A DNA stretch of 36,654 nt, from assembly GCA_027485575.1 (NCBI GenBank), contig JAIXQU010000162.1, positions 1 through 36,654 on the forward strand, read 5' to 3'. The notes under the pieces are model-generated. The model did not search any database. It saw only the letters and a list, made by a program, of their open reading frames with translations, and was not told the DNA's origin. A program made the translations under genes and the position numbers. Source of the stretch: Cytophagaceae bacterium. GTDB lineage: Bacteria; Bacteroidota; Bacteroidia; Cytophagales; Flexibacteraceae. Positions within the stretch are counted from its first letter, which is position 1. Every line of letters starts with the position of its first letter. Below, in pieces: positions 1-36,654 of the stretch.

Positions 1-1791
1 GATGTCCGGGTAGCTGCCGCCGCGGCCGGCTGAGCGGCAGTCCCGGGCGCCGTCGCCCCAGCTGCCGCCACGAAGAACGCGGTACGCACCGGTGGCAGGA
101 CCGGTTGGATTGGTCTGCGCCGTAGTAGAATAAGCACCATACCAGTCGGCACACCACTCCCACACATTGCCGTGCATATTATACAAACCATACGCATTCG
201 GGCTATAGCTGTTTACGGCCTGGGTCTGAGCCGGATACGTTGTGTTTGTGTTCGTGCAGCCGGTAAGCGGATATAGCCAGTTGTAATTCGCCTGCGTGTT
301 GTTCAGACAGGCTCCCGTGTTAAAAGGTGTCGTTGTATTGCCACGGCAGGCATATTCCCACTCCGCTTCTGTAGGCAGCCGCCCACCAGCATACGTAGCA
401 AATTCTGCCGCTCCATACCAGGTTACATTCACCACCGGAAAATTTTCCTTACCCGCCACCGGCTGCCATTGCGTGCCCGTCCAGGTTAAGCCCCAGCTTG
501 TATTTTCATAAATCAAAGCCTGGGTTGGGTAAGCACCCAAAGCATACAAGCCATTGCTGCTTATATTCTTCGCATTTAAAAATGCCGCATACTGAGCATT
601 TGTAATTTCATATTTGCTCATCCGAAACGCACTCAACGTTACCTGATGCTGTACTTCATCGGTTCCTCTCTGCGGCTCAGAGGTGGGGCTGCCCATCGTA
701 AATGTACCTGCAGGGATTAAGCCCGTTTCGATGTTTAGAGAAACGCCGGTCTGCGTGGTCAATGTTTGCTGGTTGCCATAAGCCGTGCCTGCAGAATTGG
801 TCGCATACGCCCGTACATAATAGACTGTACTCGGGCTAAGGGCTGTAATGCTGCTGGTAAAACTACCAGTACCTGTGCCATCAACCGTTTTGGTGGTTAA
901 TGCGATCGTTGGGTTCTGGCTTGTACTCCAAACAACGCCTCTGGCTGTAATTGCTCCGCCGCCATCATTGCTGATATTGCCGCCGCTGCTGGCTGTCGTT
1001 GAGGTAATTGATGAAACTGTCGTGGTTGTAAGTGTTGCAAGGCTCACCGGGCAGGGGCCCCAGGTGGGTACACCATTACAAAAAGTAAGCGTCTGGCCTG
1101 TACTTCCCGGGGTTATCGTAATCCAGGATGTCCCGTTCCAATACATCATCTGGCCTTGCGCTGTGCCATTGCTATAACCTGGACCCGCAGGGCCTGTTGC
1201 TCCGGGAGTTCCATTTTGACCCGCTGGTCCTTGTGGTCCTATCGGGCCAATGGGTCCCTGCGGTCCGGCTGAAGCTGGAGTTGGTTCCCATTTGCCGGTG
1301 CTTTGGTTGTAGGCCAAAACGTAGCCATTCTGTGCGCCTTGCAGATTTACTCCTTTTATTTCTTCAGCACTCCCAGCCGCAAAGGCATAAAAGCTGCTGG
1401 CCAGTTCCAGTTGGCCTAAACTGGTAAAGGGCGTGTTCGGTACTGTCTGGTATTCTACTTCCATCCAGAAGCCGCCTTCTTTCCAGGGAATGGTTTCAAA
1501 AGTAGTGCTCGGTGCGCCGTTGCAGCCTGTGCCCAGCACATTGCGGTTCAATTGCAAACTGATAAAGCCATTGGCATTGGATACATCCTGGTGCAATGCG
1601 CAGTACACCAAAGGACCAGAAGCACCGCCTTTTTTAAAGGTCAGCCGAATGCTAACCGGCGTATTGGCCAAGGGCTGGTTGTTGGCATCGCGTACTACAG
1701 CCGAAAAGCTCACCACCTGGGGTATGTTGCTTTGCGCCAGTACTGTGCTGCTTAAAATGGATACTAAAAATAGAAGATAAATGGATTTCAT
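1..1791 (-). CDS. Secreted SUMF1/FGE-like domain protein with collagen-like and FN3-like modules (3' end beyond window)
   Basis: The reading frame is open from an ATG at 1791 to base 1 (597 codons), so the C-terminus is missing. Residues 1-20 are a signal peptide (hydrophobic, ending near LAQ). Residues ~21-170 resemble the N-terminal domain common in Bacteroidota fibre-like surface proteins (SFSAVVRDANNQPLANTPV). Residues 176-205 are ten collagen-like Gly-X-Y triplets (GPQGPIGPIGPQ...). Residues ~250-350 are FN3-like (ALSPSTVYYVRAYATNSAG). From ~353 a formylglycine-generating-enzyme/SUMF1 fold follows (IPAGTFTMGS, EITNAQYAAF, LPTEAEWEYAC, MHGNVWEWCADWY, VLRGGSW, RSAGR). Only one Cys (ARDCRSAGR) is seen where true FGEs carry a C-x4-C copper pair, so sulfatase activation is doubtful and a structural or binding role is as likely. 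It lies 32 bp after a type IX-secreted protein gene, probably in one operon. Base composition is richer in G+C than the rest of the window. Confidence 0.88.
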   Translation of the reverse strand, partial: MKSIYLLFLVSILSSTVLAQSNIPQVVSFSAVVRDANNQPLANTPVSIRLTFKKGGASGPLVYCALHQDVSNANGFISLQLNRNVLGTGCNGAPSTTFETIPWKEGGFWMEVEYQTVPNTPFTSLGQLELASSFYAFAAGSAEEIKGVNLQGAQNGYVLAYNQSTGKWEPTPASAGPQGPIGPIGPQGPAGQNGTPGATGPAGPGYSNGTAQGQMMYWNGTSWITITPGSTGQTLTFCNGVPTWGPCPVSLATLTTTTVSSITSTTASSGGNISNDGGGAITARGVVWSTSQNPTIALTTKTVDGTGTGSFTSSITALSPSTVYYVRAYATNSAGTAYGNQQTLTTQTGVSLNIETGLIPAGTFTMGSPTSEPQRGTDEVQHQVTLSAFRMSKYEITNAQYAAFLNAKNISSNGLYALGAYPTQALIYENTSWGLTWTGTQWQPVAGKENFPVVNVTWYGAAEFATYAGGRLPTEAEWEYACRGNTTTPFNTGACLNNTQANYNWLYPLTGCTNTNTTYPAQTQAVNSYSPNAYGLYNMHGNVWEWCADWYGAYSTTAQTNPTGPATGAYRVLRGGSWGDGARDCRSAGRGGSYPDI

Positions 1792-1823
1792 ACGATGGAT
1801 CGGATTGAATTTTTGAATGGAAA

Positions 1824-2306
1824 TTATTTGGTTTTTATGATTTTATAGGAGCCCAGTTTCTCAAGGCCCTTGATGATTTGCAGTGTGTACATGCCGGCTG
1901 CCATGTCTTTTAGCATCAGGCGCACGTGGCTGGAATTTACTGGCTCTTTTTTCACCTCCCTGCCATTGGCATCGAGTAAAACCAGAACTTGTCCGGTTGG
2001 GTCGCCCGATTTCCAGTCAATAAAAACCTCATCGGAACTGGGGTTGGGATAAACCGATACATCCACCGTTGGACGGTCCATTGTTTTAACCTGCAAAGGA
2101 ATAAAAGTGTTTTTTCCATATTCGGAAGCTACCGTCAGCGAACCGGCGCCGCCACTCATATAAGTTCCAAAGGGCGAACCTGCCACCGGTTGGAAATTGT
2201 TGTTGTCTGAGGCCAGACCCGAAAACTGGATCCGCTCGATGCTTTGGGCATTGGCCGAAAACATCAGTAAAGCCGAAAAAACAGAAGTAAGAAGTAAAAC
2301 CCGCAT
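1824..2306 (-). CDS. Small secreted protein with type IX secretion C-terminal sorting domain
   Basis: The predicted protein has 160 aa. I chose the ATG at 2306 because a clean signal peptide begins there (MRVLLLTSVFSALLMFSANA, cleavage before Q21); an in-frame extension to 2402 would add 32 residues before it. The middle (~22-78) is a short Gly/Ser/Asn-rich segment with no recognised fold. From ~80 to the end is a typical T9SS type A sorting domain: VYPNPSSDEVFIDW, then VLLDANGREV, then AAGMYTLQI, ending in a basic KIIKTK. By family knowledge this domain directs export through the outer membrane by the PorU/PorV machinery and is cleaved or anchored to the surface. The cargo is tiny, so the product may be little more than a secreted peptide plus the tag. 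It precedes the SUMF1-like gene by 32 bp on the same strand. Confidence 0.82.
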   Translation of the reverse strand: MRVLLLTSVFSALLMFSANAQSIERIQFSGLASDNNNFQPVAGSPFGTYMSGGAGSLTVASEYGKNTFIPLQVKTMDRPTVDVSVYPNPSSDEVFIDWKSGDPTGQVLVLLDANGREVKKEPVNSSHVRLMLKDMAAGMYTLQIIKGLEKLGSYKIIKTK

Positions 2307-2414
2307 GGTATTTTTAATAAGATGAGGGTGTAAAGAAATGTACTTTAACCCACTACACCAAAAATGACAGCAAATTTGCTTTGGAGATAAGACTTTTTTC
2401 AACCCGCTCTCAAC

Positions 2415-2576
2415 TGGAGCGTGGTTGGGCCACGTTCCGGTTCATTCTTTGGCCTCCGGCCAATTCAAACATTTTTATAATAATCCACAAAATTAATCCT
2501 GTTTCTTTCTGATAATAAGTTGGTGATGCAAGCCAGAGGCTTATGAATGGAATGAATCATGCCAGAGTGTGGCCCG
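2415..2576. repeat. ~160-bp extragenic repeat, copy 1
   Basis: This stretch aligns along its full length with 3296-3455, with scattered mismatches and small indels. It contains two potential stem-loops. The first has GGAGCGTGG (2416-2424) pairing with CCACGTTCC (2430-2438), including one G-U pair. The second is TTGGCC-TCC-GGCCAA (about 2449-2463). It lies downstream of the toxin gene and upstream of the type IX-secreted protein gene. No ORF is supported inside it. It could be a REP/MITE-like extragenic element or a structured RNA. Confidence 0.8.
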
Positions 2577-2586
2577 ATTGGGATTT

Positions 2587-2922
2587 TCAACCAACGAGGT
2601 CCAGACTATCAACCATTTCCTTCAATTCATTTGGCTTCAAATCGGCCTTTTCACTCTTGTCATAAATAGATAACAAGTAAACCGATTCTGATTTTACATA
2701 CAAATATGAAATTACCCTTGCTCCACCACTTTTGCCTTTTCCTTTGCTGCTAATGGCTAAACGAATTTTGTAGCAATCATTTCCTATAAAACTTCCTGAA
2801 TCAGGGGCTTGACTTATTATTTCGATCAGCCTTTGATATTCGCTTTTTAAGGATGGAAATTTTTTAACCAACCTTTTCAACTCTTTCTCAAACTTGCTGG
2901 TTGGAAATATCTTATAACTCAT
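2587..2922 (-). CDS. RelE/ParE-family toxin of a type II toxin-antitoxin system
   Basis: The protein has 111 aa from the ATG at 2922; a TTG one codon upstream is less likely. The pattern is that of RelE-like mRNA interferases: an N-terminal strand and basic helix (FPTSKFEKELKRLVKKFPSL), a second helix (EYQRLIEIISQAP), and then strands with basic residues (CYKIRLAISSKGKGKSGGARVISYLY, SVYLLSIYDKSEKADL). By family knowledge such toxins cleave mRNA on the ribosome and are held inactive by the partner antitoxin. The start overlaps the end of the upstream 69-aa ORF by 11 bp, the usual antitoxin-first arrangement with translational coupling. The module sits between two copies of a ~160-bp repeat. 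Which RelE subfamily it belongs to cannot be told from the sequence alone. Confidence 0.82.
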   Translation of the reverse strand: MSYKIFPTSKFEKELKRLVKKFPSLKSEYQRLIEIISQAPDSGSFIGNDCYKIRLAISSKGKGKSGGARVISYLYVKSESVYLLSIYDKSEKADLKPNELKEMVDSLDLVG

Positions 2923-3121
2923 CAAGCAGCTGTTGGGCCGTTTTTAATTGGATTTTTCCCTCTTTATGCAGCCTTACTTCTGAAGCCGCCAGCTTCAAAT
3001 CTTCCCATAGCCCAATGGCTGAAGAGCTTATTGGTTTGGCTTTTTTTACAAAAAAAAGGCTCTTCAAAACCTTCATCCCAAAAACAGCCTCGTTATCAGG
3101 AATTTCTATAAGTACTTTCAT
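2912..3121 (-). CDS. Probable antitoxin partner of the RelE-like toxin
   Basis: This is a 69-aa ORF starting with ATG at 3121. It begins with a strand-like MKVLIEIPDNEAVFGMKVLKSL, then KKAKPIS, then a helical C-terminal half (LWEDLKLAASEVRLHKEGKIQLKTAQQLLDEL) that could wrap around the toxin. I do not recognise a named DNA-binding family. Small proteins of this general form often precede RelE-type toxins in Bacteroidota. The assignment rests mainly on size, order (upstream of the toxin) and the 11-bp overlap with the toxin start. If it is like other antitoxins it should also repress its own promoter, which would lie in 3122-3200; no clear operator was recognised there. Confidence 0.7.
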   Translation of the reverse strand: MKVLIEIPDNEAVFGMKVLKSLFFVKKAKPISSSAIGLWEDLKLAASEVRLHKEGKIQLKTAQQLLDEL

Positions 3122-3194
3122 GTTGATTTTTCATTAATGGTTCATTCCTATACCAGCTGTAAAACTACGAACAAGAGAGAATAAAACCTATGAG

Positions 3195-3221
3195 ATCTTC
3201 GAAGATGGCTCCTGGAGCCAT
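3195..3221. repeat. Two abutting palindromes
   Basis: ATCTTCGAAGAT (3195-3206) is a perfect 12-bp palindrome. It shares its last two bases with a second one, ATGGCTCC-T-GGAGCCAT (3205-3221; 8-bp arms around one base). They lie about 75 bp upstream of repeat copy 2, on the antitoxin side. They could be extragenic repeat debris or a dimeric operator; nothing decides between these. Confidence 0.5.
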
Positions 3222-3295
3222 GGCGAGGTGAGGAAACAACAAAGCTGGGCCATCGCAACCGGTCGGACCATCCGCATTATCAGCAGCAGCATAAA

Positions 3296-3455
3296 TGGAG
3301 CGTGGTTGCGCCACGTTCCATTTATTTTTTGGTCTCCGGCCAATTCAAACTTCTTTGTAATAATCCACAAAATTAATCCTGTTTTTTCTGATAATAAGTT
3401 GGTTATGTAAACCATAGGCTTATGAATGGAACGAATCATGCTAAGGCGTGACCCG
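3296..3455. repeat. ~160-bp extragenic repeat, copy 2
   Basis: This copy is in the same orientation as copy 1 at 2415-2576 and shares long identical blocks, such as CCGGCCAATTCAAAC and AATCCACAAAATTAATCCTG. The first stem-loop is kept (GGAGCGTGG 3297-3305, CCACGTTCC 3311-3319). In the second, TTGGTC-TCC-GGCCAA replaces a G-C pair by a G-U pair, which preserves pairing at the RNA level. The two copies bracket the toxin-antitoxin module. Confidence 0.8.
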
Positions 3456-3615
3456 CTATAACAAAATTCCGCAACAGAAAATCAGTCATTAAAATCCTAT
3501 TGCTTTATTTGGGATTATATAAGTCCGGAACGATTAAAAAGGACAGCTAAAAATCAAAAATCCGGTTGAATTGGTTCTTATTTGCAAATTCTGAAACCAG
3601 ATTCAGAAAGCAAGA

Positions 3616-4293
3616 ATGCAATTCAGATACAGTCTTAGTTACCAAATCACCAAAATAACCCGATGCAGCCACAAAATGGCGGTGGACTACTGCCTCAATG
3701 GAAAAGTACTGGTCAATCAATTGGTAGAAACCAATCCGCGAAGGACCATTGGCTACCATGAGCAAATCCAAATAAACGGGGAAGTGGTAAGGCAGGGAAC
3801 CAACCTGAAATACGTGCTTTTTTATAAACCCAATTTGTATGAATGCACCTCCAACCGGCAAATTGAAAACCATATTTACGAAATTTTACCTCCCTCCTAC
3901 CAGGATCTTTTTGCGCTTGGTCGCCTGGATAAAAACTCGGAAGGGCTTTTGTTGCTCACCAATGATGGTCAGATGTACAGGGAAATGATGAACCATGAAT
4001 CGAGCATCGAAAAGGAATACCTTGTTCAAACTTTTCACCCGATAACAACCTCTCTGGCTGAATCTTTTATCAATCCTTTTCAACTTGGCCAAAGGCACAC
4101 CTTGCCGGCAAAATTTGAAAAAGTAGATGATTTCTCTTTCAAAGTAATTTTAAAAGAAGGCATCAACCGGCACATCCGAAGGATTTGCGCCAAAAACAAC
4201 AATCAGGTGAAACAATTGACCCGGATTAGATTTGGAAACCACTGCTTGGGGGAATTAACGCCGGGAGCGTATTTGGAGATTGATTCTTTTTAA
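3616..4293 (+). CDS. RsuA/RluB/RluE/RluF-family rRNA pseudouridine synthase
   Basis: The protein has 225 aa. It isomerises specific uridines in rRNA to pseudouridine. The N-terminal ~60 residues look like a diverged S4 RNA-binding domain (RCSHKMAVDYCLNGKVLVNQ, IQINGEVV). The catalytic motif GRLDKNSEGLLLLTNDG begins at residue 102, with Asp105 as the expected nucleophile. Further family motifs are EKEYLVQ and the C-terminal EGINRHIRRICAKNNNQVKQLTRIRFG. The C-terminal pattern and length are closest to the RluF/RsuA group, but I cannot fix the target nucleotide, so no symbol is given. The ATG at 3616 is the first plausible start; the S4 domain would be complete from there. It is monocistronic and convergent with recQ. 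Confidence 0.88.
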   Translation: MQFRYSLSYQITKITRCSHKMAVDYCLNGKVLVNQLVETNPRRTIGYHEQIQINGEVVRQGTNLKYVLFYKPNLYECTSNRQIENHIYEILPPSYQDLFALGRLDKNSEGLLLLTNDGQMYREMMNHESSIEKEYLVQTFHPITTSLAESFINPFQLGQRHTLPAKFEKVDDFSFKVILKEGINRHIRRICAKNNNQVKQLTRIRFGNHCLGELTPGAYLEIDSF

Positions 4294-4352
4294 AAACACA
4301 GCAATCTTGCAAAAATAGGTCCCAAATTTCTTTCTTAAATCCGGAATTGCCT

Positions 4353-4391
4353 CCAGGAAATCCCTGTCTGCTGCCGGGCAGGTATTCCTGG
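4353..4391. repeat. Long interrupted hairpin
   Basis: CCAGGAA (4353-4359) pairs with TTCCTGG (4385-4391), and the inner CCTG (4363-4366) pairs with CAGG (4379-4382). It lies 60 bp after the pseudouridine synthase stop. There is no T-tract, so a role in transcription termination is uncertain; mRNA 3'-end protection is possible. Confidence 0.4.
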
Positions 4392-4462
4392 CCTAAACTA
4401 CTTCAGGCATACAGAAAAAGTAAACCAATAATTCCAATAATTATAACTCGCTGATTTTTAAG

Positions 4463-4494
4463 CCCCTCTCCGCTGGAGAGGGGTTGGGGTGAGG
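4463..4494. repeat. GC-rich stem-loop repeat followed by TTGGGGTGAGG
   Basis: A perfect 9-bp stem, CCCCTCTCC (4463-4471) with GGAGAGGGG (4475-4483) around a GCT loop, is followed by TTGGGGTGAGG. From general knowledge this exact type of short element recurs as a dispersed intergenic repeat in many bacterial genomes. It stands out against the AT-rich surroundings. It has no T-tract on either strand. Confidence 0.65.
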
Positions 4495-4604
4495 TCAGAA
4501 TGGGAAATCCGGCAGCAGAAGTGCGAATTATAAAATTTTTGCACAACTGGTTTTTAAAACGCCAGCAGTATTTAATTGATATAAAACGCCTTACCTGACA
4601 TCCC

Positions 4605-6533
4605 TCACCGCCCCTTCTTTTTTGCTTTCACTTTTACCAAACCCGCTGAATCCAATTCAAGGATTTCCTCATCCAAAAGAAAGGAAATTGTCTTTTTCAA
4701 TTCCTCCCTCTGAACCGGTCGGAAACGTTGCTCATACTCTTTTATACTTTGAGGCTCAACAAAGTCTTTCAAAACAATAGGTTTGAAATAATCAAATCCC
4801 TGCGGCTTTTCCTTTCTTTTCTTTAGGAGGCAGTGGTCACAAATCCCACAATCTGTAGGAGAAGGCTCGCCAAAATAACTGGCAAGAAAGGCAGACCGGC
4901 AGCTTTTTTCCATGGTCAGGTATTCTTCCATAGTCGCCAATCTTGACAATTCATTTTGCTTCAACTGGGTAAGAAGCTCCAAATCCAGATCGAGGTTTTT
5001 CGGTTCCAAACGGGCGGTGAGAAAAGTTACCTGTGGATTGCTGGCCCGAAGTTCATATTTTGCAATGCCAAGTGCGTTCATTTCTGAAAGCGCCTTTTCT
5101 ACCGCTTCCACACTTGTATTCAGAATAACAGAAATTTCTGATTCTTTAATGGGCAAAAAATCAGAAAACAATTCTCCGCCATATAACCTGAGCAAAGCTT
5201 TTGAAACTTTTTCGACCTTTTCATTTCTAACCTGAGCATCATACAATCCACCTGAACTTACTACAAAATGAAATCGTGAGGGTTGATAAAAGCCTTCATT
5301 AAAAAGCAAATAACCAGCGATTTCCAATTTCCGGAATGTTTGATAAACCGAACCTGGATGAAGTGAAAAAGCCCTGCAAAAATTTTCAATATCAAAATCA
5401 AAACTGGCCAACTCCCCTGAACCAATGGCAAGTTTTAAATAAATCCCCAGCTTTTCATATACAGAACGGATGGAATTTGCAGTCGGAAAACTAAACTCGA
5501 TCCGCTTTTTCGCATCTTTAAGTTCCTGATAATTAAATAAAGCAACGGCATAAGCCTTATTTCCATCTCTTCCTGCCCTACCCGCTTCCTGATAATAAGC
5601 CTCAGGGTGCATCGGTACTTCAACATGAATTACAGTCCGGACATCCCCTTTGTCAATGCCCATCCCAAATGCATTGGTTGCAACCAGAATTCTTGTCTTT
5701 CCTTCTATCCAATTCTTTTGCTTTCTATCCCGGTCTTTATGGCTTAATCCGGCATGATAATAATCCGAATCCAATCCATTCTGAATTAACCAGGAAGACC
5801 AAAGCGACGTACTTTTTCTGCTTTGGGCATAAATAACCGCACTCCCGGGGACAGCATTTAAAATCTCCAGCATTTTCTGCCCTTTGTTTTCAATGTTAAA
5901 AACAGAAAATGAAAGATTACTTCTAAGAAAACTGGCCTGAAAGATGTTTCTGGTTCTGAATTCAAGTTTCTCCTGTATATCCTTTTGCACTTTGGGGGTA
6001 GCCGATGCGGTCAATGCAAGAAAAGAACAATCAGGAAAGAATTCCCGGATGGTTTTTATTTTCAGGTAACTGGGACGAAAATCATAGCCCCATTGGCTGA
6101 TGCAATGGGCTTCATCAATGGCAACAAAACTGATTTTTGCATGTCTTAAATATTCCTGAAACGAACCCGCCTGAAGCCGTTCAGGGCTAATGTATAGCAA
6201 CTTATAATGCCCATTAACAAAGTTTTCCAGGACCACCTCTATCTCATTTTGATGTAGTCCGGAATACAAACCTGCAGCCGCAATTCCTTTTTGCCTGAGC
6301 TGGTCAATCTGGTCCCGCATCAAAGCTATCAATGGAGAAATTACCAGGCAGGTACCTTCAAAAACCAATGCAGGAACCTGAAAACAAACTGACTTTCCAC
6401 CACCAGTTGGCAACACAGCCAGGGTATCCTGATTGGCTAAAATAGAAAAGATAATGTCCCTTTGATTGGGCCTGAAACTATTATGTCCCCAATACTTACG
6501 AAGAATATCAGAAAGCCCTTGCTGATCAATCAT
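4605..6533 (-). CDS. recQ: RecQ-family ATP-dependent DNA helicase, HRDC-less, with C-terminally displaced zinc site
   Basis: This 642-aa protein is a 3'-5' superfamily 2 helicase for recombination and fork repair. The core is intact: RPNQ (21-24), Walker A TGGGKS (43-48), DEAH (140-143) with the RecQ aromatic loop (AHCISQWGYDFRPSY), TASATP (175-180), and motifs V/VI (ATNAFGMGIDKGDVR, QEAGRAGRDG). The usual RecQ zinc site directly after the core is absent. Instead ~200 residues with winged-helix-like segments follow, and the cysteines C545, C562, C565 and C568 sit near the C-terminus (CRSAFLASYFGE...CGICDHC). No HRDC domain is present. Family-typical RecQ has zinc-WH-HRDC order, as in the second RecQ at 29821-32016. 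Its start lies 86 bp downstream of ctaE on the same strand, so it may be partly co-transcribed with the respiratory operon or have its own weak promoter. Confidence 0.9.
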   Translation of the reverse strand: MIDQQGLSDILRKYWGHNSFRPNQRDIIFSILANQDTLAVLPTGGGKSVCFQVPALVFEGTCLVISPLIALMRDQIDQLRQKGIAAAGLYSGLHQNEIEVVLENFVNGHYKLLYISPERLQAGSFQEYLRHAKISFVAIDEAHCISQWGYDFRPSYLKIKTIREFFPDCSFLALTASATPKVQKDIQEKLEFRTRNIFQASFLRSNLSFSVFNIENKGQKMLEILNAVPGSAVIYAQSRKSTSLWSSWLIQNGLDSDYYHAGLSHKDRDRKQKNWIEGKTRILVATNAFGMGIDKGDVRTVIHVEVPMHPEAYYQEAGRAGRDGNKAYAVALFNYQELKDAKKRIEFSFPTANSIRSVYEKLGIYLKLAIGSGELASFDFDIENFCRAFSLHPGSVYQTFRKLEIAGYLLFNEGFYQPSRFHFVVSSGGLYDAQVRNEKVEKVSKALLRLYGGELFSDFLPIKESEISVILNTSVEAVEKALSEMNALGIAKYELRASNPQVTFLTARLEPKNLDLDLELLTQLKQNELSRLATMEEYLTMEKSCRSAFLASYFGEPSPTDCGICDHCLLKKRKEKPQGFDYFKPIVLKDFVEPQSIKEYEQRFRPVQREELKKTISFLLDEEILELDSAGLVKVKAKKKGR

Positions 6534-6619
6534 TTAATATTCAACTAAACCCGTTTGCTACTATCTGCAAAGTAGAACAAAATCAAGCTGAATATGCCAA
6601 TAAAATCAGAACTTGTGGT

Positions 6620-7219
6620 TTAATGAAAAAACAACAAAAAGGCAAAAAGATAAATCCACAAAGCATCCAGAAAATGCCAGTAAGTAGTACTCAATTCAAT
6701 TCCTAAAATATTTTTGGAATGAACTTTAAATTGAAAGGTTTTAACGGTAATAATCAGTACAAAAATAATGGCAGAGATTAAGTGCAGGGCATGAAGTCCG
6801 GTCAAAACATACAGAAATGAACCAGCCACATTGTTACCAACAAAATAGACATTGATGCCTACAAGATAAACCCATGCGTAAAACTGAGTAACTAAAAAAC
6901 CAATCCCCAAAAGACTGGTAATAATCATCCAACCTTTTACCTGGTCCAGATTATCCTTTTTTGCCTGATAAAACGCAATATGGTGGGTTACTGAACTTAA
7001 AACCAATATGATGGTCGTTACCCAAAAAATAGGTGGTAACTCAAAATCAACCCAATTCCCTTCTGATTTTCTAACAATATAACCAGAGGTGAGCGAAGCA
7101 AATATCATAACCACGCTCAGCAAAAAAAGCCACATGCTGAACTTCTTTGGATTCATACCCAACGTAGGTTGAGCTACATCAGATTCTTGTTCTACCATAG
7201 GAGATTTATAGGAACTCAT
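6620..7219 (-). CDS. ctaE: Cytochrome c oxidase subunit III
   Basis: This 199-aa integral membrane protein (also called coxC) has about five transmembrane segments. Family signatures are FLLSVVMIFASLTSGYIVRK near the N-terminus, YAWVYLVGINVYFVGNNVAGSFLYVLTGLHALHLISAI, and STTYWHFLDALWIYLFAFLLFF at the C-terminus. It stabilises subunit I of the proton-pumping aa3-type oxidase. Length matches the short five-helix form of subunit III. The ATG overlaps the ctaB stop by 4 bp (ATGA), indicating coupled translation. It is the last gene of the respiratory operon. A second subunit III-like gene and a subunit IV gene, often found next in related clusters, are absent; recQ follows instead. Confidence 0.93.
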   Translation of the reverse strand: MSSYKSPMVEQESDVAQPTLGMNPKKFSMWLFLLSVVMIFASLTSGYIVRKSEGNWVDFELPPIFWVTTIILVLSSVTHHIAFYQAKKDNLDQVKGWMIITSLLGIGFLVTQFYAWVYLVGINVYFVGNNVAGSFLYVLTGLHALHLISAIIFVLIITVKTFQFKVHSKNILGIELSTTYWHFLDALWIYLFAFLLFFH

Positions 7220-8061
7220 ATTTTATCAAAAGCTAAAAGAAACTGCACTATGGGCAGATAAATAAAAGAATAGAACATGACCCGCTTTGCCGTAACATCT
7301 GTTAGTTTTTTCATGTGGATCAAGGTCACGATTAAAAAACCAATTCCTAACAAAAAAGTTATAACTAAATAATAAACCCCTGTCAACTGAAGAAACGATG
7401 GGAATAGTGAAATCAAAACCAGGGCCACTGTATAAATAAAAATATAGTAGGCAGAATTGGCATCCTTTTCACGCCCAAATGGAAGGAGCCTGAAACCACC
7501 CCTTTGATAATCCTCGTCTAAAACCCATGCAATGGCCCAGAAATGAGGAAATTGCCAAAAAAACTGAATGCCAAACAGGAGATAATAATCCGGTTGAAAA
7601 TTCCCACTTGCAGCTACACATCCAACCAAAACAGGTAGAGCTCCCGGAAAAGCGCCTATCAATACCGACAGCGGAGATTTGGTTTTGTAAGGAGTGTAAA
7701 TAAAAACATAGAGGGCAAATGACACAAAAGACAGGACAGATGCAAATAGATTAAACCTGAACCCTATACCCAAAATTCCCAACAAAAGAAGAACAAACCC
7801 AAAAATAGCAGCATTGGTTTCATTCAAATCCTGGGTCGGCAACGGTCTCATTTTAGTACGATTCATTTTGGCATCCAACTCTTTCTCAATCACTTGATTA
7901 AAAAGATTAGCTGAACCTGTAATGAAAAAACCATAGATACCCAATTCCAGAATCTGGGTGAAAACCAGAGGCAAATCGGTTGCATAAACAAAGGATAAAA
8001 TAGTAGAAATTACCACCAATAAACTAAGCCGCGGTTTAAGCAGCGTCCAATAGGATTTCAT
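7216..8061 (-). CDS. ctaB: Heme O synthase (protoheme IX farnesyltransferase)
   Basis: A UbiA-family membrane prenyltransferase (cyoE homologue) that transfers a farnesyl group to heme B to make heme O, the precursor of heme A. Visible motifs are LLKPRLSLLVV at the N-terminus, the first Asp-rich motif region NLFNQVIEKELDAKMNRTKMRPLP, YTPYKTKSPLSVLIGAFPGALPVLVG, and the second region WQFPHFWAIAWVLDEDYQRGG; nine hydrophobic segments follow the family plan. I start at the ATG at 8061 (281 aa, MKSYWTLLKPRLS), which matches family N-termini. An in-frame start at 8106 would add 15 residues and overlap ctaA by 14 bp. It feeds CtaA, encoded just upstream, and its 3' end overlaps ctaE by 4 bp. Confidence 0.92.
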   Translation of the reverse strand: MKSYWTLLKPRLSLLVVISTILSFVYATDLPLVFTQILELGIYGFFITGSANLFNQVIEKELDAKMNRTKMRPLPTQDLNETNAAIFGFVLLLLGILGIGFRFNLFASVLSFVSFALYVFIYTPYKTKSPLSVLIGAFPGALPVLVGCVAASGNFQPDYYLLFGIQFFWQFPHFWAIAWVLDEDYQRGGFRLLPFGREKDANSAYYIFIYTVALVLISLFPSFLQLTGVYYLVITFLLGIGFLIVTLIHMKKLTDVTAKRVMFYSFIYLPIVQFLLAFDKI

Positions 8062-8092
8062 GGATACAAAAATGGCAGGATTTAATTTGCTT

Positions 8093-9064
8093 TCAACCAG
8101 AAACATTGCTGTTCACATTCCTTTCAGGAAATTTTAATAACAACCAGACCTGGGCGCAAACAACTGCAAAGCCAAAAAACAGGTGAAACGGTTGTGCAAA
8201 CTCTGGAAAATCGAAGTAGGCCAGAATTACGCCACTTAATATCAAAACAATAGATATCAATAGGGGTAAAAATGAATATTTCAAATGTTCAATCAAAAGT
8301 TTATTCCCTGATTTAAAAATCTGAAAAAATAGAATGAGAAATACGAGTAGAGAAAAACTCCTGTGAACTAAAAATTTCCAATCAAGTGTTTCGGTGTACA
8401 AGTTCCGTGAGCCATAGTCATATTTTTTAAACAAGACATCAACCTGAGAACGAACCTCCGTACCCAGAAAAAACTGAACCAAAAGGAATACAAATCCCAA
8501 AATAACTATGGAAGGAATTTTCACTCTTTTTGAACTAAGAATTTGACCTTTAGCAAAATAAGAAAAATGGAGAGAACCCAATAAAGCAAGTGCAATTAAC
8601 AAGGCAACAACAAGGTGAATGGTTATAATTAAAGGCTTCAAATCTGTTGAAACGACTTTAGACCCAAGCCAGCCTTGAAAAACCACAAGAACAAAAGAAA
8701 CGGTACTGTAAAATCTGGCTTTGACATTTGCTTTGGCCACAAAAGACCATATAAATTGAATCAGGATTGAAAAACCAATAACTACCCCAAGCAAACGATT
8801 GAGATATTCAGTCCAGGTTTTGATTGGATTAAAAACAAGTTTTCCATTTTCAGAGGAAAGCGGATCATTCCAGTATGCCAAAGGAACATCTGCATATTCC
8901 AAAGGTGGAACCCACAAACCAAAACACTTGGGCCAATCAGGACAACCCATTCCCGCACCAGTACTCCGTACTATACCACCCACAAAAACAAGGAAAAGGA
9001 CCAAAAAGAAAGAGGTCCTAATGGACCTCCTGTAAATTTTAAATCCTTTAAGATTATCAGGCAT
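8093..9064 (-). CDS. ctaA: Heme A synthase
   Basis: Membrane heme A synthase (COX15/CtaA family, 323 aa) that oxidises the C8 methyl of heme O to a formyl group. Eight hydrophobic helices form two four-helix halves. Family marks are GGIVRSTGAGMGCPDWPKCFG (cysteines C41 and C47), the histidines in TIHLVVALL (H150), VHRSFSLL (H234) and PFHLFFGF (H294), and EYLNRLLG. In the last motif Asn89 stands where Bacillus CtaA has a heme-ligand His. I start at 9064 because this ATG overlaps the ctaD stop by 8 bp and gives the usual N-terminus; the frame is open to 9100. It sits inside the oxidase operon, so heme A supply and oxidase subunits share one transcript. Confidence 0.92.
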   Translation of the reverse strand: MPDNLKGFKIYRRSIRTSFFLVLFLVFVGGIVRSTGAGMGCPDWPKCFGLWVPPLEYADVPLAYWNDPLSSENGKLVFNPIKTWTEYLNRLLGVVIGFSILIQFIWSFVAKANVKARFYSTVSFVLVVFQGWLGSKVVSTDLKPLIITIHLVVALLIALALLGSLHFSYFAKGQILSSKRVKIPSIVILGFVFLLVQFFLGTEVRSQVDVLFKKYDYGSRNLYTETLDWKFLVHRSFSLLVFLILFFQIFKSGNKLLIEHLKYSFLPLLISIVLILSGVILAYFDFPEFAQPFHLFFGFAVVCAQVWLLLKFPERNVNSNVSG

Positions 9065-10928
9065 GTGCTTTAGAAGCATTGGTCTCTTCAACCAAATCAA
9101 CTTCGCCTTCCAGATTAGAACTTAATGTAGCAGAAAAAGGAGTGGTCTGTAGAATGAAGTCTTCCTCAGCACCTGGCTTACTGTAATCATATGGCCATCT
9201 GTACACATGAGGAATTTCACCAACCCAGTTTCCGTGACCTGGATTAATAGGTGTTGTCCACTCCAGTGTATTCGCTCTCCACGGATTCATCGGCGCTCTT
9301 CGACCTCTGAAAATGCTGTAGAAGAAGTTGAACACAAATAAGAATTGAGCAACAAAGGTTACAATAGCCGCAGTAGATACAAATGCATTTAAGTCACCGA
9401 AAGTTTTAAAGGCATCATAACTGGTAAATGAATAATATCTTCTTGGGAAACCTGCAATGCCAGTATAGTGAAGTGGGAAAAACACGCAATACACACCAAT
9501 GAAAGTCATCCAGAAGTGAATATAACCAAGCTTTTCATTCAGCATTCTACCGAACATTTTCGGAAACCAATGGTAAACACCAGCAACCATCCCAAAGAAC
9601 GACGCAGAGCCCATCACAAGGTGAAAATGCGCTACAACGAAATAGGTGTCGTGTAATTGAATATCAATTGCGGAGTTACCCAATACAACACCAGTCAAAC
9701 CACCGGAAATAAAGAAGGAAACCAAACCAATTGAAAATAACATACCTGGGGTGAAGACAATATTTCCACGCCACAAAGTGGTGATGTAGTTAAATGCCTT
9801 TACTGCAGATGGAATGGCTATTATCAAAGTCAGAAACATAAATATTGAACCCAAAAATGGATTCATACCTGTTACAAACATGTGATGCGCCCAAACAATA
9901 AAAGAAAGGAGAGTAATGGCCATGATAGAACCGATCATAGCTTTGTATCCAAAAATTGGCTTTCTGGAATTTACAGCAATAATTTCTGAAGTAATTCCAA
10001 GCGCAGGAAGAAGTACGATATAAACCTCCGGATGACCTAAGAACCAAAAAAGATGTTGGAACAAAATTGCACTTCCACCAACGTTAGGCAATGCCTCACC
10101 ATTGATATAGATTTCAGAAAGATAAAAGCTAGTTCCCATGCTTCTATCAAACATTAATAACAATGCGGCAGACAGGAGAACAGGGAATGAGAGAATACCG
10201 ATAATGGCAGTAAAGAAAAACGCCCAGATTGTAAGAGGGAGACGGGTAAAAGTCATACCCTTTGTCCTCATGTTAATTACAGTTGAAACATAATTAATAC
10301 TACCAAGCAAAGATGAAACTATAAATAGAGCCATTGCGAAAAGCCACATGGTCATACCTGTGCCAGAACCTGGAGCTGCCTGAGGCAATGCGCTCAAAGG
10401 TGGATATATTACCCAACCCCCTGAAGCCGGACCAGTTTCAATAAATAAAGAACAAAGCATGATAACGGAACTTGCAAAGAAGAACCAATACGAAAGCATG
10501 TTCAAAAAGCCTGAAGCCATATCTCTGGCACCAATTTGAAGAGGAATCAGGAAATTTGAGAAAGTCCCACTTAAACCAGCAGTTAATACAAAGAAAACCA
10601 TGATGGTTCCGTGCATGGTAACCATTGCCAGATAAAATTCAGGATTTAATTTCCCACCTTCAATCCAACCACCTAGGATAGGCTTGAGGAATGACATGTC
10701 GGTATTTGGAAATCCCAATTGAATTCTGAAAATGGTGGACAAAGTGCCGCCGATTATCGCCCAGAAAATCCCTGAAATAAGAAATTGCTTGGCAATAACT
10801 TTATGGTCCTCCGAAAAGATGTATTTAGTTAAAAATGTCCCTTCCTCATGATCATGATCGTCATGATGATCGTGCCCGTGGGCATGAGTATCAACCGCTA
10901 TTGCAGGATTGTGATCTAAATTTGCCAT
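9057..10928 (-). CDS. ctaD: Cytochrome c oxidase subunit I
   Basis: Catalytic subunit of the heme-copper oxidase (coxA), 623 aa, twelve transmembrane helices. It reduces O2 at a heme a3-CuB centre and pumps protons. Residues expected as ligands are visible: H106 (MHGTIMVFFVL) and H436 for heme a, H299, H348 and H349 for CuB, and H434 for heme a3 (HDTYFVVAHFHLVMG). GHPEVYI (E301, Y303) gives an A1-type oxidase with the D-channel glutamate and the cross-linked Tyr. The N-terminus carries an extra His/Asp-rich stretch (HAHGHDHHDDHDHEE, residues 15-29) before the first helix, which could bind metal. It follows ctaC by 6 bp, and its stop overlaps the ctaA start. Confidence 0.96.
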   Translation of the reverse strand: MANLDHNPAIAVDTHAHGHDHHDDHDHEEGTFLTKYIFSEDHKVIAKQFLISGIFWAIIGGTLSTIFRIQLGFPNTDMSFLKPILGGWIEGGKLNPEFYLAMVTMHGTIMVFFVLTAGLSGTFSNFLIPLQIGARDMASGFLNMLSYWFFFASSVIMLCSLFIETGPASGGWVIYPPLSALPQAAPGSGTGMTMWLFAMALFIVSSLLGSINYVSTVINMRTKGMTFTRLPLTIWAFFFTAIIGILSFPVLLSAALLLMFDRSMGTSFYLSEIYINGEALPNVGGSAILFQHLFWFLGHPEVYIVLLPALGITSEIIAVNSRKPIFGYKAMIGSIMAITLLSFIVWAHHMFVTGMNPFLGSIFMFLTLIIAIPSAVKAFNYITTLWRGNIVFTPGMLFSIGLVSFFISGGLTGVVLGNSAIDIQLHDTYFVVAHFHLVMGSASFFGMVAGVYHWFPKMFGRMLNEKLGYIHFWMTFIGVYCVFFPLHYTGIAGFPRRYYSFTSYDAFKTFGDLNAFVSTAAIVTFVAQFLFVFNFFYSIFRGRRAPMNPWRANTLEWTTPINPGHGNWVGEIPHVYRWPYDYSKPGAEEDFILQTTPFSATLSSNLEGEVDLVEETNASKAHA

Positions 10929-10934
10929 AAAAAA

Positions 10935-12026
10935 TTAATATGCTTTTGTTACTAACTTACCAATAGAATTTATAGATGCTGTAGCACCTGATGACTTTTT
11001 ATTGTCCTCAACGGATTGCTCAGCTAATTTTTTCAGGTTATCAGGTACCTTTTTCAGATAATCTGGATTTTTGGCGAGAAAAGATTGCTGACTTTTTATC
11101 CAAGCCTCATACTCATCCTCATCGTCCACAATCAGCCTCATGCGCATTCCAAAATGACCACTTCCACACACCTCAGTACAAGCAATTTCATAAGTAAAAT
11201 CAGGTTTACCCAGTTGTGCCTTCATCTCAGCAGATGTCTTTGTAGGCACAAACCAAAAATGAGTAGGCATTCCTGGAACCGCATCCATCTTTACACGAAA
11301 ATGAGGAGCAAACACGGAATGTAGAACATCTCTGGCCCTTATTTTAAACAAAACCGGTTTTCCGACAGGAATATGGACCTCTCCAGCCATAAAATCATCA
11401 AATGAATTTTTATCTGCGAAGTCAATTCCAACTGAATTCAAATCATCAATTTTTCTAAAGTTGTGTTTTCCAAGTGCCTTGTCCATACCTGGATATCGCA
11501 CCAACCAGTTAAACTGTTTACCAACCAACTCAACAACGACGGCATCGGCAGGTGCAGCTTTTGTAATGTCAGACCACGCTTTCCAACCGGTAAAAACCAG
11601 AAGCGATAAAACAATGGCTGGAATTACCGTCCAGATAAACTCAAGTCGATGGTTGACAGGGTAGAATAATGCTTTATTTCCTTCTTTAAACTGATAAACG
11701 TATGGAAAGAAAAATAGCAAAACATGGGTAGCAATAAATACAATTGTAATAACTGCCATAGAAAACCAAAATAAGTTATCTGTGATAACCCCATGCAAAG
11801 AAGAAGCTTCAGGAAGGTAAAACTCTCTTGAAGAAACTGTTAACCAAATGAATCCAATTAATCCAAAAACAAAGAATACGGGGAATAATAAACCATTTAT
11901 TTTATTACTGAGTCCAGCTCTTTTTTCGTTTGATTTAGTGAAAACATCAATCAATACCTGAGCTCTTACCAAAAGTCCAATGACAATAAGTAAAAGGACA
12001 ACTGCGGCTATAATCAAATAAAACAT
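10935..12026 (-). CDS. ctaC: Cytochrome c oxidase subunit II
   Basis: Electron entry subunit (coxB), 363 aa. The N-terminal part has more hydrophobic helices than classical subunit II (about residues 2-20, 46-63, 84-108 and 130-147). A periplasmic cupredoxin domain follows. CuA ligands are H236 (DVLHSVFAPHFRVKMDAVPGM) and C283, E285, C287, H291 and M294 in CTEVCGSGHFGM. GWKAWSD and QFNWLVRYPG are the aromatic region that passes electrons to heme a. There is no CxxCH, so this is not a caa3-type fused subunit; electrons must arrive from ActE, the N-terminal heme of ActA or a separate cytochrome. It sits directly after actF (14 bp), consistent with an ACIII-oxidase supercomplex as known from Flavobacterium johnsoniae. 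Confidence 0.94.
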   Translation of the reverse strand: MFYLIIAAVVLLLIVIGLLVRAQVLIDVFTKSNEKRAGLSNKINGLLFPVFFVFGLIGFIWLTVSSREFYLPEASSLHGVITDNLFWFSMAVITIVFIATHVLLFFFPYVYQFKEGNKALFYPVNHRLEFIWTVIPAIVLSLLVFTGWKAWSDITKAAPADAVVVELVGKQFNWLVRYPGMDKALGKHNFRKIDDLNSVGIDFADKNSFDDFMAGEVHIPVGKPVLFKIRARDVLHSVFAPHFRVKMDAVPGMPTHFWFVPTKTSAEMKAQLGKPDFTYEIACTEVCGSGHFGMRMRLIVDDEDEYEAWIKSQQSFLAKNPDYLKKVPDNLKKLAEQSVEDNKKSSGATASINSIGKLVTKAY

Positions 12027-12040
12027 ATCGAATCTATATA

Positions 12041-13327
12041 TTAAATATCGTGGTGAAGAGACTCCTGAAGCATTGGGTGATTTTTAGCAAGCAAACCAAG
12101 TTTAGAAATTTGCGTGCTTATCACATAAATAAAAGCAGAAGCAAAAACGGTTACAGTCCCAAATTCAAGGAATCCGAATCCGCTTGTTCCTTTTGTAACG
12201 CCTGGCATGATCATCAAATAAAAATCTAACCAGTGTCCAATTATAATTGCTATTGCTGCTATTTTCAAAAGTATAGTCTGCCTTTTTGCATCTCTTGTCA
12301 TTAAAAACAGAAATGGAAATAAAAAGTTTATAATTATGTTAAAAAAGAATAAACCCCTGTAATGACCATCATAAAGGTGCATTCGTTCTTTGAAGTAAAT
12401 TATTTCCTCAGGGATATTGGCATAGTAGATTAGCAAAAACTGAGATACCCATAAGTAGGTCCAGAACACAGAGAAAGCAAACATGAATTTACCTAAATCA
12501 TGCAAGTGATTCTGATTTACAAAAGAAAGTAAACCCTTCTCTTTCAATAATAAAACAGTCAAAACGATAGTAGCAATACCTGAAACCCACCAACTGGCAA
12601 AATGGTACCAACCAAATAATGTACTATACCAGTGAGGATTTATAGACATGGTCCAGTCCCAGGCAACCATAGAAGTTGATACTCCAAAAATAATCAGGAA
12701 AACTGCTGAAACAGTAATTGTCTTATTGTAATAAGTCAAGCCTCCCTCAAGGTCCTCCTTCGCAGAATAACCACGGATAATCCTCCAGATAAAATACCAG
12801 AGACCAAAAAACAAAACCATTCTAACAAGGAAGAAAGGCGTGTTGAGGAATGCACTTTTTCCTTGCAATACCTCATCGTGGGCTACAGCGTCGGCATGCG
12901 TCCAATGAAAGATATCATGTCCACCAAGAAGGAAAATAACCAACATGGCAACAAAACTGAAAGGTAAAAAAGCACCGAATGCTTCCGGAATTCTTTTAAT
13001 GGTAACGGACCATCCTGCCCAAGCAACGTATTGGATGGAAACAAAGAAAACACCAATTAGAGATATTCCCGTGAAAAACAAGGCGTTGTGCCAAAGGACT
13101 GCATAAAGTCTGGCTGTCCAGGTTGGGGCATGCGCACCACCATGACCAGCAGTTGCGCCGTGGGCAACTTCATGTCCATGGTCGCCTCCACCCATAATAA
13201 GCATAGCAAGGCCCACACCAAACATGGCCAGACCAATAAATAGCCACATCAAAACACGCTTCTTTGCCTCAGGGGTGAAGTCGTATTTTTCGTCTAAATT
13301 ATAATGTACTGTAGAATGAGATCCCAT
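12041..13327 (-). CDS. actF: Alternative complex III subunit ActF
   Basis: The protein has 428 aa and about ten membrane-spanning segments. It is the second NrfD/PsrC-like quinol-site subunit of the quinol:cytochrome c oxidoreductase and a paralogue of ActC. Recognisable stretches are KKRVLMWLFIGLAMFGVGLA, WTARLYAVLWHNALFFTGISLIG, MVAWDWTMSINPHWYSTLFGWYHFASWWVSG and GHWLDFYLMIMPG. The loop after the first helix is rich in His and Gly (GGGDHGHEVAHGATAGHGGAHAP, about 47-69). It lies 3 bp downstream of actE and 14 bp upstream of ctaC, within the operon order actABCDEF. Confidence 0.92.
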   Translation of the reverse strand: MGSHSTVHYNLDEKYDFTPEAKKRVLMWLFIGLAMFGVGLAMLIMGGGDHGHEVAHGATAGHGGAHAPTWTARLYAVLWHNALFFTGISLIGVFFVSIQYVAWAGWSVTIKRIPEAFGAFLPFSFVAMLVIFLLGGHDIFHWTHADAVAHDEVLQGKSAFLNTPFFLVRMVLFFGLWYFIWRIIRGYSAKEDLEGGLTYYNKTITVSAVFLIIFGVSTSMVAWDWTMSINPHWYSTLFGWYHFASWWVSGIATIVLTVLLLKEKGLLSFVNQNHLHDLGKFMFAFSVFWTYLWVSQFLLIYYANIPEEIIYFKERMHLYDGHYRGLFFFNIIINFLFPFLFLMTRDAKRQTILLKIAAIAIIIGHWLDFYLMIMPGVTKGTSGFGFLEFGTVTVFASAFIYVISTQISKLGLLAKNHPMLQESLHHDI

Positions 13328-13330
13328 TGA

Positions 13331-13945
13331 TTATTGTGCTGAACTTCCGAGAGATTTAACGTAATGAACTATTTTCCAACGCTCATCAGGATTAACCTGT
13401 GAACCATGAGGCCACATTCTGCCTTTCCCGTGTGTGATCACGTGGAAAATGTGACCATCCGTAACAACTTTTGCTTTTGCAACCAGATTGGCAACACCTT
13501 TGTATTGATCGGCCACCTTTCCATCACCCAACCCGCCTTCGCCATGGCAGGACTGACAATATCGACCATAAAGTACCTTCCCATCTTCAACCGTCTCTTT
13601 GGACAACGGAATCGGATTTATTAGTACCTTGGCAGCATACTCCAAGCTGTCTGCAGGAATATTGTATGCAAAAATTTCATTTGCCAAACTTCCTTTCTTC
13701 ATTCCGGAATATTGCTTTCGGGCAACAGTCCCAGCTACAGGCTTTCTCTGATTTAATCCACCTGCATTTACATTGATCGTATTGTAAAATTCCGAAGACG
13801 TATCAGTTACCTGAGAATAAGGCTCAAATGCAATTGCATGAGCCATTTGTGGTGCATATTCAAGACCTGGATCATTGGGGTCTTTGCCGCAACTAAAGAG
13901 CAGCACAATGCTTGATACAGCGATTACTCCTTTAAGTGAAATCAT
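13331..13945 (-). CDS. actE: Alternative complex III monoheme cytochrome subunit ActE
   Basis: This is a 204-aa cytochrome c lipoprotein. The N-terminus is a lipoprotein signal (VSSIVLLFSC, lipidated Cys19). Heme is attached at C130/C133 with H134 (YCQSCHGEGGLGDGKVA). Met177 (GKGRMWPHGSQV) is the likely sixth ligand. The terminal helix (DERWKIVHYVKSLG) is typical of class I cytochromes c. In ACIII this subunit accepts electrons from the multiheme ActA and delivers them towards the oxidase CuA site. Its ATG abuts the actD stop with no gap. Confidence 0.92.
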   Translation of the reverse strand: MISLKGVIAVSSIVLLFSCGKDPNDPGLEYAPQMAHAIAFEPYSQVTDTSSEFYNTINVNAGGLNQRKPVAGTVARKQYSGMKKGSLANEIFAYNIPADSLEYAAKVLINPIPLSKETVEDGKVLYGRYCQSCHGEGGLGDGKVADQYKGVANLVAKAKVVTDGHIFHVITHGKGRMWPHGSQVNPDERWKIVHYVKSLGSSAQ

Positions 13946-14485
13946 TTAATGCTTTTCTACGATGTCTTTAATATTAACTTCTGAGGCACCCGTTGCCTTT
14001 ATCATTTCAGTGAGTTTCTCAACAGAAAACTGCTTGTTCTTTTCAATATCAAAAACAAGGATAAACTTGTCATCGGAACTCCTTGGGTCAAAAACAGTTT
14101 TTTGTGAACCTGGACCTAATCCTGAGGCAAGAAGGAATGTACCAACCATGCCCAAGGCGGCAAATAGTACAGTTAATTCAAAACTTACAGGAATAAAGGA
14201 AGGAAAAGGCAAATGGGCTTTCCCACCAATATTCATCGGCCAATCAAATCCAAGTGTTGATATCTGAAGGGTTAAAGCACAGGTAGTACCAGTTGCTCCA
14301 AACATAAAAGCTGCCTGCGGAAGACGGCTTCTCTTAATACCCAACGCAGGGTCGATCCCGTGAATTGGAAAGGGTGTAAAGGCTTCCAGGATTTTTGCAC
14401 CCTGCTCCCTTAAATTTTTAATAGCGGCTAACAAGACATCATCGTCGTCAAACACACCAACTAAGTAACTTTTTACTTCTGACAT
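13946..14485 (-). CDS. actD: Alternative complex III membrane subunit ActD (DUF3341)
   Basis: The protein has 179 aa. An N-terminal soluble part (VKSYLVGVFDDDDVLLAAIKNLREQGAKILEAFTPFPIHGIDPALG) is followed by two transmembrane helices (around AAFMFGATGTTCALTLQISTL and SFELTVLFAALGMVGTFLLASG) and a C-terminal soluble ferredoxin-like segment (DDKFILVFDIEKNKQFSVEKLTEMIKATGASEVNI). This is the DUF3341 plan of ActD, which has no cofactor and scaffolds the complex. Gaps are 9 bp to actC and zero to actE. Confidence 0.92.
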   Translation of the reverse strand: MSEVKSYLVGVFDDDDVLLAAIKNLREQGAKILEAFTPFPIHGIDPALGIKRSRLPQAAFMFGATGTTCALTLQISTLGFDWPMNIGGKAHLPFPSFIPVSFELTVLFAALGMVGTFLLASGLGPGSQKTVFDPRSSDDKFILVFDIEKNKQFSVEKLTEMIKATGASEVNIKDIVEKH

Positions 14486-14494
14486 GATGTTATT

Positions 14495-15910
14495 CTAATT
14501 GTGTGAAACAGTTTCGTTGGACTTAACTTTAGCATTTCCAGTTGCCTGGCCAGTTTGAACATCTCCTGCTGATTTCAAAATAGCTTTTACTTCTGCCATA
14601 TTGATAACAGGAAGGAATTTTGAAAACAAAAGGAATAAGGTAAAGAACAAACCAAATGAGTTGGCATAATCTCCAATATCAAACCAGGTTGGAGTAAAGT
14701 AAGCCCAACTTGACGGAAGATAATCCCTGTGAAGTGAGGTTACTATAATTACAAAACGCTCAAACCACATCCCAATATTTACAACAATGGATATAACAAA
14801 AGTTGCCAGGATGCTTCTTCTTACGGATCTAAACCAGAATAATTGAGGAGAAAACACATTGCATGTCATCATTGCCAGATAAGACCACCAATATGGGCCT
14901 GTTGCTCTGTTGATAAATGCATAACTTTCATATTCAACTCCTGAATACCAGGCAATAAAAAACTCAGTTATATAAGCAACACCCACAATTGAACCGGTAA
15001 GTGTAATAACTTTATTCATCGACTCAACGTGAGCCAAAGTAATATAATCTTCTAAATGAAATACCTTTCTGGTAATCAACATCAATGTCAATACCATTGC
15101 AAAACCAGAGAAGATAGCTCCTGCCACAAAATAAGGAGGGAAAATCGTGGTGTGCCATCCTGGAACCAATGAAGTTGCAAAGTCCATACTTACAATTGTG
15201 TGTACAGAAAGAACAAGCGGTGTTGACAAACCTGCCAAAACCAAAGAAACTGCCTCAAATCTTGACCAATCCTTTGCAGAACCGTTCCAACCAAAAGCCA
15301 TTGTTCCATAAATCAATCTGGAGATTTTGTTGGTTGCTCTATCTCTGATGGTCGCTAAATCTGGTATTAAACCAATGTACCAGAAAACAACCGAAACAGT
15401 TAAGTATGTTGAAATCGCAAATACATCCCAAACCAAAGGAGAATTAAAGTTCACCCAAAGAGAACCATATGTATTTCCTAAAGGAAGTGCCCAATGTGCC
15501 AACCATGGACGACCCATGTGAAGAAGAATAAATGAGGCTGCACAAAGTACCGCAAAAATGGTCATGGCCTCTGCAGCACGGTTAATAGAAGTTCTCCATT
15601 TCTGTCTGAATAACAACAAGATGGCAGAAATAAGCGTACCAGCATGACCGATACCTACCCACCATACGAAGTTTGTAATGTCCCAGGCCCAACCTACTGT
15701 TTTGTTAAGACCCCAAACACCAATTCCGACAAACCATGTGTACATTACACAAAATACACCAACTCCCAATAGAAGGACTGAAAAAGTAAACGCAATGATC
15801 CAACTTTTGGATGGTTTACCTTCCACCTGTCTGCAGATGTCATTGGTAATATCGGCCCAGGTTTTTCCTCCTGTTACAAGAGGTTCCCTGACTGATGAAG
15901 TTACGTTCAT
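14495..15910 (-). CDS. actC: Alternative complex III quinol-binding membrane subunit ActC (NrfD/PsrC family)
   Basis: This 471-aa protein has about ten transmembrane helices. It belongs to the polysulfide-reductase NrfD/PsrC family and in ACIII carries the menaquinol oxidation site beside the iron-sulfur subunit ActB. Distinctive stretches are [77 protein letters not shown] and [25 protein letters not shown]. The C-terminal ~45 residues are a polar tail. It starts 6 bp after actB and is followed after 9 bp by actD. Confidence 0.94.
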
Positions 15911-15916
15911 AATATA

Positions 15917-18900
15917 TTAAGCTTTATTTCTGATTTTTGATAAATAAACTACGGAAGGCTTGGTATTAATTTCCTCAAGCAAGGTGTAGGCCCTTCCATC
16001 TTTATGCTCTGCTAGTAACTGATATAACTTACCTTCTTTGTCAGCCATATCTCCAAAAGTAATTGCATCTGTAGGACAAGCCTGCGCACAAGCGGTATTG
16101 ATCTCACCGTCAATTGGTCTTCGACCTTCTTTTTTGGCGTACAATTTACCCTCCTGAACTCTTTGGATGCACATGGAGCATTTCTCCATAACTCCTCTTG
16201 CTCTGACAGTTACATCTGGATTCAATACCATTTTTCCAAGGTTGTTGTTGACGTTAAAGTCAAAATCCTTGTTTTCAGGATAAGAAAACCAGTTAAAACG
16301 CCTTACTTTATATGGACAGTTGTTGGCGCAATATCTTGTTCCAATACAACGGTTATAAGTCATTTGATTTAAACCTTCTGTACTGTGTGTGGTTGCTAAT
16401 ACCGGACACACTGTTTCACAAGGTGCATTGTTACAATGCTGGCACATAAGAGGTTGGAATACAACCTCTGGGTCTTCAGAAGGGATTTCAGAAGCTGCAT
16501 ACATATCCAGCAATCCTACTCCATCTTTCTTGGCCTTTTCCTTGCTCATATCAGAGCTGTAGTATCGGTCAATTCTGATCCAATGCATTTCCCGACGGTT
16601 CAAGACCTCTTGTTTTCCAACTACAGGAACATTGTTTTCAACCTGACAAGCCAAAACACATGCACCACATCCAAAACAAGTATTCAAATCCACAACCATG
16701 CTCCACTGATGGTTAGGTCGCTTATTTGGACCCATCGCCATTTCATTTGGAACACGCTCGATTTCGTTATCAAACCAAAGCGAGAAATTTGCTGCTGGTT
16801 CTTCTCCGTTTGGAGTTGAAATTTTAGGGAAATATCTACCAGAAACAGGATCCTTCAAATATTTATCAAGTGTAGTTTCCTGAATTGCTGGTCGGCCCAT
16901 TACAGTATGGTGTGTCTGAACGTGGGCTACCAAATGCACCTCATCATTCTTCTCAACCTTCACACCTTCAATTGCATAAGAAACTGTAGAATTCACAAGT
17001 TTCAAAAGCGGATAGGCATTTACACCAATATCTTTTCCTGTCTTACCAGTTTCTGACCTACCATATCCAATAGCCAAACCAACAGTTCCAACATTTTGAC
17101 CTGGCTGAACCAAAGCAGGAAGAGCAATGGTTTTGTTGCCTACTTTAAGATTAACTTTTGCAGTTTTTCCATCAGTAACCGTTAAACCTAATTCTTTAGC
17201 TAAAGCGGAAGGGATAACCAAATAGTTTTCCCAACATGCTCTGGTTACCGGATCAGGAAACTCTTGAAGCCATGGATTATTCGCCTGAGCACCAGAACCC
17301 AGGCCTACCTTTTCGTAGATAACGAGTTCAAAACCAGCGCCTGAAGCCTTATAATCCGCAGATATTCCAGCTTCTACACCAGCCATATCAAAATTAAGAC
17401 TTGGCTCAGGTAAAATAACTGTGGGTACAGGAGCTACAGCAATTACCCTTCCTGTAGAATCTGTTGCAGATGAAGCGTCAGTTTGAACTCTTGGATTTGA
17501 TCCGTTCACTTCAAACACACCATCATGCAAACTATAATTCCAGAAATCTTTGAAGCTTCCATATCCGTACTTTTGTTTTGGATATAGATTAGTTTTCCAG
17601 AAACCCTTTACAAAATCGTAATAGGTGGTATTTATACCTGCCCAAAGAAGCAAAGATTCCTCTGCCTGACGAGTTTTATAGATTGGAGAAATGGTAGGTT
17701 GAACCAAAGAATAGTGATTCTTTTTTGGTTCAGCATCACCCCATGCTTCTAAGAAATAATGATTGGGTGCAAGCAATTTACAGGCAGCAGCTGTTTCATC
17801 TGGTGCGTATGCAAAAGATACGGACAAACCTGCCTTTCCAATTGAAGTTTTAATTTCAGCTCCTCTTGGATGGTCATATACTGGATTTCCATCCAGAAAA
17901 AGAACAGCACCAACCTGACCAGCTGTTAAAGCATCAACAAATTGATTAAACTCAGCATCGTTTCCTTTTTTTACATAAGACGGCGAAGCAAATGAAATGG
18001 TGTTTCCAAAATTGCCTAAAAGTTGATTCAATTGTAGAACCAGCTTTTGAACATTTTTATCATTTGAACCATCTACAATTAATCCTGCGCCTTTATTATC
18101 AACAAGTTGCTGAGCAGCTTCTTTAATATATCTTGAAGTTTTCGGAGCTGGTGTTCCAATTGGGCTTCCACCTAATTTGGCAACTACCTCATTATACAAA
18201 GCCGCAACGACCAATCCTTTTTCAGAAGGACGAATGTTGGTTCTGTAATCCGCATTTGCACCAGTAATTGAAAATAAGGATTCAAAAACGAAAAGCCTGG
18301 ACATTTCCTTTTTGGAAGGACCCACTTTTCTGGTTTTGGAAAACTGCCTGCTATACTCAGTTGAAGATAACCATGAACCTAAAAAATCGGCACCAAAGCT
18401 TACAACAACTTTGGCTTTTGAAAAATCATAAGATGGAATTGCACGTGTTCCGGAAACTTCTTTGGAAGCCTCCAATAAACCATGGGCTGAATATGCATCA
18501 TATTGAACATGCTTCACATTGCCATACGCAGATGAAAAAGCAGCAATTGCGGCATTAGATGAAGGACTGATATTGGTTCCGGATACAAGATAAATCGCCT
18601 GTCCAGCTGCTTTGGCAGCATCCAAACCTTGTTTTACCTCTGCATCAAGCGCCGACCATTCTATATTTGAATTCCCTTTTTTGGGGTTTTTAAATCGGTT
18701 GTTGTCATAAAGACCCAAAACTGAAGCCTGGGTTTTAACACTTGTCCCACCCGCTGAGATGGAAGAAAGTTTATTGCCCTCAATTTTGATTGGCCTACCT
18801 TCCCGTGTTTTGACCAGGATTGAGCAATAATCTCCACCATCATAGAAAGAAGATGCATAAAAATTTGCAATTCCCGGATCGTATTCTTCTGGTTTATTCA

Positions 18901-19120
18901 GAAGCGGAATTGCATGTTTAACGGGTGCTTCGCAAGCTGCCAAAGAAACGGCTGCTACTCCAAAGCCCATTGCTTTTAGAAAATCTCTTCTATCCGGGCC
19001 GGAACTTTTTTCCTGATCGCTGGGAAGATTAAACTCACTTTCTGAATTTTTAACAAAATCCAAATCATTGGTCAACTCCTCGTAACCCCTCCAATAAACC
19101 TTTTGATTATTATCGCTCAT
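15917..19120 (-). CDS. actB: Alternative complex III iron-sulfur/molybdopterin-like subunit ActB
   Basis: The protein has 1067 aa and fuses a molybdopterin-oxidoreductase-like N-terminal region to a C-terminal ferredoxin domain. A Tat motif (DRRDFLKAMGFG, RR at 44-45) with a lipobox (SLAAC, Cys63) indicates folded export and membrane anchoring. By family knowledge the large domain lacks a molybdenum cofactor. From about residue 813, four cysteine clusters follow: CFGCGACVLACQVENN, CQHCNNAPCETVCPV, CIGTRYCANNCPYK and CSMCIQRV...CAQACPTD. They are expected to hold three 4Fe-4S clusters and one 3Fe-4S cluster; the GT in CIGTRYC marks the site lacking a cysteine. Electrons pass from ActC through these clusters to ActA. 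It lies 24 bp after actA. Confidence 0.95.
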   Translation of the reverse strand: MSDNNQKVYWRGYEELTNDLDFVKNSESEFNLPSDQEKSSGPDRRDFLKAMGFGVAAVSLAACEAPVKHAIPLLNKPEEYDPGIANFYASSFYDGGDYCSILVKTREGRPIKIEGNKLSSISAGGTSVKTQASVLGLYDNNRFKNPKKGNSNIEWSALDAEVKQGLDAAKAAGQAIYLVSGTNISPSSNAAIAAFSSAYGNVKHVQYDAYSAHGLLEASKEVSGTRAIPSYDFSKAKVVVSFGADFLGSWLSSTEYSRQFSKTRKVGPSKKEMSRLFVFESLFSITGANADYRTNIRPSEKGLVVAALYNEVVAKLGGSPIGTPAPKTSRYIKEAAQQLVDNKGAGLIVDGSNDKNVQKLVLQLNQLLGNFGNTISFASPSYVKKGNDAEFNQFVDALTAGQVGAVLFLDGNPVYDHPRGAEIKTSIGKAGLSVSFAYAPDETAAACKLLAPNHYFLEAWGDAEPKKNHYSLVQPTISPIYKTRQAEESLLLWAGINTTYYDFVKGFWKTNLYPKQKYGYGSFKDFWNYSLHDGVFEVNGSNPRVQTDASSATDSTGRVIAVAPVPTVILPEPSLNFDMAGVEAGISADYKASGAGFELVIYEKVGLGSGAQANNPWLQEFPDPVTRACWENYLVIPSALAKELGLTVTDGKTAKVNLKVGNKTIALPALVQPGQNVGTVGLAIGYGRSETGKTGKDIGVNAYPLLKLVNSTVSYAIEGVKVEKNDEVHLVAHVQTHHTVMGRPAIQETTLDKYLKDPVSGRYFPKISTPNGEEPAANFSLWFDNEIERVPNEMAMGPNKRPNHQWSMVVDLNTCFGCGACVLACQVENNVPVVGKQEVLNRREMHWIRIDRYYSSDMSKEKAKKDGVGLLDMYAASEIPSEDPEVVFQPLMCQHCNNAPCETVCPVLATTHSTEGLNQMTYNRCIGTRYCANNCPYKVRRFNWFSYPENKDFDFNVNNNLGKMVLNPDVTVRARGVMEKCSMCIQRVQEGKLYAKKEGRRPIDGEINTACAQACPTDAITFGDMADKEGKLYQLLAEHKDGRAYTLLEEINTKPSVVYLSKIRNKA

Positions 19121-19144
19121 CTCAGATGATAAAAGCTTTTAATT

Positions 19145-20440
19145 TTAATAATGACACTTAGAACATTCAAGACCCCCAATATCTTCCACTTTCATGGTCG
19201 ATTTACCATATTTAGTTTGGTGTAGGTCTACCATTTTATCGTAGTAGGCATTGCCTTCTGCTTTAACAACCGTTTCACGGTGACAGTTGATACACCAACC
19301 CATTGTGAGTGGAGAATACTGTTGAATAACCTCCATTTCTTTAACCGGGCCATGACATTTTTCACATTCGATACCACCCACTTTTACGTGTTGGGCATGG
19401 TTAAAATATGCCAAATCAGGTAAATTGTGGACTCTAACCCATTTAATAGGTGTATTTTTTTGAACTGCCTTCCAGATTTTTTTGATTTCTGGCGACTCGG
19501 TTTTGATTACATTGTGGCAATTCAAACAAATGTTGGCTGCAGGAATTGTCGCTGATTTTCCTTTGTTAACACCTGTGTGGCAATAGTTGCAATCAATTTC
19601 ATACATACCAGCATGCAATTTGTGAGAAAAAGCAATTGGCTGGTCTGGTGAATATCCTTGCTGGATACCAACAGAATAGGCTTTGTCAAAAACTGCTTTT
19701 CCAACTACCACTACAAAAATGAAAGCTACAACTCCTTTAAAAAGTGGATGGCCAAAAAATACAGACCAGTTTACCTTACCTTCAATCTGGTCTAAATCCG
19801 TTTCTGAAAGTTCATCTTTTCTCTGTTCAATAATTCTGGACATCAGGTTGATGACAACCAACAACAAAATAATAACCACCGCTAGAGTGATTAATAAAAT
19901 TCCAACAACGGGGGCAAGCAAACCTGAGTCTGAATCAGCTTCAGAACCAGTTTCTGTTGCTGCAGTACCTCCAGCAGGCGCAGCTGCAGCAACCGGGGTT
20001 GGATTTTCGCTTTCTTTTACGATATAAGCAATTACATTATCAATATCTCCAGCAGAAAGGAAATCATGATTGGGCATGTATTGCTTGTATTTGTCATAAA
20101 GGCCTTTTGCATACGCATTTCCTCCGTCAATCACTTTTTGAGGATATTTGATGAAGTTAGCCATTGCAGCTTTGCTGGGCCATCTTTTATGGGCATCCTT
20201 CAATGCCGGACCAACCACAACATCACCTATTGCATGGCATTGCTTACAATTTGCCTTGAAAACTGCCTCTCCAGCGGCTGCATCTCCACCTCCTCCTGAG
20301 GCGACAGCAGCAGGTGCTGCAGCAGCGACATTAGCAGTAGAAGTACTGTCCGCCAATGTTGTGTGACTAGAAATAGCTCCGGTCAAAAGGACAAAAGAAA
20401 AGAAAAAACTTTTAATTTGACTTACAAGTCGTTGATTCAT
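19145..20440 (-). CDS. actA: Alternative complex III multiheme cytochrome subunit ActA, with an N-terminal monoheme domain
   Basis: The protein has 431 aa and six CxxCH heme sites. After a signal peptide (1-30) and an Ala/Gly linker, a class I cytochrome c domain carries CKQCH (C65-H69) with a likely Met ligand in YMPNHDFLSAGDID. A second low-complexity linker (PVAAAAPAGGTAATE) and hydrophobic segments (around 173-200 and ~230-250) follow. The C-terminal pentaheme part has CNYCH, CLNCH, CEKCH, CINCH and, at the very end, CSKCHY. The pentaheme part is the classical ActA; the fused monoheme domain lengthens it and may act as the mobile electron shuttle. It is the first gene of the operon, 43 bp downstream of a canonical promoter -7 box. 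Confidence 0.93.
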   Translation of the reverse strand: MNQRLVSQIKSFFFSFVLLTGAISSHTTLADSTSTANVAAAAPAAVASGGGGDAAAGEAVFKANCKQCHAIGDVVVGPALKDAHKRWPSKAAMANFIKYPQKVIDGGNAYAKGLYDKYKQYMPNHDFLSAGDIDNVIAYIVKESENPTPVAAAAPAGGTAATETGSEADSDSGLLAPVVGILLITLAVVIILLLVVINLMSRIIEQRKDELSETDLDQIEGKVNWSVFFGHPLFKGVVAFIFVVVVGKAVFDKAYSVGIQQGYSPDQPIAFSHKLHAGMYEIDCNYCHTGVNKGKSATIPAANICLNCHNVIKTESPEIKKIWKAVQKNTPIKWVRVHNLPDLAYFNHAQHVKVGGIECEKCHGPVKEMEVIQQYSPLTMGWCINCHRETVVKAEGNAYYDKMVDLHQTKYGKSTMKVEDIGGLECSKCHY

Positions 20441-20457
20441 AAGGCTTTTATAGCATT

Positions 20458-20474
20458 AAACGGCAATTCCGTTT
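20458..20474 (-). other. Small hairpin at the 5' end of the actA leader
   Basis: AAACGG (20458-20463) and CCGTTT (20469-20474) form a 6-bp stem with a 5-nt loop. If transcription starts about 7 nt after the -7 box (near 20476), this hairpin would form the extreme 5' end of the operon mRNA, leaving 17 nt of unpaired leader before the actA ATG. It could protect the long transcript from 5'-end decay; that is inference. Confidence 0.4.
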
Positions 20475-20482
20475 TCGAGGGG

Positions 20483-20513
20483 CAAAACTAAGGAGCAAGA
20501 GATAAGGATCAAA
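20483..20513 (-). promoter_or_regulatory. Bacteroidota-type promoter for the act-cta operon
   Basis: On the minus strand TTTG (20513-20510) is followed after 19 bp by TAGTTTTG (20490-20483). This matches the known Bacteroidota sigma-A consensus TTTG / TAnnTTTG with ideal spacing. The predicted start near 20476 gives a ~36-nt leader to the actA ATG. No comparable promoter was seen in the short gaps inside the operon. Confidence 0.75.
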
Positions 20514-20623
20514 CAGAAAATGTAAATTTTAATTTTATTAAAATAGGCCAATTCTCATATGTATATTCATGTAATTCAAATACTTAAAGCCCTTTTATTG
20601 GTCAAAATTGTGAAATAATTTTT

Positions 20624-20650
20624 TTTTATTTAGAATCATTCTAAATAAAA
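20624..20650. promoter_or_regulatory. Perfect 27-bp palindrome, Fur-family-like operator
   Basis: The 13-nt arms TTTTATTTAGAAT (20624-20636) and ATTCTAAATAAAA (20638-20650) are exact reverse complements around a single C. The core TTAGAAT-C-ATTCTAA has the 7-1-7 layout of Fur/PerR/Irr-type boxes. It is 85 bp upstream of the CruF-like start and about 110 bp upstream of the actA -35-like TTTG. There is no T-tract following a GC stem, so it is not a terminator. The cognate regulator is not in this window. Confidence 0.6.
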
Positions 20651-20735
20651 GCATAAAATCAAAAATCCAGCCTTGATTTTTTTGAAATTTTAATAATAAG
20701 CCATATTGCCGATGTTTTATTCGAAATATTGAAAT

Positions 20736-21398
20736 TTGAAAAAATCCGGAAAGCCAAAGAGTTATTTGTCATCAGAACAAAAAATTTCATTGGGAATTAT
20801 TGTTTTGTTTCACTTGGTCGGTATCTTTTTATTGAACTTTACTAAAGGTGGAATTTATCAGATTGCACTTGATATAGTTCCGTTAAATATCATTTTTACT
20901 GTTTTGGTGGTTTTAAAATACCAAAGTAATTGGAATACAGGAATTATGATTTTTGGTGCTTTGGGAATACTCTCAGGATATTTCATCGAAGTTCTGGGAG
21001 TCAATACAGGCTGGATATTTGGTAATTATCAATATGGTGATGTCTTAGGATTAAAATTATTAAACACCCCATTGCTAATAGGATTGAACTGGTTTTTAAT
21101 CACTTATTGTTTGGGAAACCTTATAGAAAACTTTAAAATCAGTAAACTATTTAGAATATTACTTTCAGCCTCAATTTTAGTTTTGTTTGATTACTTTATG
21201 GAGCCAATTGCAATGAAACATGGCTTTTGGGAATGGCAAAACGGCAACATCCCGAATCAAAACTATATTGGTTGGTTTTTTACAGCCATTTTTATTTCAG
21301 CCATTTTTCAATTTACAACCTGGGAAAAAACAAATAAGGTTGCCTCATTTACATTTCTAATCCAGCTTTTGTTTTTCCTGACTCAGAATATTCTTTAG
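20736..21398 (+). CDS. CruF-like carotenoid biosynthesis membrane protein
   Basis: This 220-aa, mostly hydrophobic protein has about seven membrane helices. The segment FIEVLGVNTGWIFGNYQYGDVLGLKLLNTPLLIGLNWFLITY, the later LFDYFMEPIAMKHGFWEWQNGNIPNQNYIGWFF and the overall length match the DUF422/CruF carotenoid family. Characterised members hydrate the 1',2' double bond of linear or monocyclic carotenoids; the substrate here is unknown. The start is a TTG at 20736: an in-frame stop lies directly upstream (20730) and there is no early ATG, so TTG is the only start that keeps the first helix. The next gene on the strand encodes a CarH-like photoreceptor regulator. No other carotenoid gene is in the window. 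Confidence 0.75.
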   Translation: MKKSGKPKSYLSSEQKISLGIIVLFHLVGIFLLNFTKGGIYQIALDIVPLNIIFTVLVVLKYQSNWNTGIMIFGALGILSGYFIEVLGVNTGWIFGNYQYGDVLGLKLLNTPLLIGLNWFLITYCLGNLIENFKISKLFRILLSASILVLFDYFMEPIAMKHGFWEWQNGNIPNQNYIGWFFTAIFISAIFQFTTWEKTNKVASFTFLIQLLFFLTQNIL

Positions 21399-21533
21399 CA
21401 AGGCTAAAAAAATCAATAAATTAAACATTTGAAGCCTGACATAGTTATAATAGCTGAATATGTTCTGGCATCTTCTAAATTCTATCGCTAAAACCGAAAA
21501 TAACAAATTGTTGTTTTTTCTTCAAAATCAGGT

Positions 21534-22424
21534 ATGATAAACTCCTACACAATAAAAGACCTATCCCAAATTACAAGAATCAAGCCCCATACGCTTAGAA
21601 TTTGGGAGCAACGATATGGCATAATAAATCCCAAAAGGACCGAAATCAATACCAGGGTGTATTGTCAGGAGGAACTGAAATATTTATTGAATGTAGTTAT
21701 CCTATACAATGAAGGACAAAAAATAAGCAACATTGCCAAACTATCAAAAGATCAGCTTAGTGATAAAGTAAAACATCTCTCGGAGGAATCTTTAGAATTT
21801 CCAACTCAAATACAGGCACTCGTGGTAGCTATGCTTGAACTTGATGAAGATCGATTTGAGCGTCAATTGAATAAAAATATCTTATCGTTTGGATTGGAAG
21901 AAACAATTGTTTCAATCGTATATCCATTTTTAAAACATATAGGAGTTTTGTGGCAGACCAACTCCGTTAATCCAGCCCAGGAACATTTTATTACCAATCT
22001 GGTAAGGCAAAAATTAATTTCGGCAATTGATGGAATTCCATTAGGAATTACGGAGAAAAATGCCAGAAAATTCATGCTGTATCTTCCGGAAGGCGAACTT
22101 CATGAGATAGGCCTTTTATTTGCCTGGTATGTATTGAAGCGAAATGGACAAAAAGTGATTTATCTTGGTCAAAGTCTTCCTATCAGCGATTTGAAGATTG
22201 TAGATGAAGCCCACAAACCTGATGTGATATTGACTGTAATAACCTCAGCACCATGCCAGGAAGACGTCCAGCCTTATCTTGATGCCCTAAAACAATTATT
22301 TCCAGATACCAAAGTTTGGTTAAGTGGATTCCAAGTCGTTTCACAAGAACTAAAAATACCAAACAACTTTTCGGTTGTGATGGACCCCAATGCAATTAAA
22401 AAAATGGTCAAGGAGCTTGTTTAA
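21534..22424 (+). CDS. MerR-family regulator with B12-binding photoreceptor domain (CarH/LitR-like)
   Basis: The protein has 296 aa. Residues 5-75 are a MerR winged helix (YTIKDLSQITRIKPHTLRIWEQRYGIINPKR). Residues ~90-165 are the helical cap of B12 sensors, with the light-sensing W-x9-EH motif as W140 and E150-H151 (LWQTNSVNPAQEH). Residues ~180-296 are a Rossmann B12-binding fold containing E-x-H-x-x-G as E188-L-H190-E-I-G193; H190 would be the lower cobalt ligand. In known CarH/LitR proteins adenosylcobalamin drives tetramer formation and repression in the dark, and light breaks the Co-C bond and releases DNA, inducing carotenoid genes. All diagnostic residues are present, so light sensing is a reasonable inference. 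It lies 135 bp after the CruF-like gene on the same strand. Confidence 0.88.
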   Translation: MINSYTIKDLSQITRIKPHTLRIWEQRYGIINPKRTEINTRVYCQEELKYLLNVVILYNEGQKISNIAKLSKDQLSDKVKHLSEESLEFPTQIQALVVAMLELDEDRFERQLNKNILSFGLEETIVSIVYPFLKHIGVLWQTNSVNPAQEHFITNLVRQKLISAIDGIPLGITEKNARKFMLYLPEGELHEIGLLFAWYVLKRNGQKVIYLGQSLPISDLKIVDEAHKPDVILTVITSAPCQEDVQPYLDALKQLFPDTKVWLSGFQVVSQELKIPNNFSVVMDPNAIKKMVKELV

Positions 22425-22513
22425 TCGATTTTTTAAATTGGACCCAATATTAATAACCTGTTATGTTTTTGATTAGAACCACCTCAAATTAGTCATCATT
22501 TGAAGTAAACTAG

Positions 22514-22543
22514 TTGAAAATTCGTTTTTTTTTAAGAATTTTG
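22514..22543 (+). promoter_or_regulatory. Probable promoter of the acyl-CoA dehydrogenase gene
   Basis: TTG (22514-22516) is separated by 19 bp from GAATTTTG (22536-22543), one mismatch from TAnnTTTG. The predicted start near 22550 leaves a ~16-nt leader before the ATG at 22566. Confidence 0.4.
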
Positions 22544-22565
22544 CCGCCATACATCAATAATATAT

Positions 22566-23732
22566 ATGCATTTAGAAACTTTGGAGAGACCACTAGATTT
22601 CAGTAATTCCGAAAGTGTTAAGATGGTAGCTGAATCTGTCAGCAATTTTGCCAGGAAAGAAATTTTACCTTTTGTCAGCCAATGGGATGAGCAACAATGG
22701 TTTCCATTTGAATTGTTCCAAAAAATGGGGGAAATTGGTTTGATGGGAATGTTGGTCCCGGAAGAATTAGGCGGGTCAGGGTTAGGATATTATGAATACG
22801 TGGCAGCAATTGTTGAACTTACCAAAGTTGATCCTTCAGTTGGTTTATCAATGGCAGCGCACAATTCGCTTTGTACAAACCATATATTAACTTTTGGTAA
22901 TGATGAACAGAAAAAGAAGTATATACCAAAACTTGCATCCGGAGAATGGGCTGGAGCCTGGGGACTAACTGAGCCAAACACAGGTTCAGATGCAGGAAAC
23001 ATGCGAACGGTTGCTGTAAAAGATGGCGACTATTATATTATTAATGGAGCAAAAAATTTCATAACGAATGGAAAGTGTGGACAAGTAGCGACAGTAATTG
23101 TCAGAACCGGTGAAATTGGAGATTCTCATGCGATGACCGCTTTTGTTATTGAAAAAGGAACTCCAGGATTTGCTTCCGGTAAAAAGGAAAACAAAATGGG
23201 GATGAGGGCATCTGAAACTGCAGAGTTGATTTTTACAGATTGCAGGGTTCACAAATCTCAAATCCTTGGACTTGAAGGCGATGGTTTTATTCAATCCTTA
23301 AAGATCCTGGATGGTGGAAGAATTTCCATTGCAGCTTTAAGTCTTGGAATAGCACTTGGTGCATACGAGGCAGCTTTAGCTTATAGCAAGGAAAGACATC
23401 AATTCAACCAACCGATATCCTCTTTCCAGGCAATTTCATTCAAACTAGCCGATATGGCAACTGAAATAGAAGCTGCAAAATTATTGATAGACAGAGCTTC
23501 ATTTCTTAAAAACGAACATTTGCCTGTTAACAGAGAATCAGCAATGGCCAAACTTTTTGCATCAGAAATTGCAGTAAAAGTAGCTAATGAAGCTGTGCAA
23601 ATATTTGGTGGATACGGATTCATAAAAGATTTTCCAGTTGAAAAATTCTATCGGGATGTTAAACTGTGCACCATTGGCGAAGGCACTTCTGAAATTCAAA
23701 AACTTGTAATAGCAAGAAGCATTTTAAAATAA
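22566..23732 (+). CDS. Acyl-CoA dehydrogenase, short/branched-chain type
   Basis: The protein has 388 aa, the standard length. It is a cytosolic FAD enzyme that introduces the 2,3-double bond into acyl-CoA and passes electrons to electron-transfer flavoprotein. Family motifs are LVPEELGGSGLGY, the FAD-binding GAWGLTEPNTGSDAGNM, FITNG, DGGRISIAALSLGIALGAYEAAL, ERHQFNQPISSFQAISFKLADM and VQIFGGYGFIKDFPVEKFYRD. Glu372 in IGEGTSEIQ is the expected catalytic base position of the short-chain class. Chain-length preference cannot be read from the sequence. The gene has its own probable promoter and ends in a strong terminator. Confidence 0.93.
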   Translation: MHLETLERPLDFSNSESVKMVAESVSNFARKEILPFVSQWDEQQWFPFELFQKMGEIGLMGMLVPEELGGSGLGYYEYVAAIVELTKVDPSVGLSMAAHNSLCTNHILTFGNDEQKKKYIPKLASGEWAGAWGLTEPNTGSDAGNMRTVAVKDGDYYIINGAKNFITNGKCGQVATVIVRTGEIGDSHAMTAFVIEKGTPGFASGKKENKMGMRASETAELIFTDCRVHKSQILGLEGDGFIQSLKILDGGRISIAALSLGIALGAYEAALAYSKERHQFNQPISSFQAISFKLADMATEIEAAKLLIDRASFLKNEHLPVNRESAMAKLFASEIAVKVANEAVQIFGGYGFIKDFPVEKFYRDVKLCTIGEGTSEIQKLVIARSILK

Positions 23733-23755
23733 TTTATAGAAGATAATTAGTTGTA

Positions 23756-23783
23756 GGGTCGGAGTAATATCCGACCCTTTTTT
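23756..23783 (+). terminator. Intrinsic terminator after the acyl-CoA dehydrogenase gene
   Basis: GGGTCGGA (23756-23763) and TCCGACCC (23770-23777) form a perfect 8-bp GC-rich stem with a 6-nt loop, followed by TTTTTTG. The T-tract ends only three bases before the ATG of the next gene (23787). Confidence 0.85.
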
Positions 23784-23786
23784 GTT

Positions 23787-24422
23787 ATGACTGAAAAAAT
23801 AGAATCCTACTTGATAAAATCAGGTAGTCCACTCCCTGGATACCTAATGGACCTGGAAAGAGAAACCAATCTTAAAGTTGCTAAGCCACAAATGCTTACT
23901 GGTCATATTCAAGGCAGATTTCTATCAATGATTTCTAAAGTGATCAACCCAAATCGTATTCTTGAAATTGGAACTTTTACTGGATACGGCACTCTTTGCC
24001 TTGCGGAAGGATTAAATAAAAATGGGTTGATCTTTACAATTGAGGTTTCAAAAGAAAACGGTTGGCTGGCAGAAAAATATTTCAAAACAAGTTCCTTCAA
24101 TGACCAGATTCATTTGATTTATGGGAGTGCATTGGACGAAATTCAAAAATTAAAGGAAACATGGGATCTGGTTTATATTGATGCAGACAAACAAAATAAC
24201 CAACAATATTTTAATTTGGTTTGGCCCTGTGTAAGAAAAGGAGGATTGGTTTTAATAGACAATATTTTGGCCCGGGGCGGCGTGTTTAAACCCGAAAACG
24301 AAAAAAAATCTTTTGAAAAATCAGTTTCAATTTTCAATTCGGAAATTACAAAGTTGGCTATTGGAGGAATTGTGACAATTTTACCCATCAGAGACGGATT
24401 AACAATTGTAAGAAAAGAATAA
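23787..24422 (+). CDS. SAM-dependent O-methyltransferase, catechol/caffeoyl-CoA type
   Basis: The protein has 211 aa, the full length for the small cation-dependent O-methyltransferase family (PF01596 type). SAM binding motif I is ILEIGTFTGYGT (58-69). Acidic metal and substrate residues are in LVYIDADKQN (D132, D134) and LVLIDNIL (D158, N159), with LARGGVF following. It would methylate a hydroxyl of a catechol-like or similar substrate; the substrate is unknown. The ATG at 23787 sits right behind the T-tract of the preceding terminator, so the leader, if any, is either extremely short or comes from readthrough. No separate promoter was recognised. The gene ends 94 bp before trxA. Confidence 0.88.
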   Translation: MTEKIESYLIKSGSPLPGYLMDLERETNLKVAKPQMLTGHIQGRFLSMISKVINPNRILEIGTFTGYGTLCLAEGLNKNGLIFTIEVSKENGWLAEKYFKTSSFNDQIHLIYGSALDEIQKLKETWDLVYIDADKQNNQQYFNLVWPCVRKGGLVLIDNILARGGVFKPENEKKSFEKSVSIFNSEITKLAIGGIVTILPIRDGLTIVRKE

Positions 24423-24452
24423 CTGCCATTTTTTCTATTTTAGAAAAAAATG

Positions 24453-24483
24453 TTGTGCATCTGTCAGACAAGCATTAAAATTG
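24453..24483 (+). promoter_or_regulatory. Probable trxA promoter
   Basis: TTG (24453-24455) and TAAAATTG (24476-24483), one mismatch from TAnnTTTG, are spaced by 20 bp. The start would lie near 24490, ~27 nt before the trxA ATG at 24517. Confidence 0.4.
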
Positions 24484-24516
24484 AGACAAATAAGAATAAA
24501 TATAAAATCTAAAGAA

Positions 24517-24840
24517 ATGGGAAAAGCAATAGAAATAACAGATAGTAATTTTGATGAACTTCTAGCCTCAGGAAAACCACTTTTGGTTGACTTTTGGGCA
24601 GAATGGTGCGGACCTTGTAAAATGATCGGGCCAGTTGTAGAAGAATTGGCTGGTGATTATGAAGGTAAAGCCTTAATTGGAAAAGTAAATGTTGATTTCA
24701 ATCCAAATGTTTCTGCAAAATTTGGTATCAGGTCAATCCCTACCTTACTTTTCTTTAATAATGGCGAGCTGGTTGATAAACAAGTCGGTGTAGTGGGTAA
24801 AGCGGATTTAGTTAAGAAGCTTCAGCCACACCTGAATTAA
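24517..24840 (+). CDS. trxA: Thioredoxin
   Basis: The protein has 107 aa, typical thioredoxin length, from the ATG at 24517 (MGKAIEITDSNFDELL). An in-frame TTG at 24481 would add 12 atypical residues and falls within the likely promoter. The redox site WCGPC has cysteines C31 and C34 after VDFWAEW. The cis-proline loop RSIPTLLFF and the GELVDKQVG turn are canonical. It is a cytosolic disulfide reductase for ribonucleotide reductase, peroxiredoxins and others. It is followed by a bidirectional terminator shared with the convergent gene. Confidence 0.97.
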   Translation: MGKAIEITDSNFDELLASGKPLLVDFWAEWCGPCKMIGPVVEELAGDYEGKALIGKVNVDFNPNVSAKFGIRSIPTLLFFNNGELVDKQVGVVGKADLVKKLQPHLN

Positions 24841-24844
24841 GCAT

Positions 24845-24871
24845 AAAAAAGTCCCTTTCGGGACTTTTTTT
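24845..24871. terminator. Bidirectional terminator between trxA and the DUF5777-type gene
   Basis: AAAAAAGTCCC (24845-24855), loop TTTC, GGGACTTTTTTT. The stem has an A-tract on one side and a T-tract on the other, so it can act on both strands. Its right end overlaps the stop codon of the minus-strand gene at 24870-24872. Confidence 0.88.
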
Positions 24872-25745
24872 ATTTAAAACTAAATGTTCGTGAAATGTTA
24901 AACCCGTAACTAATCTGACCTTTATCCCATTTGTTTGTAGTGGAAGCAATAAAGTCTTTCTCAATTAGTCCAAGCGAATTGGTGAAATGCAATTGAAAAA
25001 CGTGCCCTCCGGTTTCAATATCGAAACCAAGACTCAAATTGTTAACGATAGGTTCTATGGAAACCTTTTTGTGGTCAAACAAATAAAAATACTCAAAGTT
25101 GAAAGAAGTTCGTTTGCTGATTTTTATTCTTCCTCCAAAACCCAAAGCAAAAATGTCATTTTTTAAGTCCGCAGTTTCAACCTGGTTTCTATGAATCAAG
25201 GTTGGTGTCAATTGAAATGAAATTCCCTCGGTAAACTTTCTGGCGATTAGTAACTGATAGGTATAGGTAGTTCTATCAACCAGTTCGGATGTTCCCGGTT
25301 CTTTAGTAATATCTACTGCAGCAGAAATAAATCCAGACAAAGAAATGGGCACAGACTGGGTATTGGTTTGGCTTAAAATCCGGTACTTTGCAAAATAGTC
25401 AAAAGCTTTTTTACTAAAGTTGTTCCTGCCTACTCCAACCATAAGTTTGTCAGTCAGTCCATATTCCAGACCCAACCTGATACGGGCAATATCTAATCCC
25501 CAAAATTGGTCCAGGCCAGAATTCAACAATCCAAACCTATGGTTAATTCTAAAATCAAGATGCCGCTTGGCTACATTTTCAATACTATGCCCATTTAAAA
25601 CTCGGGTGGTTTTGAATGTTGCTTTAACTGGCTCCGGATCTTTTGGCCCATTTTCCAGCATGTTTAACATGTCATCTTGTGCTATGACCTTTATTGAAAT
25701 AGAAAAAAGAAAGCTCAGAAAGAAAAGGTATGAATATTTTTTCAT
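24870..25745 (-). CDS. Outer-membrane beta-barrel-like protein (DUF5777 type)
   Basis: The protein has 291 aa with a signal peptide (MKKYSYLFFLSFLFSISIKVIAQ, cleaved near residue 22). After a short acidic linker the sequence alternates hydrophobic and polar residues in strand-sized blocks with turns, ending in an aromatic Phe (ISYGFNISRTFSFK), as expected for an outer-membrane barrel. HLDFRINHRFG, FWGLDIARIRLGLEYGLTDKLMVGVGRNN and VPISLSGFISAAVD match my recollection of the DUF5777 family of Bacteroidota. The function is unknown. It is encoded 7 bp after a heme-binding lipoprotein on the same strand, a pairing that suggests a shared redox or transport role at the envelope. Confidence 0.75.
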   Translation of the reverse strand: MKKYSYLFFLSFLFSISIKVIAQDDMLNMLENGPKDPEPVKATFKTTRVLNGHSIENVAKRHLDFRINHRFGLLNSGLDQFWGLDIARIRLGLEYGLTDKLMVGVGRNNFSKKAFDYFAKYRILSQTNTQSVPISLSGFISAAVDITKEPGTSELVDRTTYTYQLLIARKFTEGISFQLTPTLIHRNQVETADLKNDIFALGFGGRIKISKRTSFNFEYFYLFDHKKVSIEPIVNNLSLGFDIETGGHVFQLHFTNSLGLIEKDFIASTTNKWDKGQISYGFNISRTFSFK

Positions 25746-25752
25746 GTTACAG

Positions 25753-26118
25753 TTATGGATTAAGGCCTTGTCTTATCCAATTTAAAATTTTATCTATCTG
25801 TTCAGAAGGGAGTTTTTCTCCACCTTTTGGCATCGAAGAGGCTTTTCCATTTCGGGTTATTGAATTAATAAATTTAGTACTATCATTTTTTAAATACGTT
25901 TTAAGAGAGGAAAAATCACCAAATGTTTGACCAACATCACCACTACTATGACAGCCATAACATTTATTTTCCAAAACAGAAGAAACTTCCGAATATTTAA
26001 CTGTGTCAACTGGGTTAGTTTCCGGCTTGACCTCTTCTTTTACATTGTAGGCACAACCAAAAATTATTAAACCAAAAATTGAAAAGCCTACTAGTTTTTT
26101 AATCACTAAATTTTTCAT
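25753..26118 (-). CDS. Monoheme cytochrome c-like lipoprotein
   Basis: The protein has 121 aa from the ATG at 26118. The frame is open to 26256, but the extra 46 residues have no signal character, whereas the chosen start gives a lipoprotein signal (MKNLVIKKLVGFSIFGLIIFGC, lipid Cys22). Heme attachment is CYGCH (C53, C56, H57). The SSMPKGGEKLPSEQIDKILNWIRQG segment supplies a Met ligand candidate and the terminal helix. This is the small cytochrome (PSCyt1-like or DUF1924-like plan) common in Bacteroidota envelopes; the electron partner is unknown. It lies 7 bp upstream of the beta-barrel gene and diverges from the FAH-family gene. Confidence 0.85.
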   Translation of the reverse strand: MKNLVIKKLVGFSIFGLIIFGCAYNVKEEVKPETNPVDTVKYSEVSSVLENKCYGCHSSGDVGQTFGDFSSLKTYLKNDSTKFINSITRNGKASSMPKGGEKLPSEQIDKILNWIRQGLNP

Positions 26119-26181
26119 TTTTAATATGCGATTCAAAAAAGTGAAATAGATTTTATAAATCCTAGAAATGAACGTCTCTTT

Positions 26182-26189
26182 CAAAAATA
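26182..26189 (-). promoter_or_regulatory. Possible -7 box for the cytochrome/DUF5777 pair
   Basis: On the minus strand TATTTTTG (26189-26182) matches TAnnTTTG. The nearest TTG upstream (26215-26213) is 23 bp away, longer than usual, so this is tentative. It overlaps the rightward promoter region. Confidence 0.3.
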
Positions 26190-26191
26190 TG

Positions 26192-26223
26192 TTTGGTGAA
26201 CGCCACATATCCCAATAATTTTG
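26192..26223 (+). promoter_or_regulatory. Promoter of the FAH-family / M23 operon
   Basis: TTTG (26192-26195) and TAATTTTG (26216-26223) are spaced by 20 bp, a full match to the Bacteroidota consensus. The start near 26230 leaves a ~10-nt leader before the ATG at 26240. Confidence 0.65.
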
Positions 26224-26239
26224 TGCCCAATCCACTTGT

Positions 26240-26851
26240 ATGAAAATAATCTGCATAGGTCGGAATTATACCGCCCATATCGAAGAACTCAAAAATAAAA
26301 AACCAGATGCGCCTGTAATTTTTCTAAAACCCGAAACGGCTTTAGTTAAAAATAACGAACCAGTTTATCACCCCGAATTTACCCAGGATTTACACCATGA
26401 AGTTGAAATCGTTTTAAGAATTTGCAAGGAAGGAAAATATATCCAACCAGAGCTTGCAAACAACTATTATGATTCCATAGGTCTTGGAATTGATTTTACG
26501 GCAAGGGACCTTCAATCTAAATTAAAAGAAAAGGGTTTGCCATGGGAAATTTCCAAAGCTTTTAACCAATCTGCTCCTGTATCTGGTTTTTTGCCAAAAG
26601 AAAACTTTGGGAATTTAGAAAATATTGAATTTAAACTTGATGTGAACCAAAAAGAAAGGCAGCAGGGAAATACTGGTTTGATGCTTTTTAATTTTACAGA
26701 AATTCTTTGTTATGCTTCGCAGTTTTTTACTCTAAAAGTAGGGGACATAATTTTTACAGGAACTCCGGCTGGTGTGCAAAAAGTTGAAATCGGGGACCAT
26801 TTGGAAGGATATTTAGCTGGCAATAAGGTTTTAGATTTTTTCATAAAATAA
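26240..26851 (+). CDS. Fumarylacetoacetate hydrolase-family enzyme (FAHD1/YcgM-like)
   Basis: The protein has 203 aa, the length of single-domain FAH proteins. The opening KIICIGRNYTAHIEEL and PVIFLKPETALVKNN are typical of the FAHD1 group. Metal ligands are E54 and E56 (HHEVEIVL) and D85 (GIDFTARDLQ); K106 (SKAFNQSAPV) is the usual catalytic or structural Lys. The terminal VGDIIFTGTPAGV is diagnostic. Characterised relatives hydrolyse acylpyruvates or tautomerise/decarboxylate oxaloacetate; which reaction applies here is open. The M23 peptidase gene follows after 10 bp, so they share a transcript, perhaps only for convenience. Confidence 0.9.
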   Translation: MKIICIGRNYTAHIEELKNKKPDAPVIFLKPETALVKNNEPVYHPEFTQDLHHEVEIVLRICKEGKYIQPELANNYYDSIGLGIDFTARDLQSKLKEKGLPWEISKAFNQSAPVSGFLPKENFGNLENIEFKLDVNQKERQQGNTGLMLFNFTEILCYASQFFTLKVGDIIFTGTPAGVQKVEIGDHLEGYLAGNKVLDFFIK

Positions 26852-26861
26852 TAAAAAACTG

Positions 26862-28784
26862 TTGTTCAATTTAAGCTCTAAACTTTTTAAAGTATTATTA
26901 TACAGTACTTTAATCCTATCCATTCAGTTTTCGTCTCTCGGTCAGTTCCCAAAATCTAAAAAGGGCAACTTTATATTTCCAATTAATCCTGGCAAACATG
27001 GTTCCTTAACCGGAAACATGGGTGAAATCAGGTCAAACCATTTTCATGGAGGGCTTGACATCAGGACTGGCTGGGCTTCGGGTCTTCCCGTAATAGCATC
27101 AAAAGGTGGATATGTTAGCAGGGTAGTGATTGCGGGTGAAGGTTACGGAAATACAATATTCATAACCCACCCGGATGGTTATGTAACGCTCTACGCACAT
27201 TTAGAGCGATTGAATAATTCATTGCATGACTATGTCAAAAGACAACAATACGAAAAGAAAACTTTTGCAATTGATCTACTATTTAAAAAGGACATATTCA
27301 AAATTGAACAAGGTGATACCATTGCTATTTCCGGAAATACGGGGAGCAGCAGAGGCCCTCACCTTCACTTTGAAATCAGAGATACGCTAGGGATTGTTCA
27401 CAATCCTTTATCCTTTGGTTTTCAAGAAATTAAGGACAATTTATCCCCTTTGGTGGATAGAATTGCCATATTTCCATTGGAAATAAACAGCAGAATCAAC
27501 GGAAAATTTGAAAGGAAAGAAATTCTTGTAAAAGAGGCTGGAAAAGAGTTCCTCGCAATCGAAACCCCAAAAATTTCCGGAACAATTGGCCTGGAAATTA
27601 AGGCAAGAGATAGAATAAACAATGGAACCTCGAATGGAGGGATTTTTTGCATTGAAATGTACCTGGATGGGAAACTTATCTATTTCCATAACCTCAACCA
27701 GTTTCCTATTGAGAAAACCAACCATGTCAACCAATTGATAAATTATCGTCATTTCAGACTTTCAGGTGAAAAGTTTCAAAAGCTGTATAGTCCGGATGGA
27801 TATTTTCAGACAATTAACATGCCTGAATCGAAAAAAGGGAGGATAACAATTCCTCATGGTTCAGTTGGAAATATTGAGATATTTCTTTGGGACGTACAAG
27901 GAAATAAAAGAATTGCCAGACTGAAGTTGGCAGGTGAGGCCAATTTGGGTTTTCAAACTGGAGATCCAGTAAAAAAAGCAAGTAGGATAACCCATGATGT
28001 TTGCGACAATACCCTGATAATCAAATCAAACGGAAGCTCAGAAACTGACAATCTGGTTCAACTATTTGTAGGCCAGAAAGTAATAAACCTCGAGCCAAAA
28101 TATAAAGATGGGGTTGAATATGTTTATCTATACAACTTAAAAAACGGTCTTCCAGACTCTGCAATAGTATCCAAAGAAGTTAAAAAGCATTTTAGTTTTA
28201 AAGCAATAATAAGTCCTGAAAAAGGGATAAAATCATCGTTTAATGAAGCTGGAATAACAATTCCGGGTGAAAGCTTATTTGATACTTTATACCTTGAATT
28301 AGAGAAAAACGAAAAAAATGAAATAATGGTAAATTCGTCATTAATTCCCATGGCAGGCCTAATGACAATCTCCAGCACTTGTGACGCCTGTTCAAACAGT
28401 GATTCCTCAAAATTCAGGGGATATGCTGAAGCCATGAATGGGACCTTCAATAAATCACTCTACACAGAATACCAAAATGGCAACCTGTATTCTAATACCA
28501 AGTACCTGGGAAAATTTAAAAATTTGAAAGATAGTATTGCACCAATAATCCGTGCAGGGGTATGCAATTCAAATAATTGCAGATTTAATATTTATGACAA
28601 TCTCTCCGGGATAAAAGACATTGAGGCCACAATAAATGGAGAATGGATTTTAATGGTTTGGGATAAAAAACAACACTTAATTTACGCAGACCCATGGCCC
28701 TGGCAAAAACCTTTAAAAGGTGAATTCCAATTGGTTGTAAAAGACAATTCTGGAAATACTTCCATATTTAAGAGAACATTATAA
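26862..28784 (+). CDS. Secreted M23-family (LytM) peptidoglycan endopeptidase
   Basis: The protein has 640 aa. Translation appears to begin at a TTG (26862), which supplies a full signal peptide (ending near SSLGQ, residue ~28). The LytM domain is at ~45-185: zinc ligands H62 and D66 (NHFHGGLDIRTG) and H169 (GPHLHFEIRD), with H113 (TLYAHL) and H167 completing the site. A ~20-residue insertion (DYVKRQQYEKKTFAIDLL) sits inside the domain. The remaining ~450 residues form Ig-like or beta-sandwich modules (for example SGTIGLEIKARDRINNG, HGSVGNIEIFLWDVQGNKRIARLKL, SGIKDIEATINGEWILMVWD). It would cut peptide cross-bridges of the cell wall. It lies 10 bp after the FAH-family gene and ends in a strong terminator. 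Confidence 0.9.
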   Translation: MFNLSSKLFKVLLYSTLILSIQFSSLGQFPKSKKGNFIFPINPGKHGSLTGNMGEIRSNHFHGGLDIRTGWASGLPVIASKGGYVSRVVIAGEGYGNTIFITHPDGYVTLYAHLERLNNSLHDYVKRQQYEKKTFAIDLLFKKDIFKIEQGDTIAISGNTGSSRGPHLHFEIRDTLGIVHNPLSFGFQEIKDNLSPLVDRIAIFPLEINSRINGKFERKEILVKEAGKEFLAIETPKISGTIGLEIKARDRINNGTSNGGIFCIEMYLDGKLIYFHNLNQFPIEKTNHVNQLINYRHFRLSGEKFQKLYSPDGYFQTINMPESKKGRITIPHGSVGNIEIFLWDVQGNKRIARLKLAGEANLGFQTGDPVKKASRITHDVCDNTLIIKSNGSSETDNLVQLFVGQKVINLEPKYKDGVEYVYLYNLKNGLPDSAIVSKEVKKHFSFKAIISPEKGIKSSFNEAGITIPGESLFDTLYLELEKNEKNEIMVNSSLIPMAGLMTISSTCDACSNSDSSKFRGYAEAMNGTFNKSLYTEYQNGNLYSNTKYLGKFKNLKDSIAPIIRAGVCNSNNCRFNIYDNLSGIKDIEATINGEWILMVWDKKQHLIYADPWPWQKPLKGEFQLVVKDNSGNTSIFKRTL

Positions 28785-28785
28785 T

Positions 28786-28818
28786 AAAAAAATCCACGCT
28801 TTTGACGTGGATTTTTTT
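28786..28818. terminator. Bidirectional terminator between the M23 gene and rpoD
   Basis: AAAAAAATCCACG (28786-28798) and CGTGGATTTTTTT (28806-28818) pair around a 7-nt loop. It lies right after the M23 stop (+) and 23 bp beyond the rpoD stop (-), with T-tracts on both strands. Confidence 0.88.
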
Positions 28819-28840
28819 ATTATGCATTTATAGTTTTCAA

Positions 28841-29704
28841 CTATCCCAGATAAGGCTTCAAAGCTTTACTTCTGCTTGTATGCCTAAGACGTCTTATAGC
28901 TTTTTCTTTTATCTGTCGAACCCTTTCTCTGGTAAGATTGAACTTCTCTCCAATTTCTTCAAGGGTCATTACATGTGCCCCGTTAAGTCCGAAATAATAG
29001 GTCACGACATCAGCTTCTCTTTGGGTTAGGGTAGAAAGCGCTCTTTGCACTTCTTTTCTCAGAGAGTCTACCATTAAGTCAGAATCGGGAGTTTCCTCTG
29101 AATCATTTTCTAAAACGTCCAATAAGCTATTTTCTTCTCCCTGAACAAATGGAGCATCCATTGAAACGTGCCGACCAGATATTTTCATAGTATCAACTAT
29201 TTCATTGGTGCTTACTTCCAATACTTCAGCTAGTTCTTCCGGAGATGGCTCTCGTTCAAACTTCTGTTCAAGCTCAGAAAAGGTTTTTGAAATTTTATTC
29301 AGGGAACCAACCCTGTTTAAAGGAAGACGAACAATTCTTGATTGTTCTGCCAAGGCTTGCAAAATAGATTGCCTAATCCACCAAACTGCGTATGAAATAA
29401 ACTTAAAACCTCGGGTTTCGTCAAATCTTTGGGCTGCCTTTATCAAACCAAGATTTCCTTCATTGATTAAATCGCCAAGGCTAAGACCTTGATTTTGATA
29501 TTGCTTGGCAACTGAAACAACAAACCTTAGGTTAGCTTTTGTTAACTTTTCGAGTGCCGCCTGGTCACCTTCCCGTATTCTTTTGGCAAGATCAACTTCT
29601 TCATCCGGGGTAAGCAAATCTACTTTTCCTATTTCCTGAAGGTATTTGTCCAATGATTGACTTTCCCTGTTGGTGATTTGCTTACTGATCTTTAGTTGAC
29701 GCAT
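28841..29704 (-). CDS. rpoD: Primary RNA polymerase sigma factor
   Basis: The protein has 287 aa. This is the short Bacteroidota housekeeping sigma, lacking the long region 1.1 and non-conserved insert of proteobacterial sigma-70. Region 1.2 is [27 protein letters not shown]. Region 2 is [56 protein letters not shown]. Region 3 is [33 protein letters not shown]. Region 4.2 is [30 protein letters not shown]. It recognises the TTTG / TAnnTTTG promoters found elsewhere in this window. It is apparently monocistronic, with an imperfect inverted repeat 24 bp upstream of the start. Confidence 0.96.
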
Positions 29705-29727
29705 TTTTTATAAATTTTCCGGAATTA

Positions 29728-29742
29728 TTAGAATTGTTCTAA
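29728..29742. promoter_or_regulatory. Inverted repeat upstream of rpoD
   Basis: TTAGAA-TTG-TTCTAA is a perfect 6-3-6 inverted repeat. It resembles the core of the 27-bp palindrome at 20624-20650 (TTAGAAT-C-ATTCTAA), with one arm position broken. It lies 24-38 bp before the rpoD ATG, where it could sit in the promoter or leader. The match is short, so chance is possible. Confidence 0.35.
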
Positions 29743-29820
29743 ACTGCAAATTAACACAATAGGTTTCCTAAAATCAAGTTAAAGTTTTGATCTTAGGGTT
29801 TGAATGAAAAATTGACGTGA

Positions 29821-32016
29821 TTAATTCCCCATTTCCGAAAGGAATTTTATCCGCATAAGTCTTAATTCTTCTTCTGAATACTCGCCATCAAACTCACTGA
29901 TAGCCAACGAAATATCATCAGATTCTGTATTCATGAAATACTCTGTAATTTCATCCTGCCGATCATCATCCAAAATACCATCGATATAATAATTTATGTT
30001 CAATTTTGTTCCGGAGAAACAAATCATCTCTATCTCCTGAAGTAACTCAAACATTGATATTTTTCGGCTTTCACTTATTTCCTGCAAGTCCAATTTTCTA
30101 TCAATCTGCTGGATAATTTGGATTTTGCTTTTCGATTTATCGGCAGTTTGTTTAATAACTACATCAAAATCAGTTTCAATTTCATTTTCCTTAACATATT
30201 TGGCAATCAACTCAATGAAGGGTTTGCCAAATTTTTGTGCTTTCCCTTGTCCAACACCGGTAATCTGGGTAAGATCCTGTTCAGTTGTGGGATAAACTGT
30301 TGCCATCTCTTCCAAAGCAACATCTGAGAAAATTACATATGGCGGAAGCTTTTTATCTTTTCCTACTTTCTTCCGTAAACCTTTAAGCAATTCAAAAAGC
30401 TCACCATCATAGGCATTGCCCTTAATTGATTCTTTTTCATCTGTATCATTCTCAATGTCCATTTGCTCGGTAGCAAAGTCATGGTCAACAGACATGGTAA
30501 TTGGATATGGTGCACTAAGAAATTTCTTGCCTGATTCTGACACCTTTAATGCGCCAAAATTTTCCAGATCTTTTACAATCAGTCCATTAATGGAAAGCTG
30601 TCTTATTACTGAATACCACCACTTTACTGTATTATTTTTACCTTTTCCAAAGATTTCAAGTTTGGTATGGCCATAGCTTATTGCATAATCATTTTCTACC
30701 CCGGCACAAAAATCCGCAATGTGTTGAATTGCAAATCTTTCATCGGTTTGTTCAATGGCTTTTAATGCCAGGACGGCCTCTTGTTCTATTTTAAACTTTT
30801 CGGCTGGCTTCTGGCAGTTGTCGCAATTCCCACAATCCTTTTCAAGATACTCACCAAAATAATGTAAAACCTGTTTAACTCTACAAACTGAAAAATCAGC
30901 GAAATCGGTCATTTCCTGCAGAAGAAGTCTGGCATTGTCTCTTTCAGTTACACTCTTATCCTTGTTAAACTTTTCAAGCTTGTCTATATCGGCATAACTA
31001 AAGAACATTAAACACTCAGATGGCAAACCATCCCGTCCGGCCCTTCCTGTTTCCTGATAATAGCCTTCAAGGGATTTGGGTGCATCGTAGTGAATCACAA
31101 ACCTGACATCTGGCTTGTCTATACCCATTCCAAATGCAATGGTTGCAACCATAACATCACAATCTTCACGTAGAAATTGCTCCTGATTTCGCATTCTGGT
31201 ATTTGGATCCAAACCAGCGTGATAAGGCAAGGCCTTTATTCCATTAACTCTTAAAAATTCAGCTATCTCCTCGGTCTTTTTTCTTGAAAGGCAATAAATA
31301 ATTCCACCTTTTCCTTTGTTGTTCAAGATATACCGCATCAATTGCTTTTTGGCATTTACCTTTGGTCTTATCTCATAAAAAAGGTTATGCCGCCTGAAGG
31401 AAGATTTAAAAATAGAGGCATCTTCCATGGTAAGGTTCTTCTGGATATCCTGCTGAACCTTAGGCGTTGCTGTTGCTGTTAAGGCAATAATGGGCAATTC
31501 TCCCAACATGTCGATTATAGTCCGGATTCTCCTGTACTCCGGTCTGAAATCATGGCCCCATTCGGAAATACAATGTGCTTCATCGATGGCAACAAAAGTG
31601 ATATTTGCTGTCTTTAAAAAGCTGATATTTTCTTCTTTTGTTAGTGATTCAGGGGCAACGTAAAGCAATTTTACCTCCCCAGCCAGAACCTCCTTTTTCA
31701 CCCTGGCCATTTCAGTTTTGGTAAGGGTAGAATTTAAAAACTGGGCATTAACCCCAACTCCATTCAATAAATCAACCTGATTTTTCATCAAGGCTATCAA
31801 TGGGGAAATTACTATGGCTGTTCCTTCCTGAACTATTGCCGGCAATTGATAACAAAGTGATTTGCCTGCTCCTGTAGGCATAATCACAAATGTATTTTTG
31901 CCGGACATTAAATTATTAATTATCGTTTCCTGATTTCCTCTGAATTTGTCGAATCCAAAAACTTGCTTTAGTGCTCCCTTTAAGTCCAATTGCGAACTTA
32001 TCTCTACGTCCATCAT
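29821..32016 (-). CDS. recQ: RecQ-family ATP-dependent DNA helicase with RQC and HRDC domains
   Basis: This 731-aa protein has canonical RecQ architecture. The helicase core has Walker A TGAGKS (48-53), DEAH (145-148) with AHCISEWGHDFRPEYRRI, TATATP (180-185) and QETGRAGRDG (321-330). The zinc site follows directly: C378, C395, C398 and C401 (CRVKQVLHYFGEYLEKDCGNCDNC). A winged helix (~410-505) and an HRDC domain (~535-610, PPYVIFSDVALEEMATVYPTTEQDLTQITGVGQGKAQKFG) come next. An acidic C-terminal extension (~640-731) is additional to E. coli RecQ (about 610 aa). It unwinds recombination and replication intermediates. Two ATGs (32016 and 32013) are adjacent; either may be used. It is the second RecQ in this window and differs in layout from the one at 4605-6533. 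Confidence 0.95.
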   Translation of the reverse strand: MMDVEISSQLDLKGALKQVFGFDKFRGNQETIINNLMSGKNTFVIMPTGAGKSLCYQLPAIVQEGTAIVISPLIALMKNQVDLLNGVGVNAQFLNSTLTKTEMARVKKEVLAGEVKLLYVAPESLTKEENISFLKTANITFVAIDEAHCISEWGHDFRPEYRRIRTIIDMLGELPIIALTATATPKVQQDIQKNLTMEDASIFKSSFRRHNLFYEIRPKVNAKKQLMRYILNNKGKGGIIYCLSRKKTEEIAEFLRVNGIKALPYHAGLDPNTRMRNQEQFLREDCDVMVATIAFGMGIDKPDVRFVIHYDAPKSLEGYYQETGRAGRDGLPSECLMFFSYADIDKLEKFNKDKSVTERDNARLLLQEMTDFADFSVCRVKQVLHYFGEYLEKDCGNCDNCQKPAEKFKIEQEAVLALKAIEQTDERFAIQHIADFCAGVENDYAISYGHTKLEIFGKGKNNTVKWWYSVIRQLSINGLIVKDLENFGALKVSESGKKFLSAPYPITMSVDHDFATEQMDIENDTDEKESIKGNAYDGELFELLKGLRKKVGKDKKLPPYVIFSDVALEEMATVYPTTEQDLTQITGVGQGKAQKFGKPFIELIAKYVKENEIETDFDVVIKQTADKSKSKIQIIQQIDRKLDLQEISESRKISMFELLQEIEMICFSGTKLNINYYIDGILDDDRQDEITEYFMNTESDDISLAISEFDGEYSEEELRLMRIKFLSEMGN

Positions 32017-32090
32017 TATATTACCGCTTGATTTTCAGTTGATTTTTATAAATAATATTCCCTGTTTTTTTCGAGTTTAAAGATATAAGG

Positions 32091-32114
32091 AAAAGTTGGA
32101 CAAGCCCAACTTTT
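32091..32114 (-). terminator. Probable terminator of the BtuF-like gene
   Basis: AAAAGTTGG (32091-32099) and CCAACTTTT (32106-32114) form a 9-bp stem with a 6-nt loop. Read on the minus strand it ends in TTTTCC, a short T-tract. It lies ~112 bp after the BtuF-like stop and ~75 bp before recQ, insulating the two. Confidence 0.45.
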
Positions 32115-32225
32115 AAGCATAAAGAAATTTAGAAAGGCGTTTGAAGGGGATAAATGGCCGAATTTACCAGATAAAAGTTAATGAAACAGAATCGCAAAAA
32201 AATTCGGGTTGAAAACTGTTTTTTA

Positions 32226-32942
32226 TTAAAATTTCAACGACCTGAAATATTTGTCTGCATAAACGAAGCGGCTTCCATACCAACTAAAATATGCACCATC
32301 CACCAATAGAACTTTTGATTTGGGGAATAATGTTTCCAACTTCAATTGATGCTTTTGCTTGAAAGGAAATGGTTCTGAAGAAAGGAAAATATAGTCTGGT
32401 TTCAATTCTCTTACTGCCTCAATATCGGGAATTATGGTATATCTTCTACTTGAATCAAATACATTGACCAAGCCCATTTTTCTAATTACATCGCCAATAA
32501 ATGTATCACCGCCTATGGTCATCCATGGGTTTTGCCAAATCAGATACAGGACCTTTTTATGTTCTAAACCTCGAATTGAAAAATCAATATTTTTGATTTT
32601 TGAAACCATTTCATTGGCCAAATCCAGATTTTCTACTAATTCCCCAACTTCAATAATCATTTGAAGGGAATCGTTAATAGTCTGTATGTCAAATAATTTT
32701 ACAGGGAATTCCTTCGAAATAAAATCAATTTGAGACTTATCGTTTTCCTCTTTTGCTGAGACAATAAGGTCGGGATTGATTTTACATATTTTTTCTAAAT
32801 CAAGATTTTTAGTTCCACCAATTTTTGGAACTCTGAAAATAGAATCGGGAAAAACGCAGAATTTTGTCCGACCGACCAACGACTCCGCATTGAGGTCAAA
32901 AATCAGTTCAGAAATGGAAGGAACACATGAAACTATGCGCAT
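32226..32942 (-). CDS. BtuF-like helical-backbone metal/cobalamin-binding protein without signal peptide
   Basis: The protein has 238 aa from the ATG at 32942; an alternative ATG at 32954 lies inside the terminator of the upstream tRNA. The start MRIVSCVPSISELIFDLNAESLVGRTKFC and VPKIGGTKNLDLEKICKINPDLIV match the periplasmic-binding-protein class III fold (BtuF/FepB type). A long helix (LQMIIEVGELVENLDLANEMVSKIKNI) joins two lobes, and GGDTFIGDVIRKMGLVNVF and IPDIEAVRELKPDYIFLSSEPFPF are in the second lobe. Family members bind cobalamin or ferric siderophores for ABC import. Here there is no signal peptide or lipobox and no permease or ATPase gene nearby, so it may act in the cytoplasm. Its ATG directly abuts the T-tract of the tRNA-Gln terminator. 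Confidence 0.82.
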   Translation of the reverse strand: MRIVSCVPSISELIFDLNAESLVGRTKFCVFPDSIFRVPKIGGTKNLDLEKICKINPDLIVSAKEENDKSQIDFISKEFPVKLFDIQTINDSLQMIIEVGELVENLDLANEMVSKIKNIDFSIRGLEHKKVLYLIWQNPWMTIGGDTFIGDVIRKMGLVNVFDSSRRYTIIPDIEAVRELKPDYIFLSSEPFPFKQKHQLKLETLFPKSKVLLVDGAYFSWYGSRFVYADKYFRSLKF

Positions 32943-32969
32943 AAAAAAAGTCACGAAAACGTGACTTTT
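32943..32969 (-). terminator. Intrinsic terminator of tRNA-Gln
   Basis: On the minus strand AAAAGTCACG (32969-32960), loop TTTT and CGTGACTTTT (32955-32946) form a 10-bp stem, extended to a seven-T tract ending at 32943. It begins 5 nt after the tRNA. The ATG of the next gene (32942) follows with no intervening base. Confidence 0.85.
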
Positions 32970-32973
32970 AAGT

Positions 32974-33043
32974 TGTCCGACCAGGGCTCGAACCTAGACA
33001 AACAGTACCAAAAACTGTTGTGCTACCATTACACCATCGGACA
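32974..33043 (-). tRNA. tRNA-Gln (anticodon UUG)
   Basis: This 70-nt tRNA folds into a full cloverleaf. The acceptor stem is TGTCCGA/TCGGACA, the D-arm contains AATGGTAG, the anticodon stem is ACAGT/ACTGT with loop TTTTGGT (anticodon TTG, reading CAA/CAG), and the T-arm is CTAGG-TTCGAGC-CCTGG with one G-U pair. CCA is not encoded. A canonical promoter lies just upstream and a terminator just downstream. Confidence 0.95.
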
Positions 33044-33398
33044 ATTCGGGTGCAAAAATAAGGGTTCATTTGATTTTTGACAAAGTGTATTTTGAAAAAA
33101 ATTAAAAAAAATAATTAGAGATCTGGCTTTTAAGTGTTTAAGGCAAAAAAAATCTTTTATGCATAAAAATTGAATTTGAAATTCTTTTCTAATTTCAAAT
33201 AGAAAAAACCCTTCATTTTAACGATTCAGGCAGACTTATCACATCAATTTTGGTTCAAAATTGAAAAGGAAAAATCGAAGTCAGTTTTTAGCAATTGAGT
33301 TATAATAAAATTGCTTAAAATTATTATTTTTGCATCTTAATTGAGAACATTTCCGGAATAATTGCCTGAAATTCTTAAAATTTCTAAAATAATCGTTT
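33044..33398. other. AT-rich gene-free stretch before the giant surface-protein gene
   Basis: About 355 bp without an ORF. The left edge holds the tRNA-Gln promoter. ATTTGAAATT (33174-33183) and AATTTCAAAT (33191-33200) form an AT-only 10-bp stem-loop of unclear meaning. TATTTTTG at 33325-33332 is a perfect -7 match on the plus strand, 66 bp before the GTG start, but no TTTG at the right distance was found, so it is only a candidate promoter for the downstream gene. Confidence 0.5.
33053..33084 (-). promoter_or_regulatory. Promoter of tRNA-Gln
   Basis: On the minus strand TTTG (33084-33081) is followed after 20 bp by TATTTTTG (33060-33053), a full match to the Bacteroidota consensus. The predicted start is within a few nt of the tRNA 5' end (33043). 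Confidence 0.75.
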
Positions 33399-36300
33399 GT
33401 GGTTAAATCATTTTTTTGCGCCCTGTTTGTTGTTGTTTTTCTAAACTTTTTGAGCTTTCTAAGCCTGGCCTCCTTTAGTCAAACTCTTTACACAGAAAAT
33501 TTTTCTATCCCATCTGCAAATCCAGCCTGGGAGTTGGATGTGGATGGAAATATCTTAATAAGTGGCTCTCCACCTTCTAATGGGGTTTCTGCCAATCGTT
33601 GGGTTATTAATACTTCTGGCCCGGATAATATCGATGGAACATCAAACCTTCATATTTCGTGTTTGGGTGGAAGCTGTGATAACCCAGGGCCACCTGTACA
33701 AATTAGTGGAACCAAATTTAATGCCACCTCAGCGCTCAACAACACCAATAAAGTGGCAAGAATGCCGGCAAATTTTCCAGCGACGGCCTTTAGCGGAAGT
33801 AATTTAGTTCTTGAATTTGCATGGAAATGTAATAATGCTTCTCCGACAAATACTCCTGGAATGATATTGGTATATTCAACTACCGATGGAGCAACCTGGA
33901 TAGACAGAACCATAAGAACCTACAGCGCCTCGTCAACTGTTCAAATCGAATCGATACCCATTAATTCAACAAGTTTTAGTGGGTTTAATTCCTCAAATCC
34001 AAAATTAAGGGTTGGGTTCAGATGGTTTAATGAACCGTTTGTTGCCCCTGCTCCAGCCATTGACAACGGTTTAATTATTGATAATCTAAGAATAAGGAAT
34101 GTGGTGGCATTGGCTCTTAGTATAGATGCCGGCACACCTACAACAATCTGCCAGGGAGCACCATTAAGCATAAATTACACAGCCACAGGATATCCTCCAG
34201 CCACAACTTTCAGCCTTGAACTCTCCAACCCTGTTGGCTCTTTTGCTACACCTACCAATCTTGGAGTTTTAGGTGCCAGTCCATTTAATGTCAACATCCC
34301 AGCCATCATCACACCAGGAAGTGGTTATAAAATCCGCATAAAAGCTTCAGACAATACCGTTTCTAATATTACCAATCTGAATATTAGAAAGGCTCCAAAT
34401 CCATTTATAAAGGGTATATTTTCAATATGCTCTGGCTCCCCAACCACTTTAACTGCAAATCCAACATCGAATCCAGCGACTTACAATTCTTTTTCGTGGT
34501 TTTTAAATAACAACCCAATTGCTGGAGCTACAAATACTTTGAGTGCGGCAACTGCAGGTTCCTATTCAGTGCGTGTTGACTCCTTAGGTTGCGTTAAAAC
34601 TTCGAATGCTGTTGTAGTTACCAACCAGGTAGCACCCAATGCGACCATTAATGGTTCGGCCAATGTGGTGGTATGTATGGATGGGACAAATCCGGTGCCT
34701 ACAATTTTGAAATCAAATTCCGGAATTGGCCTCTCCTACCAATGGCTCAAAAATGGAATTCCGGTATTTCCGAATGGAACTTTAGACAGCCTGGTTATTA
34801 CTTCTGCAGGCACCTATACGGTTGAAGTTACCTCAACATCGAATGGCTGTAAGACAGTTTCAGCCCCAGTGACTGCAGTAGAAAGGCAAGTCCCTCCGAT
34901 TCCAAATGCCGGATTAGATTCTGCTGTTTGTTCTCAGGATGTGGTTACTGCTGGATTTATCCCTGGTCCGGCCTTTGCTGGTCTGACCTTTAATTGGATT
35001 CCTACAACGGGTGTATTGGATTTCTTTACAGAAAACCCCAGCCCCAACTCACCTTATGCTAAAATAACACTAACCAATAATGGAGCGGCTCCGGTAACTT
35101 ATTTTTACCGACTTTTTGCCATTGACCCTACAACAGGTTGCTCATCAAGTGATCAGGTAAAAATAATTGCCAACCCAAATCCTCAAAACGTAACTGGTGG
35201 AGAAGACCGGGTAGTTTGTGAAAATGGAACTCCGATTGCGCTCAATGGATTACCTGTAAGTACGCCTATGACAGCCAACCCTCAGGGAATTGGCGAATGG
35301 ACAGGTGCTGGAATTACAGCTGTGGGAACTCAAAGTGTTTTTACACCGAGTGCAAGTCTTGTTGGTCTCAATGTTCTCACCTACACTTATTTCCTCGATT
35401 GGAATAACGGAGGAAAAAGATGTCAGAATTTTAAGGACAAGAACATCACTGTTAATCCGGCTCCACAAATACAGGCTGGAGATCCCAAATCCTTTTGTAA
35501 TGGAATTGACTCCGTTTTGCTTGATGGTTTTACACCAGCATTTCCAGTAGGAACATGGAGTGGACCAAGTATTAGTCCAAGGGGAAGGTTTTATCCTTCA
35601 GCTTTACCTATTGGGACCTATGTTTGCACCTTGTCTGCTGCCAGCCCACAAGGTTGTATAGGAACTGGAACAAGAACATTGACAATTACAGCTCCCCCAT
35701 TGGTCAATGCGGGACCTTTAAGCCAATCCCTTTGCAGCAATCTTGGTTCATATCAAATGACAGGATTCAGCCCGGCTGCAGGTACCAATGGAAAATGGAC
35801 AAGTTCGTCAATCAGCATTAGTTCAGGTGGTGCCCTTAATTTTACAAATGCCAATTCCGGAATTCATGTTCTTCGCTATACATTTGAAAAAGATGGTTGT
35901 AAAACTGTTGACTCAGTTTTTATGACGATTGTAACTGCCCCAAAAGTTGTGGTTGGAGCAAATGATTCTATATGCTCCAGTGCCCCTCCAAAAATATTAG
36001 GAGGAGTCACCCCAATCGGGGGAAAATGGAAAGGACCTGGAATTGACACTTCAGGAACAACTTTTACTCCTTCAAACGCACTTTTAGGAGCACAACCATT
36101 GCTCTACAAAGTAACCATAAATAATTGTGCTGATTCTGCAATCAGAATCATGTTTGTAAAGTCTTCGCCAATTGTAGACGCTGGTCGCAATGACACGATT
36201 TGCGCCAACCTGGATTCATTGGTGATGTCCGGATTCACTCCGGTTAATGGCAAATGGAGCGGTCCTGGAATAAATATTGCAGGTGTCTTCAAACCCAAAA

Positions 36301-36654
36301 TTGCAGGCACTGGCAACAAAATTGTAACCTATACAGTAAGAAGCTCAAATGGTTGTGAAGGAAAAGACCAAAAACAGATTTCAATTTTTCCATTGCCACA
36401 AGCCCTTGCGGGCCTAGATACTGCAACTTGTACAGGTGACAAATTAAAAATTGGGGCCGAACCAATTCCGAACCTTACCTATAAATGGTTCGAACCAACC
36501 ATCGGCTCAATTCCTGCTGACACGATCTCCAACCCATTTATAACCCTTATTAATACCACATCAATTCCGACCAATTATTCAGTAAGATTATTGGTAACAG
36601 ATACTATATCCGGATGCATTGGCCGGGATACTTCTAACATTACCGTTTATCCAA
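33399..36654 (+). CDS. Giant repetitive secreted surface protein (3' end beyond window)
   Basis: The frame is open from a GTG at 33399 (in-frame stop at 33390) to the window end, 1085 codons, with no stop. Residues 1-28 form a signal peptide (MVKSFFCALFVVVFLNFL, cleaved near SFSQ). Residues ~29-235 look like a beta-sandwich domain (LYTENFSIPSANPAWELDVDGN, WVINTSGPDNIDG, IDNGLIIDNLRIRNV). Ig/PKD-like modules follow (YQWLKNGIPVF, GTYTVEV). From ~residue 500 a unit recurs roughly every 75-100 residues: (N/D)AG-x-D/N-x3-C, then L-x-G-F-x-P, G-x-W-x-GPGI, F-x-P, and a closing GC; units begin near 34903, 35199, 35473, 35705, 35949, 36177 and 36404. Such proteins usually end in a type IX secretion tag, which would lie outside the window. 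Adhesion or gliding is a likely role, not proven. It is not included among closed ORFs because it runs off the end. Confidence 0.88.
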   Translation, partial: MVKSFFCALFVVVFLNFLSFLSLASFSQTLYTENFSIPSANPAWELDVDGNILISGSPPSNGVSANRWVINTSGPDNIDGTSNLHISCLGGSCDNPGPPVQISGTKFNATSALNNTNKVARMPANFPATAFSGSNLVLEFAWKCNNASPTNTPGMILVYSTTDGATWIDRTIRTYSASSTVQIESIPINSTSFSGFNSSNPKLRVGFRWFNEPFVAPAPAIDNGLIIDNLRIRNVVALALSIDAGTPTTICQGAPLSINYTATGYPPATTFSLELSNPVGSFATPTNLGVLGASPFNVNIPAIITPGSGYKIRIKASDNTVSNITNLNIRKAPNPFIKGIFSICSGSPTTLTANPTSNPATYNSFSWFLNNNPIAGATNTLSAATAGSYSVRVDSLGCVKTSNAVVVTNQVAPNATINGSANVVVCMDGTNPVPTILKSNSGIGLSYQWLKNGIPVFPNGTLDSLVITSAGTYTVEVTSTSNGCKTVSAPVTAVERQVPPIPNAGLDSAVCSQDVVTAGFIPGPAFAGLTFNWIPTTGVLDFFTENPSPNSPYAKITLTNNGAAPVTYFYRLFAIDPTTGCSSSDQVKIIANPNPQNVTGGEDRVVCENGTPIALNGLPVSTPMTANPQGIGEWTGAGITAVGTQSVFTPSASLVGLNVLTYTYFLDWNNGGKRCQNFKDKNITVNPAPQIQAGDPKSFCNGIDSVLLDGFTPAFPVGTWSGPSISPRGRFYPSALPIGTYVCTLSAASPQGCIGTGTRTLTITAPPLVNAGPLSQSLCSNLGSYQMTGFSPAAGTNGKWTSSSISISSGGALNFTNANSGIHVLRYTFEKDGCKTVDSVFMTIVTAPKVVVGANDSICSSAPPKILGGVTPIGGKWKGPGIDTSGTTFTPSNALLGAQPLLYKVTINNCADSAIRIMFVKSSPIVDAGRNDTICANLDSLVMSGFTPVNGKWSGPGINIAGVFKPKIAGTGNKIVTYTVRSSNGCEGKDQKQISIFPLPQALAGLDTATCTGDKLKIGAEPIPNLTYKWFEPTIGSIPADTISNPFITLINTTSIPTNYSVRLLVTDTISGCIGRDTSNITVYP

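Follow-up and report, generated by a model that had tools for sequence, protein, structure and literature searches.

A Fur-box palindrome conserved upstream of actA is a probable operator of the alternative complex III-oxidase operon in Bacteroidia

A palindrome upstream of the alternative complex III (ACIII)-oxidase operon of a Cytophagaceae bacterium matches the Fur box of Bacteroidota at its core, and the same site recurs upstream of actA across the class Bacteroidia. The explanation that best accommodates these observations jointly, and which we consider probable, is that the palindrome serves this operon as a Fur-family operator and that iron-loaded Fur activates the operon. The window, that is the whole stretch of DNA analysed, is 36,654 nt in length.

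The palindrome was defined from the sequence together with an estimate of its chance expectation, and occupies positions 20624-20650 (no strand assigned). Sequence inspection confirmed that it is a perfect 27-bp palindrome, as the initial annotation had described, with exact arms in a 13-1-13 arrangement (TTTTATTTAGAAT-C-ATTCTAAATAAAA; in full, TTTTATTTAGAATCATTCTAAATAAAA). No other exact odd palindrome in the window has arms of more than 8 nt. Markov simulation gave an expectation of approximately 0.012 palindromes with arms of at least 13 nt per window, which scales to the order of one by chance per 3.9-Mb genome. The length of the palindrome alone therefore proves little. The initial description of the palindrome as far beyond chance thus failed for the palindrome alone, but stood once the identity of its sequence and its conservation were considered.

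The core of the palindrome, a putative operator of the ACIII operon, lies at 20628-20646 (ATTTAGAATCATTCTAAAT; no strand assigned), and was recognised by its match to a published consensus and its conservation upstream of actA. In Riemerella anatipestifer, a member of the Bacteroidota, the Fur box ATTTAGAATTATTCTAAAT was predicted in silico, and gel shifts with four promoters supported the prediction (PMC5609570). All 18 non-central positions of the window core agree with this 19-bp consensus, and the core has the form of the Fur-box motif, a 9-1-9 palindrome (ATTTAGAATnATTCTAAAT) with a 7-1-7 core inside. The suggestion, originally made from the 7-1-7 geometry, that this is a Fur-family operator was therefore borne out, the sequence being that of the Bacteroidota Fur box (PMC5609570). 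The boxes listed for Riemerella are as tolerant at their G and C positions as the actA sites described below, and like the motif studied here they are found at TonB and haem-uptake genes (PMC5609570). The Riemerella boxes differ in that they repress iron-uptake genes from less than 100 bp before the start codon, whereas here the box belongs to a respiratory operon and is located at phased distances beyond the promoter (PMC5609570). Of 194 genomes of the order, 55 contained the exact 17-mer TTTAGAATnATTCTAAA and none its reversed control.

The operon adjacent to the palindrome is encoded on the minus strand. The first gene, actA (19145-20440, start codon at 20440), encodes the ACIII cytochrome c subunit with mono-haem and c7-type multihaem domains, and the best solved relative of its product is subunit A of the F. 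johnsoniae ACIII (6btm_A). It is followed by actB (15917-19120), assigned as the iron-sulfur subunit from 4Fe-4S Pfam domains and operon position; actC (14495-15910), encoding the NrfD-type quinol-oxidising membrane subunit; actD (13946-14485; Pfam ActD); and two more ORFs of the cluster (13331-13945 and 12041-13327), which from gene order are presumably actE and actF. Genes for haem-copper oxidase subunits II (10935-12026), I (9057-10928) and III (6620-7219) and for haem A synthesis (ctaA, 8093-9100; ctaB, 7216-8106) are also present. The predicted actA promoter, also found in the congeneric genomes G001 and G002, consists of a -33 element TTTG (20510-20513, minus strand) and a -7 element TAGTTTTG (20483-20490, minus strand) separated by a 19-bp spacer, and the -7 element is 42 nt from the start codon. 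The distance from the 19-bp core to TTTG is 114 nt, in agreement with the approximately 110 bp first given. On the other side of the palindrome, on the plus strand, are a gene for a CruF-like carotenoid hydratase (20736-21398, with a TTG start codon at 20736) and a gene for a MerR/B12-binding (CarH-like) regulator (21534-22424).

Conservation of the site was scored in 89 genomes of the order, over the 500 bp preceding actA. A match of at least 15/18 positions was found in 75 of the 89 (reversed-motif control, 2), and a match of at least 16/18 in 63 (control, 0), with sites spanning 16 of the 19 families of the order. When 400 or 500 bp upstream of actA were scanned in 86 genomes from other orders of the class, 62 had a match of at least 15/18, compared with 1 for the control. 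The site in F. johnsoniae and 79 relatives, all from a single genus, is TTATTTAGAATTGATATAAATTGAT. Comparison of box and actA coordinates placed exact boxes next to actA in five more genomes from four other families. The proposed link between this site and an iron-hungry ACIII-oxidase operon therefore holds throughout the class. The initial annotation was to be doubted if the palindrome were absent from orthologous actA upstream regions and had no copies near iron genes; we found the site at orthologous actA genes, and further copies near iron genes as described below.

The same comparison bears on which of the two divergent flanks is controlled. The initial annotation noted that the site is closer to the CruF-like gene. 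On a reading in which the site controls the CruF-like and CarH-like genes, it would repress carotenoid synthesis in iron-replete cells. The site is indeed nearer to the start codon of cruF (85 bp) than to that of actA (183 bp), and a weak candidate promoter is located 30 bp beyond the box on the cruF side. A distance of 85 bp also falls inside the 100-bp range reported for the Fur boxes of Riemerella (PMC5609570), and dual control is possible in the source genus. Against this, among the genomes examined cruF was beside actA only in the source genus, whereas the site accompanied actA throughout the order and the class. The gene upstream of the site had the same direction as actA in 31 genomes and was divergent in another 30, and because this orientation varies, the site tracks actA and not the neighbour. 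Within the actA-cruF intergenic region the exact 17-mer was retained in congener G001, while the box was degenerate in congeners G002 and G003; in G004, cruF is located away from actA and lacks the site. The view that proximity makes cruF the likelier target was thus not upheld. We regard control of the carotenoid genes as very unlikely, and on synteny and conservation we rejected the CruF-like gene as the main target and judged it a chance neighbour of the ACIII operon.

The pattern of variation within the sites indicates what kind of element they are. In the order-level actA sites the right C hardly varies and the left G may be replaced by A or T. The other orders of the class showed the opposite asymmetry, with the left G fixed and the right C variable. 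One half-site always remains intact in its G or C, and changes at pair 5-13 are non-compensatory (variants in both sets: A-C 22, T-C 15, G-A 23 and G-T 22). Such non-compensatory changes are expected of DNA bound by a protein and not of an RNA stem, and an RNA hairpin was rejected on these grounds. That the palindrome arose by chance, or is an RNA hairpin or terminator, is highly improbable: although one palindrome this long is expected per genome of this size, the site is conserved upstream of actA in the order and the class, its G and C at pair 5-13 vary without compensation, and the divergent start codons of actA and cruF are both downstream of it.

The motif was also found at genes of iron metabolism. 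In the order, the exact copies whose gene contexts were examined included some next to genes for TonB-dependent receptors, haem-oxygenase-like and HmuY-type proteins, one PepSY protein and one DUF4856 gene. At the family level, exact copies were found at a FecA-like receptor gene and at a hemA/peroxiredoxin pair. DUF4856/imelysin operons that had not been preselected carried a match of at least 15/18 within 250 bp upstream in 21 of 29 cases in the order (reversed control, 2). Upstream regions of succinate dehydrogenase (SDH) had the motif in 9 of 25 cases (control, 0), and it was present in 0 of 25 upstream regions of the cbb3 oxidase gene ccoN. In the source genome, the total of 15-mers with one or two mismatches was not above control, and we therefore confined the analysis to the gene contexts of the best matches; the best imperfect copies preceded a DUF4856-imelysin operon (C195) and sufB (C196). 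The latter box is 15 bp before sufB (L025, approximately 1169-1185 of G000 C196), which suggests iron control of iron-sulfur cluster assembly. In one family, exact boxes were observed by a response-regulator gene beside HmuY-type genes (L058, L059, L061, L062 and L063), and to judge from this gene context the response regulator may be an iron-controlled regulator of haem uptake. A near-palindromic, Fur-box-like site 21-24 bp before rpoD, the primary sigma factor gene (29728-29742, TTTAGAACAATTCTAAT on the minus strand), was not conserved in eight relatives; it is probably due to chance, and served as a negative control.

Three FUR-family proteins above the Pfam cut-off are encoded in the source genome: a Fur orthologue on contig C17 of G000, a PerR-like protein and a Zur-like protein. 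None of them reached the NCBIfam equivalog cut-offs, nor did any reach the cut-off for Irr. A Fur-like match, mostly a clear orthologue, was present in 89 of 98 genomes of the order. Fur is predicted to be the protein that binds the actA box. Caution is called for because G018, an apparently complete genome (one contig, 98%), gave no Fur match at 1e-8 and keeps the site both at actA (17/18) and at its imelysin operon (L088, L368). The site was likewise present in G041 and G067, fragmented assemblies with no Fur match at 1e-8. G018 would be accounted for by an ACIII operator with a different binder, which could be the PerR-like paralogue or else an activator unrelated to Fur with a motif that has converged on the Fur box; the source genome does encode PerR-like and Zur-like paralogues. 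In G009, one exact copy of the 17-mer is located between hemA and a peroxiredoxin-like gene. Genes of these two types are PerR-type targets in Bacillus. The same motif is nevertheless found at imelysin, TonB, HmuY and haem-oxygenase-like genes, and promoters that carry it are bound by the Fur of Riemerella (PMC5609570). We consider a binder other than Fur unlikely.

The position of the site relative to the promoter differs between actA and the uptake genes. A perfect TTTG-N18-21-TAnnTTTG promoter was found between the site and actA in 67 of 81 site-bearing regions and in 0 after a single shuffle of each region; for each region the best-scoring match was taken as the promoter, a choice that may be mistaken in individual genomes. 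Distances from the site to the -33 element cluster at 21-22, 32-33, 44, 85-90, 96-101, 105-111, 118-119 and 129, corresponding to a period of 10.7-10.8 bp (R 0.64 in 76 genomes, 0.69 by genus and 0.67 by family). This helical phasing was significant at the family level (p = 0.003 against jittered distances) and was measured in the source order only, class-level promoter assignment being weak. The centre of the actA box is 31 to 139 bp upstream of -33 (124 bp in the window). At actA, the site therefore has the upstream, helically phased placement of an activator operator in the order, although the window's own spacing of 114 nt falls off the main helical peaks. Placement overlapping or abutting the promoter, as in a repressor operator, was seen at most iron-uptake operons and not at actA: in distance lists compiled by hand, the box centre at uptake operons ranges from 48 bp downstream to 26 bp upstream of the start of -33, mostly overlapping or abutting the promoter, with the exceptions of one imelysin operon with a distant promoter and one with a doubtful promoter. 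In the hand-compiled SDH list, the phase is 10.1 compared with 0.1 for actA at a period of 10.7, or 0.7 bp apart; that of uptake genes is 2.9. Boxes at SDH cytochrome b genes in the actA helical phase were observed at L262, L264, L268, L276, L277, L279 and L283-L285, the source genome (C163) being included among them.

Expression data from a relative bear on the direction of control. In Elizabethkingia anophelis, RNA-seq showed that a quinol:cytochrome c oxidoreductase cluster was 4.1-8.6 times higher in iron-rich medium, where SDH was also up and siderophore genes were strongly down (PMC7221216). From its subunit names this cluster reads like ACIII, although the authors named it bc1, and the induction could alternatively be caused by indirect effects of iron (PMC7221216). 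Cytochrome genes of Riemerella also fall under iron limitation (PMC5429918). The upstream, phased position of the site and the iron-rich induction in Elizabethkingia therefore point to activation of ACIII by iron-loaded Fur. The initial annotation had instead considered repression through looping. Fur most commonly acts as a repressor, and for a site that can be 120-170 bp upstream of the transcription start it could operate through looping or displacement of an activator. Under such repression ACIII would be switched off when iron is plentiful, contrary to the Elizabethkingia data, and the promoter-overlapping placement usual at uptake genes was never seen at actA. Position upstream of the promoter, helical phasing and iron-rich induction in a relative all favour activation, and we judge repression improbable.

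We propose that iron-loaded Fur would bind the actA box, the core of which ends 114 nt before the -33 box in the window, and activate the actA promoter, presumably through direct contact with RNA polymerase. Activation of actA transcription by bound Fur would constitute an iron-sparing switch, in which cells build the most iron-demanding segment of their respiratory chain only if iron is at hand, while the same regulator, at boxes overlapping promoters, would repress iron-uptake operons. F. johnsoniae does not survive strong expression of actA (PMC8552683), which fits a need to keep expression under control; regulation of ACIII was not discussed in that genetic study (PMC8552683).

Direct activation by iron-loaded Fur occurs in Helicobacter and Neisseria. 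As proposed here, Fur in these bacteria is located upstream of the promoter and transcription increases when iron is plentiful; class-wide conservation and helical phasing are new to the present case. Small RNAs of the RyhB type carry out an iron-sparing response in which iron-rich respiratory enzymes, including SDH, are turned off when iron is short. The logic proposed here is the same and also includes SDH, but here the box itself appears to mediate control, at the level of the promoter. The Elizabethkingia study resembles our proposal in that the quinol:cytochrome c oxidoreductase cluster and SDH increase with iron, and differs in that neither an operator nor a regulator was proposed for the cluster termed bc1 (PMC7221216). 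In the literature searched, we found no description of Fur activation of ACIII or of Fur activation in Bacteroidota, no named regulator of ACIII, and no joint mention of 'alternative complex III' with 'ferric uptake regulator' or with 'iron-limited'. The box itself is of a known kind; the new part is its class-wide, helically phased placement upstream of ACIII as an operator.

ACIII serves a very large group of bacteria as their main quinol-oxidising complex. An operator that is identical to the Fur box and present class-wide would provide this complex with a testable regulator and a reason for it to follow iron supply. F. johnsoniae carries the site, its ACIII has been solved and strains with actA deleted exist, and hence it offers a direct test system. 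More tentatively, it is conceivable, at somewhat short of even chances, that Fur is a dual regulator across the class Bacteroidia, with the sign of its effect set by operator position: overlapping boxes would repress uptake, and phased upstream boxes would activate ACIII and SDH, replacing small-RNA iron-sparing systems. The sites described here provide a way to ask how one Fur may both repress and activate according to position.
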